A stretch of 64,000 bases of DNA, from contig NZ_CAJHBL010000002.1 in assembly GCF_904846625.1 (NCBI RefSeq), positions 124,001 to 188,000 on the forward strand, in the 5' to 3' direction. This stretch comes from Psychrobacter sp. JCM 18900 (GTDB taxonomy: Bacteria; Pseudomonadota; Gammaproteobacteria; Pseudomonadales; Moraxellaceae). The position numbers and the translations under genes are program-made. Positions 1-64,000 of the stretch are shown piece by piece (positions within the stretch are counted from its first letter, which is position 1; the number at the start of each line of letters is the position of its first letter). The notes beneath the pieces are model-generated. The model did not search any database. It worked only from the letters and a program-made list of their open reading frames with translations, and was not told where the DNA came from.

Positions 1-190
1 AAAAACTCGGTAAAGACGCGCTATCACCGGTACGAGCAGAAATGTATAGCATGAGCATAGAGAATAGGCTAACGACGAAGCGATAGCTGCTATAAATCAG
101 CCCCAACTTACGCAACTGCGGCAGAGGAAGCGTATCGTCATGATGAACATAACGAGTAATGGCAGAGCTCAGATTGGTAGCAGGGTTCAT
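1..190 (-). CDS. Sensor histidine kinase, N-terminal fragment (PilS-like)
   Basis: Only the first 63 codons are in the window; the gene runs off the left edge. The reading frame starts at an ATG at 190 and opens with a short polar segment, then the stretch RKLGLIYSSYRFVVSLFSM leading into a hydrophobic helix. That layout resembles the membrane-bound N terminus of PilS, the kinase of the PilS/PilR pair that controls type IV pilin transcription. It lies just downstream of the GacA-type regulator on the same strand (33-base gap), so they may be co-transcribed. The histidine kinase core is not visible, so the assignment rests on the N-terminal pattern and context alone. Another membrane-anchored kinase is possible. 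Confidence 0.5.
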   Translation of the reverse strand, partial: MNPATNLSSAITRYVHHDDTLPLPQLRKLGLIYSSYRFVVSLFSMLMLYISARTGDSASLPSF

Positions 191-223
191 AAACTGGCCG
201 TAATAAAATAAACGCTAAATGGT

Positions 224-859
224 TTATGGTTGAATCAGACCATGACGAATGGCCAAATGAGTTAATTTAACATCACTATCAACCCCAACTTTCTCATAAA
301 TACGGTAGCGATATGTATTAATAGTCTTGACGCTAACAAACAATTGATCGGCTATTTGCTGAGGGCTCTGACAATTAACAACCATCATCGCCACTTGTTT
401 TTCTCTATCACTTAATAAGTCGAAAGGTGAGTTGGCATTATCAGACAATAGAACATCTGCTAACTGTTCAGCGACATCTTGACTGAAGTAGCGACCTCCC
501 TGATAAATCTTTTTGACCGCACGTATCATTTCATCAAGTGGCGTGCCTTTGGTAATGTAACCATTAACACCTGCTTTGATCAGCATTGAAGGATAGGGCT
601 GTGCAGACATACTACTGACAGCCAAAATCTTGATACCTATGTCGAGTTGTATCAGACGTTTGGTTGCTTCGAGCCCGCCAATATTCGGCATATTGACGTC
701 TAGCAAAATCACATCAGGATGTAGTTGTTTGGCTTGTTTAATAGCCATGTCACCGCTGTCTGCTTCACCTACCACTTCGATATCGGGGCTGTCTGACAAC
801 ATACGGCTAATACCCATCCGTACCAAATCATGATCATCTACCACTAATACTTTAATCAT
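224..859 (-). CDS. gacA: GacA/UvrY-type response regulator
   Basis: NarL/FixJ-family response regulator of about 211 residues. The receiver domain (residues 1-120) has the acidic pair DDH at 8-10, the phospho-acceptor Asp54 in ILLDVNMP and a switch Lys in ITKGTP. A LuxR-type HTH occupies about 145-205 (LSDREKQV, then QQIADQLFVSVKTINTYRYRI). This is the GacA/UvrY pattern; such proteins, with the GacS/BarA kinase, activate small RNAs that titrate CsrA/RsmA. No kinase of that type is in the window. Two starts are possible: an ATG at 865 and one at 859. The AAGAG ribosome site sits 1 base before the first and 7 before the second, so 859 is preferred. Confidence 0.9.
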   Translation of the reverse strand: MIKVLVVDDHDLVRMGISRMLSDSPDIEVVGEADSGDMAIKQAKQLHPDVILLDVNMPNIGGLEATKRLIQLDIGIKILAVSSMSAQPYPSMLIKAGVNGYITKGTPLDEMIRAVKKIYQGGRYFSQDVAEQLADVLLSDNANSPFDLLSDREKQVAMMVVNCQSPQQIADQLFVSVKTINTYRYRIYEKVGVDSDVKLTHLAIRHGLIQP

Positions 860-865
860 AACCAT

Positions 866-1252
866 ACTCTTTATTGATTGTCAGAATGAACGCTTTATTA
901 GGTCCAGATAGTATAAAAAATGAATATATTTCAACCATTGTTTTTATCTTTGTATATTCAAAATACCGCCGATTAATATAACAAAATACGAGTAATCATA
1001 ACATTCGAAGTTAAATTATATTGCTGCAGTGTGAATTGATGTTTCTAGAATATAAATTGGTTGTAGCAAAGTTTGAATGAAGCCAAAAAAAACTACTAAA
1101 TCAGTTTGATAGATTAAACTTAAATGTAAACCATGATACACTAAAAATACAAAAGCTCTATGTGAGTACTTACAAACACATCTATAAACGCTACGTACGT
1201 TTTTGGCGTCAGACAATATGTAACTGGCGTAATAGCGACAGCAGGAGGCATA
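866..1252. other. Intergenic region, divergent promoters expected
   Basis: 387 bases between the divergent gacA-like and pbpG-like genes. The sequence is A+T-rich and must hold promoters for both, but I could not pick a convincing -35/-10 pair. A perfect AGGAGG ribosome site lies at 1243-1248 for the gene starting at 1253. No other gene or repeat seen. Confidence 0.5.
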
Positions 1253-2335
1253 ATGAAGCAACTACCATTAACCAAACAGCAATTGATCGCTGCTATGATT
1301 TCATTGAGTTTGGGCAGTGTTGCACAAGCCGCACTTACAATTAATGGTAGCACTGACACTGCCTCTAGTGCACGCCTGAGTTGGGGCGGCGCTGATAGTT
1401 TGTCTGAAGCCCGCAATATTATGTACAAGTCTAATGGCTCTGCTATTAAGAAAGTCGATAATGGCTATGGTACTACCAATATTACGAATACTAATAGTTT
1501 TGCTAGTAGTAATAACACCAATAGTGCTCGCTATAACACAACCTATCGTGGGGCGTTTGGTAGTAGCGATATGATTCCGATTAGCACGGATTCACGTAGC
1601 GTTGCGGTGATCGATGCTGAAACTGGCGAATCTATCTACGAAAAAGATGCTGATATCGCGCGTCCCATGGCCAGTATCACTAAAGTTATGACGGCGATGG
1701 TTGTATTGGATGCAGGCCTTGATATGCGTGAAGAAATCACGCTTGATCCAGAGGATTTTGTTGGTCCTAAGCGTGCAAGCTCGCGTTTGAAATCAGGTGA
1801 TCGTTTAAACCGCGCTGAGATGCTATTGATGGCGTTGATGAAGTCTGAAAATCCAGCAGCGAAGAGTTTAGCGCGTAATTACCCAGGTGGCTATGATGCC
1901 TTTATGCGTGCAATGAATCGTAAAGCGCAAGATTTGGGCATGAATACGGCATTTTTTGGTGATCCAACTGGACTTGATAAGCGTAACGTAGCTTCTTCAA
2001 AAGATTTGGTTAAGATGGTACGTGCCGCTGGTAACTATGATGTGATTCGTCGTTTTTCTACCACTAAGAGCTATGACTTTTTTGTCTCAAATTACTCAAG
2101 TGGTAACCGTACCTATAAAGCCAGTAATACCAGCACGTTGGTTCGTGACGGCAGCTATCCAATCGGGATTTCTAAGACAGGATTTATTAATGAAGCCGGA
2201 CGTTGTGTGGTAATGGAAACTCGGGTCAATAACCGTCCTGCGATTATCGTTATCTTAGGTGCAAACAGCTCAGCAACACGTTGGGGCGATGCTAAAAATA
2301 TCTTAAATAGTTTGGCTACACGCCGTACAGTATAA
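1253..2335 (+). CDS. pbpG: D-alanyl-D-alanine endopeptidase, PBP7 type
   Basis: Low-molecular-weight penicillin-binding protein of 360 residues in peptidase family S11. It cleaves D-Ala-meso-DAP cross-links in the periplasm. A signal peptide is visible (charged start, hydrophobic core, AQA at 25-27). The three active-site motifs are S141-I-T-K144, S198-E-N200 and K308-T-G310. Residues 30-105 form a Ser/Asn/Thr-rich linker before the catalytic domain; this spacer is low complexity and longer than in E. coli PBP7. There is no C-terminal amphipathic anchor of the DacA kind, supporting PBP7 over PBP5/6. The start is fixed by AGGAGG four bases upstream. A terminator follows at 2356. Confidence 0.88.
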   Translation: MKQLPLTKQQLIAAMISLSLGSVAQAALTINGSTDTASSARLSWGGADSLSEARNIMYKSNGSAIKKVDNGYGTTNITNTNSFASSNNTNSARYNTTYRGAFGSSDMIPISTDSRSVAVIDAETGESIYEKDADIARPMASITKVMTAMVVLDAGLDMREEITLDPEDFVGPKRASSRLKSGDRLNRAEMLLMALMKSENPAAKSLARNYPGGYDAFMRAMNRKAQDLGMNTAFFGDPTGLDKRNVASSKDLVKMVRAAGNYDVIRRFSTTKSYDFFVSNYSSGNRTYKASNTSTLVRDGSYPIGISKTGFINEAGRCVVMETRVNNRPAIIVILGANSSATRWGDAKNILNSLATRRTV

Positions 2336-2355
2336 GCTATCGGTTCTAAATGTAT

Positions 2356-2388
2356 AAAAAAGCTGTTATATCATATAACAGCTTTTTT
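2356..2388 (+). terminator. Intrinsic terminator after pbpG
   Basis: Stem AGCTGTTATA / TATAACAGCT with a TCA loop, preceded by A6 and followed by T6. It closes the pbpG transcript and separates it from the thiE-like gene. Confidence 0.85.
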
Positions 2389-2422
2389 ATTGTGTTGAAT
2401 TTAAGAATTAAGGATACATGCT

Positions 2423-3091
2423 ATGGGTCATTCACTATTCTCTTCTCCTACACCTAAGCTATATCTATTGACCAACGATGATGAGTTCGAGCTGTTATAT
2501 CAAAAGCTAGAGGCAGCCTTGTCGACAGGGTTAATTGCGCTATTACAAATTCGTCGTAAGCAAATTCTTAATCTGCCTGATGGAGCTTTGAAGCTCTTTG
2601 ATGAGGCGCAAAAAATTGTTGAGTTAGCTAAAACGTATCACGTGCCAGTTGTTATTAATGATGACGTGAAGTTAGCCGAAAAACTTGGCGTTGGGGTACA
2701 TCTTGGTCAAACAGACGGCAGTATCGGTGATGCTCTACAGTCTCTATTGCCACATCAAATAATTGGTCGTACCTGTCATGGTGATATAGCACTGATTAAA
2801 GAAGCAAAAAATGATGGTGCAAGCTATGCTGCGATGGGTGCTGTATTTACTTCTACAACTAAGCCAAATGCTAATATCATTTCACGTCAGCAGCTTGTGG
2901 AAGGGTGTCAGCAAGGCATACCAATCTGTGTGATAGGGGGGTTAACCGCAGAAAATGTCTCAGATTTAGTAGATTTGCCCATTGCGCTTGTAGCAGTAGT
3001 CGGGGATATCATAGATTTGCCAGCAGCAGACATAGCTCAGCGCTGTTGTGAGTGGCAGCAGGCATTTTCTAAATGGAAAATACCTACTTGA
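2423..3091 (+). CDS. thiE: Thiamine-phosphate synthase-like protein (ThiE/TenI family)
   Basis: 222-residue TIM-barrel protein of the ThiE/TenI family. ThiE joins HMP-pyrophosphate to the thiazole phosphate to make thiamine phosphate. Family landmarks visible are LQIRRK near residue 40, VINDD then GVGVHLGQTD (phosphate/Mg region), GRTCH in place of the usual G-x-S-x-H, and GAVFTSTTKP matching the GPxFxTxTK catalytic segment, then IGGLTAENV. The gene stands alone: no other thiamine gene is nearby. Gammaproteobacteria also carry ThiE-like domains fused to MutT Nudix proteins, and this could be a free-standing relative with an altered role. An AAGGA site precedes the ATG. Confidence 0.72.
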   Translation: MGHSLFSSPTPKLYLLTNDDEFELLYQKLEAALSTGLIALLQIRRKQILNLPDGALKLFDEAQKIVELAKTYHVPVVINDDVKLAEKLGVGVHLGQTDGSIGDALQSLLPHQIIGRTCHGDIALIKEAKNDGASYAAMGAVFTSTTKPNANIISRQQLVEGCQQGIPICVIGGLTAENVSDLVDLPIALVAVVGDIIDLPAADIAQRCCEWQQAFSKWKIPT

Positions 3092-3156
3092 AGTACTCTT
3101 ATTAGAGAGGTTTTAGAGTAGCAATAGTCTTACAGTAGAGTACTAATATGACAGCG

Positions 3157-3486
3157 CTACTCAGCGTGTTCCATACATAAGGTAGCATAGGGTAGCGCTT
3201 CTAAGCGTTGCTCTTCGATCTGTTCACCGCAGACTTCACACTCGCCATAAGTACCGTTCTCAATCCGACCTAATGCATTTTCGACATAGATTAAGCTTTG
3301 ACGTGCCTCACTCATCAAGTTTTTACGCATGTCGTTTTGACGATAGGATATGGCCTGATCTTCCCAGTGTTCATTGAGATCATCTTGCGGATTCTGAATA
3401 TGATCTTCTATCTTATCAATTCGAGATTCGTACTCATCTTTTAATTTTAATAGGTTTTGTTTCGCAGTGTCTAAGTTGATGCTCAT
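3157..3486 (-). CDS. Short DksA/TraR-family zinc-finger protein
   Basis: 109-residue DksA/TraR-family protein. DksA relatives enter the RNA polymerase secondary channel and tune initiation with ppGpp. Here a predicted N-terminal coiled coil (residues 1-75, rich in Lys/Glu/Asp) is followed by a C-terminal finger with C-E-V-C, a 17-residue spacer and then C-M-E-H, so the last Cys of the usual four is replaced by His. It is shorter than DksA (about 150 residues), closer to TraR/YbiI-type members. AGGAGAA precedes the ATG. It is a monocistronic minus-strand gene convergent with the thiE-like gene. Polymerase binding is inferred from the family. Confidence 0.8.
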   Translation of the reverse strand: MSINLDTAKQNLLKLKDEYESRIDKIEDHIQNPQDDLNEHWEDQAISYRQNDMRKNLMSEARQSLIYVENALGRIENGTYGECEVCGEQIEEQRLEALPYATLCMEHAE

Positions 3487-3993
3487 TGTTTTCTCCTAAT
3501 AGATTATTTTTATTGTCAATGTTTCTATCATAAAGAGCTTGACTGCTGAGTACCACCACGAAATGTTACGGTTTATTGACTATGCTTAAAGCTAGCAACT
3601 GCAATTGTTGCCATCGAATAATGCTCTGAGAATATAGACTAAATATCTTAAACGTGCTGAAATTTGTGTTAGGTTGCTTGTGAGACTGCGCTAGAAAACT
3701 GGTAGAATACACCGCCGCTGAATTCTGCTTATTTGATCAACTCACCAGAGTGGCTTGATAAGTGTCAGAGCCAAGCGTTAAAAAAAACATTAAAAAGTAA
3801 TAAAGCTGATAGTGACTATATAGCTTGGCTATAAGATAGCGTGATTATAAGACAGACGAGCGAGAGTGCTACAAAATAGTGGATTGATCGAGTTTAGCAC
3901 TGAATCTGATTTATATAGAGCTGACTATAATGGTTATATCAGTAACGACAGTAATCGCAAATTAACAGATATATTGATGCATAGGAGCAGGTA
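3487..3993. other. Intergenic region upstream of pgk
   Basis: 507 bases between the divergent DksA-like gene and pgk. A possible -10 (TAGAAT) lies near 3707 but its -35 is poor. The 5' leader of pgk seems long if this is the promoter. No recognisable RNA gene or repeat; a small RNA here cannot be excluded. Confidence 0.4.
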
Positions 3994-5208
3994 ATGAATT
4001 TTTTGCGTATGAGTGAGTTGAACTTAACGGATAAAGTGGTGTTGATCCGAGAAGATTTAAATGTGCCTATTAAGGACGGTAAGGTCACGAGCGATGCGCG
4101 CTTGCAAGCCAGTCTTCCTACCATCAAAATGGCGCTCGAAAAAGGCGCTGCGGTAATTGTTTGCTCACATTTAGGCCGCCCAACAGAAGGCAGTCCTGAA
4201 ACTGTATACTCATTGGCACCAGTTGCTGACTATTTGACGGATAAATTAAGCTCGCAACTATCGACACCTGTACGTCTTAATAGTGATTATCTTACCCAAG
4301 GTGCCAATGTAAAATCTGGCGAAGTGGTTCTATTAGAAAATGTACGCTTCAATGACGGTGAAAAGAAAAACGATGCCACGCTAGCGAAAAAGTACGCTGA
4401 TTTGTGCGATGTGTTTGTGATGGATGCTTTTGGTACAGCGCACCGTGCACAGGCTTCAACAGAAGGCGTTACGCAAGCAATGCATCAAGCAGACAAAACC
4501 GTTTGTGCAGGGCCATTGTTAGCCGCCGAACTTGATGCTTTGAGCCTAGCGCTTGAAACACCAGCACAACCAATGCTTGCTATCGTTGGTGGGTCAAAAG
4601 TATCAACCAAATTAGAAGTGCTACACAGCTTGGCTGAAGTTTGCACACAGATTATCGTTGGTGGCGGTATTGCTAATACTTTCTTAGCAGCACAAGGTCA
4701 CAGTATTGGCGCCTCGTTGTATGAAGCAGATTTACTCGATACTGCACGTGACATTATGATCAAGACTGAAATTTTGCTGCCTGAGTACGTCGTCGTCGCT
4801 GATAAAAATGACATCGATTTCGCTGACTTTACTGGCTCATTGCAAAAAGCCACCGCAACGATCAAATCAGTTGATGCGATTGGTGACAATGACATGATAT
4901 TGGACATCGCACCAGAAAGCGCAAAGCAGCTTGCTGATGCCATTATTAATGCAAAAACTATCTTGTGGAATGGTCCAGTGGGTGTCTTTGAAGTTGATGC
5001 TTTCGGGCAAGGCACACAGATATTAGCTACTGCGGTAAGAGACAGCGATGGTTTCTCTATCGCGGGCGGCGGTGATACGTTAGCAGCTATCGATAAATAT
5101 CAAGTTGCTAACGGTGTGAGCTATATGTCAACAGGTGGTGGTGCGTTTTTAGAGTTTGTTGAAGGTAAAGTACTTCCGGCAGTTGCTGCACTGCAAATAG
5201 ATGCCTAA
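3994..5208 (+). CDS. pgk: Phosphoglycerate kinase
   Basis: 404-residue cytosolic glycolytic/gluconeogenic enzyme transferring phosphate between 1,3-bisphosphoglycerate and ADP. The N-terminal substrate motif [36 protein letters not shown] and the nucleotide-domain motifs [21 protein letters not shown] and [10 protein letters not shown] are intact. Length is normal. AGGAG eight bases upstream supports the ATG at 3994 rather than the later ATG at 4009. The class II aldolase gene follows 1 kb later, with a lipoprotein gene between, so the two glycolytic genes are neighbours but probably separate transcripts. Confidence 0.97.
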
Positions 5209-5465
5209 CTAATTAACGATACTCTGTAGCTTAGTAACATTAGACGTACAACTAACTTTAAATAACTAAGGTAGTCTGTAAAAATAATATTTTGACTGTT
5301 GATTTGCTTGTTTTTATTAGCATAAGTAAGTCAAATAGCCATTGAGTATTATTAAGCAGTAATTATTTATCTATATACTGAAAATTATTATTGCATGTCT
5401 GATTCGCACTCTATAGAATAGCGCGACCATGTATTTTGACATGCATTATTTACGAGAGGTTTATT

Positions 5466-5852
5466 ATGTTAAAACGTCATTTATTACTTGCTAGCGTACT
5501 TGCTGGTACCTTTGCAATCACTGCATGTAGCCAACAAACAGAAGAAAACACTGAAGCTGCTGTTGAATCTGCTGGCGATGATGCTGCTGCAAACGCTGAT
5601 GCTGCTGCCGCTGAAACAGACGCTGCTGCTGCTGAAGCTGAAGCTGCTGCTCAAGACGCTGGTACAGAAGTTGCTGAAGGCGCTGACACTGCTGGTGCAG
5701 CTGCGACAGACGCTCTAGAAAACACTGGCGATGCCATTGCTGAAAGCACTAACACAGCGGTCGAAAATACTGCTGAAGCTGTTGCTGATGGCGCTAACGC
5801 TGTCGCTGATGGCGCAAATGATGTTGCAGTTGATGCAGAGCAGCAGTACTAA
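5466..5852 (+). CDS. Alanine-rich lipoprotein
   Basis: 128-residue predicted lipoprotein of unknown function. A type II signal sequence with lipobox ITAC places the acylated Cys at about residue 21. The mature part is almost entirely Ala, Glu, Asp, Thr and Gly with heptad-like alanine repeats and near-duplicated VADGAN segments at the C terminus, suggesting an extended acidic helix or coiled coil as in Lpp-like or stress-associated lipoproteins. A start 30 bases upstream would spoil the signal peptide. GAGAGG precedes the chosen ATG. Nucleotide repeats (GCTGCTGCT) make the gene prone to length change. Function not recognised. Confidence 0.75.
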   Translation: MLKRHLLLASVLAGTFAITACSQQTEENTEAAVESAGDDAAANADAAAAETDAAAAEAEAAAQDAGTEVAEGADTAGAAATDALENTGDAIAESTNTAVENTAEAVADGANAVADGANDVAVDAEQQY

Positions 5853-5861
5853 GCTACGCGA

Positions 5862-5889
5862 TAACTAAGCACTATTAACTAAGCACTAT
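5862..5889. repeat. Perfect 2 x 14-bp tandem repeat
   Basis: TAACTAAGCACTAT occurs twice head to tail just after the lipoprotein stop codon. It is probably a simple slippage duplication. Confidence 0.8.
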
Positions 5890-5970
5890 AATGACTGATT
5901 TACTGGGAAGCTATCGATTGATATGTAACCTTTAAGAATAGTCATTGCTTTATAAGCCTCAAAATACTAG

Positions 5971-6000
5971 AAAAGCCTTGGTGATTGCCAAGGCTTTTTG
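5971..6000 (+). terminator. Intrinsic terminator after the lipoprotein gene
   Basis: Stem AAAAGCCTTGG / CCAAGGCTTTT with loop TGATTG, ending in a T tract. It lies 118 bases after the stop codon. The rest of the 5853-6264 gap holds the 14-bp repeat and a candidate fba promoter. Confidence 0.85.
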
Positions 6001-6116
6001 CGTTGTATGTCGTTGTGGCAGTTTATAAAGTGACAGTTTATAAAATTAAACTGTTATCAAGAGACGGTATAGACTGACAAATAGTCGGTCAACTGCTACG
6101 AAGACAGAACAATTTT

Positions 6117-6125
6117 TGCTATAAT
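6117..6125 (+). promoter_or_regulatory. Candidate extended -10 promoter for fba
   Basis: TGCTATAAT is an extended -10 (TGn plus consensus TATAAT). No good -35 is visible, which is common for extended -10 promoters. It would give a 5' leader of about 130 bases before fba. Confidence 0.4.
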
Positions 6126-6264
6126 CACCGCGTGGTAATCATATCCAATATCATTCAGACTTTTACTAACTTATATACTGTCAGTATGGTCGAATATACA
6201 GTGAAATGATTGCTACCAAGCTGTTTTTTAAAATACTATTCAAAATCTAATCAGAGAGCGTCTT

Positions 6265-7302
6265 ATGGCCCTAATATCCTTACGTCAACTTCTAGATCAT
6301 GCCGCTGAACACAGCTATGGTGTTCCTGCCTTTAACGTCAATAACTTAGAGCAAATGCGTGCAATCATGATGGCTGCGGATGCTTGTGATTCACCTGTTA
6401 TTGTCCAAGCCAGTGCAGGCGCACGTAACTATGCAGGGTCAGCATTTTTGCGTCATTTGATTATCGCTGCGATCGAAGAATGGCCACATATTCCAGTGGT
6501 GATGCATCAAGATCATGGCATGTCACCAGCTATCTGCCAACGCTCAATCCAGTTAGGTTTCTCATCAGTGATGATGGACGGCTCACTTGGTGAAGATGGC
6601 AAAACGCCAATGGACTATGACTACAATGCTAGCGTTACGCGCGAAGTTGTTAAGATGGCTCATGCTTGCGGCGTCTCTGTAGAAGGCGAAATCGGTTGCC
6701 TAGGTAGCCTTGAAACCGGTATGGCTGGTGAAGAAGATGGTTCTGGCGCTGAAGGCGTATTGGATCATGAGCAGCTCTTGACCAGTGCTGATGAAGCTGA
6801 GCAGTTTGTAAAAGATACCAATGTCGATGCGTTAGCGATTGCTATCGGTACTAGCCATGGTGCCTATAAGTTCACACGTCCACCGACAGGCGATATCTTA
6901 TCTATTGAGCGTGTAAAAGAGATTCATGCCCGTATTCCTAATACCCATCTTGTCATGCATGGTTCTTCATCAGTGCCACAAGAATGGCTAAAAGTTATTA
7001 ATGAAAACGGCGGTGATATCGGCGAAACTTATGGCGTGCCAGTTGAGCAAATCGTTGAAGCGATCAAACATGGTGTTCGCAAAGTAAACATCGATACGGA
7101 TTTACGTCTGGCATCAACTGGTGCTATCCGTGAATTCCTTGCAAAAAATCCAAGTGAATTCGATCCGCGTAAATACTTCAAAGCGTCTATGGTAGCGATG
7201 TCAGATATCTGTACCAATCGTTTTGAAGCGTTTGGTTCTGCAGGTCAAGCACACAAAATTCGTCCAACCAGTCTTGAAGGTATGGTGAATTTTTACCAAT
7301 AA
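6265..7302 (+). CDS. fba: Class II fructose-bisphosphate aldolase
   Basis: 345-residue zinc-dependent aldolase of the Calvin/FbaA-B type, interconverting fructose 1,6-bisphosphate with dihydroxyacetone phosphate and glyceraldehyde 3-phosphate. Visible motifs are PAFNVNN near the N terminus, VVMHQDHG with metal-binding His and Asp, [35 protein letters not shown] and KVNIDTDLR. Length is normal for the family. Together with pgk it supplies lower glycolysis/gluconeogenesis. It is followed 78 bases later by ruvA in the same direction, without an obvious terminator. Confidence 0.97.
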
Positions 7303-7380
7303 GACTGTGTTGTAGAACGTAGTTGTTAATCATGAAGTAGCAGCTGATTTTATAATATTCCACATAAGAGGTCGTAAATA

Positions 7381-8001
7381 ATGATTGGATTGATTACCGG
7401 ACAGGTGCAGTACTTGATGGCACCGACGGCTTGTATCATGACGACCTCGGGTGTGGGTTATGATATCGAACTGCCATTGCCTTCATTTTGTCAGTTACAG
7501 CTTAATGAACAAGCCAGCATTTGGACACATTTCCATGTTCGCGAAGATGCCCAGTTGCTCTATGGCTTTATCGATCGAAAAGAGCGTGATGTTTTTCGCC
7601 AGTTAATTAAAATTAACGGGGTTGGGGCAAAAATGGCCTTGGCTATGCTGTCTGCAATGTCAGCAGCTGAGCTAAAGATGCACGTCGAGCAAGAGTCGGA
7701 GACAGCATTGACTCGTATCCCAGGTATCGGTAAAAAGACGGCGCAACGCTTATTAATTGAGCTAAAAGATAAGCTGAAGAATATCGACATTGATAATGGT
7801 GCGTTTGAATTGACGCCTCAGGAAACTACGATTTCTCACGAAGGTAGTATCATCGCTGAAGTAGAAGGCGCGTTGATTAGCTTGGGCTACAAAGAAAAAG
7901 AAGCTCAGCTAGCGATCAAGGCTGCTAAAAGTAAAGGAGATACTTTTGCTGATACTCAAGGCTTGTTAAAAGCTACTTTGCAGCAGCTATCTGGCTTTTA
8001 A
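7381..8001 (+). CDS. ruvA: Holliday junction helicase subunit RuvA
   Basis: 206-residue DNA-binding subunit that holds the Holliday junction for the RuvB motor. The OB-fold N terminus (MIGLITGQV, THFHVREDAQLLYGF), two helix-hairpin-helix motifs (INGVGAKMALAML and IPGIGKKTAQRLLIEL) and the C-terminal RuvB-contact domain (EVEGALISLGY) are all present. AGAGGT precedes the ATG. No ruvC lies beside it. A hairpin at 8053 separates it from ruvB, so read-through or a second promoter would be needed for ruvB. Confidence 0.97.
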   Translation: MIGLITGQVQYLMAPTACIMTTSGVGYDIELPLPSFCQLQLNEQASIWTHFHVREDAQLLYGFIDRKERDVFRQLIKINGVGAKMALAMLSAMSAAELKMHVEQESETALTRIPGIGKKTAQRLLIELKDKLKNIDIDNGAFELTPQETTISHEGSIIAEVEGALISLGYKEKEAQLAIKAAKSKGDTFADTQGLLKATLQQLSGF

Positions 8002-8052
8002 TTCATATTAATTAGCCGTCTATCGATGACAACCACATAATGTATCAAAGTA

Positions 8053-8080
8053 ATAAGCGACATTAAATGTCGCTTATTTT
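8053..8080 (+). terminator. Hairpin between ruvA and ruvB
   Basis: Stem ATAAGCGACATT / AATGTCGCTTAT with almost no loop, followed by TTTTCG. It looks like an intrinsic terminator or attenuator inside the ruvAB unit. Confidence 0.7.
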
Positions 8081-8164
8081 CGTTTTAGTGTTCGCTTAAT
8101 CAGGTTTTGCATGACTTATGCGCAGCGTTTGGTTATGCTATTTGTTAACTAATTTTTTAATATA

Positions 8165-9160
8165 ATGATAAATTCTATGACGCAAGATCGTTTAATTAAT
8201 CCGCTAGAAGGTGCAAGTGACGCTCCTGATGCCAATATCCGACCAGCATTATTGGCTGAGTATATTGGTCAGCCGGTGGTACGTGAGCAGATGGAAGTGT
8301 TCATCGGTGCTGCTCGTGGCCGTGACGAAGCGCTAGATCACACACTTATATTTGGTCCACCGGGTCTGGGCAAGACGACCCTCGCCAATATTATCGCTCG
8401 TGAGATGGGTGGTAATTTACGTTCTACTTCAGGGCCTGTACTTGAACGCCCAGGAGATTTGGCGGCCATGCTGACCAATCTAGAAGCGGGTGACGTACTG
8501 TTTATTGATGAAATTCACCGTCTGAGCTCGGTTATTGAAGAGATACTTTATCCAGCGATGGAAGATTTCCAATTGGATATTATGATTGGTGAAGGGCCTG
8601 CTGCGCGTTCTATCAAGCTTGACTTGCCACCGTTTACCTTGGTAGCAGCAACGACTAGAGCAGGGCTACTGACGTCACCGCTACGTGACCGTTTTGGGAT
8701 TGTACAGCGCCTTGAATTTTACAATATCGCTGATCTAACGACGATTGTCAGTCGCGCCGCACGTCTAATGCGTGTACCAATGAGTGAAGATGGGGCTGTA
8801 GAGATTGCGCGCCGTGCCCGCGGTACACCAAGGATTGCTAACCGCCTATTACGCCGCGTGCGTGACTATGCCGAGGTAAGAGGCGACGGTAGTATTAATG
8901 GCGCGATTGCAGGTAGCGCGCTAGATATGCTGGCAGTGGATAGACGTGGTCTTGATCATCTAGACAGACGCTATATCGAAATATTGCATGAGCGCTTCGA
9001 TGGTGGTCCTGCTGGTGTTGAGGCAGTGGCAGCAGCGATGGCTGAAGACCGTGGTACGCTTGAAGATGTGATTGAGCCGTATCTGATTCAACAAGGTTAT
9101 GTGCTGCGTACTGCTCGTGGCCGCGTACTGACACAGATGGCAATCGACCAGATGCTATAG
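8165..9160 (+). CDS. ruvB: Holliday junction branch-migration ATPase RuvB
   Basis: 331-residue AAA+ motor. Walker A is GPPGLGKTT at about 64-72, Walker B is LFIDEIHRL, sensor 1 is AATTRAG and the arginine-finger region is SPLRDRFG; the C-terminal winged helix contains [13 protein letters not shown]. Two ATGs (8165 and 8177) are possible and neither has a clear ribosome site; the second would begin with MTQDRLI. Function with RuvA in recombination and repair is well established for the family. Confidence 0.97.
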
Positions 9161-9179
9161 TAATCAGTATTCAATAGAA

Positions 9180-9220
9180 AAATGCGCCTGCTTTTGATTA
9201 GAAGTAGGCGCATTCTTTTT
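9180..9220. terminator. Bidirectional terminator between ruvB and the FAD oxidase
   Basis: Stem AATGCGCCTGCTT / AAGTAGGCGCATT (one mismatch region) with A- and T-tracts on both sides. It serves the convergent ruvB and FAD-linked oxidase genes. Confidence 0.85.
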
Positions 9221-9265
9221 GGCTATTGCTTTGGTTTTAGTACGGTTTTAGTTTTTCTAATAGTA

Positions 9266-10693
9266 TTAGGAAATAGATAAAGCCTCAGGCCATATCTTCC
9301 CTGGATTAAGGATGTTTTTAGGGTCGAGGGCTGCTTTGATAGCCTCCATAAGTATCAGCGCATTACCATGTTCTTGCTGCATGTATTTTTGTTTGCCTTG
9401 TCCGATCCCGTGCTCACCCGTACAAGTACCATCCATCTCGATAGCCCGCGTGGCGAGACGACCGATAATACCCTCAGCAGTAGCTACCTCTTCAGGATTA
9501 TTGGTATCGACCAATAATAAAACATGAAAGTTACCGTCGCCTACATGACCTACAATTGGTCCAATCATCCCTGATGCTTCAATATCTTTTGCAGTGGCGC
9601 TGACACATTCTGCCAAGCGCGAAATAGGTACGCAAGCGTCAGTCGATAGGGCGCTTGTCTCAGGACGTAACGCACAGCTAGCATGATAAGCATTGTGTCT
9701 TGCCTGCCAGAGACGTTTACGCTCAGCTTCATTGGTATCCCAAGCAAAATCACGACCATCAAACTCTTCGATAATATCAGCAAACATTTGCGCCTGTTCA
9801 GCAACGCTTGCCTCTGTACCGTGAAATTCAACAAATAGCGTAGGCATTTCAGTCAAATCGAGATTGGCATATTGATTACATGCTTTGATTTGCATTGCAT
9901 CAAGCAGCTCGATACGAGCAATAGGCAAGCACATCTGAATAGTCAGCATTACTGCCTGGCAAGCATCTTCGATGGTCGAAAAATGACAAACGCCGCTGCC
10001 TATACACTCGCTAATACCAAATAGTTTCAGCGTGACCTCAGTGACAATACCAAGTGTACCTTCTGAGCCTATCATCAAGCGTGTCAAATCATAACCGGCC
10101 GCAGACTTCTTAGCGCGTGTGCCTGTTCGTACGATATCGCCACTTGCGGTCACTACTTCTAATGCGAGTACCACATCTTTCATAGTGCCATAACGCACCG
10201 CATTAGTACCTGAGGCACGAGTGGCTACCATGCCGCCAATACTGGCATTGGCACCGGGGTCTATCGGAAAAAACAGTCCTGTATCACGCAGATAGTGGTT
10301 TAGCTGCTCACGCGTCACGCCGGGCTGAACGGTAACAGTCAAATCTTCATTATTGACCTGTAAAATAGCATCCATCGCATGCATATCGATGCACAATCCA
10401 CCATAGGGAGCATTTAATTGTCCTTCCAAAGAAGAACCGATACCAAAAGCAATCACTGGCATTTGATGCTGATGACAAATTTCAACGGCCGCAGCTACTT
10501 CTTGTTTGTCCTGTACTGTTAATACTGCATCTGGCGGCTGATTGGCTAACCACGTCATGGTATGGCCATGCTGCTCACGAACTGTAGCGTTCACACTCAG
10601 TTGTTTACCAAAACGTTCCTGAAAAGCTGTGATAGCCTCACTATAGTCTGGTTTATTAGTATTATGGGTCTGTGACAGTGGCAACGATGACAT
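9266..10693 (-). CDS. FAD-linked oxidase, D-lactate/2-hydroxyacid dehydrogenase (GlcD/LDHD type)
   Basis: 475-residue flavoprotein of the vanillyl-alcohol-oxidase fold. The FAD-binding part (residues 50-230) shows AFGIGSSLEGQ, VQPGVTREQLN, DPGANASIGGMVATRASGTNAVRYGTM in pieces and IGSEGTLGIVTEVTLKL; the C-terminal cap carries VGHVGDGNFH and CTGEHGIG, typical of D-lactate dehydrogenase (cytochrome) and GlcD. It probably oxidises D-lactate or another 2-hydroxyacid and passes electrons to quinone or cytochrome; the exact substrate is not evident. It is the last gene of a minus-strand run after ubiE, ubiJ and ubiB, fitting a respiratory link. AGGAG precedes the ATG. Confidence 0.85.
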   Translation of the reverse strand: MSSLPLSQTHNTNKPDYSEAITAFQERFGKQLSVNATVREQHGHTMTWLANQPPDAVLTVQDKQEVAAAVEICHQHQMPVIAFGIGSSLEGQLNAPYGGLCIDMHAMDAILQVNNEDLTVTVQPGVTREQLNHYLRDTGLFFPIDPGANASIGGMVATRASGTNAVRYGTMKDVVLALEVVTASGDIVRTGTRAKKSAAGYDLTRLMIGSEGTLGIVTEVTLKLFGISECIGSGVCHFSTIEDACQAVMLTIQMCLPIARIELLDAMQIKACNQYANLDLTEMPTLFVEFHGTEASVAEQAQMFADIIEEFDGRDFAWDTNEAERKRLWQARHNAYHASCALRPETSALSTDACVPISRLAECVSATAKDIEASGMIGPIVGHVGDGNFHVLLLVDTNNPEEVATAEGIIGRLATRAIEMDGTCTGEHGIGQGKQKYMQQEHGNALILMEAIKAALDPKNILNPGKIWPEALSIS

Positions 10694-10789
10694 TAGTGCT
10701 CCTATAGATAATGCGACTATTTAGCATTAACTTAGCATATTCAATATCCACTTAATATGCTTTAATAACAGACATTTGTTCTTTTGTAA

Positions 10790-12451
10790 TTAAATTAGGA
10801 TACGCCAAACAACTATCAGAACAGCCAGTATATAAAATATAGGTGATAGCCAACCGATAACTTGCGTAGCGATAGCGATAAAAATAGCAAACCCTGCAAG
10901 TGCCAACCAATCGCGGCGACGGTCATTTAACATGTCAGCACGAATTTGCTGTATTTCACGTAGTTGACTGTCCTGACGAGAGCCCTGTGAGGCAAGGCTT
11001 TGTAGTCCTTGATCTAATAGTTTAGGAATATCAGTGGTAGAGAGTAGCATTTCAGGCAGTTGTTGGCGCAGTTGCTGTAGATTACGCATAGGATCTAACT
11101 GCTCTTTAATCCAACTGCTTAGAATTGGTTTGGCAAGTGACCAAATGTCTAGATCAGGATATAAATCACGACCGAGTCCTTCCACATGGACCAAGGTTTT
11201 TAGCAGAAGCATCAGCTGCGGTGGGATACTCATATGATGTCTACGCGCAATGTCCAAAATCTGCATCAGTACGCCAGCAAAGTCGATATCATCGATTGAC
11301 TTTTGTAGCATAGGGCCGACGGTACGTTTCATATCACGCATCAGGGCATGCTTATCAGCATTTGGTGGTATCCAACCTGCACGGCTAACAATATCAACCA
11401 CAGCGGTAAAGTTATTGTTCATCACGGCAAGTAACATCCGCGCCACGATGAGCTGATCGTCTTTTGATAAAGTGCCCATGATGGCGCAATCAAGCCCGAT
11501 ATAACGTGGTTCATGGCCTAAATCCACTGCTTCCATACCTGCATGTAAGGTTTGCACAGGTGGCGTCTCTACGAACACATTGCCTGGATGCATATCAGCA
11601 TGAAAGAAGTTATCACGGAAGACTTGGGTAAAAAATATCGTTAGGCCTTTTTCTGCAAGCGCTGCACGGTCATAACCTAACTGATCAAACATCTCAACTT
11701 GTGAGATAGGGACACCTTGGATACGCTCCATGACCATCACGTTTTTGGCAGCGTCGTAAACTTCAGGCACATACATCAGTGCTGAACCCAAGAAGTTATT
11801 ACGCATCTGAGTAGTATTATCAGCCTCAAGTGTCAAATCAAGCTCATTGAGCATGACTTGCCGATAGTCTTCGACAATATCAATGATATGGATGGCACGT
11901 GCCGCCTCAATACGCGCAGATGCCCAACTTGCCAATTCTCGCAGTAGCTCAAAATCAGAAACAATCACAGTGCGAATATCGGGGCGAACCACTTTTACCA
12001 CGACTTCACGCCCATCATGTAGGGCAGCTGTGTGAACTTGAGCGATAGAAGCAGCCGCTAACGGCTTGATATCGAATCGAGCAAACAAGGTTTCAATGGA
12101 CTGGCCAAGACCATGTTTAGAATGTTGAATTTGAGCGACAGCAATATCAGCGTCGAAAGGCTTAACTTTGTCTTGCAACTGAATCAACTGAGCGATAATC
12201 TCAGGCGGTACCAAGTCGCGACGCGTTGAGAGTAACTGGCCAAGTTTCAAAAACAGCGTACCCATGTCCTCAAGCGCATACTTAATCGCATTTGGTTGGT
12301 GCTTTTTGCCCCATGCTGCTGGATGAATGCGAATTAATCGCGCCAAAGGTTGCAGCTGCGGTGCTTCTTCGATAGAAAAATGGGTATCAAGGCGATACAT
12401 TGCGGCGATACGCCAAAGCTCAAGTAGACGAGCGCGGTGCGATAATAGCAT
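10790..12451 (-). CDS. ubiB: Ubiquinone biosynthesis accessory ATPase UbiB
   Basis: About 553-residue ABC1/ADCK/UbiB atypical kinase-like protein needed for ubiquinone biosynthesis. The family KxGQ motif is seen in FLKLGQLLSTRRDLVPPE, the Ala-rich nucleotide loop in AAASIAQVH, the invariant Lys in EVVVKVVRP, and the catalytic part in NFFHADMHPGNVF and IGLDCAIMGTL. The C-terminal end has two hydrophobic helices (WLALAGFAIFIAIAT and onward) for membrane attachment. A TTG start at 12472 would add seven residues; the ATG at 12451 fits relatives better, and neither has a strong ribosome site. It follows ubiJ and ubiE in the same direction, the usual ubiEJB order. Confidence 0.95.
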   Translation of the reverse strand: MLLSHRARLLELWRIAAMYRLDTHFSIEEAPQLQPLARLIRIHPAAWGKKHQPNAIKYALEDMGTLFLKLGQLLSTRRDLVPPEIIAQLIQLQDKVKPFDADIAVAQIQHSKHGLGQSIETLFARFDIKPLAAASIAQVHTAALHDGREVVVKVVRPDIRTVIVSDFELLRELASWASARIEAARAIHIIDIVEDYRQVMLNELDLTLEADNTTQMRNNFLGSALMYVPEVYDAAKNVMVMERIQGVPISQVEMFDQLGYDRAALAEKGLTIFFTQVFRDNFFHADMHPGNVFVETPPVQTLHAGMEAVDLGHEPRYIGLDCAIMGTLSKDDQLIVARMLLAVMNNNFTAVVDIVSRAGWIPPNADKHALMRDMKRTVGPMLQKSIDDIDFAGVLMQILDIARRHHMSIPPQLMLLLKTLVHVEGLGRDLYPDLDIWSLAKPILSSWIKEQLDPMRNLQQLRQQLPEMLLSTTDIPKLLDQGLQSLASQGSRQDSQLREIQQIRADMLNDRRRDWLALAGFAIFIAIATQVIGWLSPIFYILAVLIVVWRILI

Positions 12452-12553
12452 GAGGTTAGGTACTCTAAACAAAGACGAAAATGGGGTAAGCGCTGCGCTT
12501 AATCATAAATAGTGCCATCGGTAATAGCATTCATTTATGATGGATGCAATCGG

Positions 12554-13258
12554 CTATTGATGAAACGAGTTATTAAGAAACTGCGCTTGCTCTTCTTTGA
12601 TAGCAGCAAGTTTGGCTGCTTCTCGTTCGACGTCCGCACGTAATTTTAACAGTTGCTGTTTAAGATCATTTACTTCAGCCACCTCGATAGGGTCAGGTGT
12701 GCTATTACCAGCCACTTCATTGGCCCAATCACTAACGTCATCAAAAGCACGTTTGGCACTATGACGCCAGCTACCTTTGAGCTGAGAGATAAGAAGATGT
12801 AACTGGCTAGCCATGGGTTTACCGATAAACGGTTCAAGCTGTCCAGCCACATCAGGATCAAACCCTGCAACCAGTTGTTTGAGCTGCATTAGCACCTTGT
12901 AATCACCAGCGATTGGCAAGTTGCCTTCCGCACCGCGCATTAGATTAAGCAGTTGAGCGGCATTATCTACAGTGATAGTACAGTCTGGACGACTATGACC
13001 AAAACGTGCGCGTTCCATGCTGGCTTTTTGGCGCTCATTCATCTGGCCACTTGGCTCAAACACGCTATCCGTCGTGACCGGCTCAAAGCGCAAACGCTCT
13101 TGAGTAAACAAGATGTCTAAATGAATTTCAGGCATTCCCATATTAAGACGTAACACCTTACCTGCAAGCGGCGCTAAACCTGCTTTGGTAATCTCATCAC
13201 TAGCAATGGCAATGTTAATTAGCTTTTCGGCTCCAGCTAATAGAAGGACAGTCAGCAT
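12554..13258 (-). CDS. ubiJ: Ubiquinone biosynthesis accessory factor UbiJ
   Basis: 234-residue SCP2-type lipid-binding protein. UbiJ with UbiK scaffolds the soluble Ubi complex and holds the polyprenyl intermediate. The N terminus MLTVLLLAGAEKLIN is typical; an SCP2-like core follows (LNMGMPEIHLDILFT, DCTITVDNAAQLLNLM, LPIAGDY) and the C terminus is a charged coiled coil (VNDLKQQLLKLRADVEREA), a UbiJ hallmark. The frame stays open upstream to a TTG at 13363, but the ATG at 13258 has a GAGAG site and matches the family start. It sits between ubiE and ubiB on the same strand. Confidence 0.88.
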   Translation of the reverse strand: MLTVLLLAGAEKLINIAIASDEITKAGLAPLAGKVLRLNMGMPEIHLDILFTQERLRFEPVTTDSVFEPSGQMNERQKASMERARFGHSRPDCTITVDNAAQLLNLMRGAEGNLPIAGDYKVLMQLKQLVAGFDPDVAGQLEPFIGKPMASQLHLLISQLKGSWRHSAKRAFDDVSDWANEVAGNSTPDPIEVAEVNDLKQQLLKLRADVEREAAKLAAIKEEQAQFLNNSFHQ

Positions 13259-13375
13259 AAGGCTCTCGCATCGGTAAGTGAGCGCCTTCGCATTAGCTGC
13301 ATCAGCGCATCGTGTGTTCGTGTTAGGTTCAATAGGGTCTGTTAAACGTAATAGTCTTGCCAATCGTACTTTATG

Positions 13376-14479
13376 TTATGCTTTAAAGCCGCGATGGACA
13401 GCCACGATACCAGCAGTCAAGTTATGATAATCACAGTTCTCAAACCCAGCTTGTTGCATCATCTGCTTAAGTGTCTGCTGATCAGGATGCATACGAATTG
13501 ACTCAGCTAAATACTGATAACTTTCAGCATCATTAGCAATTAACTTACCCATTACTGGCAGTGCGGTAAATGAATACAAATCATAGGCTTTAGAGAGCGG
13601 CTCAAATACTGGCTTGGAGAATTCTAAAATCAATAGACGACCGCCTGGCTTTAGGACGCGATACATAGATTTTAGCGCGGCATCTTTGTCTGTGACGTTA
13701 CGCAAACCAAAGCTAATGGTGACCAAATCAAAGCTTTCGTCATCAAAAGGGGCCAACGTTTCAGCGTTCGCCAATACAAAATCGACGTTGTTACAACCAG
13801 CATTGATCAAGCGCTCACGGCCCACTTCTAACATCGCAGCATTGATATCAGATAGTACCACGTGGCCATTTCTACCGACTTCACGGCTAAATACTTTGGC
13901 CAAATCGCCCGTACCACCAGCGATATCAAGGACATGCTGACCAGCACGCACGCCTGATAGACTAATCGCATAGCGCTTCCATAGACGATGAATACCAAAT
14001 GACATCAAGTCATTCATGATGTCGTATTTTTTGGCAACAGAGGTAAATACGTCAGCCACACGTGCTTGTTTTTCTGCTTTATTGACTGTCTTATAGCCAA
14101 AATGCGTCTGCTCGTTGCCGTCTGTTTCAGGCGTGTGCGGATTATTGATATCATCACGCTGATTGAATAGCGTTTGTTTTATGGTTTGCTCTGAAGGGTT
14201 TGTGCGAGTCGTTTGATCGTTGTTTGGCATAGTAGTTTGTTGGCCTTGCGGCGTTCCAGTTGGTAGATCTTGAACTTTAGTAAAGTCGCTATTGTCGTCA
14301 TTAGCAACGCTATTATTCTTGCTCGGCACGACATTGGTTGTTTGGTTACGTAATATCTGCGCGCTAATCTGCTGATTATGAGCAATGCTGTCTTTTACCA
14401 GTTTGTCTTGCAAATGACCATTAGTCGTTGTGGCTTGATTAGAAGGAGCGCTGCTATCTTTTGAATTATCAGTCATCAT
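13376..14479 (-). CDS. ubiE: Ubiquinone/menaquinone C-methyltransferase UbiE with long N-terminal extension
   Basis: SAM-dependent C-methyltransferase of ubiquinone synthesis. The canonical enzyme occupies about residues 125-367: [32 protein letters not shown] motif [37 protein letters not shown]. In front lies a 120-residue extension rich in Asn, Gln, Thr, Ser and Asp with no visible domain, making the protein 367 rather than about 250 residues. AGGA five to eight bases upstream of the tandem ATGs supports the long start, and the frame is open throughout. An internal start nearer the domain cannot be excluded. It is upstream of ubiJ and ubiB. Confidence 0.93.
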
Positions 14480-14566
14480 GTTGTCCTAGAATTTATTTTT
14501 ATGATTGTCTTTATCGGAGGAAGTCGTTAAATAGTAAGCATCAATTGGCTGTTTAGCATATTGACC

Positions 14567-15280
14567 TTATGATACACCAAACGCTACCGGCTTACTGCCA
14601 TTATCCGTATCATGAACCTGATCGATAATGGACAGTTCACGCTTGCAGAACGGCTCAATAAAATCGCTGACGCTGCTCAGAGGTTTCATGGCCTTAAATC
14701 CTGTATCAATAAAATCATAAAGCGGCTGGTAGCCATGACGATAGGCTGTACTTTTTGCTAGTGCAAAGGCTTTTTTGAGCATAAACGAATTTAGATGTTT
14801 GTCCGTGCGATAGCAGACGTCTTTTAGATTGGCAATCTGAACTCGGCGCTCGTCTTCTTCATCGACAGTACGATAGGCGGCTAGCATGTTTTCTTCATTC
14901 ACTGGCAAATCTTGAGCGAGCAACCACTGGGCTAAATGCAGATCTAGCTCAATGGCAAAAATCGCTGCTTGGATACCCATGCTACCAGCCTCTAGAGCTG
15001 ACTCTTTGGCAAGACGTTCTAGCTTTTTTGCTTTTGGCAGAATACGTGCTAACTGCTCTGCCAATAACTTGAATTCTTCACCGCCATACAGTTGGGTGAG
15101 GAAGTAATCTGCCATTAGCTGGTTTTTGGGTTGTTCAAATAGCTCACGATGCGTCTGCTGGAGACGAGCTTGTTGCCATGATTGTACTTCTTTGAGCTTA
15201 GCATTTAACTCATCATCTTGGTGATGAGGCATCGCCCAAAAACGTGTTAAATGCTGTTGTAAATCAGCTAAAGCGGTCAT
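14567..15280 (-). CDS. FFLEELY-motif protein of unknown function
   Basis: 237-residue, mostly helical cytosolic protein. The segment YFLTQLYGGEEF near residue 50 matches the FFLxELYG signature of the FFLEELY protein family, which has no assigned function. The rest is charged helix with conserved-looking blocks EAGSMGIQAAIFAIELD and HLNSFMLKKAFALAK; no transmembrane or signal segment. The ATG at 15280, with AGGA about eleven bases ahead, is preferred to a TTG at 15316. It precedes ubiE by 87 bases on the same strand and may head that operon, which suggests but does not show a membrane or quinone link. Confidence 0.7.
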   Translation of the reverse strand: MTALADLQQHLTRFWAMPHHQDDELNAKLKEVQSWQQARLQQTHRELFEQPKNQLMADYFLTQLYGGEEFKLLAEQLARILPKAKKLERLAKESALEAGSMGIQAAIFAIELDLHLAQWLLAQDLPVNEENMLAAYRTVDEEDERRVQIANLKDVCYRTDKHLNSFMLKKAFALAKSTAYRHGYQPLYDFIDTGFKAMKPLSSVSDFIEPFCKRELSIIDQVHDTDNGSKPVAFGVS

Positions 15281-15600
15281 GGCAGTGAATCCTGTAGAAG
15301 TAAATAGGGTGATCAAATTTGAGTATGGTTGTTTTAAGTATTGTGATTCAGGGTTATAAGGTTTTCAACAACTGTTCTATCCTATACCCAAAATTGTGTT
15401 CACCTTAAAAGAAAATAATTAAGAATACAAATACCAATCTGTTACACAGCAATATTATTTACTCGATTGGTGCAGTGCTATGATTAAATGAGATAAAAAT
15501 GAGTGATGAGGTCGAAATATGGAAAGTTGTCCTATTAATAGCTATCCCATAAGTCATTCAACGGTAAAGCAGCCCAACAACAATAATAGCGAGTGTAATC
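15281..15600. other. Intergenic region, divergent genes
   Basis: 320 A+T-rich bases between the FFLEELY gene and pap. Promoters for both must lie here, but none is convincing. No repeat or RNA seen. Confidence 0.4.
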
Positions 15601-17292
15601 ATGTCTCAAAAAAATGATACTACTGAACCAAAAGCACCACAAGCGGTAAGTACACAATTTAGTGAGCAAGTTGTGGAGCAGCGTCTAAAGCCCAATCCTT
15701 TAAGTCAGTTTTCACTGGATGAGGATTCGCTTAGATTGGCATTGGTAACAGCTCAGTATGCTTTAAAAGCCACTCGCCAGCAAACGCCGCCGACCCTCAA
15801 CAAGCCAACAGGTCTATTGGTGCTAGTTAATGGAATGGAGCAAGCAGGTAAAGGTACCGCCGTTAAGCAGTTACGGCAATGGGTAGATCCCAGGCTGCTT
15901 AAAGTTGAGGCAACCATTGGTCATTCGCCATTGAGTTATCAACCCATTTGGCAAGCGCATACTAGCGCAATGCCACGCCATGGTGATGTCATGGTGTATT
16001 TTGGCAACTGGTATGCTGATTTATTATACAACGTCATGCGACTAGCGACATCAGATAGTGAGAACCTTGAAGCATTATCAAATGATAAAGGTCAAAAAAG
16101 TAAAAATCCGCTCCCTATCGCTCAGTGGCAAGACTATCTACAGCAGCAGTTAGACACGCTAAAGGCATTTGAAAAGGATCTCATTGCCAATCAAACTAAG
16201 TTATTAAAATGTTGGTTTCATGTCGATATTGAAACGTTGCACAGTCGCTTAAAGGATGATGAGGCAGATCCGCAGTTTCTGTATCAAATTGACTGGAATA
16301 ATAAGCAAGTCATTGAGAAGTTTAATGAGGTGGCTGCGACCTTGCTGCGTCAGCAGGATGATTGGGTCATTATTGATGGTGATGATAAGTTAGAGGCCGC
16401 TGATAACTTTTGCCATTTGGTGCTACATGCTATGCAAACCGCGCTAGCGAGTAGTCGGACAGATAGCGATGACAACGACAAGGAAACGTCAGAAAACCAT
16501 TTCCAGTCCGAGACACTGGAACTTAGCTTAGATACTAAACAAAAACAGTTTGAACCTGTACCGATACCTAAGCAACTGACGTCTATTAAAGATAAAAAAA
16601 TCAGTAAGTCCGACTATCGTGAGGCATTGGCGGAGAAGCAAGCAAGGCTCGCTGAGTTGTTACGTGCACGCCAAGGTCGGCATGTGGTGTTTGCTTTTGA
16701 AGGAATGGATGCCGCCGGCAAGGGCGGTGCAATCAAAAGGTTAGTTGCACCGCTAGATCCCCGCGAGTATCAAATCTATAATATTGGCGCACCGATGTTA
16801 TATGAGACCCAGCATCCTTACTTGTGGCGATTCTGGACAAGATTGCCTAACGAGCAAACGAACCGTATTAGCCGTATCGCCATTTTCGATCGTACTTGGT
16901 ATGGGCGTGTGTTGGTTGAGCGCATCGAAGGATTTGCGTCTCCTAATGAATGGCAACGAGCATATGATGAAATTAATCGTTTCGAGGCGGACTTGGCAGC
17001 AGCAGGAACGTTGGTTATCAAGTATTGGTTAGCGATTGATAAAAAAGAGCAGCTTAAACGGTTTGAAGATCGCCAAGAAACACCGCATAAGCAATTTAAA
17101 CTAACGGATGATGACTGGCGTAACCGTGATAAATGGTCAGACTATGTGCAGTCTGCAGCAGATATGCTGGCACGCACGGATACAACGACAGCGCCATGGT
17201 GTGTTATTGCGACCAACGAAAAGCGTCAGGCGCGTTTAGACGTGTTAGATCATGCTATTGAGCAGTTGTCTGCACTGACTGAAAGCAAATAA
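15601..17292 (+). CDS. pap: Polyphosphate:AMP phosphotransferase (two-domain PPK2)
   Basis: 563-residue protein made of two PPK2 kinase domains. The second (about 330-560) is complete: Walker A GMDAAGKGGAIKRL near 368-380, LDPREYQIYNIGAP, the lid region QTNRISRIAIFDRTWYGRVLVER and an aspartate in FDRTWY. The first (about 40-290) keeps NGMEQAGKGTAVKQL but is diverged in the lid, the pattern of class II PPK2 enzymes that phosphorylate AMP to ADP with polyphosphate. A linker of Ser/Asp/Glu-rich sequence joins them. The PiT phosphate transporter follows 570 bases later, so phosphate uptake and polyphosphate use are neighbours. Confidence 0.92.
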   Translation: MSQKNDTTEPKAPQAVSTQFSEQVVEQRLKPNPLSQFSLDEDSLRLALVTAQYALKATRQQTPPTLNKPTGLLVLVNGMEQAGKGTAVKQLRQWVDPRLLKVEATIGHSPLSYQPIWQAHTSAMPRHGDVMVYFGNWYADLLYNVMRLATSDSENLEALSNDKGQKSKNPLPIAQWQDYLQQQLDTLKAFEKDLIANQTKLLKCWFHVDIETLHSRLKDDEADPQFLYQIDWNNKQVIEKFNEVAATLLRQQDDWVIIDGDDKLEAADNFCHLVLHAMQTALASSRTDSDDNDKETSENHFQSETLELSLDTKQKQFEPVPIPKQLTSIKDKKISKSDYREALAEKQARLAELLRARQGRHVVFAFEGMDAAGKGGAIKRLVAPLDPREYQIYNIGAPMLYETQHPYLWRFWTRLPNEQTNRISRIAIFDRTWYGRVLVERIEGFASPNEWQRAYDEINRFEADLAAAGTLVIKYWLAIDKKEQLKRFEDRQETPHKQFKLTDDDWRNRDKWSDYVQSAADMLARTDTTTAPWCVIATNEKRQARLDVLDHAIEQLSALTESK

Positions 17293-17364
17293 TTGTTAGA
17301 AATGATTGAAGTTTAAGGACTCTTATAGATTTATATAACTGTATTTTCCACGTATTTTCTAAAT

Positions 17365-17402
17365 AGGGTGGCTCGAAACATATTCGAGCCACCCTGTCTT
17401 TT
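17365..17402 (+). terminator. Intrinsic terminator after pap
   Basis: Stem AGGGTGGCTCGAA / TTCGAGCCACCCT with a short ACATA-type loop, followed by GTCTTTT. A strong 13-bp stem. Confidence 0.85.
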
Positions 17403-17631
17403 AAAGAGTGTGGTCTTGTCCGTATACACTCGCAGTTACAAATCTCGCAATATCATTATGCATTATGTGCTCATATTTAATATAATAGAGCGCAAAACAG
17501 CTTCTGCTAAATAATAATTTTAATTTAGCAAACAACGTGTTTTAGTTATTTAGTATAGATAACTTAATAATTACGACAAAAATTGTTACAATAGCTGTTA
17601 GTAGTACCACAAATATCGCTAAGAAATATAT

Positions 17632-17682
17632 AAGCCGCAAGATGCTGTAATCAGACGATTTGGCAATATCACTTGCGGCTTT
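17632..17682 (+). repeat. Perfect 10-bp inverted repeat in the pit leader
   Basis: AAGCCGCAAG at 17632-17641 pairs with CTTGCGGCTT at 17672-17681, with a 30-base loop and TTTGTG after it. It is G+C-rich against an A+T-rich background, 180 bases before pit. It could be a structured leader, a small-RNA end or a weak terminator. Confidence 0.5.
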
Positions 17683-17861
17683 GTGACATGTTGAGAGATG
17701 TATTATTTACTTTCGCTCTAGTCGGTTTAAGACCTTCTAATCGCATGTTGTATATTTTATATATGCTACTTCATTAGATGCCGTAACAAGTACTGTGAGT
17801 AGCAGCGCAATATTATCAACCTCATATAATTTTAATCAGCTTACGCAGGACGTACTAACGT

Positions 17862-19469
17862 ATGGGTATTAGCAGCAGTTCTACAGAGTCAGTCAAGCCA
17901 GTTGGCTCTATGAGAATCAATCTATTTTTTGCCATTTTACTGATTGCGATGACTTCCTACTTTTTGTGGTGGGGTTTAGATTACACCATGCGTCAGCAAA
18001 CGACGCTATTCATCGTGGCGACCGCTTTTGGTGTCTTTATGGCATTCAATATCGGTGGTAACGATGTCGCCAACTCATTTGGTACTTCGGTGGGTGCAGG
18101 GACGTTGACTATCCCGCAAGCATTGGGTATTGCCGCGATATTTGAAGTATCGGGGGCAGTCCTTGCAGGCGGGGAGGTGACTGATACGATTCGAAGCGGC
18201 ATCGTCGATCTAGATGGTCTATCAGTGACGCCCAATCAGTTCATTTATGTCATGCTCTCCGCATTGGTTGCAGCAGCATTTTGGCTGTTATTTGCGACCA
18301 AAAAAGGTCTGCCTGTTTCGACCACTCACTCCATTATTGGCGGTGTGATTGGTAGCTCCATTGTCTTAGGTATCACGTTAGGTGGTACGGACATGGCGCT
18401 ATCAACGGTAGACTGGGGAACGGTTGGAACTATCGCTATTTCTTGGGTGCTGTCACCGCTACTAGGTGGCGTGTTGTCTTATCTTTTATATGGACAAATC
18501 AAGAAAAACATCATTGAATATAATGATAAAACCGAAGCCTATATTGCGACGCTAAAAGGCAATAAAAAAGTCTTAAAGCAAAACCATAAAGAGTTTTTGG
18601 ATGGTTTGACAGAGTCTGAACAATTGGCCTATACGTCAGCGATGCTACGTGATCAGGAAATCTATAAAGATGACGATTGTATCGTTGAAGACCTAGAAAC
18701 TGATTACTACAAAAAGCTTTATGATATTGAAAATGAACGTAGTAGCCTTGATACTCTAAAAGCACTTAAGCAATGGGTACCTATCATTGCTGCCGCAGGT
18801 GGTGCGGTAATGACTTCTCTAGTCGTCTTTAAAGGTCTGAAAAATGTTAATAGCGGCCTGACCACACTACAGGGCTTCTTGATTATGGGTATGATAGCGG
18901 CGCTAGTATGGCTAGCGACCTATATCTATACCAAGAGTATTCGCGGTAAGCACAAAGAAGATTTGACCAAAGCGACGTTCATTATGTTTAGCTGGATGCA
19001 GGTCTTTACCGCGTCAGCTTTTGCTTTTAGTCATGGTTCAAACGATATCGCCAACGCGGTTGGTCCTTTTGCCGCCATCATGGATGTGATTCGTACTAAT
19101 AGTATCGCTACTGAAGCTGCGGTGCCACCTGCTGTTATGCTGACTTTTGGTGTGGCACTAATCGTTGGTCTTTGGTTCATTGGTAAAGAAGTGATTCAAA
19201 CTGTCGGTACCAATCTAGCGAAAATGCATCCAGCTTCAGGCTTCTCAGCTGAGTTAGCTGCTGCTGCTGTTGTAATGGGCGCATCGACTATGGGTCTGCC
19301 TGTATCAAGTACTCACACGCTAGTAGGTGCGGTACTGGGTATCGGTATCGTCAACAGAGATACGAACTGGAAGCTTATGAAGCCGATTGGTTTGGCTTGG
19401 ATTGTGACGCTACCTGCAGCGGCTACTATGTCTGCCATCAGTTATCTTGTATTGAGCAACATTTTTTAA
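17862..19469 (+). CDS. PiT-family inorganic phosphate transporter
   Basis: 535-residue inner-membrane permease of the PiT (PF01384) family, a cation-coupled low-affinity phosphate (or metal phosphate) importer. The two inverted PiT repeats carry FNIGGNDVANSFGTSVGAG near residue 62 and FSHGSNDIANAVGPFAAI near 390, and each half has a SSTHT/STTHSIIG-type signature (VSTTHSIIGGVIG, VSSTHTLVGAVLG). A hydrophilic cytosolic loop of about 85 residues (roughly 213-300) divides the halves. An AGGACG site lies about eleven bases before the ATG. It follows the polyphosphate kinase gene, suggesting a shared phosphate economy. Confidence 0.93.
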   Translation: MGISSSSTESVKPVGSMRINLFFAILLIAMTSYFLWWGLDYTMRQQTTLFIVATAFGVFMAFNIGGNDVANSFGTSVGAGTLTIPQALGIAAIFEVSGAVLAGGEVTDTIRSGIVDLDGLSVTPNQFIYVMLSALVAAAFWLLFATKKGLPVSTTHSIIGGVIGSSIVLGITLGGTDMALSTVDWGTVGTIAISWVLSPLLGGVLSYLLYGQIKKNIIEYNDKTEAYIATLKGNKKVLKQNHKEFLDGLTESEQLAYTSAMLRDQEIYKDDDCIVEDLETDYYKKLYDIENERSSLDTLKALKQWVPIIAAAGGAVMTSLVVFKGLKNVNSGLTTLQGFLIMGMIAALVWLATYIYTKSIRGKHKEDLTKATFIMFSWMQVFTASAFAFSHGSNDIANAVGPFAAIMDVIRTNSIATEAAVPPAVMLTFGVALIVGLWFIGKEVIQTVGTNLAKMHPASGFSAELAAAAVVMGASTMGLPVSSTHTLVGAVLGIGIVNRDTNWKLMKPIGLAWIVTLPAAATMSAISYLVLSNIF

Positions 19470-19526
19470 TGCGCTGTTTTCATCAGTGAATTATCATAAT
19501 TGAGTTTGAATAACTAGGTTCAACGC

Positions 19527-19569
19527 AATAAAAAACGCTTATCAGCATCATGCCGATAAGCGTTTTTTT
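19527..19569. terminator. Bidirectional terminator between pit and alaA
   Basis: Stem AAAAAACGCTTATC / GATAAGCGTTTTTT around an AGCATCATGCC loop, with A and T tracts for both directions. It serves two convergent genes. Confidence 0.88.
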
Positions 19570-19585
19570 AATGATATATGACGAT

Positions 19586-21238
19586 TTACTCGGTACCAAA
19601 CTGCTTACGTTTTTTGGCAAAAAATCTGTCCAATCTATCCATCGCATTTTCTAGGTCAAGCAAGTTAGGTAAGAACACCAGGCGGAAATGGTCAGGTCTG
19701 TCCCAGTTAAACCCAGTACCTTGAACCATCAATACGTTTTCTTCAACGAGCAAGTCCATCATAAAGTCCATATCATCGGTGATAGGGTAAACCTCTGGAT
19801 CCATTTTTGGGAAACAGTAAAACGCGCCTTGAGGCATGGTACAAGAAATACCTTTGATAGCATTTAGACGTGAGACAGCCATTTCACGTTGCTTATATAG
19901 GCGACCCTTTTCAGAGGTTAGGTCTTGCATGCTCTGATGCCCACCCATCGCGGTTTGAATGGCGTACTGTCCTTGCACGTTAGAGCAAAGACGCATGGAT
20001 GCTAGCATATCTAAGCCTTCAATAAAGTCAGCTGCGTGCTGTTTGCGGCCCGATACCATCATCCAACCTGAGCGAAATCCTGCAATACGATGTGACTTTG
20101 ACAAGCCATTATAAGAAAGTACCAGCACGTCGTCAGTCAAGGTGCTCATCGGGGTATGTACATTATCATCATAGAGAATGCGATCGTAAATCTCATCAGC
20201 CATGATGATCAAATCATGCTCTTTAGCGACTTCAATAATTTGCTTTAATAACTCATCACTATAAAGGGAGCCTGTCGGGTTATTTGGGTTAATAACCACG
20301 ATGCCCTTTGTTTTGCTCGTGATTTTAGACTTAATATCTTCAATATCAGGGTGCCAGTTATCTTCTTCATTGCAGCGATAGTGCACCGCAGTACCACCAG
20401 CGAGATTGGCTGCTGCTGTCCAAAGCGGGTAGTCTGGCATCGGAATAAGGACTTCATCATCATCGTTCATCAATGCCTGCATGGTCATGACAATAAGCTC
20501 AGAAACCCCATTGCCCAAATATACGTCACGTACGTCAACGGCCGACAGCAATCCCTTTGATTGGTAATATTGCAAAATGGCTTTGCGCGCTGAGAAAATC
20601 CCCTGTGAGTCTGAATAGCCAGTCGCTTCAGATAAGTTCATAGCGACATCGCGTAAAATCTCATGCGGGGCTTCTAAACCAAAAGGCGCTGGGTTGCCCA
20701 CGTTTAGTTTTAATATGCGTTTGCCTTCTGCTTCCATCTTATTAGCAGTCTGCAATAGAGGACCACGAATGTCATAGCAAACGTTTTGTAATTTATCAGA
20801 TTTTTTTATAGTGTTCATAGCATGACCGTTTTTCGGATTGGTTGTCGAATTGGTTTTTGAGCCTTTAGGAGCAGTAAAAGGTTTTGTTGATTGAGCGTCA
20901 GTTGCTTTAATATCTGACTGGGTGTAGGAAATCGTATCCATCTCTTGATGTTCACTGCGCTCTATAGATGATGTCGATTCGTCTGCATCAATAGCTTCAT
21001 TGTTGAGGTCGCCGCGCAACAGATATCCCTCACTACAGCCCAAAATACGCGCGAGCGTAGGCAGCTTGGATGAGACAATGCCGTTGGTACTGCGCTCCCA
21101 GTTTGATATAGCACCACGACTCACTTTTGCACCAGCGGCTGTCATGGCTTGTGCTAGTTGCTCAGCAGTAAATCCTTTATCACGGCGCAACTGTACCAGT
21201 CGTTCCGCTTGCGTACTTTTACTATTGTCGTCAGACAT
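19586..21238 (-). CDS. alaA: XRE-type HTH fused to AlaA-like aminotransferase
   Basis: 550-residue two-part protein. Residues 11-75 form a Cro/CI (XRE) helix-turn-helix: RLVQLRRDKGFTAEQLAQAM, then SRGAISNWERSTNG and LPTLARILGCSEGYLLRG. A polar linker of about 70 residues follows. Residues 148-548 are a class I PLP aminotransferase closest in pattern to AlaA (glutamate-pyruvate): NVGNPAPFGLEAP, YSDSQGIFSAR, NPNNPTG, ADEIYDRILY and the PLP lysine K381 in NGLSKSHRIAGFRSGW. An ATG at codon 141 (20818) could give a stand-alone enzyme of about 410 residues. Two matched palindromes lie upstream, so autoregulation is plausible. Not a GntR/MocR fusion. Confidence 0.9.
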   Translation of the reverse strand: MSDDNSKSTQAERLVQLRRDKGFTAEQLAQAMTAAGAKVSRGAISNWERSTNGIVSSKLPTLARILGCSEGYLLRGDLNNEAIDADESTSSIERSEHQEMDTISYTQSDIKATDAQSTKPFTAPKGSKTNSTTNPKNGHAMNTIKKSDKLQNVCYDIRGPLLQTANKMEAEGKRILKLNVGNPAPFGLEAPHEILRDVAMNLSEATGYSDSQGIFSARKAILQYYQSKGLLSAVDVRDVYLGNGVSELIVMTMQALMNDDDEVLIPMPDYPLWTAAANLAGGTAVHYRCNEEDNWHPDIEDIKSKITSKTKGIVVINPNNPTGSLYSDELLKQIIEVAKEHDLIIMADEIYDRILYDDNVHTPMSTLTDDVLVLSYNGLSKSHRIAGFRSGWMMVSGRKQHAADFIEGLDMLASMRLCSNVQGQYAIQTAMGGHQSMQDLTSEKGRLYKQREMAVSRLNAIKGISCTMPQGAFYCFPKMDPEVYPITDDMDFMMDLLVEENVLMVQGTGFNWDRPDHFRLVFLPNLLDLENAMDRLDRFFAKKRKQFGTE

Positions 21239-21308
21239 TGTCGTTTGAGCCTTTATTAATCAGTAGTTATTCAGTGTAGAGATATATTAAACATTTTAGT
21301 TAAACACT

Positions 21309-21329
21309 AATGCAAGATATTATTGCATT
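21309..21329. promoter_or_regulatory. Palindromic operator candidate 1
   Basis: AATGCAA-GATATTA-TTGCATT, a perfect 7-7-7 inverted repeat, 71 bases upstream of the HTH-aminotransferase start. Its core TGCAAGATATTATTGCA recurs almost exactly at 21374-21392 (15 of 17 positions on the opposite strand). It could be the binding site of the fused XRE domain. Confidence 0.55.
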
Positions 21330-21373
21330 GATAGTTAATTTGCAAATAATTTTACAATCAGCTCTATTAGTCT

Positions 21374-21392
21374 TTGCAAGTATATCTTGCAA
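21374..21392. promoter_or_regulatory. Palindromic operator candidate 2
   Basis: TTGCAAG-TATAT-CTTGCAA, a perfect 7-5-7 inverted repeat. Centre-to-centre distance to the first site is 64 bases, about six helical turns. A degenerate third copy (TGCAAATAATTTTACAA) lies between them at 21341-21357. Confidence 0.55.
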
Positions 21393-21680
21393 TTAACATT
21401 TAGCTTATATTCATACGGCTCTAAATCTCATATAGACTATAAAATGTATAGATATCAAAATTACATCTTTACCCATCATTATCTAAAATTAATTTGGTAT
21501 ATTTAACTTAGTTAATCTCGCCAATCATGCTGTCTATCTCACAATACAAAGAGTACTTTTCTTATATATGCCTTGAATAGTGTGCCGATAACCAACAGAT
21601 AGAGCACGTCGTTCTCATAATCATATGGCGATAAAATAGTTACCGAGATTAGATAATAAATACTCGAATAAGGATAAATT

Positions 21681-22106
21681 ATGCAAGACAACCAACTAAG
21701 CAAAGAAGAAATCAGCCAGTTGACTGAAGCTGACTGGAAAGAGCGTTTAACCGCTGATGAGTATCATATTATGCGTGAGAAGGGCACTGAACGCCCATTT
21801 ACAGGTGTATATAATGATGCGACAGATGACGGCGTTTACCGTTGTAAAGGCTGCGGTGCAAGCTTATTTGACTCAAGCAATAAATTTGATGCGAGCTGTG
21901 GCTGGCCAAGTTTTGATCAAGGTATCGATAACAGCGCGATTGAAGAGCACGTTGATAACTCGCTAGGCATGACTCGTACCGAAGTCACTTGTAGCAACTG
22001 CGGCGCACATTTAGGCCATGTGTTCCCTGATGGTCCTACTGAGACAACAGGCATGCGCTATTGCATCAACTCAGTATCTATCGATTTAGATAAATCTGAA
22101 AAATAA
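21681..22106 (+). CDS. msrB: Peptide-methionine (R)-S-oxide reductase MsrB
   Basis: 141-residue enzyme reducing the R epimer of methionine sulfoxide in proteins. Structural zinc ligands are C55-x-x-C58 and C104-x-x-C107; the catalytic Cys128 lies in [17 protein letters not shown] and [10 protein letters not shown] are family motifs. No signal peptide, so it should act in the cytosol. Length is normal. AAGGA seven bases before the ATG fixes the start. Glutathione peroxidase follows, making a small oxidative-repair pair, though a hairpin separates them. Confidence 0.96.
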
Positions 22107-22132
22107 GTAGGCTGAATATTATTAGAAACGTG

Positions 22133-22159
22133 AAAGGGAAGTACAAGGTGCTTCCTTTT
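22133..22159 (+). terminator. Terminator after msrB
   Basis: AAAGGGAAGTAC / GTGCTTCCTTTT, a 12-bp stem with G-T wobbles and an AAG loop, ending in four T. Moderate strength. Confidence 0.65.
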
Positions 22160-22243
22160 CAATAGTTTTATTATGTGTATGATAGAAAAAGAAATAGTGC
22201 ATAAACACCCAAAACAATAAAAACCTCAATTTAAGGATAAATG

Positions 22244-22729
22244 ATGAGTACAATTTACGATTTTACGGCTGAGCGCATGGATGGTAGCTCGCAAGCGTTT
22301 TCAGATTACCAAGATAAAGTATTATTAATCGTCAATACCGCAAGCAAATGTGGATTTACGCCGCAGTTTGAAGGCTTAGAGTCGCTATATCAACAGTATA
22401 AAGAGCAAGGACTGGTTGTCGTCGGTTTTCCTTGTAATCAATTTGGTAGCCAAGACCCAGGTAGCAATGACGAGATTGGTGCGTTTTGCCAAAAGAATTA
22501 TGGTGTCAGCTTTCCGATGATGGCAAAGACTGATGTCAATGGCGCAGATGCTCATCCTATCTATGAATGGCTCAAAGAACAAAAGGGTGGCGTGCTGACA
22601 GATGGTATTAAGTGGAATTTCACCAAGTTCCTAGTCGATAGTAAAGGTCAGGTTATTGACCGCTATGCACCAACGACCAAGCCAGAAGCCATCAAAAACG
22701 ATATAGAGCAAGCATTAGCCAATAAGTAA
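22244..22729 (+). CDS. Glutathione peroxidase family protein
   Basis: 161-residue thioredoxin-fold peroxidase (GPx family) that reduces hydrogen and organic peroxides, in bacteria often with thioredoxin as donor. The Cys-type active site is NTASKCGFT (Cys37 counting from the first ATG), with the Gln motif GFPCNQFGSQDPG and the Trp motif KWNFTKFLV. Two ATGs are adjacent; AAGGA lies four bases from the first (22241) and seven from the second (22244), so the second is preferred. It is downstream of msrB. Substrate is inferred from family only. Confidence 0.93.
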   Translation: MSTIYDFTAERMDGSSQAFSDYQDKVLLIVNTASKCGFTPQFEGLESLYQQYKEQGLVVVGFPCNQFGSQDPGSNDEIGAFCQKNYGVSFPMMAKTDVNGADAHPIYEWLKEQKGGVLTDGIKWNFTKFLVDSKGQVIDRYAPTTKPEAIKNDIEQALANK

Positions 22730-22846
22730 GCATCAAATCTAAAAAAACATTGGTTTTGTATGAGAATATAAAATCAATAAAAACAAATGCTTGCTGGATA
22801 TCCTAATAAAAATTGAAAAAATATCTAAAAAATTGGCAAATACTGT

Positions 22847-22874
22847 TTGACACCCAACAGTAAATCTATATAAT
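22847..22874 (+). promoter_or_regulatory. Strong sigma70 promoter for the tRNA pair
   Basis: TTGACA at 22847-22852 and TATAAT at 22869-22874, both perfect consensus, separated by 16 bases. Transcription would start near 22881, about 74 bases before tRNA-Val. Confidence 0.85.
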
Positions 22875-22954
22875 ACACACCCACAGCAACGGAGCTTAGT
22901 GACAAACTTAAGAGCTCAGTTGATGTTGAATAAATTGCATCGCAATTGTTCGAA

Positions 22955-23030
22955 GGGTGATTAGCTCAGTTGGTAGAGCGTCTGCCTTACACGCAGAATG
23001 TCGGCGGTTCGAATCCGTCATCACCCACCA
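22955..23030 (+). tRNA. tRNA-Val (anticodon TAC)
   Basis: 76 bases with acceptor stem GGGTGAT / ATCACCC, D-loop AGCTCAGTTGGTAGAGC, anticodon loop CTTACAC (TAC), T-loop GGTTCGAATCC and encoded CCA at 23028-23030. Confidence 0.97.
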
Positions 23031-23067
23031 CTTCTTAGCAAGTGGCTAAACAAGCTAAGAGACCTAA

Positions 23068-23144
23068 GCAGCGGTAGTTCAGTTGGTTAGAATACCGGCC
23101 TGTCACGCCGGGGGTCGCGGGTTCGAGTCCCGTCCGCTGCGCCA
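23068..23144 (+). tRNA. tRNA-Asp (anticodon GTC)
   Basis: 77 bases with acceptor stem GCAGCGG / CCGCTGC, anticodon loop CTGTCAC (GTC), T-loop GGTTCGAGTCC and encoded CCA at 23142-23144. It is co-transcribed with tRNA-Val, 37 bases apart. Confidence 0.97.
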
Positions 23145-23186
23145 TATTTAAAACGAATTTAAACCTTTGGGTTTAAGCAAGTTTCG

Positions 23187-23217
23187 CCTCAAGCATTAGA
23201 TTGTTTGAGGTTTTTTT
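23187..23217 (+). terminator. Terminator of the tRNA-Val/tRNA-Asp operon
   Basis: Stem CCTCAA / TTGAGG with a loop of about twelve bases that can pair further, then T7. The remaining gap to 23515 holds a hairpin near 23348 and nothing else seen. Confidence 0.8.
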
Positions 23218-23347
23218 GTGTCTGTTTTTTATGTATCTATGTTTTATGAGTGATAAGTCAGGTAAGGAAGTACGGTAAGAATTAGAACCTAGTACTATGA
23301 TTTATATGTACTTAAGTCGTATCAATCAAAGGTCAGCTAAAACGTAA

Positions 23348-23389
23348 ACCCTTCTTTTATATCAGTCTGATATTGAATAGAAGAAGGGT
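23348..23389. repeat. Imperfect hairpin downstream of the PDO-rhodanese gene
   Basis: ACCCTTCTT pairs with AAGAAGGGT, with an internal near-palindrome ATATCAGTCTGATAT in the loop. There is no clear T tract; it may still end minus-strand transcription from the gene at 23516. Confidence 0.5.
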
Positions 23390-23515
23390 CGTCGTATTTA
23401 TCTTAGGTATAACATGTCTTATTTACAGCAATTTAAAATGCCTTTGCTTAAAACTAATTATCTAAAACTTGAGATGCGTTTTAGCTCATTGCAAATTTTA
23501 TCTACGAATAAAGAA

Positions 23516-24865
23516 TTATTCATGCGTTGCTTGCCATGCGCCCATTGACCCTAGATAGATATCAATGTTCTCAAAACCTCGACTAGCGAGCCACCCTGCT
23601 GCTATTGTTGCCCGAGCACCACTGGCACACATCAAGGTATAGTGGCGACTTTGGTCAAGCTCATGCCAACGCTTGTTCAGGCGACCAACATAGATATGCT
23701 GTGAGCCTTCAATCGCATTGGTATTTCTCTCATCGATATCGCGCACATCGAGCAATGTCCAGTTCTGAGCATTATTAAGACGACTCTCTACCTCGGTTGT
23801 ATCGATCATAGGGGTTTGCTGCATCTGTTCCCCTTTAGCAGCGGCAGGGACGACACCCACATAGCCACCTATGATGTTATCAAAAGCAATACGTACCAGA
23901 TGCTCCATCGCAATCGCCAGTTGCTCTTCATCAGAGGCAATCAGTGCCAAGCTTTGTCCTTCCTCGATAAACCATCCAGCAAACGCAGGTAACATGTTGA
24001 CAGGTAAGCTCATAGAACCGGGCAGGTGTCCTGACACATATGCCATGGGTTCACGAATATCGATGAGATGATCAGCATCGCAGTCATGCAGCTGTTTGAG
24101 CGAAAGGTTACGCGGACGCATAACGACTGGAGGCGCTTCACCACCTTCCATATTAAGGCGCTCCATCAATCTGAAGTAGGGCGGCTGATAATGGTTTTCG
24201 CTCGTCTTGAAATCAATAAATGCCTCACGATCGGTAATCTGTAAACGTGGATTGTTCATTCTTTCGTGACCAACGGTAGAAAACTCTCGCTCCGCCATAC
24301 CTGATCCGCAGACGGACCCAGCACCATGAGCCGGATAAATAATTGCCTGATCACCGAGCGCTAGAATGTCTTGTAACGAATCATAAAGTAAACCTGCAAC
24401 TTCTCTCCGACGCTCAGGATAGAAGTCCGTACGACCGACATCACCTACAAAGAGCGCATCCCCAGTAAAAACGCCAACCGCCTTATCTGGATACGCCGTA
24501 TCAAACAGCGCATAAGCAAGATGATCATCGGTATGACCAGGCGTTTCTAGGACGTGGATTTCCAATTGGCCAATTGAAAAGCAATCACCATTACGTGCGG
24601 TCTGAGCGTAGACAACAGGTTGCTCTGGATTAGGGCCATGCAAAACTGTTGCTCCTGTCATTGCGGCCAAGATAGGTGCCCCAGAAACCAAATCCTCATT
24701 ACGATGTGTCTCAAAAATATGAGTAATCTCAAGTCCTGCTGCACGCGCCTTTTCTACATATATCGCGCAGTCACGACGTGGGTCAATTACCGCTGCTTGA
24801 CCACCAGAGCCTACCAAGTAGGATAGGTGCGAAAGTCCAGGTGTCTTAATTTTCTCTAGTAGCAT
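23516..24865 (-). CDS. Persulfide dioxygenase-type MBL protein fused to two rhodanese domains
   Basis: About 449 residues. Residues 1-250 are a metallo-beta-lactamase domain with THRNEDLVSG in place of HxHxDH (usual in this subfamily), TPGHTDDH, TGDALFVGDVGR and IYPAHGAGS. Two rhodanese domains follow: the first (about 260-350) lacks an active-site Cys, the second (about 365-449) keeps one in MCASGARA. Such ETHE1-like proteins oxidise glutathione persulfide and transfer sulfane sulfur. AAGGA is one base from a first ATG (24871) but seven from the ATG at 24865, which is chosen. The gene is divergent from arsR, so one control region may serve sulfide and arsenic responses. Confidence 0.87.
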   Translation of the reverse strand: MLLEKIKTPGLSHLSYLVGSGGQAAVIDPRRDCAIYVEKARAAGLEITHIFETHRNEDLVSGAPILAAMTGATVLHGPNPEQPVVYAQTARNGDCFSIGQLEIHVLETPGHTDDHLAYALFDTAYPDKAVGVFTGDALFVGDVGRTDFYPERRREVAGLLYDSLQDILALGDQAIIYPAHGAGSVCGSGMAEREFSTVGHERMNNPRLQITDREAFIDFKTSENHYQPPYFRLMERLNMEGGEAPPVVMRPRNLSLKQLHDCDADHLIDIREPMAYVSGHLPGSMSLPVNMLPAFAGWFIEEGQSLALIASDEEQLAIAMEHLVRIAFDNIIGGYVGVVPAAAKGEQMQQTPMIDTTEVESRLNNAQNWTLLDVRDIDERNTNAIEGSQHIYVGRLNKRWHELDQSRHYTLMCASGARATIAAGWLASRGFENIDIYLGSMGAWQATHE

Positions 24866-25221
24866 GGTCATTTCCTTATTGTTGTTTTAATCATAATAGT
24901 TATTTTAATCAGGTTTACTGGCAGTACAGAGCGAGAGCTACCAGCCAAATCTAGTTTTACTGTTGCATAAACTTGTATTCAATCTAGCATGAAATTCTAA
25001 GTATCATCAATATACAATAACATATATTAAACTTGTTATTTACATAAGGCCAAACGTAGAAGGCTTTAGGTTGAGAAGGTGAAGGGATCATTATTTTCAC
25101 TATTTGGTTAATCGCTTTTACTCGTTGATATATATAGTTTAATCACACAGATATATCTTTTTTAGAATAAAAATATCTGTAAAACATTGAATTATTTTAA
25201 TATGTCTGTATTATTGGACAT
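24866..25221. other. Divergent control region, PDO-rhodanese / arsR
   Basis: 356 A+T-rich bases between divergent genes. The 100 bases nearest arsR carry several inverted repeats (listed separately); the rest shows nothing clear. Confidence 0.5.
25147..25180. promoter_or_regulatory. Inverted repeat, candidate ArsR operator
   Basis: ACAGATAT at 25147-25154 and ATATCTGT at 25173-25180 form a perfect 8-bp inverted repeat with an 18-base spacer. A+T-rich dyads upstream of arsR are typical ArsR/SmtB targets. Not proven. Confidence 0.35.
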
Positions 25222-25223
25222 AT
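25200..25223. promoter_or_regulatory. Inverted repeat overlapping the arsR start
   Basis: ATATGTC and GACATAT, 7-bp arms with a 10-base spacer, the right arm running into the arsR ATG. It could be an autoregulatory ArsR site that also blocks translation-proximal transcription. Confidence 0.4.
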
Positions 25224-25584
25224 GGAAATAACTAATGCTATCGCAAGCTTTGCTGCGCTCTCTCAAGATACTCGTTTAAAAGCTTTTAAGCTGCTTGTCA
25301 GCCATGAGCCTGAAGGCCTACCTGCGGGCGAAATAGCCCGTCAGCTCTCTGTACCTCATAACACAATGTCAGCCCACCTATCGGTGCTAGCACGGGCAGG
25401 GTGGGTAGTTTCACAGCGTTATAGCCGACAGATTATCTATCGTGCTTCGCTATCACATATGGAAAACGTCATTCAGTTCCTGTTGCAAGATTGCTGTGCG
25501 GGACATCCAGAATTGTGTGCGTCACTCATGGATAGCCTGAGTGGGTGCAGAGTAAATGAGTCTGTTGAGCAAGGTAACGATTAA
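25222..25584 (+). CDS. arsR: ArsR-family arsenite-responsive repressor
   Basis: 120-residue ArsR/SmtB winged-helix repressor. The recognition helix region is LPAGEIARQLSVPHNTMSAHLSVLARAGWV, followed by the wing VSQRYSRQIIYRA (given here in parts). The ELCVCD metal motif of E. coli ArsR is absent; instead the C terminus has Cys91, Cys92 and Cys99 (CCAGHPELC) plus Cys109, resembling repressors whose arsenite site is a C-terminal Cys triad. It lacks the N-terminal Cys of BigR-type persulfide sensors. It heads arsC, arsH and arsB. The ribosome site is weak (GGAC), and the start codon lies inside an inverted repeat. Confidence 0.9.
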   Translation: MEITNAIASFAALSQDTRLKAFKLLVSHEPEGLPAGEIARQLSVPHNTMSAHLSVLARAGWVVSQRYSRQIIYRASLSHMENVIQFLLQDCCAGHPELCASLMDSLSGCRVNESVEQGND

Positions 25585-25628
25585 ACCAATTATCATTTCG
25601 ATAAATACATAAAATAGGTGTAAACACT

Positions 25629-26036
25629 ATGAAGCCATTAATCTTTCATAATCCTAAATGCGGAACCTCTCGTAACACGCTTGCCATTATTAAAGCATCA
25701 GGTGAAGAGCCAGAAGTGGTGGAATACCTGAAAAATACACCAACGCGCGACCGTTTAGTGGAGCTGTTGGCACAAATGCAGATTTCGCCTAGAGAACTAT
25801 TAAGAAGCAAAGAAGCTATCAATGATGAGCTTGGTCTAGATAATCCTGAGTTGTCTGACGACCAAATTATCGACGCCATGATTGCGCATCCTATTTTAAT
25901 CAACCGTCCTATCGTGGTGACTGATAAAGGCGCTGCTCTATGCCGCCCGTCAGAGCGTGTGTTTGAATTACTAGCCAATCCAGTAAGTAGCTTCACAAAA
26001 GAAGACGGCGAGGTTGTTACTCATGACAAACACTGA
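25629..26036 (+). CDS. arsC: Arsenate reductase, glutaredoxin type
   Basis: 135-residue cytosolic reductase of the Spx/ArsC thioredoxin-like family converting arsenate to arsenite with glutathione and glutaredoxin. The active site [11 protein letters not shown] has Cys11 and the adjacent Arg; ELLRSKE and [10 protein letters not shown] are family blocks supplying the further arginines. Length is close to E. coli ArsC (141). AGGTG precedes the ATG by nine bases. It ends inside the arsH start, so the two genes are translationally linked. Confidence 0.96.
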
Positions 26037-26796
26037 GGTTGACCAAGCATTGGAAGCCAAATCTACTGCTTCGCCAGAATTTAGCTTAGACGATTTGCCC
26101 AATATTGATATAGATAATCTTCAACCTATCGACATTGATTCTTTGGTTGCACCGAATGATTCACGTCATCCGCCGAAAATATTAGTGCTATATGGTTCTG
26201 TCCGTGCGCGCTCGTTTTCTAGGTTGGCCGCTGAAGAGTCAAGCCGATTGCTGCGTTGGTATGGTTGTGAAGTAAAAATGTTTGATCCATCTGGCCTACC
26301 ATTGCCTGATGATGTAGATTCAGACCATCCTAAAGTACAAGAATTGCGGGAGCTGGCGCAGTGGACAGAAGGCATGCTGTGGGTGAGTCCAGAGCGTCAC
26401 GGCAGTATTACCAGTATCATGAAAGCGCAAATCGACTGGATACCGCTGTCCCTAGGTGGCGTACGTCCAACTCAAGGTAAAACCCTAGCACTGATGCAAG
26501 TCAGCGGCGGTAGTCAGAGCTTTAATACGGTTAATCAGATGCGTATTCTTGGGCGTTGGATGCGGATGATTACTATCCCCAATCAATCTTCGATACCCAA
26601 AGCGTTCTTAGAGTTCAACGACGACAATCGTATGGATATGTCTCCGTTATATCTGCGTCTTGTCGATGTTTGTGAGGAGCTAGTGAAGTTTACTTGGCTC
26701 ACACGCGGACGTTCAGATTATCTCACTGATCGTTATTCAGAACGCGTTGAGAGTGCTGAAGAACTATCGAGCCGCGTTAATCAAAAATCGATCTAA
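26023..26796 (+). CDS. arsH: ArsH NADPH-dependent FMN reductase
   Basis: 257-residue flavodoxin-like reductase. ArsH oxidises trivalent methyl- and aromatic arsenicals to less toxic pentavalent forms. Signatures are [19 protein letters not shown] (FMN loop; first residue differs), [36 protein letters not shown] and [15 protein letters not shown]. The ATG at 26023 is used (a TTG lies nine bases earlier); it overlaps the end of arsC by 14 bases. In this organism, which also seems to methylate arsenic (arsM at 62011), ArsH would detoxify methylarsenite. Confidence 0.95.
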
Positions 26797-26863
26797 CCTC
26801 CTAATCGATCTAATTCCCTATATTAAATCGGCTGAATAAAGTCAGCTCAAGTAAGGTCGTATA

Positions 26864-28171
26864 ATGCTTGCATTTGCTATTTTTGTGGTCACTTTAGTCT
26901 TAGTTATCTGGCAACCTAAAGGTTTGGGTATCGGCTGGAGCGCCATGGGTGGTGCCTTAGTCGCGTTAGCACTTGGCGTCGTGCAGTTATCAGATGTGGG
27001 TATCGTCTGGGATATTGTCTGGGATGCGACCTTTACTTTTGTGGCGCTGATTATCATCTCGCTTATCTTAGATCGGGCAGGGTTCTTTGGCTGGGCTGCA
27101 TTACATGTGGCACGCCTTGGCAATGGGCAAGGGCGTTTATTGTTTCCGATGATTGTCGTGCTCGGCGCCTTTATTTCTGCATTTTTTGCCAATGATGGTG
27201 CTGCGCTATTACTAACCCCGATTGTCATTGCTATCTTGCTGCGTCTGAAATTTTCGCCACCATCAGCTTTGGCATTTATCATAGCAACTGGTTTTATCGC
27301 TGATACGGCAAGCCTGCCATTGGTTACCTCAAATTTAGTCAACATTGTCAGTGCCAATTATTTCGATATTGGCTTTGGTCGTTATGCGGCGGTGATGGTA
27401 CCAGTCAATATCGTGTCTGTATTAGCGACGCTACTGGTGTTGTGGGTTGTCTATGCACGTCATATTCCAACAACTTACTCGACTAGCGAGCTCAGCGCTC
27501 CAGAGTCTGCTATTACCGATCCATTGGTATTCCGAGCTGCTTTTCCACTATTAGGCTTGCTACTGGTCGCCTATTTTGCGACTGAGCCGTTAGGACTACC
27601 TATTTCACTGGTCACGGGCATCGCTGCTGTCGCGTTAATGGCAATCGCTGGCCGCATATGGCAAGGTGGGCACGGTGCGGTAGTCTCTGTGAGCGATGTA
27701 GTACGTAAAGCGCCTTGGCAAATCGTACTATTTTCAATCGGTATGTATTTGGTGGTATATGGTCTGGGTAATGCAGGGCTTACTGCTTATGGTGCGCAAG
27801 TACTTAACTGGTTGGGTCAACAAGGCGCAGTCATTGCTACCGTTGGAACTGGATTCTTGTCTGCTATAGTCGCGTCTGTTATGAATAATATGCCAGCAAC
27901 TTTAGTCGGCGCGCTTGCGATTGATCAAGCACAAGTGCCTGCTGCAACGCGAGAGCTAATGATTTATGCTAATGTCATCGGTAATGATTTGGGCCCTAAG
28001 TTTACGCCGATTGGTAGTCTGGCTACTTTACTATGGCTACATGTATTAGCAGAGAAGGACTACAAAATCAGTTGGGGACAGTATATAAAGATTGGTCTAT
28101 TGATCACTCCGCCTGTGTTGTTAGTGACACTGTTGGCATTGGTATTCTGGTTGCCACTGTTGCCAAGCTAA
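26864..28171 (+). CDS. arsB: ArsB arsenite efflux permease
   Basis: 435-residue inner-membrane antiporter of the ArsB/IT superfamily, exporting arsenite or antimonite. About twelve hydrophobic segments are visible. Family blocks include [23 protein letters not shown] (in parts), [51 protein letters not shown] and [28 protein letters not shown] precedes the ATG. It is the last gene of arsRCHB; no ArsA ATPase is nearby, so it should work by proton exchange alone. No clear terminator follows. Confidence 0.96.
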
Positions 28172-28213
28172 GCTAGCCAATAGAGAACTTGCTATATCTA
28201 TTTAGATAGTGAA

Positions 28214-28513
28214 ATGATGAAATCATCAAAAAGTGATAACAGAAATAAGCTGGAAGAACTGCACCAAATTGCTCAGCAACTTAGTAGTCGTGCTACGCTT
28301 TTTGGTGAGTTGGCCACTAAAGAAAGGGATGTAACGATAGAAATTAAGAATATCGCTGCGAAATTGTATAATAGAGCTAAGAATTTAGATGAGAAAAGCT
28401 TTAAAGATATTAGGGATATGAGGGGTAATTCAAAAGACCTTATATTAATCTCAGAATTTAATGATGCTATTGAACAATCAAAGGCTATTATGATTAATTA
28501 TTTTAAGCATTAA
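28214..28513 (+). CDS. Small hypothetical protein
   Basis: 99-residue hydrophilic protein of unknown function, predicted largely helical (LEELHQIAQQLSSRAT and later Lys/Asp-rich helices). No signal peptide, membrane segment or recognised motif. Codon use is visibly A+T-richer than arsB before it. Two ATGs in tandem start it, with no good ribosome site. It and the next two genes form an A+T-rich pocket between arsB and tRNA-Asn. Confidence 0.55.
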   Translation: MMKSSKSDNRNKLEELHQIAQQLSSRATLFGELATKERDVTIEIKNIAAKLYNRAKNLDEKSFKDIRDMRGNSKDLILISEFNDAIEQSKAIMINYFKH

Positions 28514-28534
28514 AAAGCTCCATAAATCTTGAGA

Positions 28535-29197
28535 ATGCAAAGTTTATGGAGCTACGTATACGAGGTTACTTTGAATCAAAAACAATATATTCGATTATCA
28601 ATAGTCTTAGCCGTTCCAACTTTAGCTTTTAGTCTCTATTTAGGGCAACAAGATGTTATTCATGAGAGAGGGCAGTTTGTACAATGTAGTGTGAGTGAAG
28701 CTAATTGCTCTGCAATGATAAACACTTCCACACAAGTACTTCACAAACAATTGAGATATTTTGTTTATCCCACAGACAGGCTTTTAGGGTTATATAATAT
28801 TGATATTCCTATGAAAATTTCTTTTGAGACTATTGATGGCGAGATGCTAGATGTAAGTAGTTTAGTAGACAGTAAAATGCTAGAAACAAACAGTTGTTAC
28901 ATATGGTCAAATAAAGATGTTTACTGTGAGTACGAGGATATGCGCCGTATTCTTCCTTATCTTCTAACAAGAGGACGAATAGAGTTTATCAATCCAGAAG
29001 ATGAAATAGCATTTAACAATATAGTTGAAGAGGGTGAGTCGTATTTTGAAGATTATACCTTACATCGCATTTTCGAAGGTTTCGGACTATTCTTTATATT
29101 TGCTACTCCCTATCTTATATTTTCATGGTTAGTACATTTTGTTATCTATGGAGCACGAATAAGCTCAGAGAAAAAAGACCCTATCAGTAGACTGTAA
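28535..29197 (+). CDS. Hypothetical membrane protein with two terminal helices
   Basis: 220-residue protein I do not recognise. An N-terminal hydrophobic helix (about residues 18-36, LSIVLAVPTLAFSLYLG) and a C-terminal one (about 190-210, LFFIFATPYLIFSWLV) flank a 150-residue acidic soluble domain with four or five Cys (CSVSEANC, SCYIWSNKDVYC), likely disulfide-bonded outside the cytoplasm. The ATG at 28535 is chosen; a TTG at 28529 is possible. It is 21 bases after the previous gene, so probably co-transcribed. A+T-rich, possibly acquired. Confidence 0.6.
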   Translation: MQSLWSYVYEVTLNQKQYIRLSIVLAVPTLAFSLYLGQQDVIHERGQFVQCSVSEANCSAMINTSTQVLHKQLRYFVYPTDRLLGLYNIDIPMKISFETIDGEMLDVSSLVDSKMLETNSCYIWSNKDVYCEYEDMRRILPYLLTRGRIEFINPEDEIAFNNIVEEGESYFEDYTLHRIFEGFGLFFIFATPYLIFSWLVHFVIYGARISSEKKDPISRL

Positions 29198-29209
29198 GAG
29201 ATTAAGTGG

Positions 29210-29557
29210 CTAGCTACAGATCACGTTTTCTATATTGATCATTGCAAATGATCTAGGATATTGCACCATTTCACTAGTAGAATAAACTTCAGAACGTGTA
29301 AGTTTATGAGTCTTCTTATCGTAATAGGTTGAAGATAATGCCTGACGCGCCTTATACTTACAGTCGTGCTTAAATTTTATGAGACTGTAATTTTCGTATA
29401 CATCAGCATCTTTCATCGTATAGTAAGTAAAGTCACCTTTTATTTGTATAGAATCTCTATCAATGTAATCTACATACCCTTTAGGTACGTTTAGTTTAAT
29501 CCATGATTCAGCATTTGCCATTGGTATAAGTGCAAATACAAATAATATATATTTCAT
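29210..29557 (-). CDS. Secreted protein resembling surface-adhesin E
   Basis: 115-residue protein with a clear signal peptide (MKYILFVFALIPMANA, cleavage after ANA). The mature part has WIKLNVPKGYVDYIDRDSI and a later DADVYENYSLIKF, a pattern like the small surface-adhesin E family found as periplasmic or outer-membrane-associated proteins in Gammaproteobacteria. Two Cys may form a disulfide. Function unknown; the name reflects similarity of pattern, not demonstrated adhesion. It is convergent with the preceding membrane-protein gene, 12 bases apart. Confidence 0.6.
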   Translation of the reverse strand: MKYILFVFALIPMANAESWIKLNVPKGYVDYIDRDSIQIKGDFTYYTMKDADVYENYSLIKFKHDCKYKARQALSSTYYDKKTHKLTRSEVYSTSEMVQYPRSFAMINIENVICS

Positions 29558-29698
29558 AATAACTTTCTCTCTCTGGTAGCTTCAGTAATATTCTATCGTG
29601 ACAATGATATTCATTTTTAAATATCATTGTCATAATCAAGTATGAGATAAAGTAGTGATTAGCGCTTATCAAAATGGCAAAATAGATAACCAATATTA

Positions 29699-29963
29699 GG
29701 GTCTGTTGAACATCCAAATATTAGGACTGCTGATCGCTAAAATCGCATCAAACTAGGTGTAAACCGACGATAATGTCGAGACCTTAACTAGGCTTGCAAC
29801 AACGTTTGAGGTGATTTTAGCATCAGCCTTTCAGAACAGGGCTATTTTTTGCCAATACCTGGCGAAATTGTCTAACCTAGAACGACTAGGCGTCAAAAAT
29901 TTCACTGCGTATTGTCTAAAAAATAGTCACTGCCAGTACCACATTTGAATGTTCAACAGACCC
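29699..29963. mobile_element. MITE-like foldback element with 15-bp perfect terminal inverted repeats
   Basis: GGGTCTGTTGAACAT at 29699-29713 and its exact complement at 29949-29963; the match extends to about 22 bases with mismatches. TA flanks both ends (TTA-GGG, CCC-TAA), as in TA-targeting IS5/IS630-like elements. No open frame. Inside are two further foldback units: 29729-29753 with 29804-29827, around a CGAC/GTCG hairpin, and 29842-29868 with 29898-29926, around CCTAG/CTAGG. This looks like a non-autonomous element moved by a transposase elsewhere in the genome. Confidence 0.75.
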
Positions 29964-29978
29964 TAAATGATACGCATA

Positions 29979-30010
29979 AAAAAACCCTCATCAAATTGAT
30001 GAGGGTTTTG
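29979..30010 (-). terminator. Terminator for tRNA-Asn
   Basis: AAAACCCTCATCAA / TTGATGAGGGTTTT; on the minus strand it ends in a run of T, 52 bases after the tRNA 3' end. Confidence 0.85.
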
Positions 30011-30062
30011 GCAAATGCCATAATTGAATCAAAGTTGACTCAAGAAATTTACTACTAAAATG

Positions 30063-30138
30063 TGGCTCTCCAACCTGGGCTCGAACCAGGGACACACGGA
30101 TTAACAGTCCGTTGCTCTACCAACTGAGCTATTGGAGA
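30063..30138 (-). tRNA. tRNA-Asn (anticodon GTT)
   Basis: 76 bases on the minus strand: acceptor TCTCCAA / TTGGAGA, AGCTCAGTTGGTAGAGC D-arm, anticodon loop CTGTTAA (GTT), T-loop GGTTCGAGCCC, discriminator G and encoded CCA. Confidence 0.97.
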
Positions 30139-30318
30139 ATAGGCTGTAAGTGTTTAATCGCTTACAACGAGCCTTAGAAGTCTCTAACGAGTTCTTGCTA
30201 AGTGGGGCGTATTCTAGCAAAGTTAAAAAATACGTCAAGCCTTTTTTTGCATAATTAGTAAAAATTGTCATTTTAATGATGAGATAGCGTGTTTTTCCTA
30301 TTTATATCTAAAACTCGT

Positions 30319-30360
30319 AAAAAAAAGACGCCCTATAGAGTGTATAGGGCGTCTTTTTTA
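30319..30360 (-). terminator. Terminator of the aminotransferase gene
   Basis: AAAAGACGCCCTATA / TATAGGGCGTCTTTT with a GAGTG loop, A/T tracts on both sides; it lies 34 bases after the stop of the minus-strand gene. Confidence 0.9.
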
Positions 30361-30393
30361 TGAACAGCGGTAAGACTTGTTGCTATTTACAAT

Positions 30394-31596
30394 TTATTCA
30401 GCAACGTCCAAATCAGCCACTGCTTTTTCGATACGTGATAGTGCATCTTTTAACGTCGCCTCATCAGTAGCGTACGAGATACGCATATAACCGCCAAGAC
30501 CGAACGCATCACCAGGTACGACTGCCACGCCAACTTTGTCCAATAACCATGCTGAGAATTCAGTACATGACGACAGGCCAGCCGCTTTGATGAGCGGTAC
30601 GATATTTGGATAGACATAAAATGCGCCATCAGGACGCAAGCAAGTAATACCTTTAATGGCATTTAGACCATCTACGACTAGGTCACAGCGTTTCTCAAAG
30701 GCGGCTACCATCGGCTCTAGTACGCTCTGATCACCACTGATAGCGACTTCCGCTGCCACTTGGCTGATTGACGTCGGGCATGAGGTAGATTGTGACTGTA
30801 CCTTTTTCATAGCGCCGATTAGCTTAGCAGGGCCACCCGCATAACCGATACGCCAGCCTGTCATCGCATACGCTTTAGACACACCGTTCAAGATAATGGC
30901 ACGATCTTTTAGCTCAGGTGCCGCGTTTAAGATATTGTAGAACTTATCACCTGTCCAGCGGATGTGCTCGTACATATCGTCTGAAGCTACATAGACTTGT
31001 GGATGCTTTTTCAATACTTCAGCGATGGCCTTTAGCTCATCTAATGTATAAATCATACCTGTTGGGTTAGATGGGCTGTTTAATACCAACAATTTAGTCT
31101 TGTCAGTGATGGCTTCTTCTAACTGCTCAGGGGTGATTTTGAAGTCTTGCTCAGCTGGGCATTTGACAATGACTGGCACGCCTTCTGCGATGATAACCAT
31201 ATCAGGATAGCTGACCCAGTATGGCGCTGGGATGATGACTTCATCGCCAGGATTGATAAATGCTTGGGCAAGGTTAAAAAACGACTGCTTACCACCGACC
31301 GATACTAGGATTTCGTTTGGCTCATAGCTGATGTCGTTGTCGCGTTTGAATTTCTCGATGATGGCTGTTTTCAGTTCTGGCGTACCATCGACAGCTGTAT
31401 ATTTAGTGAAGCCATCATTGATTGCATCGATTGCTGCTTTTTTGATGTGTTCAGGGGTATCAAAATCAGGTTCACCAGCGCCCAAACCGATAATATCTTT
31501 ACCAGCTGCTTTTAGCTCTTTGGCTTTATTGGTAATCGCTAGCGTAGGTGATGGTTGGATGTTGTTGACGCGGTCAGACAGTTGCAACTCGCTCAT
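30394..31596 (-). CDS. Aspartate-type aminotransferase (class I, subgroup Ib)
   Basis: 400-residue PLP enzyme. Motifs: LGAGEPDFDTPEHI, YTAVDGTPELKTAI, SVGGKQSFFNLAQA, NSPSNPTG, ASDDMYEHI and the PLP lysine in LNGVSKAYAMTGWRIGYAGG; RISYA near the end supplies the carboxylate-binding Arg. Subgroup Ib aspartate aminotransferases (Thermus/Rhizobium type) share this pattern and some also use prephenate; the exact donor cannot be fixed here. AAGGA precedes the ATG. It is monocistronic with its own strong terminator. A second, unrelated aminotransferase with an HTH is at 19586. Confidence 0.9.
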   Translation of the reverse strand: MSELQLSDRVNNIQPSPTLAITNKAKELKAAGKDIIGLGAGEPDFDTPEHIKKAAIDAINDGFTKYTAVDGTPELKTAIIEKFKRDNDISYEPNEILVSVGGKQSFFNLAQAFINPGDEVIIPAPYWVSYPDMVIIAEGVPVIVKCPAEQDFKITPEQLEEAITDKTKLLVLNSPSNPTGMIYTLDELKAIAEVLKKHPQVYVASDDMYEHIRWTGDKFYNILNAAPELKDRAIILNGVSKAYAMTGWRIGYAGGPAKLIGAMKKVQSQSTSCPTSISQVAAEVAISGDQSVLEPMVAAFEKRCDLVVDGLNAIKGITCLRPDGAFYVYPNIVPLIKAAGLSSCTEFSAWLLDKVGVAVVPGDAFGLGGYMRISYATDEATLKDALSRIEKAVADLDVAE

Positions 31597-32147
31597 GAGA
31601 GATCCTTTTTTATATGAGGGTGGGGTTGGTGGAAATCTGATATTAATTATATAACGTTTTCATTGCTATCAGGACAAGATGTCAGATAGTTTAAGAAAAG
31701 ATAGCATCATCTTACCGTAATACGGCGGTCATTCAATTATAGATGATGGTGATGATGCTTCGGCAAACGATGCGATTGCTAATTTTTGCATTGTAGCATG
31801 CTGATATTGAGCTGTCTTATGACGCTAGTAACAGAATATTGTGTCGTTGCTTGTGATAGCAGCATCCTTGTGAAAGTAGTAAACAACACGCTTATATTAA
31901 GCTTGAGCCCAGACGATTGCGAAGACACAACAATAAACCTGTAGCCGACCACTATAATTATTTAGATTTGTTAAATAAAATGGCCTATAGCTTAATAAAA
32001 TGCGACCAATGATATCTGCCAAGAATAACGATAATAGATAGCTGTTATCAAAAATCTAAATTTTCATTAAGCAATCAGTTTAAGCCCAGTAATTCCATAT
32101 TATGAAAATATTTAAAAAGATAAGAATACTCAAAAAGGATATTTACG
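31597..32147. other. Intergenic region before the SDR gene
   Basis: 551 bases between divergent genes. I see no RNA gene, repeat or open frame, only the AAGGA site of the SDR gene at its end. Promoters for both sides must be here; a regulator site for the lipid operon might be too. Confidence 0.4.
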
Positions 32148-32885
32148 ATGACAGATTCTACTGAAAAATTACATATTCTCATTACTGGGGCGACGTCAGG
32201 CATTGGTAAGCAGTTGGCAAAAGACTATCTGCTAGCAGAACATCATGTATATGCAGTTGGCCGTGACGACGAAGCGTTGTCTGAACTTCAGGCGTTAGGC
32301 GCGGAAACGATTGATTTAGACTTAATGGATCGAGAAAAGGTCATCGAAGCTTTTGAAAAAATCGACAATGTCGATCTAGCGATTTGCGGTGCTGGCATGT
32401 GCGAGTACTTAGATATGCCGAACTTTGATAGCAGTGTCTTTATGAAAGTAATGTCGGTAAACATGGGTACGTTGTCCCATGCGATCGAAGGGGTATTACC
32501 AAAGCTAATCGCTTCAAAAGGTCGCTTGGTCGGTATCGGTTCAGCGTCTGCTTATGTGCCTTTTGCGCGCGCTGAAGCCTATGGTAGCTCAAAAGCTGCT
32601 ATCCATTATCTAATGAAGACTCTACAGATTAGCCTTGCTCCGCATGGTGTGTCAGTCAGCTTAGTCGTGCCTGGTTTTGTTGAGACACCGATGACCAAAC
32701 AGAATGACTTTCCGATGCCATTTATCCAGACGCCAGCGCAGGCCAGTCAAGCCATACGCGATGGTATCGAGAGTGGGCATGACGTGATTGAATTTCCAAA
32801 AAAACTAACCATGCCTTTGAAAGCATTAGGCACATTGCCTGATTTGGTCTGGCAGCAAGTTAGTGAAAAACTTAATAAAAAATAA
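32148..32885 (+). CDS. Short-chain dehydrogenase/reductase
   Basis: 245-residue SDR with the cofactor motif TGATSGIGKQLA near residue 13, a NAG-like ICGAGM, catalytic Ser in GSASAYVPF and YxxxK in YGSSKAA, then VPGFVETPM. It is the first gene of a run with the FAD oxidase, DUF1365 and cyclopropane synthase genes. The same neighbour set is common in Proteobacteria, often under an ECF sigma factor and ChrR, and is linked to modified membrane fatty acids and photooxidative stress. No sigma/ChrR pair is in this window. Substrate unknown. Confidence 0.88.
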   Translation: MTDSTEKLHILITGATSGIGKQLAKDYLLAEHHVYAVGRDDEALSELQALGAETIDLDLMDREKVIEAFEKIDNVDLAICGAGMCEYLDMPNFDSSVFMKVMSVNMGTLSHAIEGVLPKLIASKGRLVGIGSASAYVPFARAEAYGSSKAAIHYLMKTLQISLAPHGVSVSLVVPGFVETPMTKQNDFPMPFIQTPAQASQAIRDGIESGHDVIEFPKKLTMPLKALGTLPDLVWQQVSEKLNKK

Positions 32886-32963
32886 TCTACCATTAATAGA
32901 GATCTTAGCTAATAGAACTCTTAGCCATCATATCGACAGAAAAATATAGAAGGGAATGCTTTT

Positions 32964-34700
32964 ATGCCGTTTACTCGTTTCAAGCCTGCAAGTAACCAAA
33001 AAAATGCTACCAAGGTTGCAACAGATTCTGACCATCAGACTACCCCAAAACGTATCGCTATCATCGGCTCAGGTGTATCAGGACTGACATGTGCCCATTA
33101 TCTAGGTACGCAACATGATGTGACGGTATTTGAAGCCAATGATTATATCGGCGGGCATGTAAACACGATTGACGTGGCACTACAAGACGGTAAAAAAGCG
33201 AAGAGTAGCAATGTAGAGAGTAGTGCGATAGATACAGGGTTTATTGTCTTTAATGAGCGCACATACCCGAACTTCTTTCGTTTGCTTCATGAGTTGCAGG
33301 TGCCGTTTCAGGCAACGGACATGAGCTTTTCTGTCAAAAACACTGCACGTCATTTTGAATATAATGGTCATACGCTTAACACTTTATTATCGCAGCGTAA
33401 AAACGTAATCAATCCGAAATTCTGGCAGTTTATCAAAGATATTTTACAGTTTAATAAGCATATCAAACAGCTACGCCAAGATTATGATAGCGCGCGCTCT
33501 CAAGGACAAGATGTCAGTAGCTTTGCAGAGCAAACGCTTGGCGGTTATTTGACACAAAAAAAATACGGTCAGCTATTTACTGATAACTATCTATTGCCAA
33601 TGGTATCGGCCATTTGGTCAACCAGCCTAGATGAAGTGCAAGAATTTCCTTTGGTGTTTTTTGCACAATTCTTTGACAACCACGGGTTGCTCGACGTGGT
33701 CAATCGTCCGCAGTGGTTTACGATAAAAGGCGGTTCAAAACAGTATGTCAACAAATTGATTCCACGCTTTATCAAAGCGGGTGGCAAGATACGGGTCAAT
33801 AGCCCAGTACAGTCTGTAGTTCGTGATGGCGAGCAAGTGATTTTGACGGTACAGAATGCTTTGACAGTGCAGGATAAAGGTAACGCTGACAACCGTAGCG
33901 AAAAACTTGTATTCGATGAGGTTGTTTTTGCTTGTCATGCAGATACCGCATTAAAGATTTTAAAGGATGCGAGCACCGATGAATCTGAAGTGCTAGGTCG
34001 TTTCCGCTTTACCAAAAACACGGCTGTACTGCACACCGATACCAGTGTTTTACCTAAGAAACCATTGGCATGGGCAAGCTGGAATTATTTAATAGATGAA
34101 ACAGTTTCAGGTAATGCTAAGGATGAGCAGGCGTCTGGAAACGCACAGATACCTACAAAGCCAGTGCTGACTTATCATATGAATATTCTGCAACGCTTAA
34201 CCAAAAAACACAATTATTTGGTTACCCTAAATCCAGCTTTAGACAATAAAAGCGTTGATGATAAGCAGATAGTTAAGAGCATCGATTACAGTCATCCAGT
34301 ATTCGATCTTGCGATGATTGATGCGCAGACCAAATGGTCGAGTATCTCGGGTAATGGTTTGCACACGCATTTCTGCGGGGCTTATTGGTTTAATGGCTTT
34401 CATGAAGATGGCGTACGCAGTGGATTACGCGTCTGTCAGGCGCTTGGTCTTGATATTGATATAAAAGACGAGGTTGACCCAGCTCATTTACCTGACGCTG
34501 ATAGCGCGCATACACCGTTTCGTTATAAAGACTTACCTATAAAAGCGGATACCAAATTACGTAGGTTGAATAAGCGCGAAGTAACCACAGCGACGACCAA
34601 TCGGGAACTGGTTGAGTATGCCGATCGTTTGCAGAGTTCAACTGCTGATACGAGCCAATATAAGAAACGTGGCTTATTCGGTCGCCGTAAAACCAAATAA
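32964..34700 (+). CDS. FAD-dependent amine-oxidase-like protein of the CFA cluster
   Basis: 578-residue NAD(P)/FAD-binding protein of the amine oxidase/phytoene-desaturase superfamily. The dinucleotide fold is IAIIGSGVSGLTCAHYL near residue 31, then VFEANDYIGGHVNTID; GFIVFNERTYPNFFRLL and the C-terminal FCGAYWFNGFHEDGVRSG are typical of the proteins encoded beside DUF1365 and CFA synthase genes. It probably oxidises or desaturates a lipid acyl chain with its neighbours. The 55-residue C-terminal tail is basic and low complexity. AAGGGA precedes the ATG. 78 bases after the SDR gene, same operon. Confidence 0.85.
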   Translation: MPFTRFKPASNQKNATKVATDSDHQTTPKRIAIIGSGVSGLTCAHYLGTQHDVTVFEANDYIGGHVNTIDVALQDGKKAKSSNVESSAIDTGFIVFNERTYPNFFRLLHELQVPFQATDMSFSVKNTARHFEYNGHTLNTLLSQRKNVINPKFWQFIKDILQFNKHIKQLRQDYDSARSQGQDVSSFAEQTLGGYLTQKKYGQLFTDNYLLPMVSAIWSTSLDEVQEFPLVFFAQFFDNHGLLDVVNRPQWFTIKGGSKQYVNKLIPRFIKAGGKIRVNSPVQSVVRDGEQVILTVQNALTVQDKGNADNRSEKLVFDEVVFACHADTALKILKDASTDESEVLGRFRFTKNTAVLHTDTSVLPKKPLAWASWNYLIDETVSGNAKDEQASGNAQIPTKPVLTYHMNILQRLTKKHNYLVTLNPALDNKSVDDKQIVKSIDYSHPVFDLAMIDAQTKWSSISGNGLHTHFCGAYWFNGFHEDGVRSGLRVCQALGLDIDIKDEVDPAHLPDADSAHTPFRYKDLPIKADTKLRRLNKREVTTATTNRELVEYADRLQSSTADTSQYKKRGLFGRRKTK

Positions 34701-34783
34701 TATGACGATTAATGCCGTTATGTATTCTAAGTGTTTTGAAAGATTCGCCATATAAAAGTATGCCGTTATATAAGAGACTATTT

Positions 34784-35812
34784 ATGACCACGTCCGCTCA
34801 AGATACCAATGCTATGCCAAGTCATGAGTATTCTTATGATACCACTGCATTGCCGCATCAGCTGTTTGAGGGTACGACATGGCACAGTCGGCTGCTACCT
34901 AGTTTGAATAAATTCGTTTACCCTTATCGCTACTGGGGCGTCAATATTAGCGCATTGGCGACAGGGCAAGAACTTCCTGAAATTAGCACGGCGTCATTTG
35001 ATGAGAGTAAGTTTTTAGAAAAGTTACCATTACGTAAAGTATTACCGAAAAAGCTACTAGCAAAAGGTCTGCCTCTATTTTCAGCAAAGAAAAAGGCGCT
35101 ACAACAATTCTGTCCTGATGACTATCTACAGCATACTGACCTACAGAGTGCTAATAGCCTAAGTAACGATGAAAAACATGATAGTAACGGACAGTCTATT
35201 CAAGCACTAGAAAAACGTCTAAGCCAAGCATTTGAAAAACATGCAGGTAGCGCGCCTGAAGGCGATATGTTGGGATTGCTTGTCTGCCGTAATGCGGGCA
35301 TGTACTTTAGCCCAGTTAATTTTTACTTGGGGTTTGATGCGCAGCAAACGCCCACTCATTTACTGGCTGAAGTGTCTAATACGCCATGGGACAAGCGTTA
35401 TTACTACGGGTTTCTGTTAGAAGGAGAAGACACTGAGTTCTGTCATGACAAGGACTTTCACGTATCCCCTTTTAACCCTATTGATCAGCTGTACCGCTGG
35501 CAGGTAAATGTAAAACGTACTAAAACTGATGAGCAACCTAATACTGGCTTACAAGTGCGTATCGCTATCAATATCAGCGATGAGCGCGGTGACGTTCTAA
35601 AAACTGGTATAAAGATATCAGGCGTACTGATGACAGAGGATGCTGTTCGTCATAGCTTGCGGAAAAACCCTTTGATGAATATGACGTCATTAACCCGTAT
35701 TTATTGGCACGCGTTTAAGCTCTATGCGATTAAAAAGGTGCCATATATCAACTACGATGAAAAATTAGCTGACAGTCAACAGAAAGGCGGACATCAGAAA
35801 AGTAGACAGTAG
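34784..35812 (+). CDS. DUF1365 protein of the CFA cluster
   Basis: 342-residue DUF1365 protein. Visible family blocks are HSRLLPSLNKFVYPYRYWGVN, VCRNAGMYFSPVNFYLGFD, EVSNTPWDKRYYYGFL, DKDFHVSPFNPIDQLYRW and LTRIYWHAFKLYAIKKVP. It is presumed to act with the FAD oxidase and the cyclopropane synthase on membrane acyl chains; biochemistry is not established. The ATG at 34784 with AAGAGA upstream is chosen; the frame is open 72 bases further up but that would add a segment without family match. Its start is 83 bases after the previous gene. Confidence 0.86.
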   Translation: MTTSAQDTNAMPSHEYSYDTTALPHQLFEGTTWHSRLLPSLNKFVYPYRYWGVNISALATGQELPEISTASFDESKFLEKLPLRKVLPKKLLAKGLPLFSAKKKALQQFCPDDYLQHTDLQSANSLSNDEKHDSNGQSIQALEKRLSQAFEKHAGSAPEGDMLGLLVCRNAGMYFSPVNFYLGFDAQQTPTHLLAEVSNTPWDKRYYYGFLLEGEDTEFCHDKDFHVSPFNPIDQLYRWQVNVKRTKTDEQPNTGLQVRIAINISDERGDVLKTGIKISGVLMTEDAVRHSLRKNPLMNMTSLTRIYWHAFKLYAIKKVPYINYDEKLADSQQKGGHQKSRQ

Positions 35813-35959
35813 AAAAGCAGCTAGCAGAAAAATAATAGTCAAAAAAGATGTCTTATAGTTACAGCAATTTTTAAATATCAACAATCCAAAAATCTCGTCA
35901 ATGTAATACTAAGAATGAATCACTAAAAAATAAAGCATTTAAACAAGGATAAATACACG

Positions 35960-37414
35960 ATGCCAGCACGACCGACCGATCGAGCACCAGTCACAAAACT
36001 AGAAAAATTAACTGCTCGTGTGAGCAAAGTAGTTAATGAAAGTGCTGTACTACAGCCAGTCAGCAATAGTGTGAATCACTTAGCGAGAAAGCTTATCTTT
36101 CGTGCGTTACAGCACGTTCAGTTTGGTAGCCTCACGTTGATTGAGACATTCGATGAGCAGGAACCTAAGACAAGTAGCTTTGGTAAAGTAGCTACTAATG
36201 ACGCTAGTAGCTCGGCGGTTGGTCGCCATTCGCTACATGTGACGTTACAAATTCATGATCCTGCTGTTTATCGTCAGCTATTACTTGGTGGCTCTATCGC
36301 GCTAGCAGACAGTTATATCGATGGTGAATGGGATACGGATGATCTAACAGGTTTGATTCGCTTGGCAGCTCGTAACTTAGCCGTACTCAATAAACTAGAG
36401 AATCGTTTTGCTGGTATTAGTAAAGCATTTGAAAAAGCGAAGCATCAGCTGCGTAGCAATGACAAATCTGGCTCCAAATCCAATATCTTAGCGCATTATG
36501 ATTTGGGCAATGACATGTATGAGCGGTTTTTGGACGATACGATGATGTACTCATCAGCAGTTTATCCTACACCTGACGTGACGCTCAGTGATGCTCAGCA
36601 GCACAAATTATCTCTTATATGCCAACGTTTACAGCTCAGTGCGGATGATAATGTGATTGAAATCGGTACAGGGTGGGGCGGTTTTGCTATCTTTGCGGCC
36701 AAGCATTACGGCTGCCATGTGACCACCACGACTATCTCTGATGCCCAGTATGATGAAGCGAAGCGACGAGTCGAGGCGGCAGGGCTGTCTGACAAAATCA
36801 CGCTACTCAAGCAAGATTACCGCGAGCTGACAGGTCAATATGACAAGTTAGTCAGTATCGAGATGATTGAAGCGGTGGGGCATGAGTATTTGCCGACGTT
36901 CTTTGCTAAATGTAATAGCTTGCTCAAGCCGACAGGTCTTATGGTATTGCAGGCCATCACCTTTAATGATCAAAATTATCAAGACTATATCGATTCAGTC
37001 GATTTTATCCAAACGCATATCTTCCCAGGTGGTTGTCTGCTTTCAAACCAAGAGCTGACGACACAATTTACTGAACAAACCGATATGGTCGTCAAACAAT
37101 TGCATGATTATGGTTTTGATTATGCGTATACGCTGCGTGACTGGCGTGCTGCATTTATGGCCCAGCGTGCAGAGATTCAAGCGCTTGGCTATGACGATGC
37201 CTTTATACGCCTATGGGAGTTTTACTTCTGTTACTGCGAAGGGGGATTCTTGGAGCGCACGATCGGTGTGGTGCAAGTCACTGCGGTGAAGCCTAACAAT
37301 ATCGACACGCTGCATTTTTCTGATCTGCCATCTGCCGTCTTAAATCATAAAACGGTTTTGAACGATGAGACAGCCTTTAATGATGCAGATATGACAGACA
37401 CCGCATCGGTATAA
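35960..37414 (+). CDS. cfa: Cyclopropane-fatty-acyl-phospholipid synthase family methyltransferase
   Basis: 484-residue CFA synthase-type SAM methyltransferase. It adds a methylene (or methyl) from SAM to unsaturated acyl chains of phospholipids. Motifs: LGGSIALADSYIDGEWD, LAHYDLGNDMYERFLDD, MMYSSAVY, SAM site VIEIGTGWGGFAIFAA, VSIEMIEAVGHEY, DFIQTHIFPGG, FLERTIGVVQ. The N-terminal 90 residues are a variable region. It ends the SDR/FAD-oxidase/DUF1365 operon, and such clusters can make cyclopropane, methylated or furan fatty acids, so the product is not certain. AAGGA lies eleven bases from the ATG. Confidence 0.9.
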   Translation: MPARPTDRAPVTKLEKLTARVSKVVNESAVLQPVSNSVNHLARKLIFRALQHVQFGSLTLIETFDEQEPKTSSFGKVATNDASSSAVGRHSLHVTLQIHDPAVYRQLLLGGSIALADSYIDGEWDTDDLTGLIRLAARNLAVLNKLENRFAGISKAFEKAKHQLRSNDKSGSKSNILAHYDLGNDMYERFLDDTMMYSSAVYPTPDVTLSDAQQHKLSLICQRLQLSADDNVIEIGTGWGGFAIFAAKHYGCHVTTTTISDAQYDEAKRRVEAAGLSDKITLLKQDYRELTGQYDKLVSIEMIEAVGHEYLPTFFAKCNSLLKPTGLMVLQAITFNDQNYQDYIDSVDFIQTHIFPGGCLLSNQELTTQFTEQTDMVVKQLHDYGFDYAYTLRDWRAAFMAQRAEIQALGYDDAFIRLWEFYFCYCEGGFLERTIGVVQVTAVKPNNIDTLHFSDLPSAVLNHKTVLNDETAFNDADMTDTASV

Positions 37415-37453
37415 GTTAGGTGATATAGATAGGGTTTGCTTATAACTTTCATA

Positions 37454-37484
37454 GGGTCTCATACTGTCTAACAGTTTGAGACCC
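37454..37484. terminator. Hairpin between convergent cfa and MFS genes
   Basis: GGGTCTCATACTG / CAGTTTGAGACCC, 12 of 13 pairs with a TCTAA loop. No T tract, so it may be a weak bidirectional terminator or mRNA 3' stabiliser. Confidence 0.5.
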
Positions 37485-37529
37485 ATATGTTGAGAGGTTG
37501 TACATTGAAAGGTTTTACATCGAAAGGTA

Positions 37530-38702
37530 CTACGATGCTTGCAGGGCACGCTTATCACGCAGACCTGAATAGCGTGTGACCGCTAATGCCATTAAAGAGA
37601 TGACAGCGCCGATCCAAGCTGTATCTTGCAACGACATATTTTCGACCACGCTACCACCGATGATTGAGCCTAATGCAATACCGACATTAAATGCAGCAAT
37701 GTTCAATCCAGAAGCGACATCGACGGCGTTCGGTGTATATTTTTCAGCTTGTTTGACCACGTAGATTTGTAGGCCTGGTACGTTACCAAAGGCGAAAGCA
37801 CCCCATACCAAAATAGTCAGCACAGCAGCAATCTTGGATTGCATAGTAAAGGTGAACAATAAAAGAATGACACTTAAGGCGCTAAATATAATGCTAAGCG
37901 CACTAATAGGGCCACGTTTATCTGCAAGTTTTCCGCCCCAGATATTACCGATCGCAACAGACACGCCATATACGAGCATGATGAGACCAATGGCTGATGG
38001 TGCAAATTTGGTCTGCTGCTCTAAGATAGGTGCTAGGTAGGTAAACGCCGTAAACGTACCGCCATAGCCAAGAATAGTCATTAGATAAACTAGCAGTAGT
38101 TGTGGTTTTACAATGACTTGTAGTTGCTCTTTGAACGTTGCAGGGATAGATTTCTTAAGGTTTTTCGGTACCAATATGGCGCTACCAATTAAAGCGATTA
38201 AACCCAGTACTGAGACGACTAGAAACGTAGCGCGCCAACCGAAATGCTGTCCAATCCATGTGCCAAGAGGTACACCAGTGACGAGCGCCACGGTAAGTCC
38301 TGTAAACATAATGGCAATTGCGCTGGCTTCTTTTTCTTTACTGACAAGACTGGTAGCAATCATGGAACCAATAGAGAAAAACACACCATGCGCTAGACCA
38401 GTCAAGATACGGGCAAGTATTAAGGTTTCATAACTGGGTGCTTGCCAAGCCAGCAAGTTGCCGATGACAAACAGACCCATTAGGCTCATCAGTACTATTT
38501 TACGGTTCCAGCGGCCAGTGAGTGCGGTAAGTATAGGGGCACCGATAGCAACACCAACAGCATATAGGCTAACGAGCAACCCTGCTGAAGGTAAGCTCAC
38601 GCCTAGATCGGCGGCAATAGTTGGCACCAATCCAACGATGACAAATTCGGTTGTCCCAATTGCAAATGCGCTTAGAGTAAGCGCCCATAAAGCGAGTGGC
38701 AT
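37530..38702 (-). CDS. MFS efflux transporter (AraJ/SotB-like)
   Basis: 390-residue major facilitator with twelve hydrophobic segments. It starts ALWALTLSAFAIGTTEFVIVG, the usual opening of the DHA1 exporter group (AraJ, SotB, YdhP), and has RWNRKIVLMSLMGLF in the loop 2-3 motif and VTGVPLGTWIGQHFGWRATF in helix 5. Substrate unknown; sugars and drugs are both known for relatives. AGGA eight bases upstream. A LysR-type regulator is divergent with a 105-base gap, and probably controls it. Confidence 0.88.
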   Translation of the reverse strand: MPLALWALTLSAFAIGTTEFVIVGLVPTIAADLGVSLPSAGLLVSLYAVGVAIGAPILTALTGRWNRKIVLMSLMGLFVIGNLLAWQAPSYETLILARILTGLAHGVFFSIGSMIATSLVSKEKEASAIAIMFTGLTVALVTGVPLGTWIGQHFGWRATFLVVSVLGLIALIGSAILVPKNLKKSIPATFKEQLQVIVKPQLLLVYLMTILGYGGTFTAFTYLAPILEQQTKFAPSAIGLIMLVYGVSVAIGNIWGGKLADKRGPISALSIIFSALSVILLLFTFTMQSKIAAVLTILVWGAFAFGNVPGLQIYVVKQAEKYTPNAVDVASGLNIAAFNVGIALGSIIGGSVVENMSLQDTAWIGAVISLMALAVTRYSGLRDKRALQAS

Positions 38703-38779
38703 AACGACATCCTAATAATTAAATGATGCGCGTAGTTTGACCGATTTATAGTTTGCAAAAAACAGCATAAATGACAAAA

Positions 38780-38804
38780 TACCTTTGTTAATTTTGTAAA
38801 GGTA
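38780..38804. promoter_or_regulatory. 25-bp dyad in the MFS/LysR control region
   Basis: TACCTTT-11 bases-AAAGGTA, immediately before the LysR ATG and overlapping its ribosome site. The spacing suits a LysR-type (T-N11-A) site, but the right arm is also the Shine-Dalgarno sequence, so part of the symmetry may be accidental. Confidence 0.35.
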
Positions 38805-38807
38805 ATC

Positions 38808-39713
38808 ATGATGATGGGACATGCTAAAACAGAAGATATAGAGATATTTTTGACGGTAGTAGACACGGGCAGCTTTACTGGCGCTGCCAACTTACTGAAT
38901 CAGCAAGTAGCTAAGGTATCTCGTGCAGTGTCCAGACTCGAAGATACACTGCAATGCACGCTGCTAAATAGAACGACACGGCGCTTGGAGCTGACGGAGG
39001 AAGGGCATGTCTTTATAAGATATGCGCGTGAGAGTTTAAATACGTTATATACCGGTGAAGAGGCGATTAAGCTGTTAAAACAAGCGCCGAGTGGGCATCT
39101 ACGAATTGACGCCGCCAGCCCGTTTGTCTTTCATCAACTGACGCCTTTGGTTGGTGATTTTGTGGCGCAATATCCACACATTACGCTCGACCTTACCTCG
39201 CATGACAATATTATTGATTTGCTTGAGCACAAGACGGATCTGGCTATCAGAATTGGCGATTTAAAAGACTCAAATCTGCATGCGCGTCTATTAGGTAACA
39301 GTAAGCTGCGGCTAGTAGCCAGTCCTGAATATTTATATCAGCATAATGAAGTAGCTCATATTGATGATTTGAATATTGAGGATTTGAGCACTCATAAATT
39401 AATTGGCTTTAACGATGCGTCAAAACTAAATAGTTGGCCACTAAAAACATCAGTGAAGCTCAATTTTCATATGACTGGCAGTAGTGGCGAGACCTTGCGT
39501 CAACTATGTTTAAATCACCAAGGTATCGCTTTACTGTCACATTTTATGATTGGTGAAGATTTGGAGTCTGGCAGATTGGTTGAAGTATTGCCTGAAGCGA
39601 TAGTCAGACCAAATAACCGCGAAGCCATACAGGCGGTATATTACAAAAACAGTGCCGTATCTTCGCGTATTCTGGCATTTTTAGACTTTATCCAACCAAG
39701 ATTAACATTGTAA
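38808..39713 (+). CDS. LysR-family transcriptional regulator
   Basis: 301-residue LTTR. The N-terminal winged helix is EDIEIFLTVVDTGSFTGAANLLN with VAKVSRAVSRLEDTL as recognition helix; the effector domain begins SGHLRIDAASPFVFHQLTPLV and shows two Rossmann-like halves (DLAIRIGDLKDSNLHARLLG). Subgroup resembles the CrgA/YafC-type regulators. Three ATGs in a row begin the gene. It is divergent from the MFS exporter and followed 39 bases later by the DUF2177 gene, which it may co-transcribe. Ligand unknown. Confidence 0.92.
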   Translation: MMMGHAKTEDIEIFLTVVDTGSFTGAANLLNQQVAKVSRAVSRLEDTLQCTLLNRTTRRLELTEEGHVFIRYARESLNTLYTGEEAIKLLKQAPSGHLRIDAASPFVFHQLTPLVGDFVAQYPHITLDLTSHDNIIDLLEHKTDLAIRIGDLKDSNLHARLLGNSKLRLVASPEYLYQHNEVAHIDDLNIEDLSTHKLIGFNDASKLNSWPLKTSVKLNFHMTGSSGETLRQLCLNHQGIALLSHFMIGEDLESGRLVEVLPEAIVRPNNREAIQAVYYKNSAVSSRILAFLDFIQPRLTL

Positions 39714-39752
39714 CTTTTATCCGTTTTTATTCATTTTATAAGAGGTAATATC

Positions 39753-40163
39753 ATGGGTTACGTTTTTATTTATCTCGCTGCTGTGGTTATCTTTTTGGGT
39801 GTCGATGCTGTATGGCTAACGACTATGAAAGGCGCCTTTTATGAGTCGCGTATCGGGCATCTATTGGCTGATGAGCCAAACATGATGGCCGCTGGCGTGT
39901 TTTATATGTTTTATATATTGGCACTTTGTATTTTGGTTTTATATCCGCAAATTAAAGCTGGCGCATCCGTTGGTCATATCTTCTTACTCGGCGGGCTGAT
40001 TGGCTTGATGGCTTACGGGACATATGACTTTACCAATTTGGCACTGTATAAAGGCTTTACGCTAGATACAGCGTTGGTTGACTTTGTATGGGGTGGTATT
40101 TTGACCGGTTCAGTGAGTGCGATAGTGGCATGGCTTGCGTATCGCTTTCATTGGTTAAGCTAA
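39753..40163 (+). CDS. DUF2177 membrane protein
   Basis: 136-residue inner-membrane protein with four hydrophobic segments. Family marks: FLGVDAVWLTTM near residue 16, FYESRIGHLLAD, GLMAYGTYDFTNLALYK and DFVWGGILTG. DUF2177 has no known role. AGAGGT precedes the ATG. It sits directly after the LysR gene on the same strand. Confidence 0.85.
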   Translation: MGYVFIYLAAVVIFLGVDAVWLTTMKGAFYESRIGHLLADEPNMMAAGVFYMFYILALCILVLYPQIKAGASVGHIFLLGGLIGLMAYGTYDFTNLALYKGFTLDTALVDFVWGGILTGSVSAIVAWLAYRFHWLS

Positions 40164-40314
40164 TGCTTATATCTTGGCCTATATAACGCTGTTTAAATAG
40201 CCCTGATTTACACAATTTAGACTGTCCAATGACAGAGGTCTGTTTGTGCTATATGGCGACCTGCTGTATAAATGGTAGACATAATAAATAAGTGTCAAAC
40301 CATTAAGGAATATT

Positions 40315-40875
40315 ATGCCGCAATACAATACCAGCTCCACTGCCAAAAAAGCCCCGTTAAACCACGAGCTATACATGTCAGTACTGATGACGCCTGATAT
40401 GGCGAATTTCATTGGCAATGTGCATGGTGGGGATTTGCTCAAGATGCTTGATCAGGTCGCTTATGCTTGTGCCAGTCGCTATAGTGGTAATTATGTGGTG
40501 ACACTGTCTGTCGATCAGGTGATGTTCCGTGAGCCGATATATGTAGGTGAGTTGGTTACTTTTGCAGCCAGTGTCAATTATGTTGGTAACACTTCAATGG
40601 AAGTAGGTATCCGCGTCGAAGCAGAAGATGTGCGTGGTCGTACTGTTCGTCATACCAATAGCTGTTACTTTACGATGGTGGCTATCGATGACAATGGTAA
40701 ACCGACATCCGCACCGCCACTCGATATCAAAAACAAGATGCAGCAATGTCGAGCTGATGCAGCTAAAGAACGAAAGAAGCTGCGTATGGAAAGCTCGCAT
40801 CGTCCAAGTTGTGATTTCGAAGAAATTAACAAGCAGTTTGGCGAACACGAAGCAGATGCCGAGGTAGAAAAGTAG
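40315..40875 (+). CDS. Acyl-CoA thioesterase, hotdog fold
   Basis: 186-residue hotdog-fold thioesterase of the YciA/BACH type hydrolysing acyl-CoA to free acid. GNVHGGDLLKMLDQVAYACAS (in parts) has the catalytic Asp/His region, followed by LSVDQVMFREPIYVGELV and FTMVAIDDNGKP. A charged 45-residue C-terminal tail (ADAAKERKKLRMESSH and on) is longer than in YciA. AAGGA precedes the ATG. Six 10-bp repeats follow the stop codon. Chain-length preference unknown. Confidence 0.88.
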   Translation: MPQYNTSSTAKKAPLNHELYMSVLMTPDMANFIGNVHGGDLLKMLDQVAYACASRYSGNYVVTLSVDQVMFREPIYVGELVTFAASVNYVGNTSMEVGIRVEAEDVRGRTVRHTNSCYFTMVAIDDNGKPTSAPPLDIKNKMQQCRADAAKERKKLRMESSHRPSCDFEEINKQFGEHEADAEVEK

Positions 40876-40879
40876 CCCA

Positions 40880-40939
40880 AGTTATTCAAAGCTATCTAAA
40901 GTTATTTAAAGCTATCTAAAATTGTATAAAGTTATCTAA
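40880..40939. repeat. 6 x 10-bp tandem repeat
   Basis: Six head-to-tail copies of a degenerate unit AGYTATYTAA (copies 2 and 4 identical) directly after the thioesterase stop codon. Copy number could vary between strains. The rest of the gap to 41081 is plain. Confidence 0.75.
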
Positions 40940-41081
40940 TTTTATTGAATTAATAATTCATACAACGACTCACTAAAAAGACACTGTTATTGTAGAGCGC
41001 TTATTTTAAGCTGATATAGATTTCAAGCCATTCATCTATGGCAAAATTCTACTATCAATACGTTATTTCAGTGAGTCTAGC

Positions 41082-42170
41082 ATGAGTCTAAAGCCATCTA
41101 TTGCTAATCCCCAGCGCCATTTACCAGCCTCTCCTAAGGCGCAAACACCTCGCGCGCGTGGGGCAGGTAATCCTAAAATTTCAAATGATCCTGAACTAAA
41201 ACATACCCTTAATCAAAGCCCTGAAACTAATGATGAGTATTCAGGCTCACTGATCACTGTGTTGATTGCGGTCGGGGCCAATCTGGTTATCGCTATCGCA
41301 AAAACTGTTGCCGCCTTTATGACAGGCTCAGCCTCTATGATTGCGGAAGCAGCTCATTCATGGGCGGATGCTGGCAATGGTACTTTGCTAATCGTCGCAG
41401 AAAAAAAATCCATCAAACCTGCTGATAAAAGCCATCCGTTAGGCTATGGCAAAGAGTCTTATGTTTGGTCGATGATTGCTGCTTTTGGTGTATTTACGGC
41501 AGGTTCGATTGTCTCTATCTATACCGGTATTAAGGAATGGAACGCTACTGAGTCTGAGGCTAATTATACGATTGGCTTTATCGTATTGGCAGTGGCATTT
41601 GTGCTCGAAGGGATCTCATTGGTTCAGGCTTACAGACAAAGTAAAAAACATGGTGAAGCGCTTGATATCAGTGCGCTTGGCTATGTCGTAGATACGTCTA
41701 ACCCAACGTTGCGCGGTGTATTCTTTGAAGATTTAGCAGCGGTTATCGGTTTGGTGATTGCCGCTGCTGCTATGGGTATGCACGCTTATACGGGTGAACC
41801 ATATTGGGATGCGTTAGGGTCTATCATCGTCGGGCTATTATTGGGCATTGTCGCCATATTTTTGATCAGTCGTAACCGAGATTTCTTGGTCGGACATAGA
41901 GTCACTGACCGTATGCACGAATATGTTTTGAGCGAGCTGTTGAATCATCCAGATATCGATAGTGTGTCCTATCTGCACCTAGAGTGGGTCGGCCCAAAAA
42001 AGATATTTATGGTGGCAGCAGTAGATATCGCAGGGAATCAAAAAGAAGAACATATCGCTCAGAAGTTTGAAGAGATTGAAAATTTATTCAGAGGTAACCC
42101 AGTCTTTCAAGAGGCTATCTTGACGCTGTCAGAACCTAACGCTGAGCTACTAAGTTTAGAGAATATTTAA
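41082..42170 (+). CDS. Cation diffusion facilitator (CDF) exporter
   Basis: 362-residue CDF-family metal/proton antiporter. Six hydrophobic segments follow a polar 60-residue N-terminal tail (Pro, Lys, Asn-rich). Metal-site residues are visible in AEAAHSWADAGNG (helix 2) and in the helix 5 region FFEDLAAVIGLV; HPLGYGKESYVWS is the family loop. The C-terminal cytosolic domain ends in ILTLSEPN. Here helix 2 has HSWAD and helix 5 EDLAA, a less common pattern than FieF (DxxxD), so zinc or manganese specificity is not assignable. The ribosome site is weak. Confidence 0.88.
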   Translation: MSLKPSIANPQRHLPASPKAQTPRARGAGNPKISNDPELKHTLNQSPETNDEYSGSLITVLIAVGANLVIAIAKTVAAFMTGSASMIAEAAHSWADAGNGTLLIVAEKKSIKPADKSHPLGYGKESYVWSMIAAFGVFTAGSIVSIYTGIKEWNATESEANYTIGFIVLAVAFVLEGISLVQAYRQSKKHGEALDISALGYVVDTSNPTLRGVFFEDLAAVIGLVIAAAAMGMHAYTGEPYWDALGSIIVGLLLGIVAIFLISRNRDFLVGHRVTDRMHEYVLSELLNHPDIDSVSYLHLEWVGPKKIFMVAAVDIAGNQKEEHIAQKFEEIENLFRGNPVFQEAILTLSEPNAELLSLENI

Positions 42171-42256
42171 TCTGGGGTTTGATGAATTGAATATGTAATA
42201 TGTATGTTTTATCGAATGCTTCTAAGTATTCTTTTTAAATTAACAAAACACCAAAC

Positions 42257-42290
42257 AAAAAAAAGCCGTCAATCATGACGGCTTTTTTTA
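42257..42290. terminator. Bidirectional terminator, CDF gene / dps
   Basis: AAAAAAGCCGTCA / TGACGGCTTTTTT with a short ATCA loop; A and T tracts suit both convergent genes. Confidence 0.88.
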
Positions 42291-42328
42291 TGACTCTAGT
42301 ACTTAGTAATTATTTAACTTAAACGATA

Positions 42329-42811
42329 CTATTTTTTCGGCGCGTTTGCGCCGATGAACCATGCATCTTTATCGATGATACGGCTAGCTTCTGTAAATAA
42401 GTCAGCGGTGTCTTCATCACCTGCGTCGCCAGCAGTAGCAATCGCTTCACGCAATGTCTCTGCGACTTTTTTATAACGGCTTGTTAGCTCACGAACATGC
42501 TGATCTACTTCAGTGATATCGGTTGGGTAGTCATCTAAAATAGATTCTCTCACTACGCGACTTGCTAAACCGTTTGGTTGACCGCCTAAAATCACAATGC
42601 GCTCTGCGATAGTATCTGATACTTCGAGGATACGATCTGATGTCTCATCTAATAATTGATGCACACCGATAAAGCCAGTACCTTGTAGATTCCAATGACA
42701 CTGTTTGCCATCTAAGGTCAAATCAATAACGTTTGCTAGGTTAGCGTTTAGCAAATCAATCATTTTTTTCGCAGTTTCGTCTGAAATACCACTTGCGTAA
42801 CGTTCTCTCAT
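42329..42811 (-). CDS. dps: Dps-family DNA-binding ferritin-like protein
   Basis: 160-residue Dps. It stores iron using hydrogen peroxide and protects DNA. The inter-subunit ferroxidase ligands are in KQCHWNLQGTGFIGVHQLLDETSDRI (given in parts: H in CHWNLQG, H in VHQLLDE, D and E just after). Length is typical. N terminus MRERYASGISDE is short with few Lys, so DNA binding may be weaker than in E. coli Dps. GGAG seven bases from the ATG. The upstream gap of 482 bases is shared with uvrB; an OxyR site was not identified. Confidence 0.93.
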   Translation of the reverse strand: MRERYASGISDETAKKMIDLLNANLANVIDLTLDGKQCHWNLQGTGFIGVHQLLDETSDRILEVSDTIAERIVILGGQPNGLASRVVRESILDDYPTDITEVDQHVRELTSRYKKVAETLREAIATAGDAGDEDTADLFTEASRIIDKDAWFIGANAPKK

Positions 42812-43293
42812 ATTTTACTCCGTCATTTATTTAAAATTATTATATTGAATGAAAGTTCAATGTATTTTTATTGGTCTTCTATTCGATGACAATCAAGTTA
42901 AAACTAATGATAAGAATTGCTGTACAGCTATCAATTCATTAGTACTGATCACTAATACTTAGAAGTCATCAACTTGTTAATTCAATAACGATAATAGCAG
43001 CTTAACTCAGTGTTGGAACCGTTGAGTGTTAGGCTTTGTTAGGTGGTCGTGTAACGAGTTTGTTAACCATGAAAAGCTTTGTAAATTTATCAAATACTGT
43101 GTGCGTTTTTTATAACGATGTAAGTTTTATCCGCTAATATTAGGCTTTAACTTTTGATAAATCGTACATTTATATACTCATGTTTTGGGCAGCGAGAGAG
43201 CGTTTCGACTATAGGATAAGACTCCTTATCCTCCTTTAAAAACCGCTGCTCAGACCCCATATTGTTATAAACCTTAAGAAGAAGAAAGCCATT
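42812..43293. other. Divergent region, dps / uvrB
   Basis: 482 bases. A perfect 8-bp hairpin AGGATAAG-ACTC-CTTATCCT at 43213-43232 lies in the uvrB leader. I did not see a LexA-type box. Nothing else recognised. Confidence 0.5.
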
Positions 43294-45405
43294 ATGCGAA
43301 TGCCTGAACCGCGCTCATCGCGTCAGTTAAATCAATTGGCCACTCAGCTCCAAGGCGAAGCTGAAATTAGTGGTGTTAATGCGTCAGGGACGCAAATATC
43401 AAGTCGTGCCTTTGAGATGGTTACTGACTTTGAGCCAGCAGGCGACCAGCCGCAAGCCATCAAAAAGCTGGTTAACGGTATCAATTCGAACATGGACGAG
43501 CAGTTGCTACTAGGTGTGACTGGCTCTGGTAAGACCTATACCATGGCAAAGGTCATCGCTGAAACTCAGCGCCCAACCATTATTATGGCGCATAATAAAA
43601 CGCTAGCCGCTCAGCTATATGGTGAGTTCAAATCGTTCTTTCCTAATAATGCGGTCGAATATTTCGTCAGCTATTATGATTACTATCAGCCAGAAGCGTA
43701 TGTCGCTGCTAGTGATACCTTCATCGAAAAAGACAGCGCTATCAATGATCATATTGATCAGATGCGCCTGTCAGCCACGCGTGCCTTGTTAGAGCGCCGT
43801 GATGCGATCATCGTCGCTTCGGTATCCTGTATCTATGGTTTGGGTGATCCAGAGAGCTATCTAAAAATGCTACTGCATGTCGTTGTAGGCGATAACATCG
43901 ACCGTACAGCGACTATCAAGCGTTTGGTTGAGATGCAGTACACACGTAATGAGCTAGATTTTGGTCGTGGTACGTATCGCTTGCGTGGAGAGCTGTTAGA
44001 TATTTATCCTGCTGAGTCTGAGCAGCTAGCCGTACGTGTGCATTTATTCGATAACGAAGTTGAGAAGATTACGTGGTTTGATCCCTTGACGGGTAAGACG
44101 GTGCGCAGCGTGCCACGTATTACCATTTATCCAAAGTCGCACTATGTGACGCCGCGTAATAAGCTAGAAGCTGCCAGCCACACGATTCGTGCTGAGCTAG
44201 AGCCGCGTTTAGAGTACTTCCGTGACAACAACAAACTGATTGAAGCACAGCGTCTCAAAGAGCGTACCCAGTACGACTTAGAGATGATTCAGCAGCTTGG
44301 TTACTGTAACGGTATCGAAAACTACTCGCAGCATCTCTCTGGCCGTCCATCAGGAGAAGCACCGCCGACGTTGTTTGATTATATTCCAGAAGATGCCTTA
44401 CTGTTCCTGGATGAGTCGCATGTGACGGTTTCACAGATTGGTGCGATGTATAAAGGCGATAGATCGCGTAAAGAAAACTTGGTCAATTATGGTTTTAGAT
44501 TACCCAGTGCGATGAATAACCGCCCGATGAAGTTTGAAGAGTGGGAACGTATCAAGCCCAAAACAATTTATGTCAGTGCCACGCCAGCATTGTATGAGCT
44601 TGAGCACAGCGAGCAAGTCGTTGAGCAGGTCGTCCGTCCGACGGGTCTAATTGACCCTGAGATCGAGATACGTCCTGTCTTGACGCAAGTTGATGATGTG
44701 CTATCAGAGATTACCAAACGCCGTGAAAAGGACGAGCGTGTACTGATTACCACATTGACCAAGCGTATGTCAGAAGATCTGACCAGTTACCTCAAAGAGT
44801 ATGATGTAAAGGTCGCCTATCTACATTCGGACATCGATACTGTTGAGCGTATGCAGATTATCCATGAGCTCCGTACTGGCGTGCATGATGTGTTGGTCGG
44901 TATCAACTTATTACGCGAAGGCTTGGATATGCCTGAGGTATCACTGGTAGCGATATTTGATGCTGATAAAGAGGGCTTCTTACGTTCAGAGCGTTCGCTT
45001 ATTCAGACGATTGGTCGTGCCGCCCGTCACTTGAATGGTAAAGCCATTCTCTATGCCGATCGCATTACGCCAAGTATGCAAAAGGCGATAGATGAGACGG
45101 ATCGTCGCCGTGATAAGCAAATTGCCTTTAACCTTGAGCATAACATTACGCCAAAAGGTGCTCGTCGTAGTATCACGGACAAGATTGATACGGGTGAAAG
45201 CTTGGATGCCAATGACAATCAAGCTATCCCAGTTAAGAGTAACTTGCCAGATGTCGATATCAATATCTTGCGTAGTCCTGATCTGCTTGCCAAAGAAATC
45301 AAACGTCTAGAGAAGCAAATGCAGCAAATGTCGCGTGATTTGAAGTTTGAAGAAGCAGCAAAAACGCGTGATAAAGTGCTTGAGTTAAAAGCACACTTAA
45401 TCTGA
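43294..45405 (+). CDS. uvrB: Excinuclease ABC subunit B
   Basis: 703-residue helicase-like nucleotide-excision-repair subunit that verifies damage handed over by UvrA and recruits UvrC. Walker A is [12 protein letters not shown], then [12 protein letters not shown], the beta-hairpin [33 protein letters not shown], helicase motif [14 protein letters not shown] and QTIGRAARH; the C-terminal UVR domain ([23 protein letters not shown] in parts) is intact. The N terminus has about 35 extra residues before [14 protein letters not shown]. The start has AAGAAGAAAG upstream. Confidence 0.97.
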
Positions 45406-45443
45406 TAGCTTGGGTTAAATATTAAGGCTAAACAATAGCGTAG

Positions 45444-45474
45444 GTGAGGTGCTTTTTGAGTACCTCACTTTTTT
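45444..45474 (+). terminator. Terminator after uvrB
   Basis: GTGAGGT / ACCTCAC, 11-base loop, then T6. The remaining gap to 45710 (about 235 bases) shows nothing I can name. Confidence 0.75.
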
Positions 45475-45710
45475 GTGGTTTATTCAATATCGGAATGTGC
45501 AGAATACTTGTAATACAACGCATTGCCACTTACCATATCCGCATAAACCTCACCATCCATATAATATTTCAAAAATTTAAGGCACAAGCTAAAAAGCTGA
45601 GCGTGAGTAATGATCTTGTTAAGCTAGGCTAGGCTTATCGTTCTCATAGCTCATATTATCAACACAGACTAAATTTTTGGAATGGACATAATCTAGGCGT
45701 ATTATTCACT

Positions 45711-46763
45711 GTGCTTACCAACAACTTAATAGAATTAAACTCTAACGAAAATTCACTCGGCATGTCAGATGCGGCCAAACAAGCCGTTATCGACTCTTTA
45801 GACATCGGCTTTCGTTATCCCGATGACCAACGTTCGGCTCTGATTACCAAAGTCGCTGAGATAAACGGTGTAGCAGAGAGTCAAATTTCTCTAGGCAGTG
45901 GCTCTAGTGAAAATATTCGTACTGTCGTCCAAATGCTACAAAATCAAGCATTAGTAGCAGGCAAAAAATTCCAAGTTATCGTGCCGCATCCAACCTTTGC
46001 CTATGCTGAGTTGTATGCGACATCTATCGATGTACCTGTGGTAAAAGTACCGCTGATGACTGAAAATTATGCCTTTGACTTGCAAAGCATGCAAAAAGTG
46101 GCTGATGACTTTGACGGTATTAGCTTGTTTTATCTGTGCAATCCAAACAACCCAACGTCGACTATTACTGACACAGTAAAGCTCAAAGAATGGGTAGGGC
46201 ATACACCAAGTAACCATTACTTTTTATTAGATGAAGCTTATTCGGAATATGTGACTGATCCAAGTTTTGAGAGTGGTGTTACATGGTTACGAGAGGAGTA
46301 CTCAGAAAATATTATTGTGGTGCGTACTTTCTCAAAGCTATGTGCACTCGCTGGCATGCGCGTCGGCTATGCAGTTGCTAGCCCGAAAATGATTGCTAGA
46401 TTAGAAGCATTTATCTCAATTGATAATACCAATTTGTCAGGTGCTGTAGCTGCATTAGCGACCCTTGATGATGAGTCGTTTTTAGCATTGAGCTTACGTA
46501 CGACCAATCAATCGCGTCAGTTGGTTGAGCAAACATTAGATGAGCTTGGCTTACGCTATTTGCCATCACAGGCCAGTTTTATATTCCATGAGATAAAAGG
46601 CGATGTACAAACCTATATCGACAGAATGCGTGAGCATGGTATTGCGGTCGGGCGTGAGTTTGCGCCAATCACTGGCTTTAATCGCTTAACACTTGGCAGA
46701 CCTGATGAGATGGCAGTATTTGTAGAAGTACTCAAATCATTCCGTGAGAAGGGCTGGGTCTAA
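45711..46763 (+). CDS. HisC-like PLP aminotransferase
   Basis: 350-residue aminotransferase of the histidinol-phosphate type. IELNSNENSLGMSDAA, LGSGSSENI, PHPTFAYAELYA, LCNPNNPT, LLDEAYSEYV and the PLP lysine in VVRTFSKLCALAGMRVGYA fit HisC-like enzymes. It starts at a GTG and has only a weak upstream AGGCG. No other histidine gene is nearby, so it may be a paralogue acting on phenylalanine, histidinol phosphate or another amino acid. A terminator follows at 46790. Confidence 0.8.
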   Translation: MLTNNLIELNSNENSLGMSDAAKQAVIDSLDIGFRYPDDQRSALITKVAEINGVAESQISLGSGSSENIRTVVQMLQNQALVAGKKFQVIVPHPTFAYAELYATSIDVPVVKVPLMTENYAFDLQSMQKVADDFDGISLFYLCNPNNPTSTITDTVKLKEWVGHTPSNHYFLLDEAYSEYVTDPSFESGVTWLREEYSENIIVVRTFSKLCALAGMRVGYAVASPKMIARLEAFISIDNTNLSGAVAALATLDDESFLALSLRTTNQSRQLVEQTLDELGLRYLPSQASFIFHEIKGDVQTYIDRMREHGIAVGREFAPITGFNRLTLGRPDEMAVFVEVLKSFREKGWV

Positions 46764-46789
46764 TTAAGTCAGTTAATGGAGTTCAATAA

Positions 46790-46827
46790 TAAAAAAGGAA
46801 GTTGCTTATTGGTAGCTTCCTTTTTTG
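46790..46827 (+). terminator. Terminator after the HisC-like gene
   Basis: AAAAAAGGAAGTTGC / GTAGCTTCCTTTTTT with a TTATT-type loop and T6 end. Confidence 0.85.
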
Positions 46828-47046
46828 TTGTGTTTATTTCGGTTGTTGGAACTGTATTGAAGCCAAAGTTAAGCGCACATTTTTACCAACATCAAACGCA
46901 GTTTTACATATCGCACCTTAAATAATCTAACGCTATCTTATAGGATAACTGAGTAAAGCATGACCCGTTAATCACGCAGATGAATACTGAGTAACAGTGC
47001 TCGGCATGCTCACGTATCTTATAATTATAAAGTTAGGGATGTACCT

Positions 47047-47424
47047 ATGTTCGATATCAAATCATTTTTTAAACGAGAAGTAGAGAAAAAGCTTATCAAT
47101 GTAGATGACTATATTTTTATGCCAGAACGCGTAGAGATGGAAATTGAAGGCGGACTATTAAATTGTGTGTTGAATAGTGATGGTCGCGTAGATATTTTTT
47201 ATAGTAAAGACGGTGTCACTGAGGTGGGTTCAGCGTCGCGCAAGCACCCATTTACAGCATTTGAAAAAGAGCTATATCATGGTATCTATGATGACGTGAT
47301 TAATGATTTAATTAAGGAAGTAGATAAAATCATTGATAGCACCTCGAAGTATTTCCGTCGTAGCCAATCATTGCCTTTTACGGCTTCTATAACGTCTCAA
47401 CCATCTGATACAAATAAATTTTAG
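47047..47424 (+). CDS. Hypothetical protein, 125 residues
   Basis: Unrecognised soluble protein. The N terminus (MFDIKSFFKREVEKKLINV) is basic; the middle has a beta-rich segment (EMEIEGGLLNCVL, GRVDIFYSKDG), then a helix (DVINDLIKEVDKIID) and a Ser/Thr-rich tail. No signal peptide or membrane helix. AGGGA lies eight bases before the ATG and a strong terminator follows, so it is a real monocistronic gene. Function unknown. Confidence 0.65.
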   Translation: MFDIKSFFKREVEKKLINVDDYIFMPERVEMEIEGGLLNCVLNSDGRVDIFYSKDGVTEVGSASRKHPFTAFEKELYHGIYDDVINDLIKEVDKIIDSTSKYFRRSQSLPFTASITSQPSDTNKF

Positions 47425-47452
47425 GCTAATTAATTGAACCAATCTATTAGCA

Positions 47453-47490
47453 ATAAAAAGGGTGCGTTATGTATAACGCACCCTTTTTAT
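47453..47490. terminator. Bidirectional terminator between two small genes
   Basis: AAAAAGGGTGCGTTAT / ATAACGCACCCTTTTT with a GT loop; suits the convergent genes at 47047 and 47523. Confidence 0.9.
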
Positions 47491-47522
47491 TATTTTTTAT
47501 TCTATTGAATAATTTGATTGTT

Positions 47523-47912
47523 CTATTGAACAAAGCTTGTATAGCAGCTCTGTAGAGATTTGGCGACGACTTGTGCGACTAACTGAGTACGGTACTGAGA
47601 GTCAATCGCGGCATTGCCCAGCTCAACAATGGTTACTTGCTGCGGTGCTTGCTCACTGACACACCCACAAACATTGGTTTTAACAGATTCTTGCTGTGCT
47701 TCTGTCATGGCGACGCTTGCAACACGCCACGCGTTTTGTTTTTCAATTTGGCTACGGCATTGGTTGTCGATCGCAGCTCTAAAAACATTCATGCCGATCT
47801 CATTTGCAGTACCGATTGCTGTACCTGTACCATTGTTTGTCGCACCTGTTGTGGTACATCCCGCCAAGGCAAAAGTCGCTAACATCATCGTTGAAGCCAA
47901 GATTTTTTTCAT
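47523..47912 (-). CDS. Small lipoprotein with C-terminal cysteines
   Basis: 129-residue predicted lipoprotein. The type II signal peptide ends in LAGC (Cys19), followed by a Thr/Gly/Asn-rich linker. The mature domain has AIDNQCRSQIEKQNAWR, VCGCVSEQAPQQV and SCYTSF, four Cys that could pair. Function unknown; paralogous lipoproteins with a CGC segment occur in Moraxellaceae (impression, not a database result). AAAGGA precedes the ATG by eight bases. Confidence 0.75.
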   Translation of the reverse strand: MKKILASTMMLATFALAGCTTTGATNNGTGTAIGTANEIGMNVFRAAIDNQCRSQIEKQNAWRVASVAMTEAQQESVKTNVCGCVSEQAPQQVTIVELGNAAIDSQYRTQLVAQVVAKSLQSCYTSFVQ

Positions 47913-48035
47913 AAGTTAGTCCTTTAAGGTGTCTGTCATAAATAAAGCTGTATATTATCAGTAAAACCTAGCAATGACATCATTAACCACAAGCGCATGT
48001 TATTTTAAAACTCTATAACCTATATGTATTAACCA

Positions 48036-48070
48036 CAAAAAAGCCAGCTAAGTAATCACTTAACTGGCTT
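48036..48070 (-). terminator. Terminator of the DUF697-like gene
   Basis: On the minus strand AAGCCAGTTAAGT-GATT-ACTTAGCTGGCTT then T4-6; one mismatch in the stem. Confidence 0.8.
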
Positions 48071-48096
48071 GATATAGACTAAGCTATTCGGCTTAT

Positions 48097-48612
48097 TTAC
48101 ACGTTTTTGCCGTGTTCTTTTTGCTGAATATCTTTTGCCAATTTATAGCATTCATTGATATGGTCATTAGCGATTTTCTTAAAAATCGTATAACCCATAG
48201 TTGCAGCAACCAGTTGACCACCAAGTGGGATAAACTTGGTCACTTGTTTGGCAGCGATACGACCACCGAAACCTTGGATGGTTTTTTTGACGATGCCACG
48301 TGTTGCCATTAGCCCAGCGAAATCTACGGTACGGTCTTTTACTGCGCTCCAATGCACTTCGCGAGATTCCAGATTAATGGCTGATTGACGGTCTTCAATG
48401 AGACCGAAACGCTCACTAATTTCTGGAATCAATTGCGTCAACATCCCTGCATCAACTGCCACATCAAAAAATGGCACTGGCACAACCGCTACACCAGCAG
48501 AAACTCTAGCGCGTCTTTTTACCATTCCCTGACATTCTTTTTTAACCTTATCAAGGTCTAGGTTAGGGTCGATAGTATTTGGAAGTTTTTCAGCAAGTGG
48601 CGTGGTTTTCAT
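48097..48612 (-). CDS. DUF697/YcjF-like membrane-associated protein
   Basis: 171-residue protein with a weakly hydrophobic centre. VSAGVAVVPVPFFDVAVDAGML, TQLIPEISERFGL and FIPLGGQLVAATMGYTIFKKI resemble the C-terminal half of DUF697 proteins (YcjF and GTPase-linked members), where P-x-P-F-x-D and a late FIP..G..... glycine helix recur. No GTPase domain is present. Function unknown; stress-linked membrane roles are reported for relatives. AAGGA precedes the ATG. Confidence 0.55.
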   Translation of the reverse strand: MKTTPLAEKLPNTIDPNLDLDKVKKECQGMVKRRARVSAGVAVVPVPFFDVAVDAGMLTQLIPEISERFGLIEDRQSAINLESREVHWSAVKDRTVDFAGLMATRGIVKKTIQGFGGRIAAKQVTKFIPLGGQLVAATMGYTIFKKIANDHINECYKLAKDIQQKEHGKNV

Positions 48613-48929
48613 AAAGTGTCCTTATAAATAATTAAAATATAAATGATAAAAAGTTCAATAGATAACAAATCCTTCAGTTGCTTACTATTTTATGGATTTA
48701 TGCGTGGCTTACAATCATTGCTTTGTAGCAAAATGAATGAAATTACTCACACTGTGCACCTTTTTTGTAAGTGATTAAATGAATGTGGTTTGTATAAGCT
48801 ATAAAAATGGCAGTCTCAATTATCACTAATATATGGGCATTATTCATCAGGTTGCACAATGCCTAATGATATACAGAGGTAGTATAAATTGTCATTGTGA
48901 GCCTCTACTAAAGCCAGTAGAATACCCTC
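48613..48929. other. Divergent region before recJ
   Basis: 317 bases between the DUF697-like gene and recJ. A+T-rich; no repeat, RNA or confident promoter seen. Confidence 0.4.
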
Positions 48930-50768
48930 ATGCTAAATTTAACCCCCCGTTATACCAGCACTCGCATCGACGAGTTGCCCGCCGCGCTGCAACCATTTGC
49001 CGCTCAATCATTCACGCTTGCCCGTCTGTATGCAGGGCGAGGTATCACTGCGCCTGATGAGCTGGAGACTAGCCTGTCAGGTCTATTGCCTGCTGAGGCA
49101 TTGCACGGTGTCACTGAAGCCGTGCGCTTATTAGATGTGGCCATTGATGAGCGTCAGCGTATCTTGATCGTTGGTGACTTTGACTGTGATGGTGCCACCA
49201 GTACAGCCTTAATGATGCGTGCGCTCACAAAGATGGGTGCGGTCGTTGATTTCCTAGTACCAGATCGTTTTAAGTACGGTTATGGCCTGACGCCAGAGAT
49301 TGTCGAGTTAGGTATTGAGACTTTTCAGCCAGATATGATAGTGACGGTTGATAATGGCATCTCAAGTCACGAAGGGGTGGCGCGTGCCCAAGCTGATGGT
49401 ATTACGGTGATTATCACTGACCATCATCTCACGACCAAAGAGACGCCACCTGCGGAAGCGGTGGTCAATCCCAATCAGCTAGGTTGTGACTTTGCTAGTA
49501 AAGCATTGGTCGGAGTTGGAGTCGCGTTTTATGTGCTCGGACGCTTAGCAAAGCTGCGCCGCGAAGCTGGCAAGTCTACGGTACAGGTGAGCCAATATTT
49601 AGATTTGGTCGCACTTGGGACGATTGCAGATGTTGGGGTACTGGATAAAAACAACCGTATCTTGGTACATCACGGATTATCAGCTATTCGTCAAGGCCGC
49701 TGCTGTATGGGAATATTGGCATTGCTTGAGCAAGCGGGCCGTGATCCCAAGCAGCTTCATGCGCAGGATTTCGGTTTTGTATTAGGCCCACGTATCAATG
49801 CAGCTGGGCGTATGGACAATATGCGCATTGGTATCGAGTGCTTATTAACCGAAGACTGGAGTACCGCGCAACGTTTGGCACAAGAGCTTGAGCAGCTGAA
49901 CCGTACGCGTCGTCATGTAGAGGGTGAGATGCGTGCGCAAGCTGATAGTATCGTACAAGCACTGGCTAATAAAGATGATAGCGACGAGAGTGTGAGTGGT
50001 GATAGCGACAACAATACCAGTAATGATGACACAATTGCTCAAGCTGTCCCTACTGCTAAGTCCAGCAATTCAGGTGCGCGTAGTATTATTCTGTACCAAG
50101 ATGACTGGCATCAAGGAGTCATCGGCATTGTCGCTGGTCGTCTAAAAGAAAGCCATTATTTACCCAGTATCGTATTTGCGCCAGCAGACACTGAGCAAAC
50201 AGATGAAGATAGTGCCATTAAAGGCTCTGCACGTTCTATCGCTGGCGTACATATTCGTGATGCGATTGAACAAGTTGCGGAGCGCTATCCAGACTTAATC
50301 AGTCACTTCGGTGGGCATGCGATGGCGGCAGGTTTAACCCTCAAGCGCCGCAACTTTGAGGCATTTGTCACAGCTTTTAATGAAGTGATGGCTCAGATGG
50401 ATGATGAGGTATTTGCAGAGCAAAAATTCACCGATGGACCTTTGCAAGCGAGTGACTTTAGCTTATGGTTTGCCGAGCATTTAGCCGATGCCAGTATCTG
50501 GGGTCATGGATTTGCACCGCCAATATTTGATGGTGTGTTTGAGGTACTGAGCTTCAAGATTTTAAAAGACAAACATCTTAAGTTATCGCTGCGCTATCCA
50601 GACGTTCAATATCCGATAGAGGCCATTTGCTTTAACTTCGATAATGACGCGTGGGATTACCGTGCCAAGCAAGTCCATTTATTATTTCAGCTAGACATCA
50701 ATGAATGGAATGGCAAACAAAGCTTACAGCTGATGGTCAAAGATTTGGCTGTGGTAGAGCAGGGGTAA
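48930..50768 (+). CDS. recJ: Single-stranded-DNA exonuclease RecJ
   Basis: 612-residue 5'-3' exonuclease of the DHH superfamily. The metal motifs are LIVGDFDCDGATSTALM, VTVDNGISSHEG, ITDHHLTT, then GVGVAFYVL and LGTIADVGVL; the DHHA1 part has GSARSIAGVHIRDAIEQV and HFGGHAMAAGLTL. A Ser/Asp/Asn-rich insertion of about 35 residues (near 345-385) lies between the two domains and is unlike E. coli RecJ; it is probably a flexible loop. The ATG at 48930 lacks a strong ribosome site. Repair role with RecQ/RecFOR is by family. Confidence 0.95.
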   Translation: MLNLTPRYTSTRIDELPAALQPFAAQSFTLARLYAGRGITAPDELETSLSGLLPAEALHGVTEAVRLLDVAIDERQRILIVGDFDCDGATSTALMMRALTKMGAVVDFLVPDRFKYGYGLTPEIVELGIETFQPDMIVTVDNGISSHEGVARAQADGITVIITDHHLTTKETPPAEAVVNPNQLGCDFASKALVGVGVAFYVLGRLAKLRREAGKSTVQVSQYLDLVALGTIADVGVLDKNNRILVHHGLSAIRQGRCCMGILALLEQAGRDPKQLHAQDFGFVLGPRINAAGRMDNMRIGIECLLTEDWSTAQRLAQELEQLNRTRRHVEGEMRAQADSIVQALANKDDSDESVSGDSDNNTSNDDTIAQAVPTAKSSNSGARSIILYQDDWHQGVIGIVAGRLKESHYLPSIVFAPADTEQTDEDSAIKGSARSIAGVHIRDAIEQVAERYPDLISHFGGHAMAAGLTLKRRNFEAFVTAFNEVMAQMDDEVFAEQKFTDGPLQASDFSLWFAEHLADASIWGHGFAPPIFDGVFEVLSFKILKDKHLKLSLRYPDVQYPIEAICFNFDNDAWDYRAKQVHLLFQLDINEWNGKQSLQLMVKDLAVVEQG

Positions 50769-50789
50769 AATGACAATGTTAAATCGATA

Positions 50790-50826
50790 GTACCAACGCG
50801 CTCAAATATGGGCGCGTTGGTATTTT
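50790..50826. terminator. Terminator between recJ and the TRIC genes
   Basis: TACCAACGCGC / GCGCGTTGGTA with a ten-base loop and T4; can serve both convergent units. Confidence 0.8.
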
Positions 50827-50849
50827 GGAAATGAAGACACGCTCTAGTA

Positions 50850-51515
50850 TCAGTATTTCCACTCTAGTGTGGGGAACTGCCAATCGTAACGAATAGCCAG
50901 CATACGCAAAGTAAAAATCGTACTCATCGTAGAGATATCAGCTACCCAATCTGTCACGCCTAAGTTCTTTAGAGCAAAGTACAGAACCCCACCTGTCAAC
51001 GCTGCCGTGATATAAATCTCTTGCTGTAGTACCAATGGAATCTCATTGCAAATCATATCGCGAATGATGCCACCAACCACGATGGTAATCACACCTAATA
51101 ATAGCGCTACAGGCACATTGGCACCCATACTATCAGCGACTTTGATACCGATCAGCGTAAATGCTGACAGACCAATGGTGTCAGATAGTTTGAGGAACTT
51201 ATCCACTCGTCTTGAATTTGGATGAAAAAATATCTGCATCGCTAAGGATGAAATCGTAATAAGGGTCAGATAGCTCATATCTACCATCCAAAATAACGGA
51301 TGGCGATCTAGAATGACATCACGTACCGTGCCGCCGCCGATAGCAGTGACAATAGACACAAGCAGACAGCCGAAGACGTCAAAATTTTTGTGCTTGGCAA
51401 GTATCGTGCCCGAGACGCTACAGGCGATGATGCCAATCATATCAAAGAAATATATCAAAGAGCGCGGGTCAAAAGTAGTGATCAGTACGGTAGGGTCCAA
51501 TACGATAGCCAACAT
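50850..51515 (-). CDS. TRIC/UPF0126 family membrane protein, copy 2
   Basis: 221-residue membrane protein of the prokaryotic trimeric intracellular cation channel family (UPF0126, YicG/YadS). Two three-helix repeats show GIIACSVSGTILAKHKNFDVFG with AIGGGTVRDVILDRHPLFW, and GLSAFTLIGIKVAD with VVGGIIRDMICNEIPLVLQ. Seven hydrophobic segments. It probably conducts K+ or small ions; a glycine-transport role is also proposed for some members. It is 71 bases after a very similar gene at 51587, same strand, so the two form a tandem pair. Confidence 0.87.
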   Translation of the reverse strand: MLAIVLDPTVLITTFDPRSLIYFFDMIGIIACSVSGTILAKHKNFDVFGCLLVSIVTAIGGGTVRDVILDRHPLFWMVDMSYLTLITISSLAMQIFFHPNSRRVDKFLKLSDTIGLSAFTLIGIKVADSMGANVPVALLLGVITIVVGGIIRDMICNEIPLVLQQEIYITAALTGGVLYFALKNLGVTDWVADISTMSTIFTLRMLAIRYDWQFPTLEWKY

Positions 51516-51586
51516 GGGCAGTTCTCACTATTTTCAATTATTGTCAGTCAAACAAAGGCTATCTACGCAGAGACTTGCTCAATTAA

Positions 51587-52222
51587 TCAGTTTACGAGTC
51601 GAATAGAAGGCAGATGCCAGTCGAATCTAAGCGCGAGCATACGTACTGCAAAGATGACAAACAGCATAATAAATTCGTTGAGACTGGCGCCTACCCCAAA
51701 ATACTGTAAGCATAAATAAGTCACAGACCCTGCGATACTGGCAGTAATATAAATCTCACGCTGTAGCACCAGCGGAATCTCATTACAAATGATATCACGT
51801 AGCAGACCACCAATAATGGCGGTCCAGACGCCCATCATAATAGCAATCAGGGGAGACATATCTAGGGTTAAGGCCACCTTAAAACCAATGACACTGAAGG
51901 CAGCCAACCCAATGGCATCAAAGAGCTTCAACGCATTATCAATCTTATGATAAAGGTGAAAGAATATTTGTAAAATAAGAGAGGTCACTGTGATAACGAT
52001 CACGTAATTAAGATCAGTCATCCAAAATAGAGGATGACGGTCGAGAGCCATATCACGTAAAGTACCACCGCCGATGGCATTGACCATCGCTACCAAGATA
52101 CAACCAGCAATATCAAAGCCTTTATGCTGCGCAAGTAAAGTCCCTGCAATCGCGCAGGCAATAATGCCAACCATGTCCAATAAATATAATAGAATATCAG
52201 GAAAAATCAAAGCATTACCCAT
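51587..52222 (-). CDS. TRIC/UPF0126 family membrane protein, copy 1
   Basis: 211-residue relative of the protein at 50850, matching along its whole length: GIIACAIAGTLLAQHKGFD, AIGGGTLRDMALDRHPLFWM, GLAAFSVIGFKVAL and IIGGLLRDIICNEIPLVLQREIYI. Identity by eye is roughly half. Prokaryotic TRIC channels are homotrimers; two linked copies could form separate or mixed channels. The start (ATG at 52222) lacks a strong ribosome site. It is preceded by the DMT exporter gene on the same strand. Confidence 0.87.
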   Translation of the reverse strand: MGNALIFPDILLYLLDMVGIIACAIAGTLLAQHKGFDIAGCILVAMVNAIGGGTLRDMALDRHPLFWMTDLNYVIVITVTSLILQIFFHLYHKIDNALKLFDAIGLAAFSVIGFKVALTLDMSPLIAIMMGVWTAIIGGLLRDIICNEIPLVLQREIYITASIAGSVTYLCLQYFGVGASLNEFIMLFVIFAVRMLALRFDWHLPSIRLVN

Positions 52223-52322
52223 GGTTATAGCGCCAAATCGTGATCATCAAAGTGATAGGTGTTTTTTAGGCGGTTATTCAATGCATGACTGTGACGAAAT
52301 AGGCTTAGTTTTACAGTGCCAT

Positions 52323-53468
52323 TTAGCCGTCTTTTGCAAATAATATCAGCCCCACAATAATCAGCCCTATACCGACCAGTCCCATCGCCGAAGGTATGGC
52401 GTTATCTAATAATACTATACCCCCACTCAAAGCAAAGATAACTTCACTGGCTTGGGTTGAGTCAACGCCTGCAACCTCGCTTGAAGTAACAGCTTGCTCG
52501 CGCGCATACAAAAATATAGTGGTTGCTGCCACGCCTGCCAATAGAGCAACGAGCAACGTATTGATTATTTGTGAGGGGTGGGGCTGGTCAGGGCGCACTA
52601 TAATGCTCAAAAACAGCCAAAATGGCAAACACCCGAGAGTCATTAGCCACACTTTGTTAAAGGCATTTTGCAGTAGCGTGGTTTCGATAGAAGGAATACG
52701 AGTAGTTAGATTTTTTATGGAGGAGGTTGCCGCAGTGTTGTCACTTTGAAGTACGCTATCGAGGTCGGTAGCATCATATGTCGTAGCTGGTAAATCATAA
52801 GCTTCGGATATGAGTGGTTCACTCTGCTCGTTAATATCAATGTTAGCTCGTTGAGCATTTAGTTCCGCCGTTTTTTGTAGTTCAGTATTGCGCTGGCGGG
52901 CATTATGAGAGGCCTGCCAAACCAGCTGGTTACCAATTGGGTAACTAAAAGCGGCGATAAGAGCGGGTAGCGCACCGTAGAGCAGCATGTCAGACATTGG
53001 AACGGTGTCAGTTATAGCAGCAGCATGCAGACCTTCACTGATATTGACGAGTGCCACACCGATAAAGACAATGACAGCATATACGATGAATTTTTTGTCA
53101 AAACATTGACCAAATGCCAATAGCACAAGCAAACTGGCGACGACGGTAAACATAAAGGTGGCCGCTACCACCCATCCTGCAACATGATCTGCGGCATAGC
53201 AAATACCGGTATAAAACAGCCCAAATCCGATACTGTCAGTAATACACCAAAAGCCCCAATGCTGTAGAAAAATTTTCATTAGCGCTTTAATACGACCAAA
53301 GCCATGTTGCATCGTAATAACGGCGGTAATAATTAACAGCATGAAGACATAGCGTAGACTCGCTGACCAAAACCAATGTCCACCTGCGCTACTCATAAGC
53401 TCATTTAAGATAAATGTCGAGCTAAAAAACGCACCTGCTAGCAAGCCCAATAAAATGAGTTTGATCAT
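52323..53468 (-). CDS. DMT-superfamily multidrug transporter with long central loop
   Basis: 381-residue inner-membrane transporter of the drug/metabolite superfamily (multidrug resistance efflux, EmrE-related PF13536 type). About ten hydrophobic segments; ILLGLLAGAFFSSTFILNELM opens the protein, and SGGIVLLDNAIPSAMGLVGIGLI closes it. Residues about 187-268 are a hydrophilic insertion, rich in Gln, Asn, Asp and Thr, between helices 5 and 6, roughly 80 residues longer than usual. Substrate unknown. AAGGTAG precedes the ATG. Confidence 0.8.
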   Translation of the reverse strand: MIKLILLGLLAGAFFSSTFILNELMSSAGGHWFWSASLRYVFMLLIITAVITMQHGFGRIKALMKIFLQHWGFWCITDSIGFGLFYTGICYAADHVAGWVVAATFMFTVVASLLVLLAFGQCFDKKFIVYAVIVFIGVALVNISEGLHAAAITDTVPMSDMLLYGALPALIAAFSYPIGNQLVWQASHNARQRNTELQKTAELNAQRANIDINEQSEPLISEAYDLPATTYDATDLDSVLQSDNTAATSSIKNLTTRIPSIETTLLQNAFNKVWLMTLGCLPFWLFLSIIVRPDQPHPSQIINTLLVALLAGVAATTIFLYAREQAVTSSEVAGVDSTQASEVIFALSGGIVLLDNAIPSAMGLVGIGLIIVGLILFAKDG

Positions 53469-53529
53469 ACCGCTACCTTATCCATGGCACTCTACGTATT
53501 CACATTTTTTGTTTGTTACTTGCTGATAG

Positions 53530-54261
53530 TTACTTGCCTTTGGCATCTGCCCAAATGATTTTGTGCAATTGTAGCTGAAAGCGAACTGGCAAGGCATCAG
53601 CCAACATCCATTCTGCTAGCTCGCGCGCCAATACAGGTACTTCCGGGCTTAGCTGTTCATCGACATCATCTGCGACGTTAAACATTGGAGAGAACCACAC
53701 CGTGCCGACCAGTTCGTTTAGCTTATACTCGGTCAATTTAGCTTTTGCCCAGTCGTAATCTGTACGATTCATAATGACAAACTTGATTTGATCATGCTGA
53801 GTGAGATAGTCGAGATTTGACCACAGATTTTTATTGACTTCGCCTGAGCTTGGCGTTTTGAGATCCATTACCTTGCTGACTGCTGCTGGCACGTTTTCTA
53901 CCGTGAGCGCGCCTGCGGTCTCAAGGGATATCTCATAACCATCGCTCAGCAAACGTTTCATCAATTCAACAGCATTTGGCTGTGCTAACGGCTCGCCGCC
54001 CGTTAGGCAGATGCGCTTGCACGGGTAACTTTTGATAGTTTCTATGATGGTTTCTAATGATTGACGTTCGCCGCCAGTAAAAGCATATTCGGTATCACAA
54101 TAGACGCAGCGCAGCGGACAGCCCGTTAGACGCACAAATATCGTCGGCAAGCCTGAGGTGATTGCCTCACCTTGTAAGGAATAAAAAATCTCAGTCAGAC
54201 GTAACCCTGCTTCAGGGTCAGTGACAGGGATAGCGGCGGTGCGTAATGATGATTCACTCAT
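53530..54261 (-). CDS. queE: 7-carboxy-7-deazaguanine synthase QueE
   Basis: 243-residue radical SAM enzyme of queuosine (preQ0) synthesis, rearranging 6-carboxytetrahydropterin to 7-carboxy-7-deazaguanine. The 4Fe-4S cluster motif is C48-x3-C52-x2-C55 (GCPLRCVYCDT), preceded by TEIFYSLQGEA and IFVRLTG and followed by CLTGGEPLAQ. PHKIIWADAKGK-type end is kept (LHKIIWAD). No other queuosine gene lies next to it. The ATG has no clear ribosome site. Confidence 0.93.
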   Translation of the reverse strand: MSESSLRTAAIPVTDPEAGLRLTEIFYSLQGEAITSGLPTIFVRLTGCPLRCVYCDTEYAFTGGERQSLETIIETIKSYPCKRICLTGGEPLAQPNAVELMKRLLSDGYEISLETAGALTVENVPAAVSKVMDLKTPSSGEVNKNLWSNLDYLTQHDQIKFVIMNRTDYDWAKAKLTEYKLNELVGTVWFSPMFNVADDVDEQLSPEVPVLARELAEWMLADALPVRFQLQLHKIIWADAKGK

Positions 54262-54411
54262 AATATTTCAAATACAGTTAAAGGTCGATAAGGCGATGAA
54301 GCGCTTATCAATCGTAATAAAAAGGCAGGGGATGGTACGAATGATTTTGTGTTTGTATAAAGACAAACTAAAAGAGGATTATAACGTAACGCGTTATATT
54401 AAGCTGCAAAA

Positions 54412-54440
54412 AAGATGCTGGAGTCATCCTCCAGCATCTT
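54412..54440 (-). terminator. Terminator of dapD
   Basis: AAGATGCTGGAG-loop-CTCCAGCATCTT, 12-bp perfect stem; on the minus strand followed by T6. Confidence 0.88.
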
Positions 54441-54486
54441 CATATAAAACAATATTATGTGCTAAATAATGGTACGTGCCAAATAT

Positions 54487-55308
54487 TTAGGCTAGGCGTA
54501 ATAGCTCGTTTACTGATGTTTTTGCACGAGTTTGCGCGTCAACTTTCTTCACGATGATGGCAGCGTACAAGCTGTGCGTACCGTCTTCTGACGGTAAGCT
54601 ACCTGGTACGACAACAGAACCTGCTGGTACACGGCCACGATGAATCTCACCAGTCTCGCGATCATAGATGCGCGTTGATTGACCGATGTAGACACCCATA
54701 GAGATGACAGCGCCTTCTTCAACGATAACACCTTCAACGATTTCAGAGCGTGCACCGATGAAGCAGTTGTCTTCGATGATAGTAGGGTTTGCTTGCAATG
54801 GCTCTAATACGCCACCGATGCCAACGCCGCCTGACAGATGCACGTTTTTACCGATTTGAGCACATGAACCAACAGTCGCCCACGTATCAACCATCGCACC
54901 TTGATCGACATATGCACCGATGTTGACGTATGACGGCATCAATACTGCGCCTGCTGCGATGAAAGAACCTCTACGTGCGACAGCTGGTGGTACAACGCGT
55001 ACGCCTGCTTCTTTAAACTGCGCTTCGGTCCAGTTAGCAAACTTAGTCGGTACTTTGTCATAGAACTGTACGTGTTCGCCAGCGGCTTGGACGTAGTTGT
55101 CGTTTAGACGGAAAGACAATAGTACGGCTTTTTTGGCCCACTGATTGACAACCCATTCGCCATCTTTCTTTTCTGCTACGCGCAGGCTACCGTTATCTAG
55201 TTGCTCAAGTACTTGATTGATAGCATCACGTACGTCTTGTGGCATATTAGCTGGGCTGTATTCATTGCGATTTTCAAATGCTTGTTCGATGGTTTGTTGT
55301 AATGACAT
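54487..55308 (-). CDS. dapD: Tetrahydrodipicolinate N-succinyltransferase
   Basis: 273-residue left-handed beta-helix acyltransferase of lysine/meso-DAP synthesis, moving succinyl from succinyl-CoA to tetrahydrodipicolinate. [51 protein letters not shown] (in parts), [13 protein letters not shown] and [18 protein letters not shown] show hexapeptide repeats; the end has [15 protein letters not shown]. Length equals E. coli DapD (274). AGGAACC precedes the ATG. Monocistronic with own terminator. Confidence 0.97.
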
Positions 55309-55484
55309 AAAGGTTCCTAAAATGAATGAAAGGGAGGGTGATCTTAATGTTATGGTTAAAGACTTATATGACCCAGCCTAAAGAAAATTCAAGGTACGGC
55401 TTGGTCCAAAAACTTGCTTGCCGTATTGTCGCTAATTTGACCACTTTTAGCAAACACGTTGAGGGTCTTATGGTGACAATATTG

Positions 55485-55523
55485 AATGAGTTGTTTTCAG
55501 GTATCCTCTCAAAACAACTCATT
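55485..55523. repeat. 13-bp hairpin downstream of the lipase gene
   Basis: AATGAGTTGTTTT / AAAACAACTCATT with a 13-base loop, no T tract; it overlaps the region between dapD and the end of the lipase gene and may end minus-strand transcripts. Confidence 0.55.
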
Positions 55524-55532
55524 TATCATGAT

Positions 55533-56489
55533 TTAATCGTCTGTCGTGTTGGTCTCTATCCATTCTAAAATATCTTGATAAACAGTCTGCTTATCCTTTT
55601 CGTGTAGCACTTCATGACGCATATTAGGATACAGCTGAATATCGACATGACTGAAATGACGCTTGTCCAGACGCGTGACAACCCTACGTATACCGCGACC
55701 CATTTCACCAATCGGATCATCTTCACCGCTGATAAATAACATCGGGAAGTTTTTGGCAATAGTAGTAGCCCAATTTTTATTCAGTCCAGTATCCATTAAG
55801 GTAAATAATGTCATAAAGCCATTATTGGTAAAGTCAAAACCAGTCTTAGGATCGGCTTCATAGGCTTCAATGTTTGCGGTGTTTTCACTGAGCCACGCAA
55901 ACTGTGAGGACGAATTGCGATCAGGGAGTTGGCTGTTAAGGACTTTGTTCATCACCTTGGCAAAAACTGTATTCGGTTGTCTTGGAGCGACTCTGGCCAG
56001 TAGCTTGTTAATAGGTAATAAAACCTTGGCCAGTGGGTTGGCGTCTGCGGAACCCATGAGGATGGCGCCTGTGAAATTATGCGCATGATGCTTGAGTACA
56101 TTGCGCACAATAAATGAGCCCATCGAGTGACCCATCACAAAATGCGGGACGTCTGGATGACGGTCTTTTAGGCTATCGGCCATGACAATCACGTCTTTCA
56201 AAAGTGACTGTACTGGATGCTCTTCACCGAAAAACCCAAGATCGGCCTCAGTCTTGATAGTCTGTCCATGACCCAAATGATCATAAGTGGCCACAGCGAT
56301 ACCATTGTCTGCTAAAAACTGTGCAAAATCGCTATAGCGACCGCTGTGCTCTGCCATGCCATGCACAATCAGTAAAGTCGCGCTAATCTCGACGTCTTTG
56401 CTACTTGGTTCAAAAAAGTCATGATGCAAGTAGTGAATATTGTCAGAAGACAAAATGTGATCGTTACTGGTATCGATACTGGTACTCAT
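55533..56489 (-). CDS. Alpha/beta hydrolase, monoacylglycerol-lipase-like
   Basis: 318-residue serine hydrolase of the Hydrolase_4 group (lysophospholipase/monoglyceride lipase). Oxyanion motif IVHGMAEHSGRY, YDHLGHGQT, nucleophile elbow GHSMGS (Ser122), acid region ISGEDDPIGEMGRG and His in MRHEVLHEKD complete a catalytic triad. No signal peptide, so likely cytosolic; natural substrate not known. AAGGAAC precedes the ATG by seven bases. Confidence 0.88.
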   Translation of the reverse strand: MSTSIDTSNDHILSSDNIHYLHHDFFEPSSKDVEISATLLIVHGMAEHSGRYSDFAQFLADNGIAVATYDHLGHGQTIKTEADLGFFGEEHPVQSLLKDVIVMADSLKDRHPDVPHFVMGHSMGSFIVRNVLKHHAHNFTGAILMGSADANPLAKVLLPINKLLARVAPRQPNTVFAKVMNKVLNSQLPDRNSSSQFAWLSENTANIEAYEADPKTGFDFTNNGFMTLFTLMDTGLNKNWATTIAKNFPMLFISGEDDPIGEMGRGIRRVVTRLDKRHFSHVDIQLYPNMRHEVLHEKDKQTVYQDILEWIETNTTDD

Positions 56490-56866
56490 GTAATGTTCCT
56501 TGATTACTTATAATTTTCATTAACGGTTTTGACGATGTTTCTCAAATAATGGGTCAAGTAGCGCAATTTATCCTGCGGCTCTTATAATGTCCTATTGTAC
56601 TGGGCGATGATAAATAATTTCACCTTATTTTATGATTTTAATTCAGTTATACAAAATATCGTTCTAATAATAACGGTTAACGCAGTGACTATGATTGAAT
56701 CTGTATAAGTCACATGAATCACATAAGTCATTTACGCTCTTACTGTTCGCCCGCAACAGACTGGTCTTATTTATATGATACTTTTAAATGAGTTTTTAAA
56801 GTCATTTATATCAATCAACACTCCATTAAACACTAACAGCAACCAACCGCCTTGATAAAATCATCT
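56490..56866. other. Divergent region before the arsenosugar locus
   Basis: 377 A+T-rich bases. If the locus is regulated by arsenic, the operator could be here, but I see no convincing inverted repeat. The gene after it lacks a good ribosome site. Confidence 0.4.
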
Positions 56867-58069
56867 ATGACAAAATTTTTACCGAAAAAGACACTACTAT
56901 TGGCAGGCGCAGGTCATGCTCACATTGGCATGTTACGCCGACTTAGCGCAGCGCGTTTAAAGGCCTCCGAAACTATAGATGCAGATATTCACTTAATTAG
57001 TGAGCAACCGCAAACCATCTATTCTGGCATGTTACCGGGTTGGATGGCAGGGCATTATCAGCTGCATGATATCAGTATTGATATCAAATCGCTTTGTGTA
57101 CGAGCAGGGGTGCGCTTGATTCAGCAGTCGCTTGTACAAGTAAACGCAGCGTCAAACAAGGTGGTTACGACTGGCGATGAACAAACGGATTTTAACTACG
57201 ATGTTTTGTCTTTAAATACGGGCGCAGATACAGATATGCGTTGGCTACGTGACCACAATGGCTACAACGAGCATAAAAGCGATAGTGATGATAGAGATGT
57301 TGGCGCTGTTAATACCTATGCTAATACTGACGTGATTGCCATACGACCGTTATCAACATTTATCATTCAATGGCAGCAGATTCTAAAGGCCGCTCAGCAG
57401 TCTGAAAAGTATCAATTGGCTATTATTGGGGCAGGTGCTGCGGCAATAGAATTGGTCATGGCAGCCCAAGTCGCGCTACGGAACATCAATCGTAATCATC
57501 AAGTGACATTAGTATGCGGTCAAAATCTATTGTCAGGGTTTAATTCGGGCTTTCGACAGCGGGTTATCAAGCAGCTAGATCGACATGACATTACGATAGT
57601 TCGAGAACGAGCGACCGATTATCGTGACGGTAAATTATCAACTACGCATAAATCATTGCCCATCAATGCGGTCATCGCTGCGACTGGCGTCATAGGCTCG
57701 GCATGGACGGCTTCTACAGATTTGGAGATAGAAGGCGATGGGTTTGTCGCGGTAAACGATAAGCAGCAAAGTGTCTCTCATTCTAATGTCTTTGCCGTTG
57801 GTGATGTGGCGACACGAATCGATAAATACGTGGCGCACTCGGGGGTTCATTCAGTGCATGGTGGTGCTATCGAAGCTGATAATTTATTAGCCTATTTGAA
57901 AGAGAGCGTAATGAAGAGCTATCAGCCAAAGTCACGCACGCTATATCTGCTGTCTTGCGGTGATAAATACGCCATTGGTAGTTGGGGTAATCTAAACCTA
58001 CAAGGTCGCTGGGTATGGCATCTCAAAAAGTATATTGATAAACGCTTCATAGAGGCGGATAAGGGTTAA
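56867..58069 (+). CDS. FAD-dependent oxidoreductase, SelD-associated type (TIGR03169-like)
   Basis: About 400-residue flavoprotein related to NDH-2 and to the N-terminal oxidoreductase module found with selenophosphate synthetase SelD. Motifs: LLLAGAGHAHIGMLRRL (FAD), TIYSGMLPGWMAGHYQLHD, LAIIGAGAAAIELVMA (NADH-type site) and VFAVGDVAT. A TTG at 56852 could start it 15 bases earlier; the ATG at 56867 is preferred. It precedes arsS by 221 bases on the same strand. Redox partner unknown; selD itself is not in the window. It may supply electrons to, or act on, an arsenical or selenium intermediate (inference). Confidence 0.78.
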   Translation: MTKFLPKKTLLLAGAGHAHIGMLRRLSAARLKASETIDADIHLISEQPQTIYSGMLPGWMAGHYQLHDISIDIKSLCVRAGVRLIQQSLVQVNAASNKVVTTGDEQTDFNYDVLSLNTGADTDMRWLRDHNGYNEHKSDSDDRDVGAVNTYANTDVIAIRPLSTFIIQWQQILKAAQQSEKYQLAIIGAGAAAIELVMAAQVALRNINRNHQVTLVCGQNLLSGFNSGFRQRVIKQLDRHDITIVRERATDYRDGKLSTTHKSLPINAVIAATGVIGSAWTASTDLEIEGDGFVAVNDKQQSVSHSNVFAVGDVATRIDKYVAHSGVHSVHGGAIEADNLLAYLKESVMKSYQPKSRTLYLLSCGDKYAIGSWGNLNLQGRWVWHLKKYIDKRFIEADKG

Positions 58070-58290
58070 TGCTCATTTGGAATAAACCATAAGATCCACA
58101 TGATTAGTTGTCAATGCTTATTGATAATCAGGTATGATTGATTAGATAAACCGTAAAGCGAGAAAGTGGGTTTTACGTTGTAAATCTTAAAAATAAACAG
58201 TAAAAGCAATGCGCTAACTTTGTTTTCTAATCTTTAATGTCACGTTGCTATCCTTTTTTAGTTGTACTGCTAACAGGATTTTATACCACC

Positions 58291-59283
58291 ATGAAATCAA
58301 CCATCGAGCTACTTGAGCATACTGATTTTCCAGCGATAAAACGACGCCAATTGACGATATTGCAAGTCAATATGGGCTACTTATGCAATATGTCCTGTGT
58401 GCACTGTCATGTGGCTGCAAGCCCTTATCGTACCGAGCTGATGTCACGTGAGTTGGTTGAGCTGATACCGAAGGTATTACAAGCACAAAACATCGATACG
58501 CTTGATTTGACGGGCGGTGCGCCTGAGATGCATGAGGATTTTAAGTATTTAGTCACGGCAGCTCGGGCATTAGGTGTCAAAGTGATAGACCGCTGTAACC
58601 TGACCATTCTGATGGAAGAGGGTTATGAGGATATGGCGCAGTTTTTAGCAGACAACCAAGTGGAAGTGGTGGCTTCTTTGCCTTGTTATTCCTTAGAAAA
58701 CGTAGACAAACAACGCGGTAAAGGCGCGTTTGACGACAGTATATTAGGATTGCAGAAGCTCAACAGCTTGGGGTACGGCAAGCCTGATTCAGATTTAACA
58801 TTAAACTTGGTTTTCAATCCGCAAGGTGCGACACTGCCGCCCAATCAACAACAGCTTGAAGCCGACTATAAGCGTGAGTTAAAAGCGCACTTTGATATTG
58901 AGTTTAATCATCTATTTGCCCTAACCAATATGCCGATTCAGCGTTTTGGAGCGGTGCTATTGGCAAAAGACCAGTTCCATCCGTATATGGATTTGCTCAA
59001 AGCTAATTATATGGCTGCCAATTTAGCCGAGGTTATGTGCCGTTCGACCATTAGTGTCAATTGGTTGGGTGAGTTATTTGATTGTGATTTCAATCAGCAG
59101 TTAGAGATTCCTGTCCCAAACAAGTTACGGCGACACCTAAGTGATTTGTTAACGCAAAACCCTTCTGGTGATGACATCGCCATTGCTGACCACTGCTATG
59201 GCTGTACAGCAGGACAGGGCAGTAGTTGTGGCGGCGCGTTAGAAGAAGAGGCAGTAGAACCAGCGTTAGCAGACACGCCTTAG
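58291..59283 (+). CDS. arsS: Arsenosugar biosynthesis radical SAM protein ArsS
   Basis: 330-residue radical SAM enzyme. The cluster motif is C32-x3-C36-x2-C39 (CNMSCVHC) and the second domain (DUF3641) ends in the Cys-rich HCYGCTAGQGSSCGG; MCRSTISVNWLGELFDCDFNQQL is also family-specific (quoted in parts). ArsS transfers a 5'-deoxyadenosyl radical to dimethylarsinous acid, giving 5'-deoxy-5'-dimethylarsinoyl-adenosine, precursor of arsenosugars. Some family members have selenocysteine; here Cys codons are used. The ATG at 58291 is chosen over one at 58237, which would add a hydrophobic leader absent in relatives. Two glycosyltransferases and arsM follow, fixing the pathway. Confidence 0.9.
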   Translation: MKSTIELLEHTDFPAIKRRQLTILQVNMGYLCNMSCVHCHVAASPYRTELMSRELVELIPKVLQAQNIDTLDLTGGAPEMHEDFKYLVTAARALGVKVIDRCNLTILMEEGYEDMAQFLADNQVEVVASLPCYSLENVDKQRGKGAFDDSILGLQKLNSLGYGKPDSDLTLNLVFNPQGATLPPNQQQLEADYKRELKAHFDIEFNHLFALTNMPIQRFGAVLLAKDQFHPYMDLLKANYMAANLAEVMCRSTISVNWLGELFDCDFNQQLEIPVPNKLRRHLSDLLTQNPSGDDIAIADHCYGCTAGQGSSCGGALEEEAVEPALADTP

Positions 59284-59357
59284 CAATTCTAATGTTAGTG
59301 CTTTTAATATAAGCATTTTAAACATAGGTGCTTTAAGCCTAAGTGCTTTTAGCATAC
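59283..59357. repeat. Degenerate 15-bp tandem repeat, four to five units
   Basis: Units of exactly 15 bases start at 59298, 59313, 59328 and 59343, consensus GTGCTTTTAANCATA; 59283-59297 is a weaker fifth. They lie just after the arsS stop and before the DUF547 gene. Probably slippage-born; could affect operon read-through. Confidence 0.65.
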
Positions 59358-59403
59358 ATAAAAATTTAGATAAAAAACAATCAGTATAAACGGAGTAAGC
59401 CTT

Positions 59404-60225
59404 ATGTCAGTATCTAACTTTTCAGCGAAGACATTTTTCGCCCAACCAGTGATTGCTACGACTATTTTATTAGCAAGCGTGGCCGCTCATGCTGACTTTA
59501 ACCATCAGAGCTGGGATAGCTTATTAAATAAGCATGTGACCATGACCAACGGTGGCAAAGCTTCAATGGTCAATTATGCTGGCATGAAAGCAGATCAAAG
59601 TAAGCTGACAAGCTATCTGGAAGCGACAAGCAAAGTGTCTCAATCAGAATTCAATCGTTGGAGTAAAAACGAGCAGTTGGCATTTTTAATCAACGTTTAT
59701 AACGCTGGTACGATTGATTTGGTATTGACGAAATATCCAAACGTCAAATCTATCAAAGATATCGGCGGACTGTTTGGGTCACCATGGAAGCAAGAGTTTG
59801 TTTCGGTACTCGGTAAGACGCGCTCACTTGATGATATCGAGCACAATCTCATTCGTGGCTCTAAACGCTACAACGATCCGCGCATTCACTTTGCGGTCAA
59901 TTGTGCCAGTATTGGTTGCCCAGCACTGCAAGATGATGCCTTTACTGGCAAGCGCTTAGACCGTCAATTAGAGCAGGCAACGTCTAAGTTTTTAGCAGAC
60001 AGTAGTCGCAACACTCTCAAAGGCAGTACGCTAAAAGTGTCGCCAATTTTTAAATGGTATAAAGAAGATTTTGCAACCAACTGGCGTGGCACCAAAGATT
60101 TAGCAGGGTTTTTGGGTCGTTATAGCTCGTCATTAGGACTGAATAAAGCTCAGACAGCAGAGCTAAAACAAGGCAAGATAAAAATAAGCTATACCGACTA
60201 CAACTGGAATTTGAACAAAAAATAA
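59404..60225 (+). CDS. DUF547 exported protein
   Basis: 273-residue protein with a signal peptide (hydrophobic IATTILLASVAAHA, cleavage after AHA). The DUF547 core is evident: LAFLINVYNAGTIDLVL, SPWKQEFVSVLG, LDDIEHNLIRG, DPRIHFAVNCASIGCPAL and SPIFKWYKEDF. These Cys- and His-containing periplasmic proteins have no established function; one Cys pair (NCASIGC) is conserved. It lies between arsS and the glycosyltransferase genes, 18 bases before the next frame, so probably in the same transcript. GGAG precedes the ATG by nine bases. Confidence 0.87.
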   Translation: MSVSNFSAKTFFAQPVIATTILLASVAAHADFNHQSWDSLLNKHVTMTNGGKASMVNYAGMKADQSKLTSYLEATSKVSQSEFNRWSKNEQLAFLINVYNAGTIDLVLTKYPNVKSIKDIGGLFGSPWKQEFVSVLGKTRSLDDIEHNLIRGSKRYNDPRIHFAVNCASIGCPALQDDAFTGKRLDRQLEQATSKFLADSSRNTLKGSTLKVSPIFKWYKEDFATNWRGTKDLAGFLGRYSSSLGLNKAQTAELKQGKIKISYTDYNWNLNKK

Positions 60226-60255
60226 GCCAGTTTTTAATCTTAATTGCTGATTAAC

Positions 60256-60975
60256 GTGACGGTATATCCATTGAACCTATCAATTATTGTTCCTTTATTA
60301 AATGAAGCGGATAACTTGCCTGAGCTTATGGCTCATATTGTCCGTCTCGATCCAGCACCGCAGCAAGTAGTATTGGTCGATGGTGGTTCAGTGGATGGTT
60401 CGGTTGCTATCGCCGACAGTGTGCTCAAAAGTATAGAGACTGCTCAATCAGCTATTGATTGGCATATTATCGAATCTACCGTAGGACGTGCTCACCAAAT
60501 GAATGAGGGCGCTATGTTGGCAACAGGTGACGTGCTGCTATTTTTACATGCTGATACCGCGCTGCCTGCTGACGCGATAGACAACGTTCAACAAGCAATA
60601 GCTCAGTACGATTGGGGCCGTTTTGATGTCCGTTTAGATAGCCGTGAGCCATTGTTGAGCATCGTCGGATTAATGATAAATCAACGCTCGCGCTTAATGG
60701 GTATAGCTACTGGCGATCAAGCAATATTTATCAAAAAGTCTGTGTTCGAGCAGATTGGTGGCTATCCTGATCAGCCACTGATGGAAGATATAGAACTGTG
60801 TAAACGGCTAAAGAAAATTTCTCGACCAGCTTGTCTAAAAAGTAAAGTCACGACCTCAGCGCGGCGTTGGCAGCAGTATGGTACATGGCGGACAATTTTC
60901 TTGATGTGGCATTTGCGCTTTGATTATTGGCGCGGCGTATCGCCTGATGTCTTAAAGCAACGCTACTATAATTAA
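60256..60975 (+). CDS. Family 2 glycosyltransferase, arsenosugar type (TIGR04283-like)
   Basis: About 240-residue GT-A glycosyltransferase. LSIIVPLLNEADNLPELM opens the domain, VVLVDGGSVDGS binds the nucleotide sugar, STVGRAHQMNEGA and FLHADTALP (DxD-like HAD) follow, then GDQAIFIKKSVFEQIGGYPDQPLMEDIELCKRL. This is the pattern of the TIGR04283 group encoded with ArsS. It has no ATG: GTG at 60256 or TTG at 60244 or 60271 must serve, and no clear ribosome site exists, so expression may depend on coupling to the DUF547 gene. Likely adds a sugar or builds the ribose aglycone; acceptor unproven. Confidence 0.82.
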   Translation: MTVYPLNLSIIVPLLNEADNLPELMAHIVRLDPAPQQVVLVDGGSVDGSVAIADSVLKSIETAQSAIDWHIIESTVGRAHQMNEGAMLATGDVLLFLHADTALPADAIDNVQQAIAQYDWGRFDVRLDSREPLLSIVGLMINQRSRLMGIATGDQAIFIKKSVFEQIGGYPDQPLMEDIELCKRLKKISRPACLKSKVTTSARRWQQYGTWRTIFLMWHLRFDYWRGVSPDVLKQRYYN

Positions 60976-61059
60976 TGAAGTTGTTTGATTTATCAACATG
61001 ATAGACAAGATAAGAAAGAGTTCATCCTCGTGCATTTGACTAATTGAGAGACCGTTATA

Positions 61060-61707
61060 GTGACAGCTGATTTATCTGCAAGACAGCAAGATACCTGTAT
61101 CATTCTGTTTGCAAAATATCCAGCGCCTAATAAGGCAAAGACTCGTTTGCAACCAGCGTTAGGGGTAGATGGTGCTGCACGTATGGCGAGGCAACTATTA
61201 CTGCATAGTATTGAGCAGGCTATTGATACGGGCTTTTCCGTTGAGTTATGTATGAGTCCAGCACCAACAGATCCATGCTGGCATGCGCTTGATTTGCCCA
61301 ACTCGTTGCGCTGGTCTGCTCAGGCCGATGGTGATTTGGGTTTGCGTATGTTGATAGCCAGTCAGCAAGCATTAGAATGTTTTCAAAAGGTTGTGTTAAT
61401 TGGTACGGATTGCCCTAGTCTTACGACAGCACGTATTCAGACAGCGGTACAGCAGCTAAACCAGCACGATGCGGTTATGATTCCAGCGACTGATGGTGGT
61501 TATGTGTTGTTAGGGTTTAAGCGAGTTGATGAAAGCCTGTTTTCGGACATTATTTGGAGTACGCCTAGTGTTGCTGCTGTCACTAAGCAGCGCATGGCGG
61601 CATTAGGTTGGACACTTGCGCTATTTGATCCTTTGCATGATATTGATGAGCCTAAAGATCTAAAACATTTACCGTCAGGCTGGCTAGATTCTGACATTAA
61701 TGTTTAA
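61060..61707 (+). CDS. TIGR04282/DUF2064 glycosyltransferase-like protein of arsenosugar synthesis
   Basis: 215-residue nucleotidyl/glycosyltransferase-like protein of the DUF2064 family. Signatures: IILFAKYPAPNKAKTRL (G-x-K-TRL), QADGDLGLRM, VVLIGTDCPSLT with the DxD-like DCP, MIPATDGGYVLLGF and LHDIDEPKDL. It is paired with the TIGR04283 glycosyltransferase in arsenosugar clusters, as here (85 bases apart). The start is a GTG with GAGAG about eleven bases ahead. Reaction not demonstrated. A MITE lies between it and arsM. Confidence 0.85.
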   Translation: MTADLSARQQDTCIILFAKYPAPNKAKTRLQPALGVDGAARMARQLLLHSIEQAIDTGFSVELCMSPAPTDPCWHALDLPNSLRWSAQADGDLGLRMLIASQQALECFQKVVLIGTDCPSLTTARIQTAVQQLNQHDAVMIPATDGGYVLLGFKRVDESLFSDIIWSTPSVAAVTKQRMAALGWTLALFDPLHDIDEPKDLKHLPSGWLDSDINV

Positions 61708-61798
61708 TGTCGATAAAGACTGATAGCTGATTACGGATAATTGACAACTGTGTTAATAAGCTCACTAATGTAGTTGCATATTCTAAGACGATTTACTA

Positions 61799-61968
61799 GG
61801 GCGTGTCCTCAATTCAATCGATAGTTATCTAAATGGGTTAAAAATGGCTAAATCTTGCCAAACGGCATCAAATAGCTGACTAATATCTCGATATTATCTG
61901 CGCTATTTTCCTTGTTTGACTGCAATTTATCTCATTTTTATCACCATTTTTAAAATGAGGACACGCCC
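61799..61968. mobile_element. 170-bp MITE with 13-bp perfect terminal inverted repeats
   Basis: GGGCGTGTCCTCA at 61799-61811 and its complement at 61956-61968 (TT agreement continues past one mismatch). TA flanks both ends (CTA-GGG, CCC-TAA). A central perfect hairpin is formed by AAATAGC / GCTATTT (61870-61908) enclosing TAATATC / GATATTA. No coding frame. The termini differ from those of the element at 29699 apart from the leading GGG and TA flanks, so a different transposase is likely. Confidence 0.72.
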
Positions 61969-62010
61969 TAATACTTTTAACCGGATGGTACATTCAATAA
62001 GGATATTGTT

Positions 62011-63054
62011 ATGCATGACGTCGTACAAAATTACTATGGCAAAGAGTTACAGAGTACCGATGATTTAAAGACTTCCGCTTGTTGTGATGTCAGCAATATG
62101 CCTGAGTGGCTTAAGCCGCTACTGGCAAATATTCACGATGAAGTATTGAGTCGTTATTATGGCTGTGGTCTGGTGTGTCCAGCACTGCTTGAGGGCTGCC
62201 GAATTTTAGACTTGGGCAGTGGCTCAGGCCGAGATGTCTATGCATTAGCGCAACTGGTTGGTGAGAGTGGGTATGTGGTCGGTGTGGATATGACCGATGA
62301 GCAGCTAGCGGTCGCCAAAGAGCATCAGCAATATCACATCGACAAGTTTGGTTATGACAATGTGACATTTTTGCATGGCTATATCGAGAAACTAGATGAA
62401 CTAGAGCTGGCGGCTGGTAGCTTCGATATTATCGTCTCAAACTGCGTTATCAATCTATCACCAGATAAAGCCGCGGTTATGGCCAGTGTGCAGCGTTTGC
62501 TGAAACCTGGTGGGGAGTTTTATTTTTCTGACGTCTATGCTGATCGCCGTATCCCGCAACACTTAATCGATGACCCAGTCTTATATGGAGAGTGTTTGAG
62601 CGGTGCATTGTATTGGAAGGATTTTAACCGTTTGTCACGAGATGCAGGTTTCTTAGACATACGTTTGGTTGAAGATCGCCCACTTGAGATTACAGATCCT
62701 ACCTTATCAGCTAAAATTGGTGATATTCAGTTTTTCTCTGCGACTTACCGTTTGTTTAAGATAGCATCGCTTGAGGATGCTTGCGAAGATCACGGACAAG
62801 CGGTGATATATAAAGGAACTATCGAGCAGTCACCGCATCGGTTTGATTTAGATAAACATCATGCTATCGAAGCTGGTCGGGTATTCCCAGTATGTGGCAA
62901 TACGTTTCGCATGCTGAAAGAGTCTCGCTTTGCACCGCACTTTGAGTTTATCGGTGATGACAGTCGTCACTACGGTATTTTTGCGGGTTGCGGTGAGCTA
63001 CTGCCATTTAATCAACCTATGATGCTGGCATCTGGTGCAGGTGGTTGTTGCTGA
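62011..63054 (+). CDS. arsM: Arsenite S-adenosylmethionine methyltransferase ArsM
   Basis: 347-residue SAM methyltransferase. SAM motif ILDLGSGSGRDVYALAQ (residues 65-81), GVDMTDEQL, then SNCVINLSPDK. Arsenite-binding Cys are C145 and C195 (YGECLSGA), spaced by 50 as in characterised algal ArsM; an N-terminal SACC (C24, C25) adds further thiols. A 100-residue C-terminal domain ends in a Gly-Cys-Cys tail. It makes methyl- and dimethylarsenite, the ArsS substrate. AAGGA seven bases before the ATG. It is downstream of the glycosyltransferase genes but separated by the MITE, so it may have its own promoter. Confidence 0.92.
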   Translation: MHDVVQNYYGKELQSTDDLKTSACCDVSNMPEWLKPLLANIHDEVLSRYYGCGLVCPALLEGCRILDLGSGSGRDVYALAQLVGESGYVVGVDMTDEQLAVAKEHQQYHIDKFGYDNVTFLHGYIEKLDELELAAGSFDIIVSNCVINLSPDKAAVMASVQRLLKPGGEFYFSDVYADRRIPQHLIDDPVLYGECLSGALYWKDFNRLSRDAGFLDIRLVEDRPLEITDPTLSAKIGDIQFFSATYRLFKIASLEDACEDHGQAVIYKGTIEQSPHRFDLDKHHAIEAGRVFPVCGNTFRMLKESRFAPHFEFIGDDSRHYGIFAGCGELLPFNQPMMLASGAGGCC

Positions 63055-63103
63055 TACTAAAGAGAGATAGTTAGCATACGTTCTAAATATACAGATTAAA
63101 ACC

Positions 63104-63142
63104 ACAAAAAGGGCCGTTAGTTCATATAACGGCCCTTTTTTA
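63104..63142. terminator. Bidirectional terminator, arsM / phosphorylase
   Basis: AAAAAGGGCCGTTA / TAACGGCCCTTTTT with a GTTCATA loop; A- and T-tracts suit both convergent genes. Confidence 0.88.
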
Positions 63143-63215
63143 TATGCATAGTATTATAACGTTTCTCTTGCTATCTTTATTTCAGATAAACATCTATTCA
63201 ACCACTTTTTATTGT

Positions 63216-64000
63216 CTAAGGTAGCAAGGCGGCCAGTCTAATCTTGGTATGCTCGTCCATCGCATCTATAGGTGTGACCAATGCTTGCGCAAGGGCATTA
63301 TGGGCGATTGACTCAGGCAGCTCAGCGGCAATCAAAGCGACGGCTTCTTTAATCACTTTTTGAGCATTGTCCGCATTTTTCATGAGGTTTTTTATTGCAT
63401 AGTCGGCACTGACGGCTTCTTCAGTCGGATGCCAACAATCAAAATCTGTCACCAGTGCCAGCGTAGCATAGGCAATACTGGCCTCACGAGCCAATTTGGC
63501 TTCTGGCATATTGGTCATACCGATAATATCTGCCTGCATTTGGCGATACCACTCTGACTCTGCACGAGTTGAGAACTGTGGCCCTTCGATACAGACATAA
63601 GTCGCCTGTGGGTGACTAGTGCCTTCTGTAATATCCGCTTGGTCATAAGCACGCGTCAAGATATTTGCTAGGGCAGGACATAGTGGGTCTGCCATTGATA
63701 CATGGGCGACGGCACCTTCACCGAAGAACGTACTCACTCGCTGCTTGGTCATATCAATCATTTGATCAGGCACGACCATATCTAATGGCTTAAGCGATTC
63801 TCGTAGAGAGCCTACTGCTGAGACGGAGACGATGTAGCGCACGCCTAATGTTTTTAGTGCGTAGATATTGGCACGATAGGGCACTTCAGACGGGGTCAGT
63901 CTGTGGCCCTGACCATGCCGTGTTAGAAATGCGACTGTCACTCCCTCAAGCTCACCTAAGACAATATCATCAGATGGACTGCCATAAGGCGTCTGTATCG
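63216..64000 (-). CDS. Methylthioadenosine phosphorylase-like enzyme (5' end off window)
   Basis: Partial purine nucleoside phosphorylase-family protein (MTAP subgroup), at least 260 residues; the frame continues past 64000. TPYGSPSD, FLTRHGQGHRLTPSEVPYRANIYALKTLG (quoted in parts), IVSVSAVGSLRE, CIEGPQFSTRAESEWYRQ, IGMTNMPEAKLAREA and VTDFDCWH are MTAP marks, including the phosphate-binding RHG and the purine-binding Asp in TDFDCW. MTAP cleaves 5'-deoxy-5'-methylthioadenosine to adenine and sugar phosphate. Placed next to arsM/arsS it is a natural candidate for removing adenine from dimethylarsinoyl-adenosine. A plain methionine-salvage role is equally possible. Confidence 0.9.
   Translation of the reverse strand, partial: IQTPYGSPSDDIVLGELEGVTVAFLTRHGQGHRLTPSEVPYRANIYALKTLGVRYIVSVSAVGSLRESLKPLDMVVPDQMIDMTKQRVSTFFGEGAVAHVSMADPLCPALANILTRAYDQADITEGTSHPQATYVCIEGPQFSTRAESEWYRQMQADIIGMTNMPEAKLAREASIAYATLALVTDFDCWHPTEEAVSADYAIKNLMKNADNAQKVIKEAVALIAAELPESIAHNALAQALVTPIDAMDEHTKIRLAALLP

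Follow-up and report, generated by a model that had tools for sequence, protein, structure and literature searches.

The locus analysed here raises the question of how an arsenosugar might be completed once dimethylarsinoyl-adenosine has been formed. Arsenosugars are major arsenic compounds in seaweeds, and we know of no enzyme assigned to a step beyond this nucleoside; the accessible part of the literature searched, with most subscription papers outside its scope, assigns none either. The window (the whole stretch of 64,000 nucleotides that was analysed) comes from the chromosome of Psychrobacter, a cold-loving bacterium, and ends in genes that the initial annotation had read as an apparently complete arsenosugar biosynthesis locus.

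Gene content of the locus

All genes named in that reading (ArsS, TIGR04283, TIGR04282, ArsM, DUF547, FAD, MTAP) are intact on the chromosome. The features are as follows.

56867..58069, + strand: FAD/NAD(P) oxidoreductase, TIGR03169-like, 400 amino acids from the ATG at 56867 (TIGR03169, PF07992)
58291..59283, + strand: arsS, arsenosugar-type radical SAM protein with a DUF3641 domain (TIGR04167, PF12345, CX3CX2C cluster motif)
59404..60225, + strand: DUF547 protein (PF04784)
60244..60975, + strand: TIGR04283 family GT2 glycosyltransferase, proposed to move activated arsenoribose onto an aglycone (TIGR04283, PF00535)
61060..61707, + strand: TIGR04282 protein, read as a CofC-like nucleotidyltransferase and candidate NDP-arsenoribose synthase (TIGR04282, CofC model, AF2)
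61798..61969, no strand: MITE-like insertion of 172 bp, its 14-nt inverted ends matching perfectly, located after TIGR04282 and before arsM
62011..63054, + strand: arsM, AS3MT-like arsenite methyltransferase (matches PDB 5evj and 4fr0)
63106..63140, no strand: terminator-like hairpin of 14 pairs with A and T runs at its flanks, in the gap towards which arsM and MTAP converge
63216..64000, continuing 109 bases past the window, - strand: MTAP-family phosphorylase, proposed dimethylarsinoyl-adenosine phosphorylase (TIGR01694)

The genes do lie together, with two qualifications. MTAP is cut by the window end and transcribed convergently to the other cassette genes of the window, hence outside their transcript, which counts against the route proposed below, and the 172-bp insertion precedes arsM. 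The insertion occupies the same site in two other loci (L016, L058) and is absent at this site in three (L008, L010, L011); relatives of it occur at other places in other Psychrobacter loci. Terminator-like sites such as the hairpin are not in excess in the region (five versus a mean of 5.8 in shuffles).

The cassette is of an already known, automatically named kind, and its assignment to the arsenosugar type was upheld because ArsS, TIGR04283 and TIGR04282 all exceed the cut-offs of their models. In profile searches ArsS reached 463.5 bits with TIGR04167 (equivalog cut-off 300; model positions 2-303 of 303) and matched PF12345 with E = 2e-55; it contains the radical SAM CX3CX2C motif as CNMSCVHC and also C-terminal cysteines. 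Other ArsS proteins reportedly transfer the 5'-deoxyadenosyl group of SAM to arsenic. The TIGR04283 protein scored 265.7 bits (equivalog cut-off 182) and matches PF00535, and the TIGR04282 protein scored 198.9 bits (cut-off 134) in its own family model. The DUF547 protein matched PF04784 with 99.2 bits (cut-off 27; E = 2e-28).

MTAP likewise exceeds its curated cut-off; those for ArsM and the FAD protein were not reached. ArsM stayed under every curated ArsM cut-off (NF008823, 174.1 versus 263; NF038099, 99.6 versus 400), which counts against the route. It nevertheless matches the solved arsenite methyltransferases 5evj (E = 8.5e-103 over residues 4-329) and 4fr0 (E = 9.9e-91) and retains their four aligned cysteines, with the arsenic-binding ones among them; it is of the AS3MT-like type. 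The FAD protein matches PF07992 and, with E = 8e-84 and 282 bits, falls short of the cut-off of 310 for TIGR03169 (SelD-associated oxidoreductase). FAD, DUF547, DUF3047 and TVP38-MerA genes, none with an assigned role, are found with such gene sets.

TIGR04282 as a probable nucleotidyltransferase

The initial annotation counted two glycosyltransferases. This is probably wrong because the TIGR04282 protein is CofC-like by sequence and predicted fold; we regard it as probably a CofC-like nucleotidyltransferase and not the glycosyltransferase of its name, and suggest that the database label 'TIGR04282 glycosyltransferase' is misleading. The protein matches the CofC model TIGR03552 with E = 8.8e-11, yet with 41.8 bits it lies below the equivalog cut-off of 105, and its identification as CofC itself was therefore rejected. 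A Pfam search yielded no glycosyltransferase family. Its AF2 model (pLDDT 93.9) has 3cgx, titled 'putative nucleotide-diphospho-sugar transferase', as first Foldseek match, and the best 50 of 332 matches (E up to 0.001) include no glycosyltransferase by name. KTR, GxD and DGGY are its invariants. In two loci TIGR04282 is fused to TIGR04283.

Identity and distribution of the MTAP gene

The whole MTAP gene encodes 297 amino acids (L006:9216-10109) and scores 328.4 bits with TIGR01694 (equivalog cut-off 274.85), the part within the window 299. It contains the aspartate motif TDFDCW, which we take to be adenine-reading; the TDxD motif is kept by cassette MTAPs and missing from a Pseudomonas-like group. 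A quick tree places the cassette MTAPs in three groups: one clade with 20 members (SH-aLRT 100), a Burkholderiales clade apart from it (87) and another clade that is linked to glycosyltransferases (100). The host genome has a single MTAP. A search at E = 0.001 for mtnA, which follows MTAP in methionine salvage, gave no match there, and the 'methionine salvage' label on MTAP may mislead in such loci. Nor did the host genome give an MTA nucleosidase match, and MTAP may therefore also serve MTA.

ArsS, TIGR04283 and TIGR04282 occur together in all of 42 other Psychrobacter loci, and because the gene set recurs in this way the arrangement is not due to chance. MTAP is present in 41 of them, the remaining contig stopping first, and is thus a more constant neighbour than DUF547 (39), ArsM (26) or the FAD gene (25). 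Among 149 Moraxellaceae genomes, MTAP was found in 34 of the 36 with TIGR04282 versus none of the 113 without it (Fisher p = 1.4e-31, a value that ignores kinship, as the counts ignore common descent); by their listed places, all 34 MTAPs lie about 5 kb or less from TIGR04282 or ArsS. Outside Psychrobacter parts of the gene order reappear, and MTAP is present in 14 of 18 glycosyltransferase-bearing ArsS loci that extend 7 kb or more to each side and had been selected by ArsS similarity to the window. In five loci (L165, L064, L073, L060, L057) it precedes arsS on the same strand at a distance of 5-105 bases, and in another (L070) 9 bases separate it from TIGR04283. In Acinetobacter portensis the core set including mtnP is plasmid-borne, and a Burkholderia glumae plasmid carries MTAP, TIGR04283, TIGR04282 and an FAD gene head to tail. 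In the f47 group, MTAP is near TIGR04282/TIGR04283 and away from ArsS.

Linkage, co-occurrence and the tree thus strengthen the view, at first a guess, that the pathway includes the MTAP-like protein. Rarity beyond algae and cyanobacteria, as implied by the initial annotation, is not supported: of the 397 Pseudomonadota genomes sampled, 84 have ArsS. The trait is common, and some heterotrophic bacteria carry it on plasmids.

Proposed route and alternatives

We hold with moderate confidence that this arsenosugar-type cassette specifies a five-step route, whose substrates, order and product we infer from gene content, family membership, linkage, co-occurrence and one predicted fold. ArsM would convert arsenite to dimethylarsenite, and ArsS would place the 5'-deoxyadenosyl group of SAM on the arsenic to give 5'-dimethylarsino(yl)-5'-deoxyadenosine. 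The MTAP-family enzyme would then remove adenine with phosphate, yielding 5-deoxy-5-dimethylarsinoyl-alpha-ribose-1-phosphate, which TIGR04282 as a CofC-type nucleotidyltransferase may turn into NDP-arsenoribose. TIGR04283, an inverting GT2 enzyme, would finally join the latter to glycerol or a similar acceptor, and the naturally occurring beta-riboside would result. On this route the pathway could be complete at the locus save for the acceptor and redox steps. GT2 enzymes invert. According to the accessible text of the sources, nucleoside phosphorylases yield alpha-ribose-1-phosphate (PMC7226091) and one arsenosugar from nature bears the name of a beta-riboside (PMC6656958), and the route therefore fits the stereochemistry. 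What looks new is that MTAP behaves like an enzyme of the arsenosugar pathway and that the fold predicted for TIGR04282 is that of a CofC-type nucleotidyltransferase.

Several observations count against the route. ArsM does not adjoin the cassette in 16 of the 42 Psychrobacter loci (locus only; one contig ends first). Two Moraxellaceae genomes with ArsS and TIGR04282 (G016, G027) are without MTAP, as are, at E = 1e-40, three of the 84 ArsS-positive Pseudomonadota genomes; in the control genome of Synechococcus elongatus ArsS and TIGR04282 were matched and MTAP was not. In the Pseudomonadota sample, both MTAP and ArsS could be placed in 52 genomes, of which only 3 have them 6 kb or less apart, and TIGR04282 occurs without ArsS in 55 of 136 genomes. 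In two Psychrobacter genomes that retain the cassette and MTAP (L157, L158), no arsS was seen.

Arsenosugars might also be made with MTAP merely cleaning up, that is, salvaging adenine from 5'-deoxyadenosine or MTA left over from uncoupled turnover of radical SAM enzymes or from other metabolism, while the arsenical loses its adenine via another enzyme. The family does act on MTA, the host may rely on MTAP for this compound, and some cassettes are devoid of the gene; we consider this explanation unlikely nonetheless, because the two arsS-less genomes still hold MTAP with the cassette, the 113 TIGR04282-negative Moraxellaceae genomes all do without it, and the f47 group has it near TIGR04282/TIGR04283 and away from ArsS. 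Somewhat less likely again is a different end product of the arsenonucleoside, such as an arsenolipid or a non-glycerol riboside. This would agree with the lack of an identified acceptor-specific gene at the locus and with the accompanying DUF547, FAD, DUF3047 and TVP38-MerA genes; the core families, however, are modelled as arsenosugar biosynthesis, and only the end of the route would be altered.

It is hardly credible that TIGR04282 is a true glycosyltransferase, with arsenoribose being activated elsewhere or needing no nucleotide activation. The NCBIfam name and the title of 3cgx, the nearest solved structure, speak for it, and GT-A and nucleotidyltransferase folds are related; yet the CofC model was matched and Pfam glycosyltransferases were not, none of the 49 other Foldseek matches among the best 50 of 332 is so named, and the KTR, GxD and DGGY invariants point the same way. 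An arsenate role of MTAP, in which nucleoside arsenolysis gives an easily reduced arsenate ester and hence arsenite for ArsM, appears just as far-fetched: in vitro reduction of arsenate is reported for purine nucleoside phosphorylase (PMC12608789, accessible text), but MTAP follows TIGR04282 in Moraxellaceae and its sequence gives no sign of arsenate being used over phosphate.

Returning to the five-step route, we more tentatively extend it: MTAP homologs may several times have been recruited as dedicated dimethylarsinoyl-adenosine phosphorylases, TIGR04282 may be the pyrophosphorylase that supplies TIGR04283 with NDP-arsenoribose, and similar cassettes of probable Alphaproteobacteria may use, instead of ArsS, a radical SAM family that no curated model matches. 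If true, this would account for the unexplained middle steps of arsenosugar synthesis by the logic of fluorometabolite synthesis. Linkage and fold thus point to two enzymes and one nucleotide-sugar intermediate, each of which can be tested with purified proteins.

Comparison with known systems

The closest system is the NCBI-named ArsM-ArsS-TIGR04283-TIGR04282 arsenosugar cassette, whose ArsS is that of Cheng et al. 2021. The window ArsS, TIGR04283 and TIGR04282 pass its curated models and the window ArsM is an arsenite methyltransferase homolog; unlike in that cassette, ArsM is AS3MT-like and under the NF038099 cut-off, MTAP is included, and TIGR04282 is read as a nucleotidyltransferase. With the latter, CofC/FbiD 2-phospholactate or PEP guanylyltransferase and 3-phosphoglycerate guanylyltransferase share fold and sequence motifs. 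CofC/FbiD acts in F420 synthesis. Solved guanylyltransferases of this type match TIGR04282 weakly in sequence (2i5e, E = 2.4e-4; 7p97, E = 6.7e-3); the comparison covered fold and motifs.

The best PDB match and closest solved structure to the window MTAP is RSFP (4glf, E = 2.9e-164 over residues 3-297; also 4glj), a putative MTAP from an Antarctic soil metagenome that probably is a Psychrobacter-type gene. Its accessible description deals with rhodamine B binding, leaves phosphorylase activity to further study and does not mention arsenic.

In reaction logic, the proposed route resembles the fluorometabolite pathway of Streptomyces cattleya, of which the window locus is not a member. There, according to the accessible text, the fluorinase FlA places a heteroatom on the 5' carbon from SAM and the phosphorylase FlB then acts on 5'-fluoro-5'-deoxyadenosine, a precedent for a phosphorylase following a SAM-dependent enzyme on a 5'-substituted adenosine (PMC8694150, PMC3999930). 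Unlike fluorine, arsenic would be added by a radical SAM enzyme, and where S. cattleya continues with isomerisation and aldol cleavage, the window route would proceed by nucleotide activation and glycosyl transfer.

Gene content of the locus

The genes that the initial annotation had combined into an apparently complete arsenosugar locus do lie together: those for an FAD oxidoreductase, ArsS, a DUF547 protein, TIGR04283, TIGR04282, ArsM and a methylthioadenosine-phosphorylase-family protein (MTAP) were all found in the window (bases 124001-188000 of contig 2; genome size 3.28 Mb). Judged by ArsS, the nearest relatives are Psychrobacter strains, with 98% identity to P. nivimaris. The features are as follows.

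Plus strand: FAD oxidoreductase, ArsS, DUF547 protein, TIGR04283, TIGR04282, ArsM
Convergent with the plus-strand genes, beyond a terminator-like hairpin: MTAP, interrupted by the window end
L006:9216-10109: full MTAP gene (297 aa)

In a profile search ArsS, TIGR04283, TIGR04282 and MTAP passed the curated cut-offs, and the FAD protein (282 vs 310 bits) and ArsM remained below theirs. The profile check suggested in the initial annotation thus bore out ArsS and both TIGR proteins and fell short for ArsM. Most of the ArsM sequence could be aligned with solved arsenite methyltransferases (E 8.5e-103 and 9.9e-91), and in this alignment ArsM keeps the cysteines of the SAC, YGCG, SNC and GEC motifs. 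The flanking genes (S33 hydrolase and, identified by eye, dapD, a TRAP-type transporter and lipA) look unrelated to the cassette. Sites found in a promoter and terminator scan did not outnumber those in shuffled sequences, and therefore no promoter is claimed. A MITE-like element of 172 bp, whose 14-nt inverted ends match perfectly, lies at window positions 61798-61969; it is present at this site in the loci L016 and L058, absent in L008, L010 and L011, and has related copies at other sites in other Psychrobacter loci.

Distribution of the cassette

Of the genomes sampled, 34 of 149 from Moraxellaceae and 84 of 397 from Pseudomonadota have ArsS. Database records of relatives already carry the label 'arsenosugar biosynthesis', and two glycosyltransferase genes of this kind appear in the accessible text of a 2026 paper on a Modicisalibacter genome (PMC13077682). 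Hence, the cassette as such is already known and not rare among heterotrophs, and the rarity outside algae and cyanobacteria implied by the initial annotation is not supported by the Pseudomonadota count. Our searches found no literature on DUF2064 and, in the partial texts that they returned, nothing joining Psychrobacter and arsenosugars beyond a seaweed food review. Relatives of the window ArsS locus are the best 80 of 265 loci. Neighbourhoods were fetched for 77 of the 84 ArsS-positive Pseudomonadota genomes; one more is the window's own genome, and G204, G254, G283, G292, G295 and G298 were left out.

MTAP as a member of the cassette

MTAP belongs to the cassette. It occurs in 34 and TIGR04282 in 36 of 149 Moraxellaceae genomes, with MTAP present in 34 of the 36 TIGR04282-positive versus none of the 113 TIGR04282-negative genomes (Fisher test, p 1.4e-31; against ArsS, p 8e-28; both ignoring kinship). 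By their listed places, all 34 MTAPs lie about 5 kb or less from TIGR04282 or ArsS. Two ArsS-positive genomes (G016, G027) have no MTAP, and two MTAP-positive genomes with the other cassette genes (G073, G101) have no ArsS match; the loci of the latter (L157, L158) are Psychrobacter cassettes. ArsS, TIGR04283 and TIGR04282 are present in every one of 42 further Psychrobacter loci, followed by MTAP (41, the contig of the remaining locus ending before it), DUF547 (39), ArsM (26) and FAD (25), which makes MTAP a steadier member than ArsM. ArsS, both GT-type genes and MTAP occur without adjacent ArsM in the Psychrobacter loci L028-L030, L032-L038, L041, L043-L045 and L048.

Outside Psychrobacter, loci were chosen by the similarity of their ArsS to that of the window and not at random; 22 of 38 were used, 16 having short flanks. 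The 22 have flanks of 7 kb or more on both sides; a GT gene is present in 18 of them, and MTAP in 14 of these 18. With starts chosen by script, five loci have MTAP on the arsS strand, 5 to 105 bases upstream of that gene; in one further locus only 9 bases separate MTAP from TIGR04283. Acinetobacter portensis has the core set with mtnP on a plasmid, on which the methyltransferase gene and mtnP are separated by a phosphate transporter gene. A Burkholderia glumae plasmid carries, head to tail, a DUF6969 gene, MTAP, TIGR04283, TIGR04282 and an FAD gene.

Across Pseudomonadota, MTAP matched in 81 of 84 ArsS-positive versus 142 of 313 ArsS-negative genomes (223 matches at E 1e-40, of which 176 exceed the curated cut-off). 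Linkage counts are partial because MTAP was placed only in the best 149 of these 223 genomes, down to about E 1e-85. Within this set, MTAP beside arsS is not supported as a general rule (6 kb or less in 3 of the 52 genomes in which both were placed), and TIGR04282 and MTAP are no more than 6 kb apart in 23 of 84 genomes (20 of 50 with ArsS, 3 of 34 without). Of these 23, which count as few events, 18 belong to one family, f47; in L266, the f47 locus inspected gene by gene, an rlmN-like gene separates MTAP from the GT genes, as seen by eye. Close MTAP linkage in Pseudomonadota is thus patchy.

A function in the usual methionine salvage is not favoured for the window MTAP. The host genome has a single MTAP and gave no match for mtnA or an MTA/SAH nucleosidase, which argues that this MTAP does not feed that pathway, and MTAP tracks TIGR04282; the enzyme could nevertheless serve to remove MTA.

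A quick tree was built from 64 MTAPs: 45 hand-chosen linked ones, with Psychrobacter reduced to 10, and 19 counted as unlinked because neither TIGR04282 nor ArsS lies nearby (three of their genomes, G165, G184 and G359, have ArsS elsewhere). Of 20 fetched stretches, L244 was omitted as the same gene as L264. One clade (SH-aLRT 100) contains linked sequences only: 20 cassette MTAPs, contributed by Psychrobacter, further Gammaproteobacteria and the B. glumae plasmid. The remaining Burkholderiales cassette MTAPs group apart in a clade of their own (SH-aLRT 87), and the GT-linked f47 MTAPs make up a third (SH-aLRT 100); two further linked MTAPs fall among unlinked ones. Several recruitments of MTAP into cassettes are therefore likely, albeit not proven because the unlinked sample is small (19). 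Every linked MTAP in the tree has the TDxD motif, which is missing from a Pseudomonas-like group that we take to be of the inosine type; no clear signature of an altered 5'-pocket is common to all linked groups. The contig L078 bears an Akkermansia MAG label; its cassette MTAP is nearly identical to a Limnohabitans MTAP, and the label is probably a binning error.

TIGR04282 as a putative nucleotidyltransferase

Of the two glycosyltransferases proposed in the initial annotation, TIGR04283 stands, while TIGR04282 is probably not a glycosyltransferase, as judged from sequence and predicted fold. It matched the CofC guanylyltransferase model below the cut-off (E 8.8e-11) and none of the glycosyltransferase Pfam families. 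When 28 sequences were aligned, the motifs AKxP, KTR, GxD, DGGY and DxDxxxDL contained invariant positions, and a profile of this alignment retrieved 3cgx and, weakly, 2i5e, 7p97 and 6bwg in a sequence search. The AF2 model (pLDDT 93.9) resembles 3cgx, CofC, Rv2983, 3-phosphoglycerate guanylyltransferase, KdsB, IspD, GlmU and glucose-1-phosphate cytidylyltransferase; none of the best 50 of 332 fold matches (E ≤0.001) is named a glycosyltransferase, and the first, 3cgx, bears the title 'putative nucleotide-diphospho-sugar transferase'. TIGR04282 and TIGR04283 are fused in the loci L061 and L282, as expected because consecutive steps are proposed for them.

Other cassette neighbours

In two genomes with no ArsS match (G402, G471), TIGR04283, TIGR04282 and MTAP, in G471 also ArsM, surround a different radical SAM protein, which passed no NCBIfam cut-off and may stand in for ArsS there. 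A defence (viperin) reading of the radical SAM proteins, whose superfamily matches were no more than weak, was rejected. Of 337 genomes sampled from G471's class, probably Alphaproteobacteria (read from 'same phylum, other class'), 99 have relatives of the G402/G471 protein. Among 22 neighbourhoods (20 fetched plus G402 and G471), TIGR04282 and TIGR04283 are present in 8, MTAP in 4 and ArsM in 3; since four of the 8 (L270, L271, L284, L285) were chosen knowing that TIGR04282 was nearby, the rate among the rest is 4 of 18. Examples with these GT-type genes, sometimes also with ArsM and MTAP, are L271:7730-8713 (-) and L270:5345-6313 (-), and likewise L284, L285, L289, L295, L299 and L300. ArsS was not matched in any of the four such genomes searched (G402, G471, G270, G273).

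Cassettes frequently include a fusion of a TVP38/VTT membrane domain with a MerA-like flavoprotein (L053:11015-13222, L157, L158 and others), which is missing from the window locus. PhnE-/PhnC-like ABC transporter genes lie near betaproteobacterial cassettes (L074:15389-16351, L065:11870-13654). In several ArsS loci a DUF3047 protein adjoins ArsM (L155:4956-5678, L156:7031-7732, L083:4056-4973).

A proposed route and its precedents

We propose that ArsM would form dimethylarsenite and that ArsS would adenosylate it. With phosphate, MTAP would then take adenine off to leave an alpha-sugar-1-phosphate, from which TIGR04282 would make an NDP-sugar. GT2 enzymes invert, and TIGR04283, being one of them, would deliver a beta-riboside. 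Adenosylation of dimethylarsenite is a published ArsS activity (Cheng et al. 2021, as excerpted in a review); the later steps are those that we infer. The anomeric outcome of these steps agrees with the natural products: in the excerpts available, alpha-ribose-1-phosphate is the product of nucleoside phosphorylases (PMC7226091) and a natural arsenosugar is named as a beta-riboside (PMC6656958).

Several results stand against this route. Synechococcus elongatus has matches to ArsS and TIGR04282 and none to MTAP; if it follows this route, the MTAP step there must fall to some other enzyme. L155 and L156 are among the cassettes without MTAP. When ten open frames from L155, L156, L169 and L174 were scanned for a substitute nucleosidase, the additional gene that L155 and L156 carry between ArsM and TIGR04282 proved to encode DUF3047, and this candidate was rejected. 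Furthermore, in 55 of 136 genomes TIGR04282 is not accompanied by ArsS, and ArsM is not adjacent in many Psychrobacter cassettes.

The nearest solved structure to the window MTAP is RSFP from Antarctic soil, described in the portion consulted as a putative MTAP examined for rhodamine B binding (PMC3561333). For the proposed MTAP step itself, the nearest precedent is FlB, which, according to the excerpts available, acts after the fluorinase (PMC8694150, PMC3999930).
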